From positions 124,001 to 188,000 of the forward strand of contig NZ_JAMXLV010000018.1 of NCBI RefSeq assembly GCF_024054535.1: a stretch of 64,000 nucleotides of DNA, in the 5' to 3' direction. The notes under the pieces are model-generated. The model was not told the origin of the DNA. It ran no database searches and was given only the letters and a program-made list of their open reading frames with translations. Positions 1-64,000 of the stretch are shown here, in pieces. Each line of letters opens with the position of its first letter. The first letter of the stretch is position 1. The DNA is from Thermococcus alcaliphilus. GTDB taxonomy: Archaea; Methanobacteriota_B; Thermococci; Thermococcales; Thermococcaceae. A program made the position numbers and the translations under genes.

Positions 1-859
1 TGAGCAAGGCCTTATAATCACCAGCTTTTGCTTTTGATGGAAAGAAAAACTCAATTCCCGGCTTTTCGACAAATTCTTTCGCTTTAAAATAAAACACTCC
101 AAACTTTTCCCAGCTAAGAGAAGAAGCAACGTTTCTTCTGGGATCAACGGGGTCTATAACAATTAAGGGGCTTTCCCTTTCTCTTTCCACAGTTTTGTAC
201 GCTATTTCTGGCTCCTTCTTTAACCATCCCTCAAGGTCTATTATTTTGCTCTTCCCCAAGAACTCGACGTTCTCAAGCAGGTTCATAAAGGAACCGTATT
301 TTATTATCAAAAGCTCCGTTAAGTAACCAGAGAAGCCTCTAACATAAACTTCACTGCCATATGCATTTATCCCTTTCAGAAACTTCTTGAGAAGCCTTAC
401 CTCGTCGTTTCTCCCGTTTAAGTGCTTTATCACCCACTCGGTGTGGAGTAGGGATCTATCTACCGCCGTCTTTACTTCTCTCCAGCTTTTCACATTGTAG
501 CAAGGTACAATGTCCACATCAAAACCCTTGTAAAAAGCTCTTACGTATGGATGTTCAGCGTAGGCTATTTCGTAACTCTCAAGTCTCTTACCGATGGCCT
601 TCCCCAGCTCTAGCCCTATTTTCCTCAGCTCCTCAAGCGGAACTTCAAGGGGAAATGCCAAAAAAAGATCCACATCGTGGTCTCCGGATAGATAGGTGTC
701 CTTCGCTATTGAGCCCACCAAACGAGGGGTAACCTCTAAGTCCTTTTTCCCTATTTCTTCTTCTGCAATCTCAACTATTTCCCGGGTTACAGCATTGACT
801 AAGGCTCTCTCCTCCTCCGATGGCTCTATCCTCTCCAAAACTTCCTTCAGCAGTTCCAT
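1..859 (-). CDS. cca: CCA-adding tRNA nucleotidyltransferase, C-terminal part outside window
   Basis: This enzyme adds or repairs the 3' CCA end of tRNA without a nucleic-acid template. About 286 N-terminal codons are visible. The nucleotidyltransferase core shows Gly49-Ser50 followed by the carboxylate pair D62/D64 in SGDHDVDLF and a third acidic residue in FDVDIVPCY (about D116), the class I archaeal arrangement. The ATG at 859 has AGGTGA just upstream. It is the last gene of a leftward operon, 11 bases after the thpR stop, so all three genes are linked to RNA or nucleotide metabolism. The gene runs off the left edge; the remaining tail-binding domains cannot be judged. Confidence 0.93.
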   Translation of the reverse strand, partial: MELLKEVLERIEPSEEERALVNAVTREIVEIAEEEIGKKDLEVTPRLVGSIAKDTYLSGDHDVDLFLAFPLEVPLEELRKIGLELGKAIGKRLESYEIAYAEHPYVRAFYKGFDVDIVPCYNVKSWREVKTAVDRSLLHTEWVIKHLNGRNDEVRLLKKFLKGINAYGSEVYVRGFSGYLTELLIIKYGSFMNLLENVEFLGKSKIIDLEGWLKKEPEIAYKTVERERESPLIVIDPVDPRRNVASSLSWEKFGVFYFKAKEFVEKPGIEFFFPSKAKAGDYKALL

Positions 860-870
860 CAATGCTTCAC

Positions 871-1428
871 CTAATCCCTCAACTCAAATCTTGCAAGGGT
901 TTCATAAATGGGCCCTTTTGGTGTTAAAGTGCTCTTCTTAAGCTCTATTGCGCTGACCTCGAACTCGCCGAACTCTTCGTTAGAAAGCTCTTTCAATGCC
1001 AGCATGAGCTCAACCTTATCCTTCACGAATTTTACCCTTCCTATTGTTATGTGAGAAACAAAGTCCTTCTCTCGCTTAAAGCCAAGTTTGAAAAGAGCGT
1101 TGTCTATCTCCTTTGCTATTTTCTTTATCTCCTCATCGTTCTCCACTCCAGCCCAGATGACCCTAACATAGTTGTAATTCGGGAACACCCCTATGCCCTT
1201 AACTTTTACGCTGTGCTTCTTGTGCTTTTTGGCTATCTGTTCTAAGAGTTTTTTGATATCCTCTGCCTGTTCCTCAGTTATTTCTCCCAAGAACTTTAGA
1301 GTAAGATGGAGGTTTTCCGGTTCAACAAATTTGATTTTCGCCGATTTTGTTTTTTCGATTTTCTCTTGTGCCTCTATGAGTTTTTGTCTAACTTCGTCGT
1401 TAATATCAATCGCTATGAACGCCCTCAT
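871..1428 (-). CDS. thpR: RNA 2',3'-cyclic phosphodiesterase (2H family)
   Basis: A 185-residue member of the 2H phosphoesterase family (formerly 2'-5' RNA ligase), which opens 2',3'-cyclic phosphates on RNA ends. Both catalytic HxT signatures are present: HLT at 41-43 (LHLTLKFLG) and HIT at 126-128 (SHITIGRVK), spaced as in the family. Length is normal. Its ATG overlaps the stop of the upstream phosphoribosyltransferase by four bases, so the two are translationally coupled, and cca follows 11 bases downstream. Function is inferred from family; the physiological substrate in Thermococcales is not evident from sequence. Confidence 0.93.
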
Positions 1429-1886
1429 TCTCTAACCACCACTGGGAACTCTTCCCATGGGAAAACTATCCACTTATCAGTCCTGAAAACGTAAAAATCA
1501 GGCACAACTGAAGTCCACGGCTTCATTGCCAAGCATGCCACCTTGATGTCTTTTGCACCTTTCTTCTTTACTTCCTCGATAACAACTTGGAGCGTCTTTC
1601 CAGTATCGCTGACATCGTCCACTATTACGACTTTCTTTCCTTTTAAGTCTCCGTGGAGCGGGATTGTTATCGTGGGTTTTTCTCCCCTCTTGTCAATGCC
1701 CTTGTAGAACTTTACGTCGATTACCTTGAACTCCACATCTCCTAAAATGTGACTAAGCCGTACTCCTGGAATAAGTCCTCCTCTCGAGATTCCAACAATG
1801 ACATCAGGCTTGTATTCTCTTAAACTATCAGCAAGTGAGAAGATTGCCCTATCCACCTGCCACCATGTGAGATAGACCTTGTCCAT
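1425..1886 (-). CDS. Purine (xanthine/guanine/hypoxanthine-type) phosphoribosyltransferase
   Basis: A 153-residue type I phosphoribosyltransferase that would join a purine base to PRPP for salvage. The PRPP-binding loop is clear at residues 87-98 ([13 protein letters not shown]), and the N-terminal SRGGLIPG stretch (34-41) is the usual PPi loop. The C-terminal [10 protein letters not shown] resembles Gpt-like archaeal and bacterial enzymes, but base specificity cannot be read with confidence. GGGAGGGTGA precedes the ATG at 1886. First gene of the leftward operon with thpR and cca. Confidence 0.85.
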
Positions 1887-1930
1887 TCTCTCACCCTCCC
1901 TTGATATATGGTAGAGTAGAAGAGTTAGAG

Positions 1931-1940
1931 TTTAAAAACC
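1931..1940 (-). promoter_or_regulatory. TATA box for the phosphoribosyltransferase-thpR-cca operon
   Basis: On the minus strand the sequence reads GGTTTTTAAACTC, a TATA-like element about 45 bases before the ATG at 1886. This would place transcription start near 1908 and leaves room for the GGGAGGGTGA ribosome binding site. Confidence 0.55.
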
Positions 1941-2019
1941 CAGCGTTTTCAAATGCTGAGGTTTAAGAGGGAAGAAAACATCATCATATCCTTTTGTATT
2001 TAATAATGATGAGGAAGTG

Positions 2020-2932
2020 GGGGTGTTAGGTTTAAAGTCTTATTGGAACTAACTCAGATTTAGAATTAAGACCCTCTACAACGTTGCTTTCAATTCTTTT
2101 AAAGTCTTATTGGAACTCTAGAAAGGTTAGAGAGGTTAGGCTAGGTGATTATTCTTTCAATTCTTCTAAAGTCTTATTGGAACACTTTATTTACAAGGGC
2201 TTTAGGGTCAGTGTAAATTACCTTTCAATTCTTCTAAAGTCTTATTGGAACGTGGGTTGGCAACTATGCATACCTTGGATCTGGCGTGCTTTCAATTCTT
2301 TTAAAGTCTTATTGGAACCTGCAAGCGTCAGAACTTTCCTATCCCCGATACTGTTCTTTCAATTCTTTTAAAGTCTTATTGGAACTTATTGGAACCCAGC
2401 AAATAAGCCCCACAGAGACCGTCTTAATTGTCTTTCAATTCTTTTAAAGTCTTATTGGAACGGGAGAAGAAAAAGTTAGAGGTGGTGATATGTATGGTTC
2501 TTTCAATTCTTTTAAAGTCTTATTGGAACACACTCGTATTCGAGGGCTATCTGTCAATAAAGGAGTCTTTCAATTCTTTTAAAGTCTTATTGGAACCGGA
2601 CCTTCGCCGTGTGAGGGCTCTCTAAACGACTGCCTTTCAATTCTTTTAAAGTCTTATTGGAACCCTCTTTTCGCTTGATGTATTCCCACCGGTTATAAAT
2701 TCTTTCAATTCTTTTAAAGTCTTATTGGAACAGGGCTGTTAGGTATCATTTAAGCGCTCTGGCTGCTTCTTTCAATTCTTTTAAAGTCTTATTGGAACCA
2801 GATGAGATAGTTCGTGTAGAGATAGAGCTGTCGAACTTTCAATTCTTTTAAAGTCTTATTGGAACTATAAGGAGAGGCAAAATTAATCCTTGAGCGCTCG
2901 CTCTTTCAATTCTTTTAAAGTCTTATTGGAAC
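2020..2932 (-). CRISPR. CRISPR array: 13 full repeats plus one truncated, 13 spacers
   Basis: Thirteen 30-base repeats start at 2087, 2154, 2222, 2289, 2356, 2432, 2500, 2567, 2634, 2702, 2769, 2836 and 2903. A decayed repeat occupies 2020-2049, of which only 2031-2049 matches. Spacers are 37-38 bases except the one after the repeat at 2356 (46 bases). In crRNA sense (minus strand) the repeat begins GTTCCAATAAGAC and ends ATTGAAAG, the 8-base 5' tag known from P. furiosus, so transcription is leftward and the leader is on the right. The distal repeats at 2154 and 2222 share a single T-to-C change, consistent with age. Two Cas6 candidates for processing lie within 10 kb. Confidence 0.98.
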
Positions 2933-3452
2933 AGGGGCGAATTTTCCTCTAAATCCCCTATAAAGTAATTAGAACACTCAAAATTTATAAGCCTTTCCAC
3001 AAAGGGTCAATAAAACTCCCCTCAAAAAGCTAGAATTCTAGCTTTCAGAAAAGACTTCAAAGCACTCACTCGCCCGAATTTACTACTTTTCTTTCATGCA
3101 CAAAAATGTTCACAAGACTTCCAGAGACAAAACAAAAGCTAAAATCAAAAACAAGGCCATAAAACATCTTTAAATCCAAAAAGGTTAAATTTCCACGAGG
3201 AGAGAGTATTAAAGAAGTGTTAGGGATCCTCAGTTCAAAATTCCGAAAAAATTTCGTTACAAAAATCTCAAAGTTTCATAACCTCCTGTTTGATAGTAAC
3301 TTTCAGTTACTAAAGACTTCCAGAACCCTCTTATAGAATGATTTCAAATTTAATTCTCTAATACAAGAGTGAACTGAAAACAGGGCTATTCTAACGTGAT
3401 AACATTCCAAAAAACATAAAAGAAAGCGTGTTAAAATTAGTGTCGATGAGTT
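2933..3452 (-). promoter_or_regulatory. CRISPR leader region
   Basis: A 520-base AT-rich stretch with no credible gene lies between the newest repeat and cas2. It is the leader: it carries the array promoter near its array end and should carry the signals for Cas1-Cas2 integration. It contains runs of A/T and short repeated words such as TTTCAGTTACT near 3301, and probably also the cas2 promoter at its right end (AAAACATAAAAG near 3410). A 75-codon open frame on the minus strand here lacks a ribosome binding site and overlaps cas2, so I do not treat it as a gene. Confidence 0.85.
2983..2998 (-). promoter_or_regulatory. crRNA precursor promoter (BRE/TATA)
   Basis: The minus strand reads GAAAGGCTTATAAATTT, a strong archaeal BRE plus TATA box. 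With the usual 25-base spacing transcription would begin near 2958, about 26 bases before the first repeat, so the precursor would carry only a short leader segment. Confidence 0.75.
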
Positions 3453-3710
3453 ATGTATGTGATTATTGTCTATGACGTTGCTGTTGAAAGGGTTAATAAA
3501 GTTAAGAAGTTCCTCAGACAGTACCTCCACTGGGTTCAGAACAGCGTTTTTGAGGGAGAAATAACACTGGCAGAATTTGAGCGCATAAAGGCAGGTCTCA
3601 AAGACATTGTAGATGAAAATGAGGACTCTATCGTTATTTACAAGCTCCGCTCAATGCCGAAAAGAGAAACAATAGGAGTAGAGAAGAATCCGCTGGATGA
3701 CATTATCTGA
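3453..3710 (+). CDS. cas2: Cas2, spacer-acquisition endonuclease-fold protein
   Basis: An 85-residue Cas2: the first ferredoxin-fold strand MYVIIVYDV carries the conserved Asp8, followed by RVNKVKKFLRQYLHWVQNSVFEGEIT, typical of the family. Cas2 dimers bridge two Cas1 dimers to integrate new spacers at the leader-proximal repeat. It is the only rightward gene of the island; it reads away from the leader and converges on cas6, with an 8-base overlap of the 3' ends (3703-3710). cas1 and cas4 are on the other strand, so Cas2 supply is transcriptionally separate from theirs. Confidence 0.95.
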   Translation: MYVIIVYDVAVERVNKVKKFLRQYLHWVQNSVFEGEITLAEFERIKAGLKDIVDENEDSIVIYKLRSMPKRETIGVEKNPLDDII

Positions 3711-4488
3711 GCCCTTTTTCCATTTCTATCATTCCAAACCCATGTGGATTCCTCATTCCTAAGCCAAGATCGTAGGCTACACGAAGGACCTCTTCCTCGC
3801 CCCACATCTTAAAATCAAACTCCCATGCCCGGGTGTAGATCGGTTTTCCAGTTTTTTCGTCCCTCTTTATAAAAAATTTCTTGCTCTTTGGCTTCTTTGT
3901 GAGAACTTTAATATCAAAATCGCCGTTGTATGGTTCTCCATAAACCATTAAGTACTTAGACTTCAGGTTCTCAAACACGAGTCTCTTCCACACTTCGGGC
4001 TCGTTCTCAAAGGGGCTGTTGGGCTGACCAACTGGAGAAAGATCCCATTGTTTGAGGCCGTTGGGTGGGTTGTTATAATAGACGTTGACGGGGGAGAGGG
4101 TCTTAAAGCGCTTCCCCGAGAGATGTTCGGGAGTTTTTTCGAGCTTGGGTTCGTAGTGGAGGAGCCCTTGACCCCTCACATGGAGCTCACCTATTCCATA
4201 TCTAAGACCTTCACCTAGGACTCTTAAGAGTGTCTTTTCCGTGGAGGCAACGTGGAGCTCCACGGTTCCTGACTCTACGAGCAAGCCCTCATTCACCCTC
4301 TTTGTTCTTCCAACGGGTTTGAACTTTGACGCAACGAACTTGATGTCTCTCTTGTTGTTGTGGATCCTGCTGGCGACTTCCCTATCGGCGAGTTTAATGG
4401 CATTAAGTAGGAATGAGTAGAGATAATGGGGATAGTCATACGGGATAAGGAATGGGGGTTCGAAGTGGAGGATAAGGGTAAGCCTCAT
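3703..4488 (-). CDS. cas6: Cas6-family protein, divergent copy next to cas1
   Basis: A 261-residue RAMP protein with the Cas6 layout: N-terminal ferredoxin fold starting MRLTLILHF, middle LSPV segment, and the C-terminal glycine-rich loop GLGMRNPHGFGMI (about 242-254). Cas6 cuts pre-crRNA inside the repeat. Compared with the second Cas6 at 11,419-12,162, the catalytic Tyr is replaced by Leu28 (YSFLLNAIK), His43 is kept, and the third catalytic Lys is shifted by one residue (K50). It may therefore process slowly, have another specificity, or only bind RNA, as reported for a noncatalytic Cas6 of P. horikoshii. It follows cas1 by 18 bases, in the adaptation operon. Confidence 0.88.
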   Translation of the reverse strand: MRLTLILHFEPPFLIPYDYPHYLYSFLLNAIKLADREVASRIHNNKRDIKFVASKFKPVGRTKRVNEGLLVESGTVELHVASTEKTLLRVLGEGLRYGIGELHVRGQGLLHYEPKLEKTPEHLSGKRFKTLSPVNVYYNNPPNGLKQWDLSPVGQPNSPFENEPEVWKRLVFENLKSKYLMVYGEPYNGDFDIKVLTKKPKSKKFFIKRDEKTGKPIYTRAWEFDFKMWGEEEVLRVAYDLGLGMRNPHGFGMIEMEKGLR

Positions 4489-4506
4489 GTGTTTCCCCGT
4501 CCATTT

Positions 4507-6041
<1,535 letters not shown>

Positions 6042-6716
6042 CTAAGACACAAAAAGAACTTTCCAATTACTGCCTTCTACTGGTGGTTTAGACAATTTTA
6101 GTGGGTAATATTTTGTCTTATACGGCTTACCCGAGCTTTTTGGTGAATATGGGTTTATCTGCTCAAAGGTTACCTTTGACGAAAAGTCTTTCACAGGATA
6201 TATGTAAGAGCCAGGAGGAATTTCTGATATATCCTCTACGGGAAACAATACTCCTTTTTCAGGCTTGTCAGTCCATTCAACGCGTTTCACATATGCTAAT
6301 GAATCGCTCGTGCCGAAATATCTTATGTTCCTTGCATAGTGTGCTATCTCCTCGGAAACACCATCTGGAAGCCCTAAATAGATTTCAACGTCCTCTGAAA
6401 AGTGAACATACTCCCTGACGCCAAAGCTCTGCTGAAAGCCATACTGATCTTTCTTTTTCTTGAGCCTTTTCACAAAAACGCTGTTGATTGCTATTTCTCT
6501 TGGAGGCTTAATTCCGACTTTGGCATCCCTTATGTAATTGAATGTCATTTTTCCTTCACTAACTTTCCCGCTTATCCTTATGGCTGTTGAAACTATTGCC
6601 AGTTTTACAGTAGATGGGGCTATAAGAGGTAGCGTTAATGCATACTGAGATGAATACTCTGGAATCCTATAGGAGTAGAAAGATGGGAAATGAACGACCA
6701 GCTTAAGCCACCTCAT
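6042..6716 (-). CDS. cas5: Cas5, type I effector backbone protein
   Basis: A 224-residue Cas5, which caps the 5' tag end of the crRNA in Cascade. The N-terminal RAMP strand (MRWLKLVVHFPSFYSYRIP) is followed by the hallmark PLIAPSTVKLAIVSTAIRI segment, the Cas5 motif for a helix after strand one. Length fits Cas5a/Cas5t. The ATG at 6716 follows directly on the cas7 stop (TGAATG) with GGGGGAGAG as ribosome binding site, so it is coupled to cas7 and is the last gene of the effector operon. Confidence 0.9.
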   Translation of the reverse strand: MRWLKLVVHFPSFYSYRIPEYSSQYALTLPLIAPSTVKLAIVSTAIRISGKVSEGKMTFNYIRDAKVGIKPPREIAINSVFVKRLKKKKDQYGFQQSFGVREYVHFSEDVEIYLGLPDGVSEEIAHYARNIRYFGTSDSLAYVKRVEWTDKPEKGVLFPVEDISEIPPGSYIYPVKDFSSKVTFEQINPYSPKSSGKPYKTKYYPLKLSKPPVEGSNWKVLFVS

Positions 6717-7673
6717 TCACTCTCCCCCAAATTCCAGTTGGTATGGCTCTGCATTCATTAGTCCCCCGAGTTTCTCCATGAAATCCGCTACGCCTTTGAA
6801 TTCTATGACGCCGACTCCTTCAATAGTATTTGCAATCTTCTTAATCTCACTAATGTAAGTATCTTTCAGGGGCGAGATTATGGGTACTGGCACTGGATTA
6901 GTAGAATAAACTATCACCCCTTCGAAATCAACAACATGAGGTAATCTTGTAGTTGTCATTGCTCCCTCAGGCCTTGTGAACATAAGCTGATATGCTTTAA
7001 GGGCAAGCTGATAGCGTTCCTTTCTGCGTTTCCCATCGTATTTATAGATATCCTGTCTCGCCTCGTTAAGACCAATGCGCCAAGGTTGAAAAACGGTAAC
7101 TATTGCATACCTACCTGTTCTCGTAGGTCGGTGATATATCATCTGGGTTCCACCCTCTCTGCCTTCTTCACTCTCTTGTCTCTTGCCTTTCTCACCCAAA
7201 GCGTGCCTTGCGTGAAGGTGTATATCTCTGTAAACTTCTGGAATTCCCAAAGCCCAGCCGAACTCGACGGTGGACTTCCTTGAAACTGTTGGCTTCTCGA
7301 CCATAAAACCATGGATATCACAAATGTCGCAGGTCTTGACAGCTTCTTCTATAACATGTGCAGGATCTTTGAACTTAGTCTTGTTCTTTGAGACGACGTA
7401 GTTGAACCTCTCTGGATGGAGCGTTTTACAGGCCTCACAGAGATAGCTTTTGTCATCGAGGAGCCACATCATCTCGGCATGTATATGTTTAAGCATCTCT
7501 CCGGAGATGCCGTCAGTAGTTACTGCCTTTCCAGTGTTTGGATCTATTATCTTGACGCTTCTTGGTTCGACGACGTTTCCAACGTTTCCTTCGTTGTTGA
7601 GGCTGTGGAGCTCCCAAAGAGCTCGGCCAAGTATAGCAACCTCAAAGACTTTTTCAGCAGGGCTTTCACTCAT
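6717..7673 (-). CDS. cas7: Cas7 (Csa2/DevR family) crRNA backbone subunit
   Basis: A 318-residue Cas7 of the Csa2/DevR group; several copies would form the Cascade filament along the crRNA. Support: ALWELHSLNNEGNVGN near the N terminus, GISGEMLKHIHAEMM (about 55-69), the CDICDIHGFM segment and GTQMIYHRPTRTGRYAI, all familiar from Csa2. Two CxxC pairs (C79/C82 and C115/C118) flank an insertion and could bind zinc, which is not usual in the Csa2 proteins I recall. The ATG at 7673, with GGAGGGG upstream, overlaps the preceding gene by eight bases; a longer frame to 7721 lacks a comparable site. Confidence 0.92.
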   Translation of the reverse strand: MSESPAEKVFEVAILGRALWELHSLNNEGNVGNVVEPRSVKIIDPNTGKAVTTDGISGEMLKHIHAEMMWLLDDKSYLCEACKTLHPERFNYVVSKNKTKFKDPAHVIEEAVKTCDICDIHGFMVEKPTVSRKSTVEFGWALGIPEVYRDIHLHARHALGEKGKRQESEEGREGGTQMIYHRPTRTGRYAIVTVFQPWRIGLNEARQDIYKYDGKRRKERYQLALKAYQLMFTRPEGAMTTTRLPHVVDFEGVIVYSTNPVPVPIISPLKDTYISEIKKIANTIEGVGVIEFKGVADFMEKLGGLMNAEPYQLEFGGE

Positions 7674-8082
7674 TCTTATCCCCTCCTTTCTTGGATGGGT
7701 ATTCCCTTTCCACGAGAGCATAGCTTATAAGGGCAGAACGAACAAGCTTGACACCATATTTATCAACCAATTTATGGAGTTCAACGAGATTTTTCTCTTT
7801 AGGTATCCGCAGGAATTTATAACGATCCTTGTTCCTATTTACTATTGTCCTGTATCTTCTGAGAAATCTCTTTATTACTTCCACGAACTGCTCAGGTGTT
7901 TCTGAATACTCTAGCTCTACTAATGAAGAGTAGTCGTTACCAATGTTCAACGCATCTCTAAGGGCTATTCCAAAGTCTTTGACTGCCTCATTCTCAAACA
8001 ACTTGGCTAGCTTTGGGTTTTCATCTTTGTCTTCAGATTCACGAATGGCCTCATTCTTGGGTATGTCAACAGGTTTCGACAT
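7666..8082 (-). CDS. Small acidic/helical Cas protein, candidate small subunit (Csa5/Cas11-like)
   Basis: A 138-residue protein between cas8 and cas7, overlapping both. No motif identifies it outright. It is predicted mostly helical, with charged ends, a central EQFVEVIKRFLRRYRTIVNR segment and no cysteine. Size, helical nature and place in the operon match the small subunit (Csa5/Cas11) that lines the inner face of type I-A Cascade, so that is my inference. GGAGGTG lies seven bases before its ATG. Confidence 0.65.
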   Translation of the reverse strand: MSKPVDIPKNEAIRESEDKDENPKLAKLFENEAVKDFGIALRDALNIGNDYSSLVELEYSETPEQFVEVIKRFLRRYRTIVNRNKDRYKFLRIPKEKNLVELHKLVDKYGVKLVRSALISYALVEREYPSKKGGDKNE

Positions 8083-9146
8083 TTTTCAGCACCTCCAGGA
8101 GGGAATTCTTCTCATAAAATCCGAATTTTATTGAGTCCGATTTCAGTTCATTCCTTAAGTGAAGTTTAATGTAAGAATAGTAGTTTTCCAAAGTTGGTTC
8201 GGCTATGAACTTAGATAGTGCTATAGCAATGTCTTCGTAACCTTTCTTTTTGCGAGTATTTCTCAGAATGTTCCTCCAGAAAAACAAAATCTCAGAGGGA
8301 ATCTTACTTACTAAATTCATAGGGAATTTTCCGGTAGCGTACGGCTTGTCTTTAGCTTGGGGAGATCTTGCCATAACACCATATGCTAATGACGGAATGA
8401 GCGTTTGTTCTTCTAGGAAGGATGTTTTTCTCGCTATTTCTATTTCAACCGCTATGTACGCTAAAGTTGGGAGAAGTCCTGCCCGGTGGGATTTTGTCAA
8501 TGCTTCTCTGAGCTCTGTAGTTATGGCACGTGTAACTATATATTCTATCTCAACCCTACCTGGAACAGGGTAGACGATGTACGTGTAGGTAGTACTACCC
8601 GACTTTTGGAATGAATAAACAGAAGCATTCAATGCACCTAAAATCGCTAGGTATAATTGATCCCTATGTTCTCCGGGTAATTCAAGACCCTTTTCTGTTA
8701 ATGTCGATGGTACGATGGATCTTATTCCTTTTCCAGCTCCCAATTCCAGTGATTGGGGTATTTGTAATTTTTTACTCTGTTTTTCTGTTGTTTTTCTTTT
8801 TTCAGATTCAAAGATCCACGTGTCGAAAGTACTGAGCTTCGAGTGTTTCTCAAGGAGTTTTTCAACATTTTTTGGGCTTTTAAAAAAGCCTATCGTCTCT
8901 TCTTTCAACTTGTTTTTCACGTTTGATGTCTTAAGAATGTGTTTCCAATACTGTGAGTATGGGGTATCGTCTGAGAATAAATAGCTTTGTATTTGCTCTG
9001 TGTTTTCTACATCGACATCACCTTTCACTGTTACCTTATATGCAATTCCGCTATCCTCCACAATAACATCTGGCTCATCTGCTATGGCATACCCGACAAT
9101 GCCTAGCCCATATGCTCTCGCAATGTCAAAAAATATAAGCCCAGTC

Positions 9147-9169
<23 letters not shown>
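8066..9169 (-). CDS. cas8: Large effector subunit, Cas8a/Csa4-like (inferred)
   Basis: A 367-residue protein with no strong motif. Its position between cas3 and the small subunit and its length suggest the Cas8a2/Csa4-type large subunit that recognises the PAM and recruits Cas3. Visible features are a beta-rich N-terminal part (IIVGYAIADEPDVIVEDSG), a lysine/glutamate-rich middle near 100-150, and a helical C-terminal third. No zinc-binding cysteine cluster is present. I start it at the ATG at 9169 (GGTG six bases upstream), which overlaps the cas3 end by 23 bases; the GTG at 9178 is possible. Confidence 0.68.
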
Positions 9170-12192
<3,023 letters not shown>

Positions 12193-12210
12193 CTAATTTT
12201 ATGACTTCAA

Positions 12211-12225
12211 AGTATTTAAGCTTTG
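12211..12225 (-). promoter_or_regulatory. TATA box for the effector cas operon
   Basis: Minus-strand CAAAGCTTAAATACT, about 50-60 bases before the cas6 ATG, is a BRE/TATA-like element. It is the only good candidate promoter for the six-gene effector operon. Confidence 0.6.
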
Positions 12226-12312
12226 CTTAACAAATAGTAATACTATTATTACCACGATTTGAAGAATTCCCACACCTTATTAAAACAGCATGAAACAAAT
12301 TTAAAAAAGGAA

Positions 12313-17481
<5,169 letters not shown>

Positions 17482-17651
17482 TTATTTTACTATCCCGTGA
17501 TACCTTAGTAAAAGTATCAGTAGAGAATAATGAGCATGTAAGGTAAATATACCTTGCCCCGGTGTGGATTGCCAAGATGACAAATATTGAAGAGAGACTC
17601 TGTCGGAATAATAAAGGGTAGAAAAATACTTAAGTCGGATATTTTATCCAA

Positions 17652-18092
17652 CTATTCTTCCAAACCCTCATAGATAATCTTCAGCCTGTAAGCATGTTTG
17701 AGCTCTTCTTGAGCCATCATTCTGAATATCTCGCTTAGAGAACCGCTGAATATCTGGCTTAGCTTTTTATAGAGCTCATAACTGTGTTTTTCCCTTATGA
17801 GTGCTTCTAAAACAAGATCCGTTAGGGTTTGCGGTTCGGCCCTCTCATCTTGGAAGTAAGGCTCCAGGCTTAAAGAATCAATGTAATCTATAATTGCTGT
17901 GTTTTCAAGTGTTCCCTCGCCAATGAATTTTTCGATTGTATTTCTGTGCCTCAGCTCTTCACTTGCAAGCCACTGGAAATGTTCGATTAAGGAGGGGTAT
18001 TCATAGGTAGCAAAAGTCTCTCCAAGCTTGTAGAGGTTGTAAAGCTCGTTCTCTTGGTGAACTATCTTCTGCAGGAGTTCTTCAAGTTTCAT
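17652..18092 (-). CDS. Ferritin-like diiron protein (rubrerythrin-type four-helix bundle)
   Basis: A 146-residue protein with metal ligands typical of the ferritin-like superfamily: an early Glu in HQENELYNLY, EELRH (about 45-49), a second-half REKHSYELY, and EELKHAY near the C terminus. Both halves carry the ExxH pattern, so a diiron site is expected. Roles in oxygen or peroxide defence or iron handling are known for relatives. There is no rubredoxin domain. It directly follows the CDF transporter gene, whose stop overlaps it if the alternative GTG start at 18,101 is used; a metal-related pair is plausible. Confidence 0.8.
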   Translation of the reverse strand: MKLEELLQKIVHQENELYNLYKLGETFATYEYPSLIEHFQWLASEELRHRNTIEKFIGEGTLENTAIIDYIDSLSLEPYFQDERAEPQTLTDLVLEALIREKHSYELYKKLSQIFSGSLSEIFRMMAQEELKHAYRLKIIYEGLEE

Positions 18093-18097
18093 TCCTC

Positions 18098-18958
18098 TCA
18101 CTCCGTTATCCCTTTGATATCTACATGGACAAACGCTACCTCAACTTCCTCAATCTTTTCGATTCTCCTTTTAACTTCTTCGCTTATGTCGTGGGCCTCT
18201 TTAAGGGTGAGATGTGGAGGAACCTCTATGTGCAGTTCAACATGCAACTTTGGACCAACGTAGTGTGCCCTCAGGTCATGCACCCCAACAACACCCTCAA
18301 CGCTGAGTGCAGTTTCTTTAATCTTTTCACACAGCTCAAAGGGTGGAGAAGTTCCTGTTAGGTAGTTCACATTCTTGAAGACTATCTCAACCGCCACTTT
18401 CCCCACAAGCAAAGCCACGACAAGTCCTGCCAAAGCGTCCCCATAGGTAAAGCCCAGCCTTTGAAGGAGCAGACCGATAAGCACGGCTACGCTGCTTAAT
18501 GCGTCGCTCCTGTGGTGATAGGCATCCGCAATAAGTATTTGGTTGTTGAGCTTCTTTCCCACTCTAAGGGCGTACTGGGTCATTGCTTCCTTTGAGACAA
18601 TAGAAATCACAACAACGGCAAGCATGACTGAGTTCACTTCAATAACATGCCCGCTGAAGATTCTTTTCAGGGCATCTCTGGCTATCTCATAAGCAACCAG
18701 AAAGAGCAATATGCCTATAAAAAAGGCAAACAGGGATTCAAATCTGGAATGGCCAAAAGGATGAGTTTTATCGGCAGGTTTAGAGGAGATTTTGACTCCG
18801 AGATAGCCCACAACACTCGTCACAACATCCGAGAGAGAGTGTATGCCGTCAGAAATCAAAGCCAGACTAGAGTAAAGGAACCCCACAAAAACCTTCAGAA
18901 TAGCTAGAAGGAGGTTTCCAAAAATGCTCACCATTAAGGGCCTGTAAACTTCTTCCAT
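18098..18958 (-). CDS. Cation diffusion facilitator (CDF) metal exporter
   Basis: A 286-residue CDF family protein, which moves Zn, Fe, Mn or similar divalent ions out in exchange for protons. Six membrane segments fill residues 5-205. Metal-site motifs are SDGIHSLSDVV in helix 2 and ADAYHHRSDALSS (HxxxD) in helix 5; a cytoplasmic C-terminal domain (about 210-286) contains several His residues (HDLRAHYVGPKLHVELH). The ATG at 18,958 follows GGGGGG; a GTG at 18,982 is less likely. It is followed by a ferritin-like gene with almost no gap. Confidence 0.9.
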   Translation of the reverse strand: MEEVYRPLMVSIFGNLLLAILKVFVGFLYSSLALISDGIHSLSDVVTSVVGYLGVKISSKPADKTHPFGHSRFESLFAFFIGILLFLVAYEIARDALKRIFSGHVIEVNSVMLAVVVISIVSKEAMTQYALRVGKKLNNQILIADAYHHRSDALSSVAVLIGLLLQRLGFTYGDALAGLVVALLVGKVAVEIVFKNVNYLTGTSPPFELCEKIKETALSVEGVVGVHDLRAHYVGPKLHVELHIEVPPHLTLKEAHDISEEVKRRIEKIEEVEVAFVHVDIKGITE

Positions 18959-19106
18959 TGGGAAATCCCCCCAGTCCGTCACTCCTTCATCACGATTCAG
19001 GTAAGGCTGAACTCTTCATTGGGTGTTATACACTTCACCTGAGGCTTTTAAACCTTTTTTCAAAAGACTTTTATTGACGAGAGACAAACAAGGATTGGTG
19101 GAGCTC

Positions 19107-19463
19107 ATGGCAAATAAGCCGAGATACACGATACGAATTTATATGGGGAGCAAGGATAAGTACATAGCCCTAAGCCTGTGGGATGCATACATAGACCAGC
19201 ATGGAACCTTCAGACCGGCAAACATAAGCATGATAATCCATAATGAGGACGTTGAGGCAAAGGCCTCGATGAGGACTGAGACAGCTGCTAGGCTTGCAGC
19301 GGTGCTTTTAAATATGGTGGCTGAGGCGGAGAAGCTGACCATGAAAGAAAAGAAAAAGATCAGCCTTGAGGAGAAGCTTGAGGAGCAGTTCCTTCTCGAA
19401 GAAGAAGAGGAGGACATTATCGAAGACGTAGAGAGGATAAACGCAAGCGTTGATGAGGAGTGA
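19107..19463 (+). CDS. Conserved small protein of unknown function with acidic tail, partner of radical SAM gene
   Basis: A 118-residue protein with no motif I recognise. Residues 1-75 look like a compact alpha/beta domain (YTIRIYMGSKDKYIALSLWDAYIDQ). The rest is a charged helix ending in a strongly acidic stretch (LLEEEEEDIIEDVERI). The ATG at 19,107 has GGTG six bases upstream; longer frames lack this. Its end touches the start of the radical SAM gene, so the two should be co-translated and probably work together. Confidence 0.7.
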   Translation: MANKPRYTIRIYMGSKDKYIALSLWDAYIDQHGTFRPANISMIIHNEDVEAKASMRTETAARLAAVLLNMVAEAEKLTMKEKKKISLEEKLEEQFLLEEEEEDIIEDVERINASVDEE

Positions 19464-19468
19464 TTCTC

Positions 19469-20296
19469 TTGAAAAAGCTCAAGGTTTACATACCGGGTAT
19501 TTCTTTCCCATCTATTTCCCTTACTGGAAACTACTGCACCCTAAACTGTGCCCACTGTGGGAAGCACTACCTTGAGGGAATGAAGAAAGTAACGAAGCAT
19601 AACCTCGTCGAATACTGCAAATCGCTTGAGAAAGAGGGTTATAAGGGATGTCTTTTAAGCGGTGGAATGGACTCAAGGCTGAAAGTACCACTTGACCTTT
19701 ATTCTTCAGAGATAGAGCGGATAAAGAAAGAAACGAAGCTAAAACTCAATGTTCATGTAGGTTTTATAGACGAGAAGGACTTGGAATGGATAAGGCATGT
19801 GGATGCAGTTTCTCTCGATTTTGTTGGGGATGACGATGTTATTAGGAGAGTTTATAAAATAGAAAAAGGCGTTAGAGACTACCTCGAGATAATAGATCTT
19901 CTCACATCAAACGGGATCAAAGTTGCGCCACATATAACCATAGGTCTGGACTTTGGAAAGGTTTGGTGGGAGTACAAAGCAATTGACATGCTCGTGGAGT
20001 ATCCAATTGAGGTTTTGGTTCTTGACGTGCTTATCCCCACAAGAGGAACGGAGATGGAGAACGTAAAAGCTCCTTCTGTAGAGGAGAGCCTAAAGGTTGT
20101 TAAATATGCCAGAGAAAGGTTCAATGGAGAGCTGAGCATCGGATGTATGAGACCTCTGGGAAAATGGAGGCTGGAGTTTGACAAAGGGGCTATAGAGGAA
20201 GGAGTTGACAGAATAACAAACCCGCCAAGAAAGGTCATTGAGTGGGCAAAAACGATAAGGGAAGTAGAGATTATTTACGAATGCTGCGTTATGTGA
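19469..20296 (+). CDS. Radical SAM protein of unknown substrate
   Basis: A 275-residue radical SAM enzyme. The cluster-binding motif is CTLNCAHC (about 23-30), followed by a GG-type segment (LLSGGMDSR) for SAM. The TIM-barrel core is complete, and it ends in a CysCys pair (YECCVM). No SPASM-like domain is present. The TTG at 19,469 sits eight bases after GAGGAG; a GTG at 19,460 overlapping the previous stop is the alternative. It is coupled to the small acidic protein upstream. The class resembles biotin-synthase-like archaeal proteins, but I cannot name the reaction. Confidence 0.83.
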   Translation: MKKLKVYIPGISFPSISLTGNYCTLNCAHCGKHYLEGMKKVTKHNLVEYCKSLEKEGYKGCLLSGGMDSRLKVPLDLYSSEIERIKKETKLKLNVHVGFIDEKDLEWIRHVDAVSLDFVGDDDVIRRVYKIEKGVRDYLEIIDLLTSNGIKVAPHITIGLDFGKVWWEYKAIDMLVEYPIEVLVLDVLIPTRGTEMENVKAPSVEESLKVVKYARERFNGELSIGCMRPLGKWRLEFDKGAIEEGVDRITNPPRKVIEWAKTIREVEIIYECCVM

Positions 20297-21215
20297 AATT
20301 AGCATAGAGGAAATAAGCATACAAAGCTAAGAGGACCACGCTTGTTTTCCGCCCAACTCTGTTGTTTAGCTTTAGAGAAATCGCAAGCACCGCCATTACA
20401 AGCAACGTTAGAGGAGTTGTAAAGGAATATATGCTGTAATCCACTTTTATTGGCCTTATTAAAGCCGCAATACCGATAACCATGAGGATATCCAGTATAT
20501 TGGCCCCTACAACGTTGCCAACGCTTATGTTGGGAATTTTTTTCAGTGTGGCGGTTAATGAGTTTGCCATCTCCGGAAGAGAGGTACCAATTGAGACCAA
20601 GGTAAGGGCTATAACCACTTCTGGAATTCCAAGGGCTGTAGCGATTTTTACAGCGCTTTCAACAACAAGTCTAGCCCCGAAAACAACCACAAGTCCGCTT
20701 GCGAACAAAATTACAACATCTTTCTTGGGATTTCCTCTACCCTCTTTAACTTCTTCCAGCGTTACATGCTTCTTATAGAGGTAATAGAGGAATCCCAGAT
20801 ATATCAGGATCAGCGTTAACCCTTCAATCCTAGAAATTACAAGATCCTTCATTAAAATCCACGCGTAAAATGTCACACCAATCATAAAAAGGGCGTTCTT
20901 CCAGGCTATTTCATCAACATCAAGCGGCATGATGAGAGCAGACAGTCCCAAAATAAGGGCTATGTTTGCTAGGGCACTCCCTATGGCGTTTCCAAGGGCT
21001 ATATCGCTGAGCCCTTGATACGCAGCTATCGCAGAAGTCGTGACCTCTGGCAGAGTTGTGGCGATGCTAGCCAATACTAAAGCGATTATGAACTCGCTAA
21101 CTCCAAACCCCTTCGCAACCCTTGTAGCTGCTTCGACAAATATGTCGCTTCCCTTGATCAGCATTAGCAGTCCCAAGGCAAAGATTCCAAAGGTTATAAT
21201 GTACTCTGCTGCCAT
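20289..21215 (-). CDS. CaCA-family sodium/calcium (cation) antiporter
   Basis: A 308-residue membrane antiporter with about ten membrane helices. The two inverted alpha repeats carry the signature segments LASIATTLPEVTTS (about 47-60) and LVSIGTSLPEMANS (about 203-216), including the acidic residues that bind the cation. The loop between halves (HVTLEEVKEGRGNPKKD) is cytoplasmic. The ATG at 21,215 follows GGGAGG. The gene converges on the radical SAM gene with an eight-base overlap. Confidence 0.9.
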   Translation of the reverse strand: MAAEYIITFGIFALGLLMLIKGSDIFVEAATRVAKGFGVSEFIIALVLASIATTLPEVTTSAIAAYQGLSDIALGNAIGSALANIALILGLSALIMPLDVDEIAWKNALFMIGVTFYAWILMKDLVISRIEGLTLILIYLGFLYYLYKKHVTLEEVKEGRGNPKKDVVILFASGLVVVFGARLVVESAVKIATALGIPEVVIALTLVSIGTSLPEMANSLTATLKKIPNISVGNVVGANILDILMVIGIAALIRPIKVDYSIYSFTTPLTLLVMAVLAISLKLNNRVGRKTSVVLLALYAYFLYANFT

Positions 21216-21313
21216 TATGCCTCCCGGAAGGTATTTCAAGGACTAATTTTTAAAGCCTTTGGGTGAAAACCCTAAAATACAACATAACCCCAAACTAAGG
21301 TGAGGTGAGAGGT

Positions 21314-21973
21314 ATGGATATTGCCAAGTACATAGACCACACAAACTTAAAGCCCTACGCCACCAAGGAGGACATAATAAAGCTCTGTGAAGAGGCAAAG
21401 AAATACGGCTTTTACGCAGTTTGTGTCAATCCCTACAGGGTAAAGCTCGCAAAGGAACAGCTTAAGGGTACGGAGATTAAGGTTGCGAGTGTAATTGGAT
21501 TTCCGCTTGGGGCAACGCCGACGGAAGTGAAGGTTTTTGAGGCAAAGAAAGCCCTCGAAGATGGAGCGGATGAGCTTGATATGGTCATTAACATCGGTGC
21601 ATTGAAGGATAATGATTACGAGTACGTTAAAAATGACATAGCAGAGGTTGTAAAGGTTGCTCATGAGAAGGGGGCGATAGTGAAGGTCATAATTGAAACT
21701 TGCTACCTTACCGATGAAGAAAAAGAGATAGCATGTAAGCTCGCCATGGAGGCTGGGGCTGATTTTGTCAAAACATCAACGGGATTTGGAACTGGAGGAG
21801 CAACCGTTGAAGATGTCAAGTTAATGCGCAGGGTTGTTGGGGATAAGCTTGGAGTAAAAGCTGCTGGAGGTATAAGAACTTACGAGCAGGCTTTGGCAAT
21901 GATAGAGGCTGGAGCTAACAGAATAGGCACATCAAGCGGTGTGAAAATCGTAGAAGGGGCTAAAAATGGGTGA
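21314..21973 (+). CDS. deoC: Deoxyribose-phosphate aldolase
   Basis: A 219-residue class I aldolase that splits 2-deoxyribose 5-phosphate to glyceraldehyde 3-phosphate and acetaldehyde. The Schiff-base Lys is in [13 protein letters not shown], the second essential Lys in [11 protein letters not shown], and the phosphate loop is near the C terminus (RIGTSSG). The N terminus [12 protein letters not shown] is typical. The ATG at 21,314 follows AGGTGA; a GTG at 21,305 is less likely. It overlaps the next small gene by eight bases. Confidence 0.96.
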
Positions 21974-22253
21974 AACCTTGGAGCTCTTAAGGACTGTTAT
22001 AAAAGAGATTCGAGAAGATGGGTTTGAACCAAAGGTGGCGCTTGTAGGCCCAAAGTTTGCTGAAAAAGCCGCAAAAGAATTGAAAACTCTTGGATTAAAT
22101 GTTTATGTAATAAAAGAGCTTAATTGCGACGCAATAATTGCCGACCCAAGATTCCTCGGACATCTCCGAAAAGCCTCACGCAGAATATCGCTCGAACCCT
22201 TAAGGGAAGAAAAGGAGATGTGGGAGGAGATAAGGGAAATTGGAGAACTCTAA
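21966..22253 (+). CDS. Small conserved archaeal protein (possibly DUF1884)
   Basis: A 95-residue alpha/beta protein overlapping the deoC end, so translationally coupled to it. It reads like a half-Rossmann unit: a helix ([14 protein letters not shown]), a strand (VALVGP), a helix and a second strand (NVYVIKEL), then a basic helix. A single Cys (NCDAIIAD) is present. I believe it belongs to the Pyrococcus/Thermococcus DUF1884 group, but that name is from memory. No function is known to me. Confidence 0.7.
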
Positions 22254-22852
22254 ATCTGAAGTGATACAAGCATGTCCTTGACCCTTCTCTTTATTACGTG
22301 CCCTACTCCACCACCCACGATAATTCCGGTGACTGCTTGGAGAGTATTCCCTGGAACCTCTGCTATGGCTCCTCCCCATCCGTAAAAGTAGACCTCAACG
22401 AAGAAGTATCCTAGAACCATTAGGGCTCCACCAAGGATTGTAGCTAGGAGGATTGTCGTAAAATCGTCTTTCTTTGAAGTTAGATATCCAACGACGAATC
22501 CCTCTACTCCTTTTATAACTAAAGTGAACGGTGCCCAATGTGCATAGCCAGTAATTAAATCTGCCATTGCGGAACCAAATCCCCCGGCGAATGCTCCTAT
22601 TGTGGGGCCAAAGAGGACTGCCACAAGCATTACCATACTATCTCCAACGTTGATGTATCCCCTCGTTAAGGGCGTTGGAACTTGGATTAGCATCGTTGCT
22701 ACCGCCACTAGTGCCGCCATTATCCCAGATAAAGCCACTCCAACCGCAACTTCAAAGACTTTCTTTTTGAGCACGAAGAGGTAAACAAAGTAAAGAACGG
22801 CAACGGCTATTAACACCCACTTACCGTATGGTGCAAGTGCTTCCATGGCCAT
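22250..22852 (-). CDS. ECF-type transporter substrate-binding (S) component
   Basis: A 200-residue membrane protein with five to six helices. The region from TRGYINVGDSMVMLVAVLFGP to YAHWAPFTLVIKGVEGFVVGYL matches the ECF S-component family (riboflavin/vitamin-type ECF). It would bind a vitamin or precursor and pair with a shared energizing module; no EcfA/EcfT genes are in the window. The substrate cannot be read. The ATG at 22,852 has GGAGG seven bases upstream. A 9-bp inverted repeat lies between the gene and its TATA region. Confidence 0.82.
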   Translation of the reverse strand: MAMEALAPYGKWVLIAVAVLYFVYLFVLKKKVFEVAVGVALSGIMAALVAVATMLIQVPTPLTRGYINVGDSMVMLVAVLFGPTIGAFAGGFGSAMADLITGYAHWAPFTLVIKGVEGFVVGYLTSKKDDFTTILLATILGGALMVLGYFFVEVYFYGWGGAIAEVPGNTLQAVTGIIVGGGVGHVIKRRVKDMLVSLQI

Positions 22853-22876
22853 TATCATCCCTCCACTTTATTTATT

Positions 22877-22896
22877 TTTCAAGTTTTAACTTGAAA
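22877..22896. promoter_or_regulatory. Inverted repeat, probable operator of the ECF gene
   Basis: Two perfect 9-base arms, TTTCAAGTT and AACTTGAAA, are separated by two bases. They sit about 25 bases before the ATG and just downstream of an AT-rich TATA candidate (minus-strand TTTTTAAGTTTAAATTTC, 22,894-22,911), so a bound regulator would cover the start of transcription. Confidence 0.6.
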
Positions 22897-22960
22897 TTTA
22901 AACTTAAAAAGCTTACTCCTAACAAGCGCAGAAGGGACAAAAAGAGAATAGAAAATAGGA

Positions 22961-24310
<1,350 letters not shown>

Positions 24311-24319
24311 TCACCGATG

Positions 24320-24348
24320 TATAGGATATTTTGCACCTATATAATTTT
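24320..24348 (-). promoter_or_regulatory. Promoter and inverted repeat of the aminotransferase gene
   Basis: Minus-strand AAATTATATA (24,339-24,348) is the TATA box. Overlapping its downstream edge, TATAGG (24,320-24,325) and CCTATA (24,336-24,341) form a 6-bp inverted repeat with a 10-base spacer over the expected transcription start. Confidence 0.5.
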
Positions 24349-24461
24349 ATGCTCACTAAAATCCTTCTTTACTCGAAAAAGTTTCGAAAATAATTGGAAT
24401 TAAGCATTAGTTATACAATAAAGCCAGCAAAAAAAGTTTGCAAAAAAGGTTTAGTGGAGAA

Positions 24462-25454
24462 TCACTCTTCATTCACTTGAGTTTTCCACTCTTCCAAAAG
24501 CTCCTTTGCTGAGTTAGCCGCTATTGCTCCCTGTCCAACGGCCACTGCAATCTGTTTGAAGACGTTTGTTATGTCCCCAGCGGCAAAGAGTCCCTTTACT
24601 TTTGTTCTCATGTGCATATCCACCGGAATGTATCCCTGTTCATCGGTAATGCCGAGGTGTTTAACGAAATCTGTCTTAGGCTCGTAGCCTATGAAAACAA
24701 ACACACCATCGACCTTCTTCTCAAATACTTCGCCGGTTTTTACATTTTTCAGCACTACGCTTTCGACCTTCTGATTGCCCTTTATCTCAACCACAACCGT
24801 GTTTAAAATTGCTGGAATTCCGGCTTTTTTGAACCTGTCTTGAAGTATTTTGTCCGCCCTGAACTGGTCTCTTCTGTGAACAAGGGTAACGTTGACCCCT
24901 ATTTCCTTCAGATACAAAGCCTCTTGTAGAGCTGTATTGCCGCCTCCTACAACTATCACATCTTTCCCCTTGAATAGAGGACCGTCACAGGTTGCACAGT
25001 AGCTAACTCCCCTTCCGTAAAACTTGTCTTCACCAGGAACTCTAAGCTTCCTAGGCTCTGCCCCAACGGCTATTATAACGGTTCTAGCCTTGTAAATCTT
25101 CCCATTTTTTGTCTTTACATGGAACTTGCATGGGCCTTCATAATAGGCACACTCAGCGGGGTCTATTCTCTCAACTTCATCAAAAATTATCGGCACTCCA
25201 AGCTTTTTTACTTGCTCATGCATTCTGTTGGCAAGCTCTGCACCGCTTATCCCATCGGGAAATCCGGGGTAGTTCTCAATGAGGTCTGTAAGGGCAACAT
25301 TTCCACCTATGTCCTTTGAGATTATAAGAGTCTCCAACCCATAGCGTGCCGCATATATTGCCGCAGTAAATCCTGCTGGGCCAGCTCCTATTATCAGAAC
25401 ATCCCATGTTTTTGTTTCATCAACTGTCTGTGAAAGTCCCCCTAAGCTGAACAT
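24462..25454 (-). CDS. trxB: Thioredoxin-disulfide reductase-like flavoprotein
   Basis: A 330-residue two-dinucleotide-domain flavoprotein that would pass electrons from NAD(P)H to thioredoxin or protein disulfide oxidoreductase. FAD loop GAGPAGF near the N terminus, redox CATC at about 153-156 (SYCATCDGP), NAD(P) loop VVGGGNTA, and the C-terminal FAD motif LFAAGDIT. GGAGGTGA precedes the ATG at 25,454. A TATA box lies at 25,491-25,500. It is monocistronic. Confidence 0.94.
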   Translation of the reverse strand: MFSLGGLSQTVDETKTWDVLIIGAGPAGFTAAIYAARYGLETLIISKDIGGNVALTDLIENYPGFPDGISGAELANRMHEQVKKLGVPIIFDEVERIDPAECAYYEGPCKFHVKTKNGKIYKARTVIIAVGAEPRKLRVPGEDKFYGRGVSYCATCDGPLFKGKDVIVVGGGNTALQEALYLKEIGVNVTLVHRRDQFRADKILQDRFKKAGIPAILNTVVVEIKGNQKVESVVLKNVKTGEVFEKKVDGVFVFIGYEPKTDFVKHLGITDEQGYIPVDMHMRTKVKGLFAAGDITNVFKQIAVAVGQGAIAANSAKELLEEWKTQVNEE

Positions 25455-25490
25455 CTTTCCCTCACCTCCGGTTTGCAACTTTTGGTTGAA

Positions 25491-25500
25491 TATTTAAAAA
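25491..25500 (-). promoter_or_regulatory. TATA box of trxB
   Basis: Minus-strand TTTTTAAATATTC lies about 40 bases before the trxB ATG, placing the transcription start near 25,470. Confidence 0.55.
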
Positions 25501-25522
25501 CATTGTGGAACAGATTTGAGAA

Positions 25523-26053
25523 CTAAATTATCTTTACCTCACGATCGACTATCAGATGAAGAGTGTATCCCAAAAATGCGGCAAACCCAATAAACAATGC
25601 TTCCCCAAGTTTAAACCCAAGACCGTACTCAAAGGTAGCAAAAACCAAAACCCCATAGAGGAGTGCAAAGGTTAAGGAATGGACAATTCCCCTGTGCTTG
25701 GGCATTAAGGCTGAAAAAGCGTACCAAGAGCCAAAAGCAAACAACCCAGCTACAAACCATCCAAACACCGGATCTACTACGTTGTTTCCAATTGATAAAA
25801 GATTCCCTCCTTTAACAAAAACTGCACTGCCAACCATTACAGCCACTACAGGCTTAACTCCCCTATGTATAAGCGCCTCTGGATGATCAAGGTCAGGCAG
25901 GTCAGAGCCTAGAACATAAACCCCATATCCCAGTATCATGGAAAGTGCAGTAAGCTCAAAAGGGATGTTTGCATAATACTTCAAAAAAGATGCAAGGAGG
26001 ACAGCAAGAGGATAGGTTAAGATGCCGCTAAGCACGTGCCCTTCGTAGTTCAC
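25523..26053 (-). CDS. Membrane-bound metal-dependent hydrolase-like protein (YdjM/DUF457 type)
   Basis: A 176-residue integral membrane protein. Motifs of the YdjM/DUF457 family are present: the N-terminal His in NYEGHVLSG, SDLPDLDHP (about 49-57), HRGIVHS (about 119-125) and LGYTLHLIVDREV near the end. These His/Asp residues sit at helix ends as in metal-dependent membrane hydrolases, though biochemical function is poorly known. Its start overlaps the stop of the AAA+ ATPase upstream by four bases, so the two are coupled. Confidence 0.78.
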   Translation of the reverse strand: MNYEGHVLSGILTYPLAVLLASFLKYYANIPFELTALSMILGYGVYVLGSDLPDLDHPEALIHRGVKPVVAVMVGSAVFVKGGNLLSIGNNVVDPVFGWFVAGLFAFGSWYAFSALMPKHRGIVHSLTFALLYGVLVFATFEYGLGFKLGEALFIGFAAFLGYTLHLIVDREVKII

Positions 26054-27252
26054 TCCTCGCCCTCCTTCTGCTCTTCTAGGAACTTTCTAACGTATTCTGG
26101 CACTTTATAGTTGCCCTTTGGGTCTCCCACTAAGAATCCAAGCCGTATGAGCTCTTCAAGATGCTCATAAACCTGGACCCCTGGTTTTTTGACCTCCTTT
26201 GCAACCTGAATATAACTCACTGGCCCTCCATTGAACTTGTACACTATAACCTCCACGAGGTCTCTGTACTCTTTGGGAATCCTTGTTAGGTATTCCTCCA
26301 GGCTCTTGGGCTCTTCCAGAATTGTGGTGACGACATAGTCATCTATCGGATCAAACTTATGCTTGCTGGCCTCGCTTAAAACATAGTGCAGGAGTCTTAA
26401 AATTTGCCTTGGATTGCCCTTTGCAAGCTCGTGGATTAACCTTATAGCATCCTCTGTAAAGGGATATATCGGATCGTCTGTATCTCTTATTCTAACCTTG
26501 TTGAGTCTCTTTTTGACAAGCTCAAAGGTTTCTTCAAGGCTCATGGGTCTAAGCTTGAACTCGTAGTGGAGCCTCATAAAGAACGCCGGGAAGATTTTGG
26601 AGTACTCCTCGTACGCTTCCGGCACGCATGCAAATCCAAAGATGCATCCCGGAGGCATGTTGCTTATAAAATGCCTGAGCATCTCAAAAAATAGAATCTT
26701 ATCCTCCTCGCTTGCCGTTTGCATGTTTTCCAGCTCGTCAAGAAGGAGGGCGGAATATGGATACTTGCTGAGCTCCTTTGTAAGCATCTCTGCAATATCC
26801 CTAGACTTATACTCCTTGGTTGAAGAGAGCATTTTTTCAAGCCTGTCTATAAAGCCGAGCTTCTTTGAGAGGTTCTCAAAAAAGATGTTGGTTCTTGTTT
26901 TTGGAGGCTTCAGACCGTTAAACATATCTCTCGTGAGCTTCAAAATGTCATTTGTGTCAACTTTAATGTAGATTGGTTTTCCACCTTGTTCTGATATCGC
27001 TTTATAGATGCTTTTAAGCCTCTGTGTTTTCCCCATTCCAAGGGGGCCGATCAGGGAGAAGGCTATTGAGCTCTTATTCCCAACTACCTCTGAAATTATC
27101 ATCGAGAGACGCATGTCTACCTCTTGATAAACGTGTATGCTCTCCACGTCCTCTATGCCCTCGCTTGCTAACTGTTCGAAAGGATTTTTTGCCAAACCGT
27201 AGACTTCATAAGAGGGAGGGGAATAAACTTTAAGTGTACTCTGCCTTTCCAT
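26050..27252 (-). CDS. AAA+ ATPase with C-terminal winged helix (Orc1/Cdc6-like architecture)
   Basis: A 400-residue cytoplasmic ATPase. Walker A is GPLGMGKT (about 69-76), Walker B LLLDELEN, and an arginine-rich sensor 2 region GNPRQILRLLHYVL. Residues from about 325 form a winged helix (SYIQVAKEVKKPGVQVYEHLEELIRLGFLVGD). This resembles Orc1/Cdc6 and related archaeal ATPases, but it lacks the full initiator pattern, so I do not call it a replication initiator. GGTGGG precedes the ATG at 27,252. It is coupled to a membrane hydrolase-like gene. Confidence 0.8.
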   Translation of the reverse strand: MERQSTLKVYSPPSYEVYGLAKNPFEQLASEGIEDVESIHVYQEVDMRLSMIISEVVGNKSSIAFSLIGPLGMGKTQRLKSIYKAISEQGGKPIYIKVDTNDILKLTRDMFNGLKPPKTRTNIFFENLSKKLGFIDRLEKMLSSTKEYKSRDIAEMLTKELSKYPYSALLLDELENMQTASEEDKILFFEMLRHFISNMPPGCIFGFACVPEAYEEYSKIFPAFFMRLHYEFKLRPMSLEETFELVKKRLNKVRIRDTDDPIYPFTEDAIRLIHELAKGNPRQILRLLHYVLSEASKHKFDPIDDYVVTTILEEPKSLEEYLTRIPKEYRDLVEVIVYKFNGGPVSYIQVAKEVKKPGVQVYEHLEELIRLGFLVGDPKGNYKVPEYVRKFLEEQKEGEE

Positions 27253-27284
27253 TTTACCCACCAAGTCTAAGTTTTAGGCGGAGG

Positions 27285-27294
27285 AATATATAAG
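27285..27294 (+). promoter_or_regulatory. TATA box of the THUMP protein gene
   Basis: GAATATATAAG lies just before the THUMP gene, within the 64-base divergent gap. The GAGGTGA site follows 12 bases later, so the messenger must have a very short leader. Confidence 0.5.
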
Positions 27295-27316
27295 TTTGTC
27301 CATAGAGGTGAAGAAA

Positions 27317-27811
27317 ATGGCAACGTTGCTTGTAACCGTGCCGGGTGGAAGAGAAGGAGATGCTGCCCTTGAACTAGAATGGGCACTTGGGGATGCAAGG
27401 GTAAGGAGAACAAAGTGGAGAGGAGTGCTAATAGTTCGAACTTCCTTAAGCAAAGATGAGGCCCTTGAGAGAATCAGAGAATTTGAGACGACGGCTATAT
27501 TCAAGGTACTTCCCATAGAAAAGTTCGTGGAGAGCAAAAAAGAGAGGATTCTTGAGGAAGCCTTTCAGCTTGCAAAGGAATATATCAAAGAGGGAGACAG
27601 CTTTGCAGTCAGATGCAAAAGAAGGGGCAACTGGATTTCATCTGGGAAGGAGATAGAGATAGAGCTCGGAGCAAAAATAAAGGAGGAGTTAAATGCTAAA
27701 GTAGACCTCACAAATCCGGATTGGTATGTCTGGATTGAGGTTCTCGGAAAAAAGACTGGTCTAAGCATAATCAAGCCAGAAGAAATCGTAAAAAAGAGGG
27801 TGGAGTTTTAA
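27317..27811 (+). CDS. THUMP-domain RNA-binding protein (Tan1-like)
   Basis: A 164-residue protein with a C-terminal THUMP domain (SFAVRCKRRGNWISSGKEIEIELGAKI ... VDLTNPDWYVWIEVLGKKTGLS), an RNA-binding fold in tRNA-modifying enzymes. The N-terminal half (ATLLVTVPGGREGDAALELEWALGD) is the ferredoxin-like domain paired with THUMP. It has no catalytic domain, like Tan1, which assists tRNA cytidine acetylation; a similar helper role is likely. The ATG at 27,317 follows GAGGTGA. Confidence 0.85.
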   Translation: MATLLVTVPGGREGDAALELEWALGDARVRRTKWRGVLIVRTSLSKDEALERIREFETTAIFKVLPIEKFVESKKERILEEAFQLAKEYIKEGDSFAVRCKRRGNWISSGKEIEIELGAKIKEELNAKVDLTNPDWYVWIEVLGKKTGLSIIKPEEIVKKRVEF

Positions 27812-27855
27812 GCTCTCACTTTTAACTTTCACTGGTATAAGTTATAAGTGCTAAG

Positions 27856-28575
27856 TTATAACTTAGGCTTGACTTTATAGATGGTTTTGTCTTCACTGAT
27901 GGCTTCAATAAGCCCCCTATGCCTCCTAACACAGCTCTCACATTCGCCGCAGTGAATGGGCTTCCCATCTTCCGTAAAACCTTGGGGCATGTAGCATGAA
28001 TTGGAATACTCGTATTTTGCATTGAGCTCTTTCAACAGCTTTGCTATGCCCTTCTTATCCAGATTTATGAGGGGAGCGACCACTTTTACATCTACCATGG
28101 TTCCATATTTTAGCATCTCGTTCATTTTCTCCACAAATTCGGGAGTATTGTCAGGAAAAGTAACCCCTTCTTCAGCATTGAAGCCCACTATAATGTCTCC
28201 TCCTCCAAGGGCATCCAAAAGCGAAGCGGCTACAGATATTAGCACTATGTTCCTTGCTGGAACCCAAACGCTCTTTGCTGTTTCTTGAGCGATTTCCATG
28301 CTCTCCAAATCCTTTGCAGTGACTTTTGGAGTTTCCCCTCCAACTAAAGTTGTTCCCCTAATTTTGGAGAATTCCTCCAAAAACTCAAGTTTGATGACTT
28401 TCAGCGGAACATTGAGCTCCTTTGAAAAAAACTCCGCCACTTTATTGGTTACCTTCTCCTCATTGCTGCCGTAGTTTATGGTTAGCATGATAACTTCATC
28501 ATAATTTTTCTTTGCCCAGTATACGCAAGCCGTACTGTCAAGCCCACCACTAAACAAGACAACTGCTCTTTTCAT
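27856..28575 (-). CDS. queC: 7-cyano-7-deazaguanine synthase
   Basis: A 239-residue PP-loop enzyme making preQ0, the precursor of archaeosine in tRNA. The ATP loop FSGGLDST is at 8-15. The zinc-binding cysteines are the C of SNSCYMPQG and the CGECESC cluster near the C terminus. Other preQ0 or archaeosine genes are not adjacent in this window. It reads leftward on its own. Confidence 0.96.
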
Positions 28576-28608
28576 TCACCTCACCCCTTCCTTGGTAGAA
28601 CCTTGAGG

Positions 28609-29022
28609 TTATGAACTTTTCCAAAGAAAAACTATCACAATCAGAGACTCAAAGAACAAAAGGCTGTAAAGTAGAGCAAAAATAGTGAATACGTCAAATT
28701 TAAGTTGCCCAAATAACCTATCAGCCAAAGCCAAAGCTCCAATACCCCCCATAAATAACGGAACTGATAGCAAAAGCAGAACAGGGATTTTTATTTTATT
28801 GGCCTCCCCAAATAAATACAAAAGCGTTAAAATGCCCCAAAATAGCCAAAATACTCCGTAATTTCCTCCAACATCATCCCAGTCGTAGAGAGCTTCATCA
28901 TACTCCCAAGTGAACTTCACATAATAAGCGTAGCCCATATGAGATAATCCAATAAACAGCTCAAGAAGGGCAACAGCTAAGAGTAGTTTTTGAGCTTTTG
29001 ATTTTTGGGAAAGAACAATCAT
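28609..29022 (-). CDS. Four-helix membrane protein of unknown function
   Basis: A 137-residue hydrophobic protein with four predicted membrane helices (about 12-35, 58-78, 82-102, 112-134). A short acidic loop (WEYDEALYDWDDVGG) lies after helix 1 on one side. I recognise no family. There is no clear ribosome binding site before the ATG at 29,022, and it begins only 38 bases from the SRP RNA 3' end, reading the same way, so it might depend on transcripts that continue past that RNA. Confidence 0.55.
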   Translation of the reverse strand: MIVLSQKSKAQKLLLAVALLELFIGLSHMGYAYYVKFTWEYDEALYDWDDVGGNYGVFWLFWGILTLLYLFGEANKIKIPVLLLLSVPLFMGGIGALALADRLFGQLKFDVFTIFALLYSLLFFESLIVIVFLWKSS

Positions 29023-29059
29023 CAAAAGAAAATTGTCCCGATTTGGTTAAAATTTTTAC

Positions 29060-29376
29060 GGCGGCGGACGCGCCCGAGGGTGGGAACCCTCCTCCAGCGG
29101 CTTCCACCGAGACTTGCTCGCCCCCGCTACCCCACGAGCGCCGAACGTCCCGCCTACCGCTGCTCCCTTCCGGGCCTTGCGGGGTTCGGCGGGCAAAGGG
29201 AGTTAGCGGAGCCCTTCAGCTCCGCCTCTCCCACCGCCGGCCCCGTGGGACAGGGGCTCATGGCTCCTCTCGGCTTCCGCCGCTGGATTTAGGAACCGCC
29301 CCTCGGGCTTCGGCCCCCGCATATCGACGGTTTCGGGTTCCAGGGGACGCCGAACCCCCCAGCCTAGTCCGCCGCC
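29060..29376 (-). ncRNA. ffs: Signal recognition particle RNA (7S RNA)
   Basis: A 317-base GC-rich island in AT-rich surroundings. The ends are complementary (GGCGGCGGAC at the 5' end with GTCCGCCGCC at the 3' end), as in archaeal SRP RNA. The helix 8 signature CCCGGAAGGGAGCAGC, where SRP54 binds, is present on the minus strand near 29,160-29,180. A TATA element 26 bases before the 5' end fits a start at 29,376. The RNA scaffolds SRP19 and SRP54 for membrane protein targeting. Confidence 0.95.
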
Positions 29377-29396
29377 ATTTAATAATATCCTTGATG

Positions 29397-29408
29397 CCTA
29401 TATAAAGG
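29397..29408. promoter_or_regulatory. Near-symmetric TATA box between SRP RNA and a membrane protein gene
   Basis: CCTATATAAAGG reads almost the same on both strands. On the minus strand it is 26 bases from the SRP RNA start. On the plus strand it would start transcription near 29,430, just before the membrane protein gene at 29,443. Confidence 0.6.
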
Positions 29409-29442
29409 TTTGGTAATTATCTCCCAACAACCTTTATTAGGA

Positions 29443-29808
29443 ATGGGAGCACAATTCCATAAGGGCCTTAAGATGATGGCGTCTGAAGCGTTTTATTCTC
29501 TTTTCCTAGGGATGCTCTTGGGAATGAGCGGCCAGATGCTACGGGTTGTTGTAGGGGTCAAGAAAGCACAAGAAAAGGCTATTTCAGAAGGCAGAGAATT
29601 CAAAGATGCCTTTGACACAAAAAGACTCCTTGTAAGCATATTAATTGGAGCAACAGCTGGAGTTTTGGGTGTTGTCAGCCTTTACTGGGGTGAAAAAGAG
29701 ATAACCCGCGAGATGGCTCTAGGTTTGATTGCGATAGGTTACTCCGGGACTGATTTCATTGAAGGCTTGGTTAGAACAAAGATTCAGCCTAGATCTACTC
29801 CTTCTTAG
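29443..29808 (+). CDS. Small membrane protein with holin-like topology, function unknown
   Basis: About 121 residues with three hydrophobic segments ([59 protein letters not shown]) separated by charged loops. The last segment resembles some phage holins, but there is no phage context. The start is uncertain: ATGs at 29,443, 29,473 and 29,476 all lack a good ribosome binding site. It diverges from SRP RNA and its 3' end overlaps the DUF99 gene by 14 bases. Confidence 0.55.
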
Positions 29809-30382
29809 ACTCTCCGGTAATTACGGCAGAGGCTATCATATGAGCCAATCTTAAAGGTTCAGGTATAAGGGAGCTCTTTTGGGTTAGTTTTATTATCTCC
29901 TCTGCCTGGTGTGGGGGGATTCCATAAGCTTGATAGAATACTTTCCCAGGGATTAGTTCCCTTATCTCCCCAGCTTTTCTAAGAAGCGCAATTCTCTCAT
30001 CGGCATCTGAAAAGTGTTTTCTCAGGGCATCTTCCATAGCTCTTAAATCGGGCTTTTTCCTTATTACTATTATCACAGGCAATCCAGTTTCTTTGCTTAA
30101 TCTTTCCACGTCAACGACGTTAAACCCTGCATACGTTATTCCCTTGAGCATTATAACCCTCAAGTCCTTAAATCGAGAGTTGTTTACTGCATCAATCATT
30201 TTTTCGGTCGAATCTTTGCCATCGATTTCAATCCACCTTGTGACTACTCCTACAACATCTTGAGAACCTTTCATAACAACGCCAACTAAAATAGTGCGAC
30301 CTTTTCTGAGCTTAGATTTAAAAGAAAAAGTGCCATCATCGAAGCCGATAACCCTTATCTGGGGCTTTACTTTACGGATCAT
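29795..30382 (-). CDS. DUF99/UPF0215 family protein (endonuclease V-like fold)
   Basis: A 195-residue archaeal DUF99 protein. GFDDGTF near the N terminus, [22 protein letters not shown], and [16 protein letters not shown] match the family, which has an RNase H/endonuclease V-like fold and is sometimes annotated endonuclease dU. Acidic residues D15 and D16 could be part of a metal site. Its start overlaps the end of cutA by four bases, so the two are coupled. Confidence 0.85.
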
Positions 30383-30693
30383 TTTGTTACCTCTAAAAGC
30401 CAGTCTAGGTATTCTTTATTAACGTGATCCACATCTATCCTTATTATTGCTGGCACGGAGTATGGATGCAATTCTCTTAGAGCTTCTTTGAGCTCACTCC
30501 AGAGGTCAACTTTTGTCTTTAGTACTGCACCAACTTCGTTGTCCTCTTCAATCTTTCCTTGCCACCAGTAGAAAGCCTTGTGTTCCCTCAAATTGGCGCA
30601 GGCAATTAGTTTTCTCTCCAGCAGCTCTTTTGTTATCCTTTCAGCACTTTCCCAGTCAGGAAACGTTGTGTATACGAGTATCATCTCACCCAT
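30379..30693 (-). CDS. cutA: CutA1 divalent-cation tolerance protein
   Basis: About 104 residues, the size of PhCutA1. Family segments: [14 protein letters not shown] at the N terminus, [21 protein letters not shown], and [24 protein letters not shown]. CutA1 forms very stable trimers related to PII proteins; a link to copper tolerance is known mainly in bacteria. I start at the ATG at 30,693 (GGGTG six bases upstream); the ATG at 30,684 would match the shorter Pyrococcus form. The frame extends further upstream but overlaps the divergent acylphosphatase. Confidence 0.93.
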
Positions 30694-30765
30694 TTCACAC
30701 ACCCGGGAAGAGTTGGTAAAGATAAACTTAAATTTTATGGAGGTTACTTTTAATGGGGGGAGTAG

Positions 30766-31041
30766 ATGGAGATAGTAAGGGCACATCTAAGGATATACGG
30801 CCGAGTACAGGGAGTAGGATTTAGATGGAGCATGCAAAGAGAAGCGAGAAAACTCGGTGTTAATGGATGGGTAAGGAATCTCCCAGATGGAAGCGTAGAG
30901 GCTGTAATTGAGGGAGAAAGAGAGAGGGTCGAGGCATTAATAGGGTGGGCACATCAGGGGCCGCCTTGGGCAAGGGTTACAAGGGTAGAGGTAGAGTGGG
31001 AAGAACCAAAGGGTGAGAAAGGATTTAGGGTAGTGGGCTAA
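30766..31041 (+). CDS. acyP: Acylphosphatase
   Basis: A 91-residue acylphosphatase that hydrolyses carboxyl-phosphate bonds. The phosphate loop [13 protein letters not shown] (about 12-24) contains the catalytic Arg20, and [19 protein letters not shown] includes the catalytic Asn. GGGGGAG precedes the ATG. It diverges from cutA across a 72-base gap and converges with an ACT-domain regulator. Confidence 0.97.
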
Positions 31042-31628
31042 CCTTTGTAATTTAGCCCTTCAATAACAACTTTTTTGGGGCAGTAGTTAACTTCACAGTA
31101 ACTGCATACAACTTTTTCTTTGCTCTTTTCGGGAGTGTGGAGAACGAGCTTTCTAAACCCTGGGATGTCCTTTATTCTCATAAAAACCTCTACGGGCAGA
31201 GTCCCATCTATAACGATGTATGCTTTGGCGTCCTCTTGCCTAAGGTTCCTGCTGAATATCTCCATTATTGGAACATCATTCTCGTAAAGGTACCTAAGCA
31301 ATTCAGAAAGGGCATGGGAGTACTCCTCCTTCTCAAGTTCTATCTCAAGAACCTCCCATCCCATGATGGGTGCTACGTTTATAAGGCTTGGAAGTGGGTT
31401 TAGCTTCTCAAATATCATTCGCAGAGGATAGGTGTTTTCAATGTAATCTATGGTGTGGTAGATTATTTTTCTATTCACACCTATTACACGAGAAAGCTCG
31501 CTTATTGGTATCTCAACGTTTCTCAGATAAATTTTTCCATTTTTCACACTTAGTCCGTTTTCAAAAAGGAACTCCGCTACCTTCCGTCTGGCTGGAAAGT
31601 TTTTAAAATAAGCATCCAATACAAGCAT
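31038..31628 (-). CDS. ACT-domain regulator of amino acid metabolism (COG2150 type)
   Basis: A 196-residue protein. An N-terminal winged-helix segment ([16 protein letters not shown] ... [22 protein letters not shown]) is followed by an ACT-like domain ([24 protein letters not shown] ... [12 protein letters not shown]). It ends in a Cys cluster ([12 protein letters not shown]) that may bind metal. It is probably a ligand-sensing transcription factor, DNA-bound through the helix-turn-helix. The ATG at 31,628 follows AGGTGG; the frame is open further but without support. A perfect 10-bp palindrome lies just upstream. Confidence 0.82.
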
Positions 31629-31648
31629 CACTTTTGACCACCTCTTAT

Positions 31649-31678
31649 ACAATATTGTGTACAGATGAATATTTAAGC
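31649..31678 (-). promoter_or_regulatory. Promoter with palindrome before the ACT-domain regulator gene
   Basis: Minus-strand AAGCTTAAATATTC (about 31,665-31,678) is a TATA candidate. The perfect palindrome ACAATATTGT (31,649-31,658) covers the expected start, a likely autoregulatory site. Confidence 0.5.
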
Positions 31679-31752
31679 TTTTCTCCGCAGTTCGAAGAGA
31701 CAATCTTTTAAAGCGTGTATCTTAAATAAGACACGTAAGTGAAGTGAGGGTG

Positions 31753-33738
31753 ATGCCTATTCTGATCGTTGGGATTGATATAATCAGTGAAGAACCAAAA
31801 CGTTTTGCCGTGGTTAGCTGGTTTAATGGAAAGATAATCAAGCACGGTGAGTTTACTTTTTATCGACTTCTGAGATTTATAAGGGTCAAAAAACCCGATA
31901 TTGTTGCCATGGACAACATCCACGAGCTTGGGGAGTACCTTAGGAAATTTATAAGGGCAATTCCGCAGGGGACAAAGATAGTTCAGGTAACCGGCAGACC
32001 TGGAGAGCAAAAACCCCTATGGAGTCTAGCTAAGGAACATGGAATTAGAATAGGGGATAAGTTCAACCCCTATGAGGAAGCAAAGGTATGTGCCCTTTTA
32101 GCCGCTAAGGGAGTAGGGTATGAAGTTCTTCCTTTTGAAGATGAGGTCATTATAAAGGTCTCAAGAGGGAGAAGTCAAGGAAAAGGTGGGTGGAGTCAAG
32201 ACAGATACAGGAGAAGGGTCCATAACTTAATCCAGAACAAAGTCAGGGAAATTGAAGAGACTCTCAAGAGGGCTGACATACCTTTCGACCTTGAAATTAA
32301 AGAGAAAGACCAGGGGCTGGAAAGGGGAGAGTTTAGGGTTTATACATCCAGGGAGGAGCTTGCAGGTCTTATAAAGCCTATGAAAGGAGGGGATGTTGAA
32401 ATAAGAATTCGCCCGGTGGAGAGGAAGACTTTTGAGTTTGTGCCCCTAAAGAGTGAAAGCGCCATAAGAGAAAGGAAGAGCATTATTGTAGGGCTTGATC
32501 CCGGTATTACCGTTGGAATAGCTGCTTTGGATTTGAACGGCGAGATTTTAGCACTTTACAGTGAGAGGAACATGGCTGTTAGTGATATTGTGAGATTTAT
32601 AAGCGAGGTTGGTCATCCAATAATAGTAGCCACCGATGTGAACCCTGCTCCTGGGTTGGTGGAGAAAATTTCTCGCTCTTTTAAGGCAATGCTCTTCGTT
32701 CCGCGGGAGAGCTTAAAAGTTGAGGAAAAGAATGAGCTTTTAAAGAACTTAGGCATAAGCGTTGAGGACGATCACCAAAGAGATGCATTAGCTGCAGCTT
32801 ACAAAGCATACCTCCGCCTGAAGCCAAAGCTTGACCATGTTGAAGCAAAACTCAGAGAGATGGGCATCACAAAGAAGGGAGAGGAAATAAAGGCCCTCGT
32901 AATACAGGGATACAATCTTGGAGAGGCTATTTTGAAAGTAAAAGAAAAAGAAAAGAGCAAAGAAATAAAAACTGCCGAGGTAACTGAGACTTCTGTTGAC
33001 GTTACTCCCTACATAGAAAAGATAAGGGAACTCGAAAATACCATAAATCTGCTGGAGAGAGAGAATCAAGAGCTAAGAGCCGTAATTGAAGAGCAGAGAA
33101 AAATTATAGAAGGCTTGGAGAACAGATTGGCAACCTATGACGAGAGAATTAGGGAAAAGATTATTAGAGAGAAAGAGATGGAAATTAGAGAGAAAAGAAT
33201 AGAGTACCTTGAAAAAGAACTTAGAGAAGCGAGATCGATAATAGAAAAGCTCAGCAAAGACTTGGTCTTGGCAAAGAGGATGCACCTGTTGGAACTTAAA
33301 GGCACTGCAGTTCCTCTGAAGGTAATCGAAAACCTGACGTGGAAAGAGATTGAAGAGTTAGAGCGTTCTGCGGGTATTAAAAAAGAAGACGTCCTCTATG
33401 TTGTTAATCCTTCAGGCGCTGGAAAGAGCATAGCAGAACACCTTGCAGAAAGGAGGATAAAAGCCCTAATAAGTGCAAAAACACTACCAAACCTTGTATA
33501 TGAAACGCTAAAGGAAAACAAAATACCAGTCCTCTATGAGAATGAGATTGAAGTGAAGAGGGTTGATGACTTTGCAATAGTTGATAGGAAAGAGCTCGAA
33601 GGTGCAATAGAAGAAAAATTGAAGCGCTGGGAAGAGGAAGAAAAAGAAAGGGAAGTTCAAGAGTTCCTAAGGCTTGTTGAGGAATATCGGCTTGAGAGGA
33701 TCAAGGAGCTTAAGAAAAAGGCAGAAGAAGGACATTAA
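31753..33738 (+). CDS. DUF460 protein: RNase H/RuvC-like domains plus long coiled coil
   Basis: A 661-residue archaeal protein. Two RNase H-like units are visible: one starting ILIVGIDIISEEPKRFAVVSW at the N terminus, and a second with IIVGLDPGITVGIAALDLNGEIL (about 245-267), the RuvC-like strand with a catalytic-type Asp, and DDHQRDALAAAYKAY. A long coiled coil follows (about 410-525), then a small domain and a basic/acidic helical tail. The fold suggests nucleic acid processing; function is unknown. I start at the ATG at 31,753; a GTG at 31,744 is possible. Confidence 0.85.
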   Translation: MPILIVGIDIISEEPKRFAVVSWFNGKIIKHGEFTFYRLLRFIRVKKPDIVAMDNIHELGEYLRKFIRAIPQGTKIVQVTGRPGEQKPLWSLAKEHGIRIGDKFNPYEEAKVCALLAAKGVGYEVLPFEDEVIIKVSRGRSQGKGGWSQDRYRRRVHNLIQNKVREIEETLKRADIPFDLEIKEKDQGLERGEFRVYTSREELAGLIKPMKGGDVEIRIRPVERKTFEFVPLKSESAIRERKSIIVGLDPGITVGIAALDLNGEILALYSERNMAVSDIVRFISEVGHPIIVATDVNPAPGLVEKISRSFKAMLFVPRESLKVEEKNELLKNLGISVEDDHQRDALAAAYKAYLRLKPKLDHVEAKLREMGITKKGEEIKALVIQGYNLGEAILKVKEKEKSKEIKTAEVTETSVDVTPYIEKIRELENTINLLERENQELRAVIEEQRKIIEGLENRLATYDERIREKIIREKEMEIREKRIEYLEKELREARSIIEKLSKDLVLAKRMHLLELKGTAVPLKVIENLTWKEIEELERSAGIKKEDVLYVVNPSGAGKSIAEHLAERRIKALISAKTLPNLVYETLKENKIPVLYENEIEVKRVDDFAIVDRKELEGAIEEKLKRWEEEEKEREVQEFLRLVEEYRLERIKELKKKAEEGH

Positions 33739-34031
33739 ATCCCATTCAGGACTTCCCGAAGCATCCTCAAGTATTCTCCAGTTTCTTGAGCGCCTTTTTG
33801 AGTTATTTCCACTGCAGTTCTTGGCCTATCAGAAAAGACTTTTTTGATTTTTACATACCCGGCTTTTTCAAGAACCCTAAGATGAGAATCCAGATTGCCT
33901 GGGGTAAGCTCTAGCACTTCAAGTAGATCTTTAAACAAAACCCGGGCTCTTGGAAGGAGATAAAGCATTATAGCTAGCCTAATTGGGTTTCCAAGTACGT
34001 GATTACTGGTTAGCTCCTTGAGTTGTTTCAT
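33735..34031 (-). CDS. Winged-helix transcriptional regulator (ArsR/HTH_34-like)
   Basis: A 98-residue one-domain regulator. NPIRLAIMLYLLPRARVLFKDLLEVLELTPGNLDSHLRVLEKAGYV is a typical winged helix, followed by a wing (VKIKKVFSDRPRTAVEITQKG) and a dimer helix. It has no metal-binding cysteines. GGTGAT precedes the ATG at 34,031. It lies four bases after the stop of a membrane protein gene, so the pair is one operon, common for regulator plus membrane partner in archaea. Confidence 0.85.
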   Translation of the reverse strand: MKQLKELTSNHVLGNPIRLAIMLYLLPRARVLFKDLLEVLELTPGNLDSHLRVLEKAGYVKIKKVFSDRPRTAVEITQKGAQETGEYLRMLREVLNGI

Positions 34032-34035
34032 CTTA

Positions 34036-34641
34036 TCACCGTTCAATGGCGTTAAAGGCAAAGTAAAGATAGAGCAAAGAGGTTAATGCATACCCTGCAG
34101 CAACGAGAAAGCTTGCCCATGCCATAGCACCCTTTTCCATTCCCAGAACCAATGGAACGCCTAAAGCTGGCAACAGAAATGCCGGAATCATTCCCTTATC
34201 TTTATTTCCTGCCCTTATGAAAACGAGCCACATCCCAAAAACTCCAAGGGCAATGAACGTAAGGAAGCCTGCGGCGACACTTGCCTCCTCCGTGATCCCC
34301 AAGTTAAGCCTTGGAACTACAACCCATCCAATTATCGCCCCTATGATCCAAGGGAGAGCTATAATAGAGAAGCTTCCTTCTTCTACCCTTCCCTGTGATC
34401 TGAAGAGGGCTTCGAGTCTCTTGCCAACCATCATCCCTACCCATCCAACGAAAACAAACGCTCCAATCCAGTAAATAGCTGAGAAAATGCTGCTAAATCC
34501 CACAATAGCCCCAAGCACATAGTAAAGAGCCATTACCGCTAAGAAAGCTATGAACCACATTGCCCCATACATATACTGTGCCGCTATCAGCTTTCCCTCA
34601 ACCCTCTCAAGCACACTTTTAAGTTCCTTAACATCTTCCAT
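34036..34641 (-). CDS. Multi-pass membrane protein, partner of winged-helix regulator
   Basis: A 201-residue protein: a charged N-terminal helix (MEDVKELKSVLERVEGKL) followed by about six membrane helices. No family recognised. AGGTGAGG precedes the ATG at 34,641. It leads an operon with the small winged-helix regulator; the regulator may respond to a signal handled by this membrane protein, or control it. Confidence 0.68.
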   Translation of the reverse strand: MEDVKELKSVLERVEGKLIAAQYMYGAMWFIAFLAVMALYYVLGAIVGFSSIFSAIYWIGAFVFVGWVGMMVGKRLEALFRSQGRVEEGSFSIIALPWIIGAIIGWVVVPRLNLGITEEASVAAGFLTFIALGVFGMWLVFIRAGNKDKGMIPAFLLPALGVPLVLGMEKGAMAWASFLVAAGYALTSLLYLYFAFNAIER

Positions 34642-34670
34642 ATTCCTCACCTCAATTTAGGGTAGTACCC

Positions 34671-34712
34671 TTATTTATTTATAGCGTGGGGTTTCTCTGA
34701 ATTTCAGAGAAA
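34671..34712 (-). promoter_or_regulatory. Promoter and 10-bp inverted repeat upstream of the membrane protein/regulator operon
   Basis: Minus-strand GCTATAAATAAATAAGG (about 34,671-34,687) is the TATA box. Directly upstream, TTTCTCTGAA and TTCAGAGAAA (34,692-34,712) form perfect 10-base arms around a single base. The half site TTTCTCTGA recurs at 34,737-34,745, overlapping the start of the divergent radical SAM gene. Confidence 0.65.
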
Positions 34713-34744
34713 ACCTTAAGCCAAATAAAAACCAAATTTCTCTG

Positions 34745-35752
34745 ATGAAAATTGAAGAGCTTTACGAAAAACAGGGCAGGGGCGTTAGGTGTCTTGTCTG
34801 TGAAAGAAGATGCTTGATAGAAGAGGGCAAGAAAGGGATATGCAGGAACTACACCAATTTAGAGGGAAAACTAGTGCACATAGGCTATGGAAAACTGAGC
34901 GCCATCGAAAGCAGACCCATAGAGATAAAGCCCTTCTTCCATTACTATCCAAATTCCACCGCATTGACCTTCTCCGGCTTTGGATGCAACTTCTACTGCC
35001 CTTGGTGTCAAAACTACCATCTAAGCTTCTCCGATATTCCCGAGTGGATCATGGAAGTTCCGCCAGAAGAGCTCGTGAGCCTAGCCTTAAAGAATGAAGA
35101 TAACGGTCTTTGTGCAAGCTTTAACGAACCAGCAACCCTTTACACTTATCTCCTAGATGTTTTTGAGCTCGGAAAAAGGAAGGGGCTATACAGCTGTTTG
35201 GTCACAAATGGTTATTTCACTCTCAAAGCCTTGAGAAATCTCATCGAAAGCGGAGCTTCGGGCTTCAGCATAGACATCAAAGGGTGCCCTAAGATGAAAG
35301 TTCTAAGTGTTGATCACAAGAAGGCTTTCAGAAACGCCAAAGAAGCAATAAACTTAGGAGCCCATGTTGAGATGGTTTACCTTGTTGTTACAAATACCAA
35401 CGATTTTGAAGAATGTTACAACTGGATTTTTAATATGCACTCAAAGATGCTTGGAGAGGATGTTCCCCTACATATAAACCGCTATTATCCGATGAACTAC
35501 TGGAAAGAGCCGCCTACACCAGCAGAAAAGCTGGTAAAGTTAAAGAAGATCGCTCAAAAAGAGTACAATCTGAATTACGTTTACGTTGGGAACATTGGCT
35601 CAATCGAACACGAAACGACGTATTGTCCTAAATGCGGCGAAAAGCTGATAATACGTTCTGGCTACAGAGTGCTGAGATGGAATCTAAGGGACAACAGATG
35701 TCCCCGATGTGGCGAAAAGATTCCAATTTATGGGGAGTTCACTCGATTCTAA
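34745..35752 (+). CDS. Radical SAM enzyme, AmmeMemoRadiSam/PFL-activase-like
   Basis: A 335-residue radical SAM protein. The N terminus has a CLVCERRC pair of Cys motifs; the SAM cluster motif is CNFYCPWC (about 81-88), followed by NEPATLYTYLLDVFEL and VTNGYFT, as in pyruvate-formate-lyase activase relatives. It ends in a zinc ribbon (CPKCGEKL ... CPRCGEKI). This fits the AmmeMemoRadiSam group of unknown substrate; AMMECR1 and Memo partners are not in the window. No ribosome binding site precedes the ATG, and a TATA-like CCTTAAG lies about 27 bases upstream, suggesting a leaderless messenger. Confidence 0.88.
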   Translation: MKIEELYEKQGRGVRCLVCERRCLIEEGKKGICRNYTNLEGKLVHIGYGKLSAIESRPIEIKPFFHYYPNSTALTFSGFGCNFYCPWCQNYHLSFSDIPEWIMEVPPEELVSLALKNEDNGLCASFNEPATLYTYLLDVFELGKRKGLYSCLVTNGYFTLKALRNLIESGASGFSIDIKGCPKMKVLSVDHKKAFRNAKEAINLGAHVEMVYLVVTNTNDFEECYNWIFNMHSKMLGEDVPLHINRYYPMNYWKEPPTPAEKLVKLKKIAQKEYNLNYVYVGNIGSIEHETTYCPKCGEKLIIRSGYRVLRWNLRDNRCPRCGEKIPIYGEFTRF

Positions 35753-36704
35753 AAGTGATTCCCTTTTCCTTTGCCTTCTCCTGCACTTGAAGCTTGAAGC
35801 TGCATGCCTTACATATCTCTCCAGTAGTTGGCTGCCCACAGATTTTGCATCTATTGAGATCCCTATGGGCATAAGCTTTCGCCAAAAGTGGAAACATCTT
35901 ATCGTAACTTCTCAGGATTTGGTACTTAGTTCCCGGGTGCTTTTCTTCCATTTCATTTATCCAGTCTCTGATTTCTGCCCTAAATGCCTCCACAGCATAG
36001 GGACACTCAGAAAAATCTACTTCAATGTTGTTCAAAACCGCATAAAGTACTATCTCCTTCTCCGGTACTTCCCTAAGGGGTTTTATTCTTGGCACAAGAC
36101 CCTCGTGAATAACTTCATAGTAAGGGCCAGTTCTCCCAAGTCTAGCCACATCCCCACGCATAATGTTCATGAGAAACATTTGAACTTCATCGTCCAAATT
36201 ATGACCAACGGCAAGCTTGTCAGCATTGACGTCTTGAGCGGCATAGTTTAACAACCACCTTCTCCAAACGCCGCAATAGGAACATGCCCCAACCCTTTCT
36301 CCTTTTTCAAAACTTCCCATTATATTGACGGTCTCATCGAGGGTAAAGCCTATGTATTCCTTGAAGGAATAGACGCGATGCTCTACTCCAAGCATCTTTG
36401 CATTCTTCTTCGCTATTTCAACGCTCTCTGGTCTGTAACCGGCTATTCCCTCATCTATGGTTATCGCTATTATTTCAAAAGGAAACTTCTGGCTGAGCTT
36501 GTGAAGGATGTGAAGAAGAACAACGCTGTCTTTTCCACCGCTCACTCCCACCGCTATTCTGTCCCCTCTCTTAATTAACCCATATTTTCTTACGGTTTGC
36601 TTTACTTTGCTCTCAACCATTTCATTGAAATGTTTGTGGCAATAAAACTTCCCCTCGTATCTCGCATGATAAACAGCGTCTCTTCCACACTTTGTACATT
36701 TCAT
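35739..36704 (-). CDS. ttuA: tRNA-5-methyluridine(54) 2-sulfurtransferase
   Basis: A 321-residue sulfurtransferase that makes 2-thiouridine at tRNA position 54, needed for tRNA stability at high temperature. Zinc fingers sit at both ends (CTKCGRDAVYHARYEGKFYCHKH and CKICGQPTTGEICKAC). The PP-loop is VSGGKDSVV (about 54-62), and CSYCGVWRR together with a later Cys (SECPY) holds the Fe-S cluster, as in PH0300. It converges with the radical SAM gene (14-base overlap). Confidence 0.95.
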   Translation of the reverse strand: MKCTKCGRDAVYHARYEGKFYCHKHFNEMVESKVKQTVRKYGLIKRGDRIAVGVSGGKDSVVLLHILHKLSQKFPFEIIAITIDEGIAGYRPESVEIAKKNAKMLGVEHRVYSFKEYIGFTLDETVNIMGSFEKGERVGACSYCGVWRRWLLNYAAQDVNADKLAVGHNLDDEVQMFLMNIMRGDVARLGRTGPYYEVIHEGLVPRIKPLREVPEKEIVLYAVLNNIEVDFSECPYAVEAFRAEIRDWINEMEEKHPGTKYQILRSYDKMFPLLAKAYAHRDLNRCKICGQPTTGEICKACSFKLQVQEKAKEKGITFRIE

Positions 36705-36762
36705 TTTTCTCTCGCCTCACTGCAGGAAGAGACTTTTCTTTAAAAAACCTTTCCCTATAGAT

Positions 36763-36786
36763 GAAAAGATTTAAATAAATCTTTTC
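36763..36786. promoter_or_regulatory. Inverted repeat over the ttuA/KaiC-like divergent promoter
   Basis: GAAAAGATTT and AAATCTTTTC are perfect 10-base arms with spacer AAAT. The centre GATTTAAATAAATC is itself a TATA-like element usable on either strand, 59 bases from the ttuA start and 35 from the divergent gene. Confidence 0.6.
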
Positions 36787-36820
36787 TTTACTCACAGTAA
36801 TAATTTTGTTGGTGATTGCT

Positions 36821-37555
36821 ATGGAGCTCATAAATACTAAGATTCCACAGCTCGATGAAGCTTTGGGAGGAGGGATACTTGAGGACAGTATTGTCTTGAT
36901 AACTTATGATACCTATTCACAGGGATGGACTCTCGCCTTCGAGATTCTAAAAAGAAGAATAAAAGAAGGAGATTTCGGAGTGATAATCAACTCGGTAGTT
37001 CCTCTTTCGATGCTGAACATGGAGCTTAGGAGAATCGGTTTTGACATCTTTAAAGAAGGCGAAAAAGGAAATCTTGGCATAATTGACATTTTTGCATCAT
37101 TTTATGGAATAAACTACCAACAGCCATACATTTATTATGCCGACATGGATCAGGAAACGTATCTCCCAAAGTTTATGAGCCTTTACAGAAAAATGCTGAG
37201 CGAGAGAATAAAAGACAGGAGACCAATTGGGATACAGGTAACTGCGGATGGATTTGCGTTTCTAATAGGTGAGGAAAGAGAGCTCAGGAACCTCCAAAAG
37301 AATTTGGCAGCAAAAGAAAACGCTCTACTTCATGAGAAAAGGAAGAGACCGATAAATATAACTCTTCTCAACAGGGACAGGGTCTCCCAAAGATACCTCT
37401 CATGGCTCTCCCTCTACAGCCAGTACCAGATCGACTTTAGCTCTCAAGAAGGAAAGCTTGAGGAGAAGATGTTCATAAGAAAATCCCCTTTGCCAAGCTT
37501 TAAACCAACCACGCGCATATTTAAGTTAGAAAACGGGAAGATAAACATTATCTAG
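36821..37555 (+). CDS. KaiC/RadA-superfamily protein lacking the ATP loop
   Basis: A 244-residue protein built like a single KaiC/RecA-type domain. It begins with the classic KaiC opening (LINTKIPQLDEALGGGILEDS), but where the GxxGxGKT loop should be it has TYDTYSQGWTLAF, so ATP binding is probably lost. The following segment (ILKRRIKEGDFGVIINSVVPLSMLNMELRRIGFDI) keeps the fold. The ATG at 36,821 follows GGTGAT. It may be a regulator or partner of an active paralog. It diverges from ttuA and converges with a LOG-like gene. Confidence 0.72.
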   Translation: MELINTKIPQLDEALGGGILEDSIVLITYDTYSQGWTLAFEILKRRIKEGDFGVIINSVVPLSMLNMELRRIGFDIFKEGEKGNLGIIDIFASFYGINYQQPYIYYADMDQETYLPKFMSLYRKMLSERIKDRRPIGIQVTADGFAFLIGEERELRNLQKNLAAKENALLHEKRKRPINITLLNRDRVSQRYLSWLSLYSQYQIDFSSQEGKLEEKMFIRKSPLPSFKPTTRIFKLENGKINII

Positions 37556-38060
37556 CAAGCTCCAATGCAAGCCTGGCGGCTTCCTTTGCATCTTTTGTAA
37601 AGTGCACTTTCACGAGTTTTTTGTGGTCAAAGTAGCCATCCTGAGCAAGAAGCTCAAGTCTGTCGCTTGGATAACCTGTGTCCGTGACCACAACGAGGGG
37701 TTTCGAATAGTCATATGCCATTAATGCTTCCACCATAGTTCCTACTCCCCCTCCCAAGACCACTAAAACATCGGCTGAATTGATCATAATTGCACTTCTC
37801 TCCGCAAAGTCCATCCCGGTTTTTATTCTGATTGTATTGAACTCATTTCCTTCCTGCCTCTCCGGGAGAACTCCCACAACGACTCTCCCAAACTTTACAA
37901 ATTCCCTGCTCGCTATCTCCATAATGCCCCCTCTGCCTCCGGTAAGGAGAACTACTTTATCTTTGTGCTTAGCTAACTCCTCGATGAATTCTTTTGTCTT
38001 TTTGACTGCTTTTGGCAGAGGTTCATTATCACTCGAACCCGCTATGGCTATTTGGATCAT
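37548..38060 (-). CDS. LOG/SLOG-family protein (TIGR00725 type)
   Basis: A 170-residue Rossmann-like protein. AIAGSSDN near the start, LLTGGRGGIMEIASRE (about 38-53) and LGGGVGTMVEALMAY (about 101-115) are the nucleotide-binding segments of the lysine-decarboxylase-like/SLOG superfamily. The plant-type LOG motif PGGxGTxxE is replaced by GGGVGTMVE, so cytokinin-type phosphoribohydrolase activity is uncertain. It sits 4 bases after the site-2 protease gene in the same direction. Confidence 0.82.
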   Translation of the reverse strand: MIQIAIAGSSDNEPLPKAVKKTKEFIEELAKHKDKVVLLTGGRGGIMEIASREFVKFGRVVVGVLPERQEGNEFNTIRIKTGMDFAERSAIMINSADVLVVLGGGVGTMVEALMAYDYSKPLVVVTDTGYPSDRLELLAQDGYFDHKKLVKVHFTKDAKEAARLALELAR

Positions 38061-38064
38061 TCTA

Positions 38065-39198
38065 TCACCCCAGAAGGCTTCTTAAAGCCGGGAAGAGATT
38101 CACAGCGAGCAAAAACAATCCTATCCCTACAAATAGGTACGTTATAGATTTGGCAACTTTGGAAGGAAGGAAGGCTTTCAAAACATCATCAAGCATCTTT
38201 CCTCCATCAAGTGGGACTAAGGGGAAGAGATTCATCAATCCTATGCCAAGATTTAGCACGTAAATCCAGTAAAGTGAAAACGCCAGAGGGAGCACGATCC
38301 CGTTGAAGCCCACCTTTGAGGTTATGTGTTGCGCTGGATAAACTCCGAGGTAACCTTTTTCCGGATTATCCGGGTGAGAGCCCAAGGGGATGTTAATGAC
38401 TTCCTTTTTCCCTTTGCGTATTACCTCAACTTCTATCGTTTCTCCAGCCTTTGTTTTGTTCATTATGTTGAAGAATTCCTCCACTGTTGCTATCTGCTGG
38501 CCGTTTATCCCCACGATGATGTCTCCCTCTTGGAGGTAGCTTTTAGCAGGGCCTTCTGGAGCCAGCTTGGAAACCTCCACTCCCGCTGGCTGTATTATGG
38601 GGTTTAAAGCATAGCTCAAAAGCAGAATAGCCAGAAGAGCCGTTACAATATTCGCCATAGAGCCAGCAGCATAAACCCTTAGACGGCTCAGCAAAGGAGC
38701 CTTTGTTAACTCTTCCTCATCCGGTTCAACAAACGCACCCGGAATCACGAAGAAAAGCACAAGACCAACGGACTTTAAGGGCAAATCCTCGGCCCTAGCA
38801 ACAAATCCGTGGCTTAATTCGTGAACGAACATAACTACAATAAGTCCTATCAGCCCATACCATAGGGGAATTGTAATGCCCGGTATAACAAGCTGAACAC
38901 CTGGGGTGGCGGCTTTTGTGCGAATATTCTGCATGGCAAGATTAAAGAGGGTGTAGAAAACATAAGCCATTCCGATAAAGCCGATTATTATACCAAGGGT
39001 GGAGTATCCTTTCCAGAACTTCCTATACTTCGTCCCAACTTTGTCTATGAAGTTAACAAACCTTTTGGTTCTCCATATCGCAACGAAAAGGTCAACCTGC
39101 AGACCTTCTTCTTTCTCTTCTCCTCTCCTTCCAAATGCGAGATATAGAACTCCCCAGAAGCCAAGTATCAAAGTTATTGCTGTAATTAAGCTCACCAT
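38065..39198 (-). CDS. Site-2 protease family metalloprotease (M50) with PDZ domain
   Basis: A 377-residue membrane protease that cuts within membranes. The zinc site HELSH is at about 126-130, with the third ligand in PLDGGKMLDD near 340. A PDZ domain lies between (about 195-265; VSKLAPEGPAKSYLQEGDIIVGINGQQI). Several membrane helices surround both. The ATG at 39,198 follows GGTGG. Substrates are not evident; the next gene is LOG-like. Confidence 0.92.
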   Translation of the reverse strand: MVSLITAITLILGFWGVLYLAFGRRGEEKEEGLQVDLFVAIWRTKRFVNFIDKVGTKYRKFWKGYSTLGIIIGFIGMAYVFYTLFNLAMQNIRTKAATPGVQLVIPGITIPLWYGLIGLIVVMFVHELSHGFVARAEDLPLKSVGLVLFFVIPGAFVEPDEEELTKAPLLSRLRVYAAGSMANIVTALLAILLLSYALNPIIQPAGVEVSKLAPEGPAKSYLQEGDIIVGINGQQIATVEEFFNIMNKTKAGETIEVEVIRKGKKEVINIPLGSHPDNPEKGYLGVYPAQHITSKVGFNGIVLPLAFSLYWIYVLNLGIGLMNLFPLVPLDGGKMLDDVLKAFLPSKVAKSITYLFVGIGLFLLAVNLFPALRSLLG

Positions 39199-39249
39199 TT
39201 TGTCCACCTAATTTCACTCCCAAGGGAAGTTTAAAAAGATAGTGCATAT

Positions 39250-39259
39250 CCTTAAAAAC
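39250..39259 (+). promoter_or_regulatory. TATA box for C/D-box RNA candidate
   Basis: ATCCTTAAAAAC lies about 25 bases before the predicted RNA 5' end at 39,279, the usual archaeal distance. Confidence 0.5.
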
Positions 39260-39278
39260 AAAAGCCCTCAAGAAAAGT

Positions 39279-39338
39279 ATGCGATGATGAGTGATGGGCG
39301 AACCGAAAGATGAGGATGGAAAGGTGATCGCTGAGCAT
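39279..39338 (+). ncRNA. C/D-box guide RNA candidate
   Basis: About 60 bases: terminal stem ATGC/GCAT (39,279-39,282 with 39,335-39,338), C box ATGATGA (39,284-39,290), a 12-base guide, D' box CCGA (39,303-39,306), C' box ATGAGGA (39,310-39,316), a 14-base guide, and D box CTGA (39,331-39,334). The layout matches archaeal sRNAs that direct 2'-O-methylation of rRNA or tRNA with L7Ae, Nop5 and fibrillarin. A TATA box lies 25 bases upstream. D' and C' each deviate from consensus by one base. It fills the gap between the protease and lplA genes. Confidence 0.75.
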
Positions 39339-40087
39339 TATTTTTGGAAGTTCCACTTTTCGTTACCGTATCTTTCTTCTATAAGCTTCTCTGCAAGTTC
39401 AAGTTCATAATCCGTCAGTTCTCCTTCCTCAAGGGGGAACTCCTCAAAGAACTTCGACTTCAATAGCTCGTAGGCCTCATCTCTGCTGAGCCTTATCCCT
39501 TCCCTTTCAAGTGTTGTCACCCTTTCCCATATGCTTGAAACCCCCTTGTCTTGCAGTTTTTTCCGGGAAACTTTGAGTACTGAAGCGAGAACTTCAAGCC
39601 TAGTTGCATACATAAAGGTACCGTGCTGTAGGATAATTCCTTTTCTTCTCGTTTGTGCAGATCCACTGATTTTCTTGCCGTTAGCCACTATGTCGTTTAA
39701 CCCAGAAAAGCCACTGCTTATTCCCAATTCTTCAAGAGCTCTGACGAGAGGAGCCGCTAAAAACCTGTAGCTTCTTTCTATGTTCTTCAAGCTCTCGTGA
39801 AAATCCTCCCTTATGATCACGCTGTAGGTTATCTCGCCATATTGATCGTGAAAGACGCTTCCCCCGCCGGTTATTCTTCTCACTACAGGGATGTTAAGCT
39901 CTCTGCACTTGTCAAGATTAACATCATGTTCAACGCTCTGAAATCTACCGATGGTAATGGAACTCGGCTTGAAAACGTAAAGCCTAACGGTATCTTCAAC
40001 TTTTCCTTCAATTCTCGCCCGCATTATTGCCTCATCTATCGCCATCTGCACTTCAGGTCTTGCAACTATTAGGGGAATGAACCTCAT
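39338..40087 (-). CDS. lplA: Lipoate-protein ligase A family protein
   Basis: A 249-residue biotin/lipoate ligase-fold protein. RRITGGGSVFHD (about 69-80) and NDIVANGKKISGSAQTRRKGIILQHG (about 130-155, with the catalytic Lys) are the LplA family signatures. It would attach lipoate or octanoate to lipoyl domains such as GcvH. Some archaeal LplA proteins need a separate LplB; here the C-terminal 60 residues may serve part of that role, but no lplB is adjacent. Confidence 0.88.
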   Translation of the reverse strand: MRFIPLIVARPEVQMAIDEAIMRARIEGKVEDTVRLYVFKPSSITIGRFQSVEHDVNLDKCRELNIPVVRRITGGGSVFHDQYGEITYSVIIREDFHESLKNIERSYRFLAAPLVRALEELGISSGFSGLNDIVANGKKISGSAQTRRKGIILQHGTFMYATRLEVLASVLKVSRKKLQDKGVSSIWERVTTLEREGIRLSRDEAYELLKSKFFEEFPLEEGELTDYELELAEKLIEERYGNEKWNFQK

Positions 40088-40159
40088 AACATCACCAAAG
40101 AGTGAAGAGAGCTAGAGCTTAAAAATGTGTGCCTAAAGAACAAAAATAGAAGGGAAGAT

Positions 40160-40220
40160 TCCGGTCAGGGGCCGATTAGCTCATCACCCTTCAGCAACCT
40201 ACCCTTCACATCATCCCAGT
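40160..40220 (-). ncRNA. C/D-box guide RNA candidate overlapping the signal peptidase stop
   Basis: On the minus strand: C box ATGATGT (40,208-40,214), 13-base guide, D' box CTGA (40,191-40,194), three bases, C' box GTGATGA (40,181-40,187), 12-base guide (40,169-40,180), D box CTGA (40,165-40,168). D', C' and D match consensus exactly; C deviates at one base. The guide lengths and the three-base D'-C' gap are those of archaeal C/D sRNAs. The C box overlaps the stop codon of the upstream signal peptidase gene, so it may be released from that transcript. Confidence 0.8.
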
Positions 40221-40720
40221 CCAAGCCTTTCTCTCACGATTAGTGGAGGATACCCAATTTTTGGAAAGACCAGCAGTGCCTTTGCCTCAATGGCCTCTTG
40301 AGGGATGCAGGGAAGGACATCCCCCTCAGCTAGACCGATATAGTCTTTAAGATAAGGAAACTCCTTTATGTCAAGGGGGTAGAAATCGTGTATCCAATTG
40401 TTGTCACCTTGAATCACAAAGCACCTTTTTCCATTGTACTCAACTATATCCCTAACCCTGTGAATTATTGGATACCTCGTGTAGGGTCTCTTGTAAACCA
40501 CAACGTCCCCAACCTTTATCTCACTCGGAGGAACCCCCTTGAGAAGAACAACGTCTCCCCGGTAAAATGTTGGTTCCATTGAGCCGCTTATTACAATAAC
40601 CAGTGGCGAGTCTGTATGAAGGGCAATTTTCAAACCGCTATGAAGAGCAAAAACAACCACAAGGCTGATGAGAAGAAATGCAACGTCTCCTTTCCATCCA
40701 CTTAATAACTTTTCCTCCAT
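40211..40720 (-). CDS. Signal peptidase I (archaeal Sec11-like)
   Basis: A 169-residue membrane protease that removes signal peptides outside the cytoplasmic membrane. One N-terminal membrane helix (12-34) is followed by catalytic Ser47 in SGSMEPTF, His87 in PIIHRV, and Asp106 in QGDNN: the Ser-His-Asp arrangement of archaeal/eukaryotic Sec11, not the bacterial Ser-Lys dyad. It overlaps the end of the upstream DUF531 gene by 19 bases. Confidence 0.92.
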   Translation of the reverse strand: MEEKLLSGWKGDVAFLLISLVVVFALHSGLKIALHTDSPLVIVISGSMEPTFYRGDVVLLKGVPPSEIKVGDVVVYKRPYTRYPIIHRVRDIVEYNGKRCFVIQGDNNWIHDFYPLDIKEFPYLKDYIGLAEGDVLPCIPQEAIEAKALLVFPKIGYPPLIVRERLGLG

Positions 40721-41250
40721 TTCAATTCCTCCATGATTGTTCTAATCTTCGTTGGTATTGATCCTATGGCAGTGCATGTTTCCAGACTTATTCTCTTTCC
40801 ATCGGTGATATCTAAATGATAGTTAGCCAACTTAAAGATTTCCTTCGGAAGTCCATGCCTTCCAAGGCCAACAACTAGCATAAAGCTTTCCCCTTTAAGA
40901 GCCCTTTCTGCAAGCTGATGAGAAGATATTTCCTTGTTTTCATTGGGCTTCCGTGTAGTTGCCACAATATGCCCAAACTGGGGAGGGAAGCCGCCTTTTG
41001 GAAACTCAATGAGATGAAACTTGTTTGCCCTTGCAAGCTCTATGAGGTATTTTCCGCCCTCCCCAATTGTTGTATTTTGGGATATCTCCTCAGCTATTTC
41101 ATTTGGTTTCTTTTTTTCAAAGGGGAACCCTATAAGGGCAAGGTGGAAATCGAAGGCATAACAGATGGGAGCCGCTCTAGCGATGGCTCTCAGATGCGCT
41201 TCGTGAAGCTTCTTGGGATCGTATGAATTGTAGAGGGCCAAGGTAAGCAT
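40702..41250 (-). CDS. DUF531 protein (SPOUT-like)
   Basis: A 182-residue archaeal protein. Segments LALYNSYDPKKLHEAHLRAIARAAPICYAFDFHLAL at the N terminus, LVVGLGRHGLPKEIF, and ISLETCTAIGSIPTKIRTIMEEL at the C terminus fit the DUF531 family and resemble a SPOUT methyltransferase knot (SAM-binding loops). Activity is unproven. It is the first gene of a pair with signal peptidase. Confidence 0.8.
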   Translation of the reverse strand: MLTLALYNSYDPKKLHEAHLRAIARAAPICYAFDFHLALIGFPFEKKKPNEIAEEISQNTTIGEGGKYLIELARANKFHLIEFPKGGFPPQFGHIVATTRKPNENKEISSHQLAERALKGESFMLVVGLGRHGLPKEIFKLANYHLDITDGKRISLETCTAIGSIPTKIRTIMEELKWRKSY

Positions 41251-41321
41251 CCTGGATCACCTGATATTAGGAAAGTGGGAATGTTTATTAAGTTGTTTCC
41301 CCAATATATTTTTTGATAACG

Positions 41322-42392
41322 ATGGTTGAGATTGGGGATATTGTGTTTTTGGTGAGGAACGGAAAATATGAGGAAGCATTGGAATTAGTTAACAATCTAG
41401 ACAATAATCTAGATAAAGTGTTAGCTCTCAGTGCTATGGCTAAGGTAATTTACCCACAAGACATGGAGATGGCTTATGGTTTTTTGGAGGATGCAGAATA
41501 TTTTTCTGAAAAAATTAAAGACAAGGGAGAGAAAGCGAAAGCACTCGCGAATATTGCCTCTGCATATTACAAGATAGGAGATACAGAATATGCCCTGGAG
41601 CTGTTTGAAGACGCAATAAAGGAAGCGGAAAAAATAAAGAAGCCTGAAGACAAAATACACCCTCTTGCAAATATTGCATATTATATGGGCATTTCCGGAC
41701 TTGTGGATTTCTCGTTGGATCTATTTGAGAGGGTTTTTGACATAGTGGTCAACCTAAGGGTAAACTATGTGAAGAAGACCGAGTACCTCATAGACTTAGG
41801 AAACATAATAGAAAGCGTTGGAGATGAGCTCCCCTCAGAAGAGGCTATCAAATTCTACGAGAGAGCCCATGACTTATTTGAAAAGCTCCGCGTACCAGCA
41901 AAAGCTGCGACTGTTGAAAGGAAAATCGATCTAGCGAGAACCCTGGCCACAGTTGGTTTGCCTGAAATAAGGAAAGCCGTCTCGGAAGGCAAATATATCT
42001 ACGCCACCAAATTAATTATACGCACATTTAACGATGAGAAGATATTTATTGGTCTTTTAGAGGTAGCACTATGGATGAAAAAGAACGAAACCCTTGGGTA
42101 CAGCCACATAGTCGAAACAGCCCTTAAATATCTCCAAGAACTCCAAATACCCAAGCGCTATCTACACTACGTGATAAAGCTACTGACTGGACTCGAAAGA
42201 TTTAAAGAAGCGTTAAAGCTTTCCATGAACATTGAAGACGTGGAGCTGCGCTCTGAGATTATGGCAGAAATAGCCGTGGGAATGCTAAAAAGTGGGGAAG
42301 TTGAAGGTGCTTTCAAGATAGCTGAGCTGATACCCGACATTCATATCCGCGCCGCCACAGTAGCGGAACTAAGGAAAATACTAAAATACTAA
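41322..42392 (+). CDS. Helical-repeat (TPR-like) protein
   Basis: A 356-residue protein composed of helical pairs. Repeats such as KAKALANIASAYYKIGDTEYALELFEDAIKEAEKI (about 68-102) and PLANIAYYMGISGLVDFSLDLFERVFDI are TPR-like. It has no signal or membrane segment. TPR proteins mediate protein contacts; the partner is unknown. No ribosome binding site is seen; a TTATTAAG box about 30 bases upstream suggests a leaderless message starting at the ATG at 41,322. Confidence 0.78.
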   Translation: MVEIGDIVFLVRNGKYEEALELVNNLDNNLDKVLALSAMAKVIYPQDMEMAYGFLEDAEYFSEKIKDKGEKAKALANIASAYYKIGDTEYALELFEDAIKEAEKIKKPEDKIHPLANIAYYMGISGLVDFSLDLFERVFDIVVNLRVNYVKKTEYLIDLGNIIESVGDELPSEEAIKFYERAHDLFEKLRVPAKAATVERKIDLARTLATVGLPEIRKAVSEGKYIYATKLIIRTFNDEKIFIGLLEVALWMKKNETLGYSHIVETALKYLQELQIPKRYLHYVIKLLTGLERFKEALKLSMNIEDVELRSEIMAEIAVGMLKSGEVEGAFKIAELIPDIHIRAATVAELRKILKY

Positions 42393-42419
42393 AAGCAGAT
42401 AGTCTTATGGGTGAAAATC

Positions 42420-43352
42420 GTGATATTCGACGCTCATTCTGATTTGCCAACCTACATCTATGAGGAAAGAAAGAACGGCAATGCAGTCTTAGAGAGAAAC
42501 TTTGAGAGGTTCTTCGGGGATACAATAAAGTCGAGGGTAATGGCCATTTGGACAACACCAGAAAAAAGAGCCACGGCATTGAGGTATGCCCTGGAGGTAT
42601 TGAACAACTTTCACAAAGACGTCATTGAGAGTCCAAGCTTTGAGCTTGTGACCAGCGTAAAAGACATGAGGAATGTCATTAAGGATGGAAAAGTGGCACT
42701 CTGGTTTGGACTGGAGGGTGGAGAGCCGATAGAAGATAGCCTAGACCTGCTTGAAGTTTTCTACGCCTTAGGTTTAAGGGTTCTAACTTTGACGTGGAGT
42801 CTAAGAAACGCCATAGGGGACGGTGTTTTTGAGAGAACAAAAGGAGGCCTAACTAACTTCGGCATAGAAGTGCTTGGAAAAGCGGAAGAACTCGGCATAG
42901 TTGTGGATGTAAGCCATTTAAACGAGCAGGGTTTTTGGGACGTTATCGACACAACGGCGTTTCCGGTTATAGCTTCCCACTCGAATGCTTACTCCCTTTG
43001 CCCAAATCCCAGAAACCTCAAAGACGACCAAATAAAAGCCCTAGCAGAGAGAGACGGTGTTATAGGTATCAATGCAATCCCGGGTTTTGTAGATAAGGAA
43101 AACCCAACGCTGGACAAAATGGTTGCCCACGTAGAGTACATAGTGGATTTAACCGGTTACAAACACGTCGGATTTGGTTTTGACTTCGTTTACTACCTCA
43201 AAGGATGGAGCGGAAAAAGCGTCAAGGGATTTGAAAACGAAAGCAGAATTCCAGAGCTTTTGAAGAGACTAAGTGAGAATTTCAGCAAGAAGGAAGTTGA
43301 AGCAATAGCATTCAAAAACTTTGAAAGGGTTTTTGAAAGAGTCGTTGGATAA
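42420..43352 (+). CDS. Membrane-dipeptidase family (M19) metallopeptidase
   Basis: A 310-residue zinc peptidase of the renal dipeptidase family. Metal ligands: HSD near the N terminus (FDAHSDLPT), GLEGGEP for the bridging Glu, VDVSHLNEQGF and VIASHSNAYSLCPNPRNLKDDQIKAL, and GFGFDFVY near the C terminus for the Asp. No signal peptide is seen, so it probably cleaves dipeptides in the cytoplasm. The GTG at 42,420 follows GGGTGA; a GTG at 42,411 also reads in frame. Confidence 0.92.
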   Translation: MIFDAHSDLPTYIYEERKNGNAVLERNFERFFGDTIKSRVMAIWTTPEKRATALRYALEVLNNFHKDVIESPSFELVTSVKDMRNVIKDGKVALWFGLEGGEPIEDSLDLLEVFYALGLRVLTLTWSLRNAIGDGVFERTKGGLTNFGIEVLGKAEELGIVVDVSHLNEQGFWDVIDTTAFPVIASHSNAYSLCPNPRNLKDDQIKALAERDGVIGINAIPGFVDKENPTLDKMVAHVEYIVDLTGYKHVGFGFDFVYYLKGWSGKSVKGFENESRIPELLKRLSENFSKKEVEAIAFKNFERVFERVVG

Positions 43353-43399
43353 CCAAAATCTTTTAACTCCTTTGCATTTCTCTCTCTTGAGTGGGGAGC

Positions 43400-44239
43400 A
43401 TGGAAGAAATTTACTTCCTAACATTCAGAGAGGCCAGAATTTTACTGCTTTCTAAGGGAGAGGTTAGAGTAAACCTCGATTTAAGGAAAACGAACAGATC
43501 ACATGTAGTTCTCGTTAGGGAGGATAAAGTCGTTTTTCCCGATGGAAGTGAAGTGAAAAAAGACATCTTGAAGAGGATAGCAAAGGACAAAAACACAGTT
43601 TACTTTTTGAGTAAGGGGCAATTATATAAAGCCGCAATTGCCGCTGACGGCTTTTACAAGCTCGTTCCCACAATTCCTCCAACCATAGAAATAAACGGCA
43701 TCAGAATGCATAGGACAAAGGACACCAATCCCTTAAAAGACACCCGGAGTAAAGTAGAGGCAGTAAATCCAAGAGAAGGGGAGTTTGTCCTAGACACCTG
43801 CATGGGGTTGGGATATACGGCAATAGAAAGCGCAAAAAGAGGGGCTTATGTAATTACAATTGAAAAAGATCCGAACGTCATTGAACTTGCTCGACTCAAC
43901 CCGTGGAGCAGGGAAGTTTTTACATCCCAAAACATTCAGCTTATCCAGGGAGATGCGTTTGAGGTAATAAAGAGGTTTAACGACAAAAGCTTTGATGCAA
44001 TAATACATGATCCTCCAAGGTTTTCTCTTGCTGGACACCTTTATAGTGAAGAATTTTATGCTGAGCTGTTTAGGGTTTTAAAGCCAAAAGGAAGGCTATT
44101 CCACTACGTAGGAAATCCCGGCAAGAAATACAGGAAAAAAGACCTCCAGAGAGGAGTTATGGAGAGGTTGAGAAAGGTGGGGTTTAAGGGAGTTAAGAGA
44201 GTCGAAGAAGCCCTAGGAGTAGTTGCCTTAAAGCCATAA
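43400..44239 (+). CDS. SAM-dependent methyltransferase (COG2521-like)
   Basis: A 279-residue class I methyltransferase. An N-terminal beta-rich domain (about 1-95) precedes HRTKDTNPLKDTRSKVEAV and the Rossmann core with FVLDTCMGLGYTAIESAKRGA (motif I, about 132-152), VITIEKDP and IIHDPPRFSLAG (motif IV DPPR, common in N-methylating enzymes acting on RNA or small molecules). The substrate is unknown. The ATG at 43,400 follows GTGGGGAG. It is followed by a PP-loop gene after 12 bases. Confidence 0.85.
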   Translation: MEEIYFLTFREARILLLSKGEVRVNLDLRKTNRSHVVLVREDKVVFPDGSEVKKDILKRIAKDKNTVYFLSKGQLYKAAIAADGFYKLVPTIPPTIEINGIRMHRTKDTNPLKDTRSKVEAVNPREGEFVLDTCMGLGYTAIESAKRGAYVITIEKDPNVIELARLNPWSREVFTSQNIQLIQGDAFEVIKRFNDKSFDAIIHDPPRFSLAGHLYSEEFYAELFRVLKPKGRLFHYVGNPGKKYRKKDLQRGVMERLRKVGFKGVKRVEEALGVVALKP

Positions 44240-44251
44240 CCGGTGATTGCC

Positions 44252-45067
44252 GTGCTCTCTAAGGCCATAGAGGAACTGAAGGACTTTGCAAGTAGAGAAG
44301 GCCTCTATGAAAAGAAGATTCTGCTTATGTTTAGCGGAGGCAAGGACAGCAGTTTAGCGCTTTATCTCCTCAAAAATGCTGGCTTAAATATCTCTGCAAT
44401 AACTTTCATCCACAGATGGAGCTGGAGAGAGCCCCTTCCACACATGCTTAAATTTACAGCCTCTCTTGGAGTAGAGCATTACCTCGTTGACATAACCGAA
44501 AGCCTTCTGAGGAACTCTCTCGGAAAAAAGGGCCCCATATGCATTCACTGTAAGAAGGTCATGCTTAAAAACACCTACTGGTTTGCAAGGATTAATGGGT
44601 TTGACATCATCGCTAAAGGGGACAACGCAAACGACAAAATAAAAGGCGCTTTGCTGGATCAATGGGAAGGAGACCACAGACTAAGCACCATTCCGAGGAT
44701 TGGGATTCCAATTTTGAGACCCCTAATAAACTACACGGCTGAAGAAGTTGAGGCCCTTGCAAAAGAGGCAAATATAAGAGTTTTTAGGATGTATGAGTAC
44801 GGAAGGAGGAGGCAGTGGAGGGAAGGATGCCCTCTGCAGTATATTGACAAGGAGCAGGTAATAAAGGAGGAGTACTTCGATTTGGCATATAAGGCGAACT
44901 ATGAAATAAGCAAAATTGCAAGAAAGCATAAGGTAAGGATGAGCGTCCTTGTGCCGTCTTTCAGAATAATGTGCCACAGATGTAACGAAAAAGTGCTTAA
45001 AGAAGCTAAAACTGTCCTCGAAGGCATTAAAAGGAGGTCTGCCAATGCTTCCTCTGGGAAAAATTAG
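44252..45067 (+). CDS. PP-loop ATPase (COG1365-like), probably nucleotide alpha-hydrolase
   Basis: A 271-residue PP-loop protein. LLMFSGGKDSSLALYLL (about 25-41) is the ATP loop. CIHCKKVM in the middle and CHRCNEKV at the end may bind a metal or carry sulfur. Related families thiolate or modify tRNA, but this subgroup is unassigned. GGTGAT precedes the GTG at 44,252; a GTG at 44,243 is the alternative. It overlaps the next gene by 23 bases, so the methyltransferase, PP-loop and AIR-synthase-like genes form one operon. Confidence 0.8.
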   Translation: MLSKAIEELKDFASREGLYEKKILLMFSGGKDSSLALYLLKNAGLNISAITFIHRWSWREPLPHMLKFTASLGVEHYLVDITESLLRNSLGKKGPICIHCKKVMLKNTYWFARINGFDIIAKGDNANDKIKGALLDQWEGDHRLSTIPRIGIPILRPLINYTAEEVEALAKEANIRVFRMYEYGRRRQWREGCPLQYIDKEQVIKEEYFDLAYKANYEISKIARKHKVRMSVLVPSFRIMCHRCNEKVLKEAKTVLEGIKRRSANASSGKN

Positions 45068-46031
45068 AAACGAAATTTTGAGAAAAATAATTCTATCTGA
45101 CCTTCCCGTTGGCGATGAGAAAATCGTTGTTGGGCCAAAAGAGGGCTTTGATGCGGCTGTTCTGGAATATGATGAGAGTAACTACCTTGTGATTGCCACA
45201 GACCCGGTTCTTGGAGTTCCAAGGGAGCATTTTGGATTTTTCACGTACCACTTTGCCTCAAGCGATGTAGCCGTTTTTGGAGCAAGGCCTAGATGGCTGA
45301 TTGTTGACCTTCTTTTACCCCCCGGAGCCAAAGAGGAAGAGCTGAAAGCTATTATGGACGAGCTTAGAGAGGAGTGCAAAAAATATGGAACCTCCATAGT
45401 GGGAGGTCACACTGGCGTTTATAAAACCATTAACGACTTTACAGCCACAACAACTGCTATTGGAATCGTGAGAAAGGATGAACTAAAGCTTCCGCTAGCT
45501 AAGGCGGGAGATGACATAGTTATCACAAAGGGAGTTGCAATAGAATTCGCAGTCGGGGTTGCGTGGTTTAAAGCCGAGGAACTCAAGAGCGTACTCTCCC
45601 CATCAGAAATCTCTCATCTAAGGGGGATGTACAGGCTTGAGAGCGTTGTTAGAGATGCACTTTTGGCAAGGGAATTTGCGAGGGGAATGCACGACGCAAC
45701 TGAAGGCGGCTTAACGGCTTTGCACGAAATAGCTGACAACTCCGGAGTGGGGTTTGAGGTTTATTATGAGAACCTCTATATGCATCCGCTTGTGGAGAAG
45801 GTCGTGAACTTCTACGGCGTAAATCCGTTAACCGTCTCTTCAACGGGGACTTTAATCATTATCTCACCAAGCGAAAATACGAGAGAATTAATCAAAAAGC
45901 TCCAAACAAACGGAATAGGGGCTTTTGTCATTGGGAGATTCACAGAAGAAAGGGAGAGAGTATTGATTAAGAACGGCAAGAAAGAGGGGTTCCCGAAATT
46001 TGAAAGAGATGCGTATGCAGAGGTGTATTAA
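45045..46031 (+). CDS. AIR synthase-related protein (PurM/HypE/SelD superfamily)
   Basis: A 328-residue member of the PurM superfamily, which binds ATP between two domains. GPKEGFDAAVLEY, VIATDPVLGVPREHFGFFTYHFASSDVAVFGARP (about 49-82) and GGHTGVY match the AIRS N-terminal domain; GMHDATEGGLTALHEIA (about 213-229) is the C-terminal signature. The HypE C-terminal Cys and the SelD Sec/Cys loop are absent, so neither hydrogenase maturation nor selenophosphate synthesis is supported. AAGGAGGT precedes the ATG. Last gene of the three-gene operon. Confidence 0.85.
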   Translation: MLPLGKIRNEILRKIILSDLPVGDEKIVVGPKEGFDAAVLEYDESNYLVIATDPVLGVPREHFGFFTYHFASSDVAVFGARPRWLIVDLLLPPGAKEEELKAIMDELREECKKYGTSIVGGHTGVYKTINDFTATTTAIGIVRKDELKLPLAKAGDDIVITKGVAIEFAVGVAWFKAEELKSVLSPSEISHLRGMYRLESVVRDALLAREFARGMHDATEGGLTALHEIADNSGVGFEVYYENLYMHPLVEKVVNFYGVNPLTVSSTGTLIIISPSENTRELIKKLQTNGIGAFVIGRFTEERERVLIKNGKKEGFPKFERDAYAEVY

Positions 46032-47102
46032 TCATTTCACCTTATACCTCAGCAGTGCGGCAATGCCACCAAGGGCCTTGAGCTTTTCGCCACCTTCGTG
46101 TTCCGAACTAACTATTACTATTTCTCCTCTTGTGCCTCTCACGAACTCCATTATCTCCTCTATCTTTTCCTTGTGATCTCCCTTTAGCAGTTCGTCCAGA
46201 ACTAAAAGCGTATCTATAGCCCCGTAATTTGCAGCCTCTTCGACCTCTTTCAAGCCATAGGCAACCAGCCCGTTCTTGGAGATCTCCTCAATAACCTTTT
46301 CTACAAGCTGAATTTCCTTCGCAACCCTATTTTCGTGGTAAACCCTATCCACGGTGCCTCTCCTGATTACCTCATAGATGCCAGTCCTTCCCGTAACGCT
46401 TGTGTCTTCTATAACAACTTTCTTGGCTAGATCGGGATAATTCTCACTTAAGAATTTGTAAAAGTTCTCCTTTGCAAATCCCGGACCGGCCACAATAGCC
46501 TTGTCAACATTTTCCCTCTCCATTATTTCAATCATCGTTTTGGCAAGATCGTGGAAGAATTTTTTCTCCTCGCTCTCCCTGTCAGAGTTATACCTCTTCC
46601 CCCCAAGGTTGTGAGTCACGTTTGCTATGATGTCGACGCCATACTCTCTAACTACAGCTATGTCAGCTTCCCCCTCGTCAATCACAACTATCATAACCTT
46701 AGCCCTTTGAGAGGCCTTGACAGCCTCTTCTAACCTCTCAAGATGGTGCTTTTTCCATTTTTCTTTCTGTATCGTTATCGTGTCGTTCTCTTCAACTGCT
46801 ATTGTGTGGTATTTGCCGAGGGGAACCTCTTCTCGGGAAGCATACACTATGGGGCCGGTTACCCTTAGGGCGTTTGCGAATCTGTGAAGATTTACTTTTT
46901 CCACTTTAACCCCAAGAAACACCGGTATCGCTTGGACTTTTTCGGGCCTTAGGGAATCACTCCTCTGGCTCTGCTTTCTGAGGGTTTTAGCGTAAACAAC
47001 ATCGCCTTCCTCGATAATGTGATAGAGGTGCCAGAGATCATCGAGCGTCTCAACCTTGACTTTGATTTTGCCCTCCTTGGGGTCTTGATGAACTATTTTC
47101 AC
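46032..47102 (-). CDS. pelA: Pelota (Dom34) mRNA surveillance factor
   Basis: A 356-residue archaeal pelota. With aEF1A it rescues stalled ribosomes. N-terminal Sm-like domain: KVETLDDLWHLYHIIEEGDVVYAKTLRKQ; central eRF1-like domain with AIVAGPGFAKENFYKFL; C-terminal domain with YGLKEVEEAANYGAIDTLLVLDELLK. It lacks the GGQ motif of true release factors, as expected. The GTG at 47,102 has GGGTG six bases upstream; a GTG at 47,108 is possible and the frame is open further. It diverges from rpl15e. Confidence 0.95.
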   Translation of the reverse strand: MKIVHQDPKEGKIKVKVETLDDLWHLYHIIEEGDVVYAKTLRKQSQRSDSLRPEKVQAIPVFLGVKVEKVNLHRFANALRVTGPIVYASREEVPLGKYHTIAVEENDTITIQKEKWKKHHLERLEEAVKASQRAKVMIVVIDEGEADIAVVREYGVDIIANVTHNLGGKRYNSDRESEEKKFFHDLAKTMIEIMERENVDKAIVAGPGFAKENFYKFLSENYPDLAKKVVIEDTSVTGRTGIYEVIRRGTVDRVYHENRVAKEIQLVEKVIEEISKNGLVAYGLKEVEEAANYGAIDTLLVLDELLKGDHKEKIEEIMEFVRGTRGEIVIVSSEHEGGEKLKALGGIAALLRYKVK

Positions 47103-47133
47103 TCTCACCACCCACTCAAGATTTGAGGCTTGC

Positions 47134-47166
47134 TTTTTAAATAATGAGGCGCAACTTTTAAAAAGC
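47134..47166. promoter_or_regulatory. Divergent promoters of pelota and rpl15e
   Basis: Minus-strand TTATTTAAAAAGC (about 47,132-47,144) is the pelota TATA box. Plus-strand AACTTTTAAAAAGC (47,153-47,166) is the rpl15e TATA box, placing its transcription start near 47,183. Confidence 0.6.
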
Positions 47167-47182
47167 AACGCCCTTTATTCAC

Positions 47183-47245
47183 CACGACTAGGCGGTGGAA
47201 ACCGCGGGATGTTCCGCTCTGCGGAGAACCACAAACAGTGAAGGA
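47183..47245 (+). other. Structured GC-rich leader or small RNA upstream of rpl15e
   Basis: The 5' untranslated stretch of rpl15e holds two hairpins. GCGGT-GGAA-ACCGC (near 47,192-47,205) has a GNRA-type tetraloop. CCGC-TCT-GCGG (near 47,212-47,222) is extended by GTT/AAC across a two-base bulge. It is followed by ACCACAAACAG. It could be a ribosomal-protein-binding leader or a small RNA; H/ACA identity is not supported because no k-turn or guide pocket is clear. Confidence 0.45.
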
Positions 47246-47258
47246 CGAGGTGAAAAAG

Positions 47259-47843
47259 ATGGGAATGTACAAATACATTAGGGAAGCTTGGAAGAGCCCA
47301 AAAAAGAGCTACGTTGGAGAACTCTTGAAGCAGAGGATGATTAAGTGGAGAAGAGAGCCAAGCGTTGTTAGGATTGAGAGACCAACCAGACTTGATAGGG
47401 CTAGAAGTTTAGGCTACCAAGCGAAGCAGGGTTACGTTCTTGTTAGAGTTAGAGTGAGAAAAGGCGGAAGGAAAAGACCAAGGTGGAGGGGCGGAAGAAA
47501 GCCCTCAAAGATGGGTCAAGTTAAGTACTCACCAAAGAAGTCCCTCCAGTGGATTGCTGAGGAAAAAGCTGCGAGAAAGTTCCCCAACCTTGAGGTTCTC
47601 AACTCATATTGGGTTGGCGAGGACGGTATGTACAAGTGGTTTGAGGTTATCTTAGTTGATCCACACCACCCAGTCATCAAGTCAGATCCAAAGATCGCTT
47701 GGATTGCTGGAAAAGCCCACAAGGGTAGGGTCTTTAGAGGGCTCACAAGCGCTGGAAAGAGAAGCAGAGGTCTGCTCAACAAAGGCAAAGGCGCTGAGAA
47801 GGTCAGACCAAGCATTAGGGCTCACAGAGGAAGGGGTAAGTAA
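47259..47843 (+). CDS. rpl15e: Ribosomal protein eL15
   Basis: A 194-residue large-subunit protein. [52 protein letters not shown] and the basic tail AHRGRGK are typical for archaeal/eukaryotic eL15, which binds 23S rRNA. GAGGTGA lies five bases before the ATG at 47,259. The upstream leader is unusually structured. A T-rich stretch after the stop may terminate transcription. Confidence 0.98.
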
Positions 47844-47847
47844 TTTG

Positions 47848-47880
47848 CGTTTCTTATTCTCTTTTCTGTTAGATTTGTGC
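47848..47880 (+). terminator. T-rich terminator candidate of rpl15e
   Basis: TTCTTATTCTCTTTTCTG and neighbouring T runs follow the stop codon. Archaeal RNA polymerase stops at such oligo-T tracts. Confidence 0.35.
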
Positions 47881-47973
47881 ATTTAGGTCTAATCTCTAAT
47901 CATTTTTTGTGATTTTAGATGGTCAAACTAAACCTGAATAACAGGGTGAAATTTCATTAATACTAATAAGAGT

Positions 47974-47995
47974 GTTAAAAATCAAAAAATTTAAG
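47974..47995 (+). repeat. Promoter repeat, copy A
   Basis: TTAAAAATCAAAAAATTTAAG here and TTAAAAATCAAAAATTTTAAA at 49,163-49,183 are nearly the same. Each is followed about 25-35 bases later by GAGGTGA and then a nearly identical start GGxTTGTGGTA. Copy A drives the frameshifted gene at 48,031. Confidence 0.75.
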
Positions 47996-48030
47996 TAGTC
48001 ATAATAAGAACTATAGACTGAGGTGACTCA

Positions 48031-49112
48031 ATGGCAAAGTTTGGATTGTGGTATGTTAAATGGGACTCTTTCTTTGGAAGAAAGCTTCTCGCTTCCTTTG
48101 TGCTGTTGTTTTCTTTAGTTGCTCACTCCTTAGTTTATGCCACTCCAACTCTCACCGTTGATTTTTGTTCCTCAGGTTTTCAGGTATCTGTTGCTCCGAC
48201 AACTGAAGGTGTTATCTACGTGAGCACTGGTTTTTATAATCTTAAACCCCAAAACTTTGGGGAGTGCATTGCGGAATATGATCCAACCACTCAGCGTGCC
48301 CACTTTTACCTTGTAAACTCAAGCGGTGCATATCATATTGGTTGGTATTATGAATACGGTTATCAAAACAAACTCTTTCTGAACTTCTGACCAAAGTAAA
48401 GAGAAGTGTCCTTCCAGTGCCTGGAAAACTTGAGGGGGATTATGTGGTATTTTTGTTCAACTCCACCACCTATAAAGTGCCCATCAAAGAGCTTTTATCT
48501 TATTTATGGAGCGGGGATTTGTTAAACAATTTAGTGGCATTTTCTTATGAAGAGGGGATTGTAATCGTTCCATCCGTTAAGATAGATGCCGTTGAAAATA
48601 ACTTTACGGTAATCAAAAGATCCGGAAAGCATGTTGGAACAACTTTGCTGGACTTTAACTTTACATACTGGCTTTCTTATCAGTATCTTCTATACCTAAA
48701 CGGCACCATCGATGGTAGGTTCCTGTTGAATGAAAAAGCGAAGAAAGAACTGATAACTTGGGAAGAACTTTCGCAGTTGTTTGATAAACCGCTCTATGTA
48801 TTTTATTTTGATGGCGAGTCTCTCAAGCCTTATCTCTTGTTGAGGATCAAGATTTCACCGGAGCTAAAAGGGTTCAAACTCTCTATAAAGTACGAATTTG
48901 AGAATTTGGCGCCTCCTTATGCGACGTATAATATACCAATAACCGCCCCTGCTTCCTCTGAACCCAAATCTTTAAACTCCACTGCCAACTCGGGCACATA
49001 TTGTGTCCCGGAAGATACAAAAGAAAACACTTCTTGGATTTTCCTTTTGCTAGTTATAATTGCGAGTGTAGCTTTAATAGGAGGAGCTCTACACCTAAAA
49101 AAGATCAAGTAA
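48031..49112 (+). pseudogene. Frameshifted secreted, membrane-anchored protein gene
   Basis: Two adjoining frames make one protein. The first (48,031-48,390) has 119 codons: a short start MAKFGLWYVKWDSF, a signal peptide (KLLASFVLLFSLVAHSLVYA), then an extracellular domain. At about 48,354-48,390 the reading must move to another frame, where SELLTKVKRSVLPVPGKLEG continues without a stop to 49,112 and ends in a membrane anchor and Lys-rich tail (IFLLLVIIASVALIGGALHLKKIK). Length after repair is about 355 residues. The family is not recognised. A true one-base indel, a sequencing error near AAAACAAACTC, or programmed slippage could explain it. Confidence 0.75.
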
Positions 49113-49162
49113 AGAAGACCAATATAAATCCTGTTTATACTCTTTTATACTCTATATCAGTA

Positions 49163-49183
49163 TTAAAAATCAAAAATTTTAAA
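49163..49183 (+). repeat. Promoter repeat, copy B
   Basis: Second copy of the promoter repeat described at 47,974-47,995; AAATTTTAAAAAG is its TATA box. It drives the gene whose start codon position holds ACG at 49,220. Confidence 0.75.
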
Positions 49184-49219
49184 AAGTGTTATGATATAAC
49201 TACTTATTGAGGTGATATT

Positions 49220-50104
49220 ACGGCCACATATGGATTGTGGTACTTTAAAGCACAAGATGGAAATTATGAAACATTTCCCTCCGCAGGAACACCATCTCAG
49301 CTGAAAGACAGAGGATTTACCTATGCAATAGCTCTGCATTCTGCTGCAAAAGATGAAAATGGGAACTTATTATATGGGAATATTCCGTTTAGTGGATATT
49401 CCTACAACAATGGATACCAAGATGGAGCATCTCTTGGAAGATGGATAGATTCGATACTGAAAGGAATCGATTATTTTGTTGTGGTTCCAGTTCTCATCGA
49501 CGAGAGTAAAACCAGAGGAGTTAGAGGGATACAATACTGGAAAGGATGGATTGACGGAGTATACGATAACACAAGTGGTTATCAAATAGGCTTCTATTGG
49601 TATCTTGAAAATCCATGGCAAGTTAGTGATGGAGTTGTTTATGAGGAAGACATTCAAGAAATCTCAAACTACATTAAAAATAAATGGCAACATTTAATTT
49701 GGATACCATATGTCAACGATAAGATAAACCTAAATAACACTGACATAAAACCCCTGTCAAAATACTTTACTTATGTCTTTGTTCAGCCACATTATTATCA
49801 AAGATGGAAAGAATATTACACTGGAACTTTGGAAGGAGCTCCTAATGAGTATCCCTATTTAACAAGGGGTGTTGATGCACTAGTTGAGATTTTGAATTGG
49901 ATATGGAGCATTCCTAACGGATATATAGAAATGGAAGTAGATGGGACTATTAACTCATACCCAGACCTAATAAATAAGGCATGTGACTATGTTACAGCAC
50001 AAAAGAATTCGGTGGTTGGAGATACTTGGCCACAGAGAGCATATTACTACAATGCTAATACAAACAATGTTGATGAAGTGAGGAATCAATGTCCAGAGTG
50101 GTAA
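49220..50104 (+). CDS. DUF4855-like protein with ACG at the expected start
   Basis: About 294 residues with no signal peptide seen. The body (GIDYFVVVPVLIDES ... GFYWYLENPWQ ... LIWIPYVND ... YFTYVFVQPHYYQRW) resembles the DUF4855 group, often near glycan-related proteins; this is a weak assignment. GAGGTGATATT precedes ACG GCC ACA TAT GGA TTG TGG, aligned to the codon with ATG GCA AAG TTT GGA TTG TGG of the upstream copy. The start codon is therefore ACG, upstream ATT, or a TTG at 49,235. The gene overlaps the next by 16 bases. Confidence 0.68.
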   Translation, partial: TATYGLWYFKAQDGNYETFPSAGTPSQLKDRGFTYAIALHSAAKDENGNLLYGNIPFSGYSYNNGYQDGASLGRWIDSILKGIDYFVVVPVLIDESKTRGVRGIQYWKGWIDGVYDNTSGYQIGFYWYLENPWQVSDGVVYEEDIQEISNYIKNKWQHLIWIPYVNDKINLNNTDIKPLSKYFTYVFVQPHYYQRWKEYYTGTLEGAPNEYPYLTRGVDALVEILNWIWSIPNGYIEMEVDGTINSYPDLINKACDYVTAQKNSVVGDTWPQRAYYYNANTNNVDEVRNQCPEW

Positions 50105-51537
50105 AAGACACTGTCTTTGTTTCTATTCTCTTTCTTCTACTTATCGGCTCTATTCCAGTATCGGCTGGTTGTACTGACAATCTGAAAATCATAAACGCTT
50201 ATTCTGTCGGAGACAAGGTAGCATTCGTGGTTCTCAACACTACATCGAATAAACTTTATGCTCTAACTTACAACGGTTACTCCTTTGAAGTAGAACCACT
50301 TAATTTCACTACATCATATTTAGTGAGACACTGGAACGGCAAGTACTGGCTCCTCCAAAAGGGAAGGCGGGAAACTGTTAGCCTTTACACATACCAGAAT
50401 GGTGTCCTTAGGCTTGTTAAAACTTTTAGTGGGGGTAGCTTATGCACGGATAATGACTTAGAAATTAAGTGGAATGGCAGAGAGTACTTTCTAACTTTTA
50501 TAGAAGCGGGTTCCCATGATGATCCCAACACTGGAGAGTGCACTTTCAAGTTTAAACACTACCTTTTAAAAGATGAAAACCTAGCCCCTCTTAATGTCAC
50601 TGGGCAGGAGCTCTGGATCCCTGCGCTTAACGCTTGGCTCATCGGGGAATCTTTAGTTGATGAGAATGGAAAAGTGCTCGGAGAGTACAACTTCAGTAAA
50701 ACCGGTATATACTCGGTGGGGCTGGCTGTTGATGGTGGCAAAACCTTTCTTGTGGTATCGTCAGATGGAGGATGGGTTCGAGTATTCACTATCAGGAACT
50801 CTTCTCTGGTTTTAATCTACAATCGGAGATTAGAAAAAAGAGAGTTGGGAGAAGGGCCATATCCCCCAAAGGTGTGGATTGGAAAGCCGGTACTTCTCAG
50901 TAGAGATTCGCATAACGAGTCAAGAGTTAATGTATGGTTATTTAACGGCACTGATTTCGTCAAAATACATACCTTTGAAAAATATGCGACACTTTATCCG
51001 GTGACGACCTCCAAGAAAAGTTATATCCTTTCAAGTATCCCAACCATTAAGGGCGTCAAGGACATCCATGTCTTGCTGGAATTATTTGAGATCAGAGGAG
51101 CTTTACTTGTCCAAGTTGGCTCTCTGGAAGTCGAAGGCAATTACCTTAGAGTCATCATGCAGGAATTAGAGGGGTTCCCCGCACCAGGAATTGAGCCTGG
51201 GAGCATGCTTGTAGCTTCTGGAAAGAGTTCAGTTCTTCTGTTTAACTCAACTCACGTATTCAATTTCACATCAGGAAAAAGCATTGAGCTTCTGGATGCC
51301 CTTAAAAACCATGGATACAGGGTAGCGCTTTGCTGTGGAGGATGGATTGTATTTAACGAGAATATGATATATTCCTTTAAAGACGGTAAATTTAAGAACA
51401 TAACTCCGGAGATGCTCTTGGCATTGTCTGAGAGGTCAAAGAACAAGGGTTCTTCGAGAACAGTTATTTTGAGCAGTCTTATGGTTGTGGTAGTTGTTTT
51501 GCTAGTTTTCCTAAAGAAAAAGAAGATAACATTTTGA
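50089..51537 (+). CDS. Secreted, C-terminally anchored large protein of unknown function
   Basis: A 482-residue protein. Residues 8-24 form a signal peptide (FVSILFLLLIGSIPVSAG). The extracellular part is beta-rich with many Asn-x-Ser/Thr sites and recurring WNGKYWLL, WNGREYFLTF, GGWVRVF units that suggest a beta-propeller. A single membrane helix (VILSSLMVVVVVLLVFL) and a Lys tail anchor the C terminus. It starts inside the preceding gene (GTGAGGAATCAATG), so the two are co-translated. No family recognised. Confidence 0.75.
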   Translation: MSRVVKDTVFVSILFLLLIGSIPVSAGCTDNLKIINAYSVGDKVAFVVLNTTSNKLYALTYNGYSFEVEPLNFTTSYLVRHWNGKYWLLQKGRRETVSLYTYQNGVLRLVKTFSGGSLCTDNDLEIKWNGREYFLTFIEAGSHDDPNTGECTFKFKHYLLKDENLAPLNVTGQELWIPALNAWLIGESLVDENGKVLGEYNFSKTGIYSVGLAVDGGKTFLVVSSDGGWVRVFTIRNSSLVLIYNRRLEKRELGEGPYPPKVWIGKPVLLSRDSHNESRVNVWLFNGTDFVKIHTFEKYATLYPVTTSKKSYILSSIPTIKGVKDIHVLLELFEIRGALLVQVGSLEVEGNYLRVIMQELEGFPAPGIEPGSMLVASGKSSVLLFNSTHVFNFTSGKSIELLDALKNHGYRVALCCGGWIVFNENMIYSFKDGKFKNITPEMLLALSERSKNKGSSRTVILSSLMVVVVVLLVFLKKKKITF

Positions 51538-51693
51538 AAAATTTGGAGTCTGGTTTCATAGTTAACCTTTTCCAAACAATGAAAATTGTTGTGACGGGTA
51601 TATTTAGGAAGTGAAGAACAATGAAATTCAATAGGTATTTTGAGAGTTAAAAGCTTTTAAACAATCTTCTCAAAACTTCAAAGGGGTGAAGAT

Positions 51694-52149
51694 ATGGCAA
51701 AGCTTCAGGCTCACCATATAAGAGTGTCAACCTTTGCCCATGCAACCGAGGATCCAGAAAAGGTTCTCGAGGCTATGGGGACTTTTTTTCCAGAGGATAT
51801 TCCTTCTGAGGACATAGAGTTTGAGGTAGTTGAAACCGAAGGCTACTTCGGAAATCCGATAAAGGTCATAAACGCCGAGATAAAGAGAAGCAGAAGTGTA
51901 AAAAAGATGTTGGAGCACATTAAGGGACTTTTAAGCGAAGAGGATAAGGAATATCTTTTAGAAAACCTTGAAGAGAAGGTTGACGATACGGGAACGTTTT
52001 TCATTCGCTTCAACAAACAGAAGGCATACCTAGGAGAGGCGAAGGTTGGTGAAGGAGAAGACGTTATCCAAGTAAAGATAAAGGTCAAAGCATTCCCAAT
52101 GAAAAAGGAAAGCGTTGTGAAGGCAATCAGGGAGTGGTTGAGCGAATGA
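51694..52149 (+). CDS. RNA-binding protein of COG1325 (exosome-associated type)
   Basis: A 151-residue archaeal RNA-binding protein. HHIRVSTFAHATEDPEKVLEAMGTFFPED and GYFGNPIKVINAEIKRSRSVKKMLEHIKGLL match COG1325. In many archaea it sits with RNase P or exosome genes; here rnp3 follows directly, with a four-base overlap. GGGGTGAA precedes the ATG. Its role is probably in RNA processing. Confidence 0.88.
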   Translation: MAKLQAHHIRVSTFAHATEDPEKVLEAMGTFFPEDIPSEDIEFEVVETEGYFGNPIKVINAEIKRSRSVKKMLEHIKGLLSEEDKEYLLENLEEKVDDTGTFFIRFNKQKAYLGEAKVGEGEDVIQVKIKVKAFPMKKESVVKAIREWLSE

Positions 52150-52787
52150 AGTGGATTGAAATGGACGTCAGGAGTGAGGAAGCTTACAATCAAGCCAAAG
52201 AATGGTACGATGAGGTAGTTTTTACAAAGAAAGTTCACCTAAAAAATCCTCCAAACTTTGATGAGCTTAAAAGCGAAATTAAAGGGCTTAAAGAAAAGTA
52301 CAAAAATGTTGCACTGCTGATTATTACCGAAAAGCCTTCTCTAATAAGAGAAATAAGAAAAAGGATCTCAAATACCCTCATATATGTGCAGGGGGGAAAT
52401 CTAAGGGTTGTTAGATTCGCGATAGAGAACAAGGTTGATGCGGTGATAGCCCCAGAATACGGGAGAAAGGATTCCGGTTTTGATCACGTCCTTGCGAGGC
52501 TAGCGGCTAAAAACAATGTTGCTGTGGGTTTTTCTCTCGCTCCTCTACTGAAGGCAACTCCCTATGAAAGGGCAAACATACTGAAGTTTATGATGAAAAA
52601 CTGGAGGCTTGTGGAGAAGTACAAAACTCCCAGATTTTTAACTTCCTCAGCTGAATCCAAATGGGAAGTACGTTTTCCAAGGGACTTAATGAGCCTTGGA
52701 ATAAACATCGGTATGGAGATTCCACAGGCAAAAGCATCTCTGAGCTTTTATCCAGAAATGATGCTAAAAAAGTTGAAAAGGTCTTAA
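52146..52787 (+). CDS. rnp3: Ribonuclease P protein component 3 (Rpp30)
   Basis: A 213-residue TIM-barrel protein of RNase P. Segments MKWIEMDVRSEEAY, LIYVQGGNLRVVRFAIENKVDAVIAPEYGRKDSGFDHVLARLAAKNNVAVGFSLAPLL are characteristic. With Pop5 it activates the RNA catalyst for tRNA 5' maturation. The ATG at 52,146 overlaps the preceding stop (ATGA). The frame is open to a GTG at 52,134. Confidence 0.95.
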   Translation: MKWIEMDVRSEEAYNQAKEWYDEVVFTKKVHLKNPPNFDELKSEIKGLKEKYKNVALLIITEKPSLIREIRKRISNTLIYVQGGNLRVVRFAIENKVDAVIAPEYGRKDSGFDHVLARLAAKNNVAVGFSLAPLLKATPYERANILKFMMKNWRLVEKYKTPRFLTSSAESKWEVRFPRDLMSLGINIGMEIPQAKASLSFYPEMMLKKLKRS

Positions 52788-52800
52788 AAGCCTAAAAACG

Positions 52801-53928
52801 CTATTCTTTGGCTTCTTCGAGCAAGCGAGTTAGCAGTGCCCACTGCTGGTCTTCAAAGGCATCTCTCTCCGCAACAAGGATCAAAGTTCCCTTATGGCTC
52901 ACGACAAAGTCCTTCAGCTTGTTTAGGAACTTTATCACGCTTGTGAATTCGTTGTACATGATCAAGTATTCCAAGCAGTCTATTAGTATAATTCCTCTGC
53001 TCCCGGCTTCTTCCATTGCTTTTAGATATTTATACGACAGCTCTGTCATCCTTTCTAAGTTCATGGGTGATATGGCCTCTACTTTGCTTTCTTTGGTGGC
53101 CGTGGTTACGAAATAGTAAGTCCAATTCTCGGGGATATTGTTCAAAGTTCTGACAAACGCAAGTACAGGCGCATCTTTCAACTTCTCTTTTACCTTTTTG
53201 TACTCTTCTTGGTTTATTATCCTGACACCCGGCTCTATCTCAACTTCGTGGATTTCCATTGTTTTTAGCCTGAGGAACTCTTCAGAGGATGTAAGCCTTA
53301 TCATTAATACCGTTAGGGCTACTATGAGAAAGGCAGAAACTGCTGATCCAAATATTGCCTGTTCAGGAAGAGTGTAAGTTATGGGAATTGGAAGCAAGTG
53401 AAGACCAAATATTAACAAGACTATTGAAAGATAAGTTATCTTCTTTCCATAAATATCCTTTATTTCTCTGACTAAGTATCCAAGCCACATGAAGAGTAAC
53501 CCTGCTATTCCATGGGAACTACTTAACACTAGGAAACCTCTGAGATCTGGGGCTTTTGCTTCCATTAGCATGCCAATTACAATCAAGTACAGAACTAGAA
53601 TTGGTCCCAACAAAGAAAACACTTCAACATAATGGGGGGCTATTCCCATTTTCTCTTCTTTAAGCCATTTAACTATTCCAATAAATATCAAAGTACTTGT
53701 CAGAGTTAATAGGAATCCGAGTCTATATGCCGTTCCAGTCGTGTAGGTGCTGGAGATCAAGCCATAATGAACTACAGTAAAGAAATCAAACAACCAAGCT
53801 AGTGCTATATAAAAGGCAGAAGTCCTTTTGGTTTTAAAGTAAATTCTGAGGATTAACACAAATGCCAGTATATCAAAGCCCATTGTTATAATTCCAGGAA
53901 GCACTGAAAGTGTGGAGTATGGATCCAC
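52801..53928 (-). CDS. Membrane protein with C-terminal DUF835 domain
   Basis: A 375-residue protein. Seven or so membrane helices fill the first 220 residues. The cytoplasmic C-terminal part (about 235-375) is DUF835: NQEEYKKVKEKLKDAPVLAFVRTLNNIPENW ... RGIILIDCLEYLIMYNEFTSVIKFLNKLKDFV, a RecA-like fold without a clear ATP loop, found in archaeal membrane and signalling proteins. It is the second gene after an adenylate-forming enzyme (overlap if the GTG at 53,937 is used). The GTG at 53,928 has GGTGA upstream. Confidence 0.82.
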   Translation of the reverse strand: MDPYSTLSVLPGIITMGFDILAFVLILRIYFKTKRTSAFYIALAWLFDFFTVVHYGLISSTYTTGTAYRLGFLLTLTSTLIFIGIVKWLKEEKMGIAPHYVEVFSLLGPILVLYLIVIGMLMEAKAPDLRGFLVLSSSHGIAGLLFMWLGYLVREIKDIYGKKITYLSIVLLIFGLHLLPIPITYTLPEQAIFGSAVSAFLIVALTVLMIRLTSSEEFLRLKTMEIHEVEIEPGVRIINQEEYKKVKEKLKDAPVLAFVRTLNNIPENWTYYFVTTATKESKVEAISPMNLERMTELSYKYLKAMEEAGSRGIILIDCLEYLIMYNEFTSVIKFLNKLKDFVVSHKGTLILVAERDAFEDQQWALLTRLLEEAKE

Positions 53929-53933
53929 TTTTC

Positions 53934-54974
53934 TCACCCCACCTCTCTTTTAGGATTGCCAAATCCATCCCACTTAAAAGGTTTTGTTGGTGGAACCCTA
54001 TAAATATCTTCATCTTCAATCTTCACAACAAGTAGTTCAGGACGTGCCATTATTATCCCCATCTTCCCCTTTTCATTATAGTTAACAATTTCAACTCTCT
54101 CATCTCTACAAACCAAAGGGAAGATTATAGTAAAGGGGTAGTTCGGATAGTATAATAGCATATCCCTTTTAACTATTCCTACATTAGTCCCAAAACCGTA
54201 ATGACCATAGAGAGGGATAACCTCTGCATTAGGAAACATTTCCTGGATTTCTTTAAATTTCTGTGGAGTTAAATCAAGTCCTCCTGTGAGTATTGTTTGT
54301 ATCTCTTCAGCTTTTTTTGAAAAAAGGGACAAAAGTGGTGGTGCAGTCTTCACAGTATTTATATTGTCTTTTTCTAATACTCTCTCAGTGTATATTTTAA
54401 GAGGTCGTAACTCTGGCACATTCCCTCCATATCTCTCGACCTTTTCCTTTAGATTATATGTCTCTATGCCAATAAAATACAATACGCCCCCATAGGACCA
54501 CACAAGCTCGCTTATCTCCTCTTGATACCATCCATAAGGGCCGTGAGCCAGAGCTCTCATCCTGTACTCTTCGTTATAAATTTCGTTTAACTTATATATC
54601 TCGTCAAAAGACGCTTTCGAGTATTTCACAAGAAGCTTCATATACTCGTAGTCCCAGTGGAGTATGCCCCTTTCTCGGGTGGTTCCAGAAGATTGGTAAA
54701 ATCTTACTTTTCCCCTATAATTATTGGGAAGAAAATCAAGCCAGTTGTTTCGGAGGTACTTTTCACTAACAGCCAGATTTGAGTTGAAGATGTTCTCAAA
54801 AACGTCTTCAAGCTTCCCCTCAAAGATTTCATCCAAGTTTACTTTCTTTTTCATTCTCTTCCAGTAGGGGGTATTTTCAAGATGATACTCAAATATTCCT
54901 CTAAGATGCGAGATAGTCTCTTTTTCTGTTATGTTGAGGGGATCATAGTCCTTTGCAAAATCTTCATACTTCAT
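53934..54974 (-). CDS. Short PaaK/LuxE-like adenylate-forming protein
   Basis: A 346-residue protein related to phenylacetate-CoA ligase and acyl-protein synthetase LuxE. The P-loop-like SSGTTRERGILHWDYEY (about 98-114) and a later LTGGLDLTPQKFKEIQEMFP ... PLYGHYGFGTN match the adenylating core. It lacks the C-terminal mobile domain and ends with a short tail, so it may need a partner to complete catalysis. GGAGGATGG precedes the ATG at 54,974. It diverges from a full-length relative at 55,110. Confidence 0.75.
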   Translation of the reverse strand: MKYEDFAKDYDPLNITEKETISHLRGIFEYHLENTPYWKRMKKKVNLDEIFEGKLEDVFENIFNSNLAVSEKYLRNNWLDFLPNNYRGKVRFYQSSGTTRERGILHWDYEYMKLLVKYSKASFDEIYKLNEIYNEEYRMRALAHGPYGWYQEEISELVWSYGGVLYFIGIETYNLKEKVERYGGNVPELRPLKIYTERVLEKDNINTVKTAPPLLSLFSKKAEEIQTILTGGLDLTPQKFKEIQEMFPNAEVIPLYGHYGFGTNVGIVKRDMLLYYPNYPFTIIFPLVCRDERVEIVNYNEKGKMGIIMARPELLVVKIEDEDIYRVPPTKPFKWDGFGNPKREVG

Positions 54975-55030
54975 TTTACCATCCTCCAAGAACTCCCAAT
55001 TAGATGTTTGCTAAGTATAATGGGTGGGGG

Positions 55031-55080
55031 ATGTTATTAAATTTTTCTACAATGAGTGGGGGAAAAGATTAAATAAAAAG
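55031..55080. promoter_or_regulatory. Divergent promoters between the two adenylate-forming genes
   Basis: Minus-strand AAATTTAATAACA (about 55,031-55,043) and plus-strand AGATTAAATAAAAAG (about 55,066-55,080) are TATA boxes about 35 bases apart, so the two genes are probably controlled together. Confidence 0.55.
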
Positions 55081-55109
55081 CAACAGTAATATAACAAGGT
55101 GTTGCAGCA

Positions 55110-56387
55110 ATGAGCGGCATTTTGCTTGGGAAAAAAGACCCCGAGAATTTAAGGTATACAGCCGAGACAGCATACAAGACAACGGAATTCTGGAAAGAAA
55201 AGTTTTCAGATGTCGATATAGATGAATTAAAACCAGAAACACTTGCTTCTCTAACTGACAAAGTATTCATAGAGCCCCACGATCTGCATGAAAGAGAAAG
55301 GGTCTGGCCAACATACATAAAAGGTCTAGAGGTTTTCCATGTATTTACGAGAACTAGTGGCACAACGGGAATGCCAAAAAGGATTCCAATAACCGAAGAC
55401 GACATTGAAAGGGCCGGTGAACAAATGAAAGCATGGGTAGAAGAGTATTTGGAAACAAACAAACTTGCCTCGTTTCTTCCGCCATTACCATCTGCCTCTG
55501 GGTTTTATGTTCTTGGCGCTATTAGAAATTTAAGACCAAAAATTGCATATCATGGCCTTCCAATCCAATATTTAAGAGATAGAGACCTGTTGATAAAAGA
55601 ACTCAGAGAGACAAACGCTACTGCTATTTTTGCCTTAACTACAACAGCTTATAAACTTGGACTCATTCTTCCGGAGAGTATAAAAGAAGACATTCAGTTA
55701 ATAGGTGTAGGAGCAGAGACCCTTACACAAGAGGTCGCAAATGCAATACTTAACAATTTTCCAAATGCAATAATAGTTGATAATTATGCAAGCTCTGAAG
55801 AAGGAGTAACAGGTTATAGGGTTATCAAAAAAAATAAAGTAGAGCCCTTCACTTTCCCAGAATCACTGATAGTCCTAAAAGAGAACGAGGATCCAGAGTA
55901 TAAGGACTATTACGAAATGTACATCACCAAGATAATGAAAGAAGGCGAACTTACGGGACTGCCAATCTTTAACTATAAGATTGGAGATATAGCAAAGGTA
56001 ATTGATGGAAAAGTCATGAACATAATCAGGGTAAAAGACGTGATAAGCCTTGGAGGGGCAAAGCTTCACATAGATCAGGTTATGGACATCGTTCACAGAT
56101 ATCCCTTCTTGGTGGACTTCGTGATAATCTACCACCCTCTCTCGCCGGGTAATCCAAAACCAAAAGCCATAATAAAGGTCGGATACGTGGGAGAAAAGCC
56201 ATCCGGCATAGAAGACGAAATAAAGAGCCTAATATACGAAGCCAACAACCCAGTTAGATATGAGGTTGAAGAGGCTAAATCCTCTGAGCTTGTCGTAGAG
56301 GTAGTCCCCGCAGAGAAAGTAAGAGAAGGCTTACCTCAAAAACCAGGGAAGACAAAGAGAATTTTCATAGTTGGAAAAGACCTCTAG
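55110..56387 (+). CDS. PaaK-like adenylate-forming enzyme, full length
   Basis: A 425-residue AMP-binding enzyme like phenylacetate-CoA ligases. FTRTSGTTGMPKRIPITEDD (about 79-98) is the nucleotide loop, DNYASSEEGVTGY the A5 motif, FNYKIGDIAKVID the A7-type motif, and VKDVISLGGAKLHIDQVMDIV begins the C-terminal domain with lysines. It would activate a carboxylic acid for CoA or carrier; the substrate is unknown. GGTG lies ten bases before the ATG. Confidence 0.85.
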   Translation: MSGILLGKKDPENLRYTAETAYKTTEFWKEKFSDVDIDELKPETLASLTDKVFIEPHDLHERERVWPTYIKGLEVFHVFTRTSGTTGMPKRIPITEDDIERAGEQMKAWVEEYLETNKLASFLPPLPSASGFYVLGAIRNLRPKIAYHGLPIQYLRDRDLLIKELRETNATAIFALTTTAYKLGLILPESIKEDIQLIGVGAETLTQEVANAILNNFPNAIIVDNYASSEEGVTGYRVIKKNKVEPFTFPESLIVLKENEDPEYKDYYEMYITKIMKEGELTGLPIFNYKIGDIAKVIDGKVMNIIRVKDVISLGGAKLHIDQVMDIVHRYPFLVDFVIIYHPLSPGNPKPKAIIKVGYVGEKPSGIEDEIKSLIYEANNPVRYEVEEAKSSELVVEVVPAEKVREGLPQKPGKTKRIFIVGKDL

Positions 56388-56457
56388 GCCCTATTTTATC
56401 TTTTTGTATGGTAAATTATTTAACTTAAAAACCTCAAGTCTATTCTAGGTGAGAATT

Positions 56458-57708
56458 ATGAAGCCAAAGATAATCCACGACCCCATTCATGGAAGTATGA
56501 AGATAAGCGGGCTCATTTTAGACCTCATAAAAACTCCAGAATTTCAGAGGCTTAGGAATATAAAGCAACTCGGCCTTGCGTATCTTGTCTACCCCGGTGC
56601 AAATCACTCCCGCTTTGAGCATTCCCTAGGGACATACAACATTGCAAAAAGGCTCGCCATGGAACTGGGACTTAGCGAAGAGGAAAAAACCCTCCTGGAG
56701 ACAGCAGCTTTGCTTCACGACATCGGCCACGGTCCGTTTTCACATACCTTCGAGCAGATATACGAGCACTATGTGAGGGAATACGACCATATGCATCTCG
56801 GCCAAAACATCATCCTTGGAAAGATTGACATAATAGATGGAGAGATAGAAGAAAGGCAGTTCATACCTGAGATACTTGACTTTTACGGATACAAGCCAAA
56901 AGAAGTTGCCGACCTTATTCTGGGCAAATATGGAAAAAGATATCTCGGACAGGCACTACATGGAGACGTAGATGTAGACCAGCTGGATTACCTTATTAGA
57001 GATGCACACTACACCGGAGTAGCCCATGGGATAATCGACCTTGAGAGGCTTCTGAAGGTTCTAAGAATTCACAACAATGAGCTTGTTGTTGACGAGAAGG
57101 GGGTTGAGGCAGTTGAGGGCATGATGGTAGCTAGAGCACTGATGTACTCAAGGGTCTACTTCCACCACACGGTAAAGATAGCGGAGGGAATGCTGACTAG
57201 GGCTTTGGAGTTTGCCCTTGAAGACGGCTACCTCTGGGAGTTCTGGAAGATGACAGACTGCAGAGTTCTCGTGGAGCTCGAGGATTTGGAAGGCTATCCA
57301 AGGGAAATCGTCAAGCGTATCAAGTACCGCGACTTGTTTAAGGCGGCATTGCTATTAGGGGCCGATGAACTTACCGCCGAGGAAAAAAGAGAATTGTTGG
57401 CAGTTTATAGAGACATAAAGAAACGCCAAGAGCTCGAAAGGAAACTAGCAGATGCCGTGGGAGCGAAGGAAGGAGAAGTAATTATAGAATTCTCAACGGC
57501 TGATCTAATGCTTACCGAGCCGAGATTGAAGTCAACGGAAATTGGAGTAGTAATGCACACCGGAGAAATAAAGCCCCTAACAAAAGTTACCCCACTTGCA
57601 AACGCCCTCAAGAGAAGGCAAACACCCAGATGGGCCGTAATGGTTGCATCGCCATCAAAATATGTCGACAAGATTAGAGACATGTGGAGAAAGGTTTTCT
57701 TCAGCTAA
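56458..57708 (+). CDS. HD-domain phosphohydrolase (SAMHD1/COG1078 type)
   Basis: A 416-residue HD protein. Motifs HSRFEHSLGTYNIAKRL (about 45-61), LLHDIGHGPFSHTFEQIYEH (the HD pair), HGDVDVDQLDYLIRDAHYTG and YFHHTVKIAEGML match dNTPase/SAMHD1-like enzymes. It may control dNTP pools, of interest given nrdJ in the same window, though not adjacent. GGTGA precedes the ATG at 56,458. Its end overlaps the converging HTH gene by eight bases. Confidence 0.92.
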   Translation: MKPKIIHDPIHGSMKISGLILDLIKTPEFQRLRNIKQLGLAYLVYPGANHSRFEHSLGTYNIAKRLAMELGLSEEEKTLLETAALLHDIGHGPFSHTFEQIYEHYVREYDHMHLGQNIILGKIDIIDGEIEERQFIPEILDFYGYKPKEVADLILGKYGKRYLGQALHGDVDVDQLDYLIRDAHYTGVAHGIIDLERLLKVLRIHNNELVVDEKGVEAVEGMMVARALMYSRVYFHHTVKIAEGMLTRALEFALEDGYLWEFWKMTDCRVLVELEDLEGYPREIVKRIKYRDLFKAALLLGADELTAEEKRELLAVYRDIKKRQELERKLADAVGAKEGEVIIEFSTADLMLTEPRLKSTEIGVVMHTGEIKPLTKVTPLANALKRRQTPRWAVMVASPSKYVDKIRDMWRKVFFS

Positions 57709-58660
57709 ATATCTTTCTCTTTATCTCCTTCTTGAGTTCTTCAATCATCTCAATAAGCTCATCGGCATCCCTAATCTCGTTGAGCTTCTCCTTTGGAATG
57801 AGGGGAATCTCTCCCACAACCTCGGTTTTAGTCTTTTCGAGGATGAACAGCCCGTCGCTCTGGATAATTTTGCTGACTTCATTTACCATTTGAGCCCTCC
57901 TCACAGTTGATGATGTCTTTCTCTCGCTTATGCCGGTTAAAATCTTCACTCCCTCTTCCTTTGAGATAGCATCAAACGGAGCTTTTTTGATTTTAACAAC
58001 ACCCATTCCAAAATCCTCTAAGCGTTTGAAAATTTCCTTTTCAAGTTCTGTCTCCGGTTCAACTTCCATCTTAGCTTCAACTTTGGCGTTGAGGACATCA
58101 ATGGGCTTTGCAATTGGGGCATCAAACAGCTCTTCAAGCCTCAGGGCAACCTCAAGGCTCATGGCCTGCTCTCCCCTCTCATAGTTTTGGAGGCTCTTTC
58201 TTGAAACCCCCAGAAGCTCAGCAAGCTCCCCAATGCTGTAACCGTGTCTTTCCCTAAGCTCTCGCAGGTATTCTCCGTTAACCCTCACGTAAAAGCCTCC
58301 TCTCTCGGCAAAGATTGCAGGTAGTTCGTTTTCCACAAGAATGTCATACAGCGTTTGGGGGTTTAGAGCGTAAATTCCATGTCTCTCGTAAACTACGCCT
58401 TCCTCAAGCTCCTCGTTTTTAGATCTTAACCCCACAATAAGCGGAGAAGCCTCAAAGAACTTGGCTAAACGTTTTAAATCTTCCGCCTGCTCCTCTGTAA
58501 GGGAATCGATGTTTTGAAGAACTTTCACAAAGAGCAACAAAAAGAGCCTACTCGCAGCTAGGTCAAAGCACGAACCTTTAAACTCCATTCTCGCTACCTT
58601 AAATCCAGTTCCCCTGAATATGCTTTCAACAATTCGCAACAATCTCTCTTTTTCCATCAT
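57701..58660 (-). CDS. XRE-type HTH transcriptional regulator (COG1395)
   Basis: A 319-residue archaeal regulator. An N-terminal domain (about 1-105) resembles a nuclease-like sensing fold, followed by a linker and the Cro/C1-type helix-turn-helix LRERHGYSIGELAELLGVSRKSLQNYERGEQ (about 128-158). The C-terminal 110 residues are of unknown fold. A TATA-like CTTTTAAAT about 26 bases before the ATG at 58,660 suggests a leaderless message. The frame extends further upstream, into the divergent tiaS gene, without support. Confidence 0.85.
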   Translation of the reverse strand: MMEKERLLRIVESIFRGTGFKVARMEFKGSCFDLAASRLFLLLFVKVLQNIDSLTEEQAEDLKRLAKFFEASPLIVGLRSKNEELEEGVVYERHGIYALNPQTLYDILVENELPAIFAERGGFYVRVNGEYLRELRERHGYSIGELAELLGVSRKSLQNYERGEQAMSLEVALRLEELFDAPIAKPIDVLNAKVEAKMEVEPETELEKEIFKRLEDFGMGVVKIKKAPFDAISKEEGVKILTGISERKTSSTVRRAQMVNEVSKIIQSDGLFILEKTKTEVVGEIPLIPKEKLNEIRDADELIEMIEELKKEIKRKIFS

Positions 58661-58680
58661 ATCATTTATAAATAAAGCTT

Positions 58681-58720
58681 GGAAATTTAAAAGTTTCCCA
58701 TTGATGGATAAACTTTTAAC
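58681..58720. promoter_or_regulatory. Divergent promoters of the HTH gene and tiaS
   Basis: GGAAATTTAAAAGTTTCC (58,681-58,698) has 5-base arms around a TATA core for the leftward gene. AACTTTTAACC (58,710-58,720) is the TATA box for tiaS, about 25 bases before its ATG. Confidence 0.5.
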
Positions 58721-58740
58721 CATTTGGCATATCCTAAGGG

Positions 58741-60027
58741 ATGATGAGGCTCCACATAGGCATTGACGACACGGATTCACCGGATGGGATGTGCACCACT
58801 TATCTAGGTGCCCTGCTGTATAGAGAGATCTCCAGGGTAGCGGAGCCTTTAGACCTTCCAAAGCTCATCCGTCTAAACCCAAACGTGCCGTACAAGACAA
58901 GGGGAAACGGAGCTGTGGCAATGAGTTTCGAAGTGGAAGATGAGGAGATTCCAAAGATAAAAGAGTTCGTTCTGAAAATGGTTGAGGAGTTATCGGACTT
59001 TAATCATGAGAACACAAACCCCGGAGTTGTATTTCTGGAGGGAGAACTTCCCAAGGAGCTGGAGGAGTTTACGTATAAAGCTATATGGGAGCACGTTACC
59101 ATTGAGGATGCTGAAAAAGTTGCGAGAGAAGTAAATGCAGAAATCCACAAGTTCAAGCTCGGCAGGGGCATAATAGGAGCCCTAGCGGCAGTTGGTCATC
59201 CATTGAAAAACTTCACCTATGAACTCTTGGCATATAGGAAGAGAGAATTTTGGGGAAAAGAAAGGAGGGTCAACAGAGAGAGTGTGTTTGAAGCTGACAG
59301 ATTAACCTATCCCTTCACATATGATAACGTCGACCCCTTCAAGGGGAGCGTTCTAATAACACCCCACGGAAAAGACCCTGTTCTGGTTGGCATTAGGGGA
59401 ATAGACAAAAATAGGGTCTTGTGGGCATTTGAAAACCTTATCATCGAAGAGCCTGTGGAGTTTTTCCAGATTTATAAAACAAACCAGAATACAGATGAAC
59501 ACTTGAGGTTTAGAAAGATCGGCGAATTAAAGCCCTTAGAAAGTGCTGTTGTAAGAGGAAGAGTTAGTAGAGAATACTGGGAGAAAGGAAGGCACGTGTT
59601 TTTTGAGCTGAGCGACGAAACTAGCACAATCAGGGTTGCAGCCTTTGAGCCCACTAAGGGATTTAGAAGATACGTTAGGATGTTAATTGAAGGCGACGAG
59701 ATCATTGCAGCTGGAGGAGTGAAGGAATTCGAGGGTGTTTTGACTCTCAACTTAGAAAAATTCTACCCGATAAGGCTTGCCGAAAAAATAGTTTATGAAA
59801 AGCCAAAATGCCCAAAGTGTGGGGGGACGATGAAAAGCAAAGGGGACTATCTGAAATGCAAGAAGTGTGGGCATAAAATGCCAAAAGTCTTGATTCCAAA
59901 AAGGCTGCCCCGCCAGCTTGAGAAAAAAATTTACGAAGTTCCACCAGATGCTAGGAAACATCTTTCCAGACCGCTCGTCCTTCCGCTTGGAGAGAAAAAA
60001 ATTTTGGAAGCAGCTGAGAGGAACTAA
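58741..60027 (+). CDS. tiaS: tRNA(Ile2) 2-agmatinylcytidine synthetase
   Basis: A 428-residue archaeal enzyme that attaches agmatine to C34 of tRNA-Ile2 so it reads [21 protein letters not shown] at the start holds the catalytic acidic residues, followed by [11 protein letters not shown]; an OB-fold (about 275-345) and a zinc ribbon ([21 protein letters not shown], about 354-374) bind tRNA. The gene starts leaderless or nearly so. It converges on purB. Confidence 0.97.
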
Positions 60028-61376
60028 CTTCTCTCTCTTCTCTCGACCTCTTCTATGTAGGCTATTACGTTATCCACTATCTGGGGAGCCAAGCCTATGT
60101 AGTTTTCCGGCTTTAGGGAGTTTAAATCGTCTTCAGTGAGATATTCCATGGCTTCACTTTCCCTTACTACTTTTAACAAGTCCCTTCCCTCTTTAAATGC
60201 TTTCATGGCGAGTTTCCTTACCAACTCGTGAGCCTCTTGCCTCCCCATTCCCTTCTCCGTAAGCTTGAGCATCAGCGGCTCGGCCATTATGAGGTTCTTT
60301 GTGAGGTAGAGGTTCCTCTTTATGTTCTCCGGGAAAAACTCCAAACCAGATAAAACCTTCTTCATGCTCTTCAACATCTCGTCTAAGAGTATAAACGTCT
60401 CTGGAAGAATAACACGCTCAACTGAAGAGTTGGTAAGGTCTCTCTCATGCCAAAGCGGATTGTTGAGTAAAGCTGGAATAACGTTGGAATAAATAACCCT
60501 TGCAAGCCCACTGACTTTTTCACATCTTATCGGGTTCCTCTTGTGCGGCATTGTTGAAGAGCCGACCTGCTTCTTTCCAAAGGGTTCGCTGACTTCAAGA
60601 ATCTCAGTTCTCTGGAGGTTTCTTATCTCAAGGGCTATTTTGTCGAGGGTTGAAGCTATTAAGGCTAGAATGCCCATGAGCTCTGCGTAGATGTCTCTCT
60701 GAATTATTTGGTTGCTTATTCTTGCGGGTTTAAGGCCAAGATCCTCCATAACTAAACGCTGAAGTTCAAGCCCTTTTTCGCCAAAGGATGCCATTGTTCC
60801 AACAGCACCACTCATCTGCCCTACAAGGATTCTCTCCTTGGCCTCTTCAATTCTATCAATATGTCTTTGGATTTCATCTAGCCAGATGGCAAACTTCATT
60901 CCATAAGTTGTTGGGACGGCATGCTGGCCGTGAGTTCTTCCAATGCACACTGTATATTTATGCTCCTTTGCGAGGTTTTTGAGTATTGAACGGAGCTCCC
61001 TCAGATCTTTTAAAACAATCTCCAAAGATTCTTTAATAAGAAGAGCGTTGGCGGTGTCTATTATATCATTGGAAGTCGCTCCAAGATGGACGTATTTTCC
61101 ATGCCCTCCACAAACCTCACTTAATGCCTTAACAACGGCCATTATATCGTGGTGAATCTCAGCCTCGATTTCCTTAACTCTCTCAACTTTTACCCATTTT
61201 GTGTTTGCCCTTTCGCTGATTATCCTCGCGCTCTCTTCGGGGATGTTGCCGAGCTTTGCATGGGCTCTTGCTAAGGCGGCCTCAACCTCAAGAAGTTTTT
61301 GGAGCTTATTTTCTTCCTCCCAAATGCGTTTCATTTCCTCACTACCGTACCTGTAATCAATTGGATGAATAGCCAT
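60024..61376 (-). CDS. purB: Adenylosuccinate lyase
   Basis: A 450-residue lyase in purine synthesis, acting on SAICAR and adenylosuccinate. [17 protein letters not shown] (about 96-112), [14 protein letters not shown] (catalytic His), and the signature [15 protein letters not shown] (about 273-287, catalytic Ser loop) are present. Length is normal. GGTGAT precedes the ATG at 61,376. A CTTTTTAAGG box lies about 30 bases upstream. It stands divergent to albA. Confidence 0.97.
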
Positions 61377-61445
61377 CGTATCACCAATTTTTTGTAATAA
61401 TCAACCTTAAAAAGATTTTCTAATGTACACAAAGATGTTAAAACT

Positions 61446-61467
61446 AAAACTCAACTTCTTGAGTTTT
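61446..61467. promoter_or_regulatory. 9-bp inverted repeat between purB and albA
   Basis: AAAACTCAA and TTGAGTTTT are perfect arms around CTTC. It lies 70 bases from purB and about 95 from albA, outside both TATA boxes, so it may be a shared regulator site rather than a terminator. Confidence 0.5.
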
Positions 61468-61503
61468 TAGGACATATTTGGAAACTCTGGTATTTAACCG
61501 AAA

Positions 61504-61512
61504 AGTATTTAA
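61504..61512 (+). promoter_or_regulatory. TATA box of albA
   Basis: AAGTATTTAACC lies about 50 bases before the albA ATG; GGAGGGTG follows as ribosome binding site. Confidence 0.5.
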
Positions 61513-61561
61513 CCACATATCCAAAGTTTGCTATTGACAAAACTTTCGGAGGGTGTCAAAA

Positions 61562-61837
61562 ATGGCAGAGGAGCATGTTGTCTTCATAGGAAAGAAGCCT
61601 GTTATGAACTATGTATTGGCCGTAATAACCCAGTTCAACGAGGGTGCAAAGGAAGTTAGCATCAGAGCAAGAGGTAGGGCTATCAGCAGGGCCGTTGACG
61701 TTGCAGAGATCGTCAGGAACAGGTTCCTTCCAGAGGTTAGGGTTAAGGAGATAAAGATCGGCACAGAGGAGCTCCCAACAGCTGATGGAAGAACAGCCAA
61801 CACTTCAACAATCGAGATCATCCTCGAGAAGCCATGA
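61562..61837 (+). CDS. albA: Alba chromatin/RNA-binding protein
   Basis: A 91-residue Alba dimer protein that coats DNA and [57 protein letters not shown] is the Alba fold, with Lys in GKKPVMNYV at the nucleic acid surface (site of acetylation in Sulfolobus). GGAGGGTG lies before the ATG at 61,562. The gene is monocistronic. Confidence 0.98.
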
Positions 61838-61862
61838 ATTTAGCTTTTCTTTCCTTTTCATA
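61838..61862 (+). terminator. T-rich terminator candidate of albA
   Basis: TTTAGCTTTTCTTTCCTTTTC follows the stop directly, a typical archaeal oligo-T tract. Confidence 0.4.
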
Positions 61863-61949
61863 ACTTTACTCAGATTTTTACTTCAATCCCTTTTGAAGTG
61901 AAAACAAAGGTTTTAATATTTTTATTGCCAAATAATCTTGGTGTAGCAG

Positions 61950-62546
61950 GTGGAATTTGAAACAATTGATGTGAGAGATGAGAAGGCTAAAGAATTGGCT
62001 CAAATTCTTGCAAATGAAACTTCACTTCTAATACTGGGACTTCTGCAAGAAAAGACGCTCTCAATGTCAGAAATAGCAAGGGAGCTTGGAATCCCAATGT
62101 CAACTGTTTCCTATCACATAGATAAAATGGTAAGGGTAGGGCTTGTAGAAATTGCAGGGAAAAAATACGGGAAGAGGTTACAAGAGGTGAAGCTCTACAG
62201 GGCTGCATCAAAGCCAATTCTTCTGCTTCCTAGAGGAATGCCAGTCAAAAAACGTTTCCTAAGAGTTTTTGAGAAAATACAGATTATAAGCTTGGGAATA
62301 GCCGGGCTTCTAGCTTCGGGAGTTTATGTACTATTTGACAGGCTCCTCCAAGAAGAACCCCAATTAGTTGCCAAGAATGCAACATACGCTATTGAACGAG
62401 CCCCTTCTCCAGGGCTTGAGGGTATTAACGAAACGGTTACACCCAAGTTAGTTGAGAGTTCACCAATACCATACATTTTGGCGGTTTTAGTATTTGTGGT
62501 AGGGTTTTTCCTAGTTTCTCGATACCTAATGAAAAAGAAAATTTAA
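61950..62546 (+). CDS. Membrane-anchored winged-helix regulator (ArsR-like)
   Basis: A 198-residue protein. The winged helix ETSLLILGLLQEKTLSMSEIARELGIPMSTVSYHIDKMVRVGLVEI is at about 27-72. Two membrane helices (about 110-130 and 173-192) bracket a short outside loop, so the DNA-binding part is tethered to the membrane. It may transduce an outside signal. The GTG at 61,950 follows GGTG with six bases between. No partner gene is obvious. Confidence 0.82.
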   Translation: MEFETIDVRDEKAKELAQILANETSLLILGLLQEKTLSMSEIARELGIPMSTVSYHIDKMVRVGLVEIAGKKYGKRLQEVKLYRAASKPILLLPRGMPVKKRFLRVFEKIQIISLGIAGLLASGVYVLFDRLLQEEPQLVAKNATYAIERAPSPGLEGINETVTPKLVESSPIPYILAVLVFVVGFFLVSRYLMKKKI

Positions 62547-62604
62547 TCCCAAAACATTTTTAAGTTTCTTATCGTAGTTCAACATGAATCAGGAGGGAAT
62601 AACA

Positions 62605-63138
62605 ATGATGCCAAAAATTACTGTGGAGCAAATAGTTAAAAGGAAGGCAGTTGTTGTTAGACCAACCGAAACTGTTGAAAAAGTTGCGAAAATTCTCGCA
62701 AGGAACAAAGTAAGCAGTGCGGTTGTCATGGACAAAGACGAGATAATAGGTATCGTTACGGACAGAGACATTCTCAACAAGGTAGTTGCCAAGGGGAAGG
62801 ACCCTAAAGAGGTAAAAATCAGTGAGATAATGACAAAAGACCCCATAACGATAGAATACGACTATGACATTCAGGATGCAATCGAACTTATGATGGAAAA
62901 AGGAGTGAGGAGACTCCTTGTAACAAAGCTTGGAATGCCAATGGGCTTTGTAACGGCGGCAGATCTCCTTGCAGCGGTAAATGCCTACAATCACGAGGAA
63001 GAGGAAGCTGAAAAAGAAGAGGGAGAAGTTTACGGAATATGCGAGGTTTGTGGGCAGTATGCTCAGCTCCACAGGGTTGTCCACGAAGGCTATGAAAGAT
63101 GGGTCTGCGAGAGCTGCAAAGACATGCTTGAAGGTTGA
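62605..63138 (+). CDS. CBS-domain pair protein with zinc ribbon
   Basis: A 177-residue protein. Two CBS motifs (IVKRKAVVVRPTETVEKVAKILARNKVSSAVVMDKDEIIGIVTDRDIL and IMTKDPITIEYDYDIQDAIELMMEKGVRRLLVTKLGMPMGFVTAADLL) are followed by an acidic linker and the zinc ribbon CEVCGQYAQLHRV ... CESC. CBS pairs bind adenosine nucleotides; the role here is unknown. GGAGGG lies seven bases before the ATG at 62,605; ATG 62,584 is the alternative. Confidence 0.88.
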   Translation: MMPKITVEQIVKRKAVVVRPTETVEKVAKILARNKVSSAVVMDKDEIIGIVTDRDILNKVVAKGKDPKEVKISEIMTKDPITIEYDYDIQDAIELMMEKGVRRLLVTKLGMPMGFVTAADLLAAVNAYNHEEEEAEKEEGEVYGICEVCGQYAQLHRVVHEGYERWVCESCKDMLEG

Positions 63139-63189
63139 ATACTCCTTCGATTATTTTTAAATCCGCTTTAGCTTAGCTTATATTCCCAA

Positions 63190-63199
63190 AGGTTTAAAA
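63190..63199 (+). promoter_or_regulatory. TATA box of psmB
   Basis: AAAGGTTTAAAACTC lies about 40 bases before the psmB ATG; AGAGGTGAG follows as ribosome binding site. Confidence 0.55.
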
Positions 63200-63235
63200 C
63201 TCTTCTAAGGAATACACATCTAGAGGTGAGAAGAT

Positions 63236-63835
63236 ATGGAAAAGAAAACCGGAACAACCACCGTTGGAATTAAATTGAAAGATGGAGTAGTATTGGCAGC
63301 AGACACTCAAGCTTCTCTCGATCACATGGTGGAAACCCTCAACATAAAGAAAATTTTGCCCATAACCGACAAGATAGCAATAACAACCGCGGGAAGCGTC
63401 GGAGATTTGCAGGCTTTAGCGAGAATGCTTGAAGCTGAGGCTAGATACTACCAATTCACCTGGGGAAAACCCATGACGGCAAAGGCTATGGCAAACCTTC
63501 TTAGCAACATACTCAACGAGAGCAAATGGTTCCCTTACATGGTGCAGATAATCATCGGTGGTTACGTTGAGGAACCAACACTTGCAAGCCTCGATCCTTT
63601 GGGAGGGCTTATCTTTGATAACTACACTGCAACGGGTTCTGGTAGTCCATTTGCAATAGCAATACTTGAAGACGGGTACAAGGAAGATATGACAATCGAA
63701 GAGGCTAGAGAATTGGCTATAAGGGCAGTCAGGACAGCAGGTAAGAGAGATGTTTACACGGGAGAAAGGAAGATTCAGGTGGTTACAATAACCAAAGATG
63801 GCATGAAGGAAGAGTTCGTCGAGTTTAAGGAGTGA
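63236..63835 (+). CDS. psmB: Proteasome beta subunit
   Basis: A 199-residue beta subunit of the 20S proteasome. A six-residue propeptide (MEKKTG) precedes the catalytic Thr7 in [23 protein letters not shown], with the essential Asp and Lys nearby (K39 in [13 protein letters not shown]). The [16 protein letters not shown] end is typical. Thermococcales have two beta subunits; this has a full catalytic set. GAGGTGAG precedes the ATG. Confidence 0.97.
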
Positions 63836-63857
63836 TTTCTGCATTTCTGGTGGTTAA

Positions 63858-64000
63858 ATGAGGAACAAATCTCTCCTTGCCCTTTTTCTCATAGGCATTT
63901 TCTTTATTGCGTTTTTGTATCACAACTACTCCTATCCAAGCGAAGATGCTCAGCAAGTGCTTCAGATAGCCTCCAACATATCGAAAGAAGTAGAAGAAAT
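63858..64000 (+). CDS. N-terminal part of a gene cut by the window edge (signal peptide or anchor)
   Basis: GGTGGTTAA precedes the ATG at 63,858. The 47 visible residues start with a hydrophobic segment (LLALFLIGIFFIAFLYH), a signal peptide or membrane anchor, then polar residues. It starts 23 bases after psmB, so it may be co-transcribed. No identity can be given. Confidence 0.7.
   Translation, partial: MRNKSLLALFLIGIFFIAFLYHNYSYPSEDAQQVLQIASNISKEVEE

Follow-up and report, generated by a model that had tools for sequence, protein, structure and literature searches.

Genes that naturally begin at a weak non-AUG codon are exemplified by infC and pcnB of Escherichia coli, both of which start at AUU. 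In these genes, a strong ribosome-binding site and an intact frame accompany a poor start codon that is conserved among relatives and serves regulation. A different precedent is offered by start-codon-loss mutations and the incipient pseudogenes they produce. ACG itself falls, in an E. coli reporter library, in a four-codon group at 0.1-1.5% of ATG (PMC6925171). For archaea, the start codons named in a review are AUG, GUG and UUG, with ACG not mentioned there (PMC7531240), and our literature search found no paper on archaeal ACG starts and no archaeal ACG measurement.

Here, we examine a gene of Thermococcus alcaliphilus that carries ACG at the start-codon position, within a 64,000-nucleotide stretch of the genome (the window, to which all positions refer). 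Its strong ribosome-binding site, poor start codon and open frame recall infC and pcnB, but its ACG is unique to one genome, whereas the AUU starts are conserved and regulatory. With start-codon-loss mutations it shares an apparent single transition at a conserved initiation codon, an otherwise intact gene and a family that is dispensable and decaying elsewhere; it differs in showing no further disabling change so far and in that its silencing is a prediction. Most likely, the gene has recently been weakened or silenced, rather than providing evidence for a new mode of translation start.

The start region and the encoded protein

An earlier note had pointed to an ACG directly behind a ribosome-binding site and heading 294 open codons, and the sequence bears this out: GAGGTGATATT occupies 49209-49219, ACG follows immediately 3' at 49220-49222, and the frame runs on to a TAA at 50102-50104 (Table 1). 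Because the TGA at 49208-49210 shuts the frame upstream, an earlier standard start has no room. An ATT lies in frame at 49217-49219, and no stable structure is predicted for the start region at 80 °C. The ATG at 49230 was rejected as a start, being out of frame and opening just 24 codons.

Table 1. Features of the ACG gene and its surroundings (window coordinates)
Feature	Position	Strand	Basis and remarks
Remnant (17 codons) of a second DUF4855 gene, the 'paralogous copy' of the earlier note	48031-48081	+	tblastn to L018 residues 1-17, 88% identity
Decayed partner gene of the upstream cassette	48086-49112	+	~0.87 kb deletion join; frameshift near 48370; 95.7% identity with the cassette kept intact in G004
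Probable promoter region of the ACG gene (A-rich element, TATA-like AAAATTTTAAAAAG)	49160-49187	+	Alignment with ATG-started orthologues G076, G084 and G051
Upstream in-frame stop TGA	49208-49210	+	Sequence; 3 codons before ACG; bounds N-terminal extension
Ribosome-binding site GAGGTGAT	49209-49216	+	8-base match to GGAGGTGATC; motif and spacing common to ATG/GTG relatives
ACG at the start-codon position	49220-49222	+	25 ATG, 5 GTG and 1 ACG in 31 distinct aligned relatives
Gene for a DUF4855-like TIM-barrel protein (294 codons and a stop), otherwise intact	49220-50104	+	Profile match, model, invariant residues
Candidate secondary start TTG, in frame, disfavoured	49235-49237	+	20 nt from GAGGTG; inside strand 1 of the model
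Partner gene, 482 aa, probably secreted and membrane-anchored	50089-51537	+	Intact orthologues in G082, G007, G084 and G076

The C-terminal half of the protein aligns to the PF16147 (DUF4855) profile at E 4.3e-5 and 23.3 bits, under the gathering cut-off of 27, whereas other members of the family alignment match better, with 21 of 24 aligned Thermococcaceae relatives matching DUF4855 (best E 8.3e-12). The AlphaFold model (pLDDT 91.8, pTM 0.91) predicts a TIM barrel of alternating strands and helices, with strand 1 at residues 2-11. A fold search returned a GH18 chitinase as the best PDB match (E 6.6e-6), in keeping with the barrel expected of a GH18-like glycosidase; the best solved folds, GH18 chitinases and other barrels at TM about 0.5 and 10-13% identity, indicate generic TIM barrels only, and a sequence search against solved structures found nothing. 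All 23 residues invariant in the family are present in the ACG gene, including E239 and D241, which are candidate acidic residues only. A glycosidase-like function would be a guess from the modelled fold.

Ancestry, selection and decay at the locus

Matches to the gene occur in 51 of 94 genomes of the family, and start codons were counted in the 31 distinct copies whose N-terminus could be aligned. All 30 distinct copies other than this one carry a standard codon at the aligned position (ATG or GTG), the pattern expected around an incipient pseudogene, while the conservation that a functional ACG start would predict is found in 0 of the 30. The nearest copies, those of G082 (intact, 95% identity) and G007 (internally deleted, 94% identity), have GAGGTGATATT followed by GTG, and the next-nearest, in G084, G076 and G051, have GTGATATA followed by ATG. 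Since the nearest two have GTG and the outgroups ATG, the parsimonious ancestor is ATG, with one T-to-C change in this genome and one change to GTG in the lineage of G082 and G007.

The coding region itself has diverged under constraint. Against G082, dN is 0.019 and dS 0.162. When changes are polarised by G084, the nonsynonymous and synonymous counts are 7 and 13 here, compared with 4 and 12 on the G082 branch, with no difference between the two branches (Fisher P 0.72). For this branch, a wholly neutral history can be rejected at P values between 4e-5 and 2e-3, according to the transition bias; the estimate for its neutrally evolving share is 0.07-0.11 (interval 0 to 0.3-0.5). These substitution patterns argue that purifying selection acted on this branch and that the gene probably worked for most of it. 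As the branch is not neutral and the invariant residues are kept, either the ACG arose recently or the gene continues to function.

The surroundings indicate how readily such genes are lost. The site is bounded by a gene at 47238-47843, which by eye we take to encode an L15e-like ribosomal protein, and by a small conserved gene at 51694; in seven members of the genus, the site between both flanking conserved genes is empty. In G004, whose flanks are 96% identical, a single deletion (matching 49144-51363) took out the ACG gene's orthologue together with most of the partner. In G004, the upstream cassette is nevertheless intact (L018, L086), the one that is broken in the window, such that the two genomes show reciprocal loss at one locus. 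A C-terminal remnant of the partner is retained in G004, the closest host relative, around position 9730 of L086. Among the other copies, that of G007 has an internal deletion and that of G084 a frameshift.

The upstream cassette of the window (48031-49112) has decayed as well. A deletion of ~0.87 kb fused its DUF4855 gene with its partner into a 119-codon frame, and the partner carries a 1-base frameshift, one A having been lost in a run near 48370. It was this cassette that the earlier note took for a paralogous copy with ATG where the present gene has ACG. The comparison stands as far as the start is concerned, in that GAGGTGACTCA and then ATG are found at 48031 with equal spacing (five bases from GAGGTG to the codon); the copy is not a usable gene, however, consisting of just the first 17 codons of a DUF4855 gene before the deletion join to the partner. 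No other full-length copy was found in this genome. By these sequence comparisons, the gene is dispensable and accessory and the family decays repeatedly at this locus; loss of a start codon is unsurprising in such a setting.

Movement between lineages may accompany this turnover. G082 belongs to another genus of the family, yet its partner gene and that of G007 share about 99% identity, which suggests recent horizontal transfer of DUF4855/partner cassettes. Such cassettes are seen at L046 8013-10321 and L048 9318-11259, their partner genes being about 99% identical across two genera. By eye, there may be a transposase remnant close to the copy in G082.

Competing explanations for the ACG

The earlier note had left four options: true ACG initiation, use of ATT, use of TTG, or a gene switched off by a point change. 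Of these, the switched-off or turned-down gene is favoured because all relatives have ATG or GTG, an ACG start went unseen wherever it was checked, and the family decays at the locus. We regard as probable a recent loss of the start codon from ATG to ACG that leaves trace translation, making the gene a hypomorph or an incipient pseudogene. A T-to-C change would have turned ATG into ACG in an accessory, repeatedly lost DUF4855-type gene. With promoter, ribosome-binding site and coding sequence looking normal, ribosomes would still be recruited; the codon would pair poorly with the initiator tRNA, and initiation would fall to a trace. Further damage would not yet have accumulated, the intact frame being attributable to recency. 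Such a loss would also account for the codon's being found in one genome only, for its inferred ancestry and for the history of the locus. Both the extent of the drop in translation and the recency of the loss are what we infer here. Two observations weigh against start-codon loss: the undamaged coding region fits recent loss and continued function alike, and the very strong ribosome-binding site could support some initiation at ACG.

The latter observation leads to the main alternative, in which ACG works as a start, the 8-base site holding the 30S subunit while initiator Met-tRNA begins there with useful, perhaps intentionally low, efficiency. The intact frame and purifying selection on the branch, the ideal ribosome-binding site and spacing, and the start region without predicted stable structure would all be accommodated. 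A working start would be expected to recur in relatives or elsewhere in the genome, and neither was seen; the archaeal review is silent on ACG, and the gene is dispensable.

The genome survey covered sampled stretches totalling 309 kb, together with pattern searches over the whole genome. The sample contained 109 open reading frames in which a ribosome-binding site of at least 6 bases precedes a standard start (90 ATG, 10 GTG and 9 TTG), and in it the present gene alone had an 8-base site followed directly by a non-standard codon that heads a long frame. Genome-wide, AGGTGAT-N1-5-DTG occurs 177 times against 75 in a reversed-pattern control, whereas AGGTGAT-N1-5-ACG is not enriched (7 against 14). 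The looser pattern GAGGTG-N3-7-ACG has 43 sites in the genome, 13 of which lie outside the set examined; among the sites examined, no further long gene combined a strong ribosome-binding site with ACG. Candidates were rejected for an ATG immediately 3' of the ACG (L096, L114, L116), for lying inside longer frames (L097, L102, L103), or for being antisense to frames that resemble, by eye, PAPS reductase and topoisomerase VI B (L108 and L109). On the minus strand, a candidate non-standard start at 6704 was likewise set aside, an in-frame ATG lying shortly upstream (ATGAGGTGGCTTAAG). There is thus no sign of general ACG usage in this genome.

On balance, a working ACG start is unlikely. The stronger proposal, that the Thermococcales ribosome usefully initiates at ACG behind a well-placed 8-base site and that the gene thereby survived the loss of its ATG, is a little more doubtful still; if true, the gene would be a natural archaeal example of ACG initiation.

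An error of sequencing or assembly, the true base being T, is improbable. The codon is a single substitution away from the ancestral ATG, and the sequence comes from a draft assembly of one strain in 25 contigs, but isolated base errors in assembled genomes are rare, and a true GTG, as in the nearest relatives, would need two adjacent errors.

Use of the TTG at 49235 or the ATT at 49217 is the least probable: both are in frame with no intervening stop, and TTG is a start in 9 of the 109 sampled frames, but this TTG is some 20 nt away from the ribosome-binding site, has no site of its own, would by the model delete residues 1-5 and with them half of barrel strand 1, and is the start in 0 of 30 relatives, while the ATT sits nearly against the ribosome-binding site and is the start in no relative.

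The partner gene and what the locus may mean

Start-codon loss could reach beyond the gene itself. As the earlier note had recognised, the next gene starts within this one, its ATG at 50089 sitting 16 nt inside the ACG gene. By eye, a signal-like N-terminus and a hydrophobic stretch at the C-terminal end can be made out in the partner protein. That reduced translation also lowers the downstream gene, through polarity or coupling, is plausible. By analogy, an untranslated upstream gene could lower transcription of the partner by polarity, an effect reported for Thermococcus (work cited in PMC12548453). The partner has a ribosome-binding-site-like sequence of its own (GTGAGGAATCA, then ATG), and in G007 and G084 it is intact though the upstream frame stops about 140-160 bases before it, such that tight stop-start coupling is not required in those two genomes. 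Along 50089-51537, divergence from G082 rises from 5-13% to 17-27% part-way, a jump that suggests a recombination mosaic.

The locus offers a natural test case, as the start codon alone differs in kind from those of the ATG/GTG relatives, with no apparent change in promoter, ribosome-binding site or frame; it bears on the stringency with which archaeal initiation excludes ACG in vivo. If the gene is silent, it would caution against gene callers that shift the start to TTG, and would document how decay begins in a family that Thermococcaceae quickly gain and lose.
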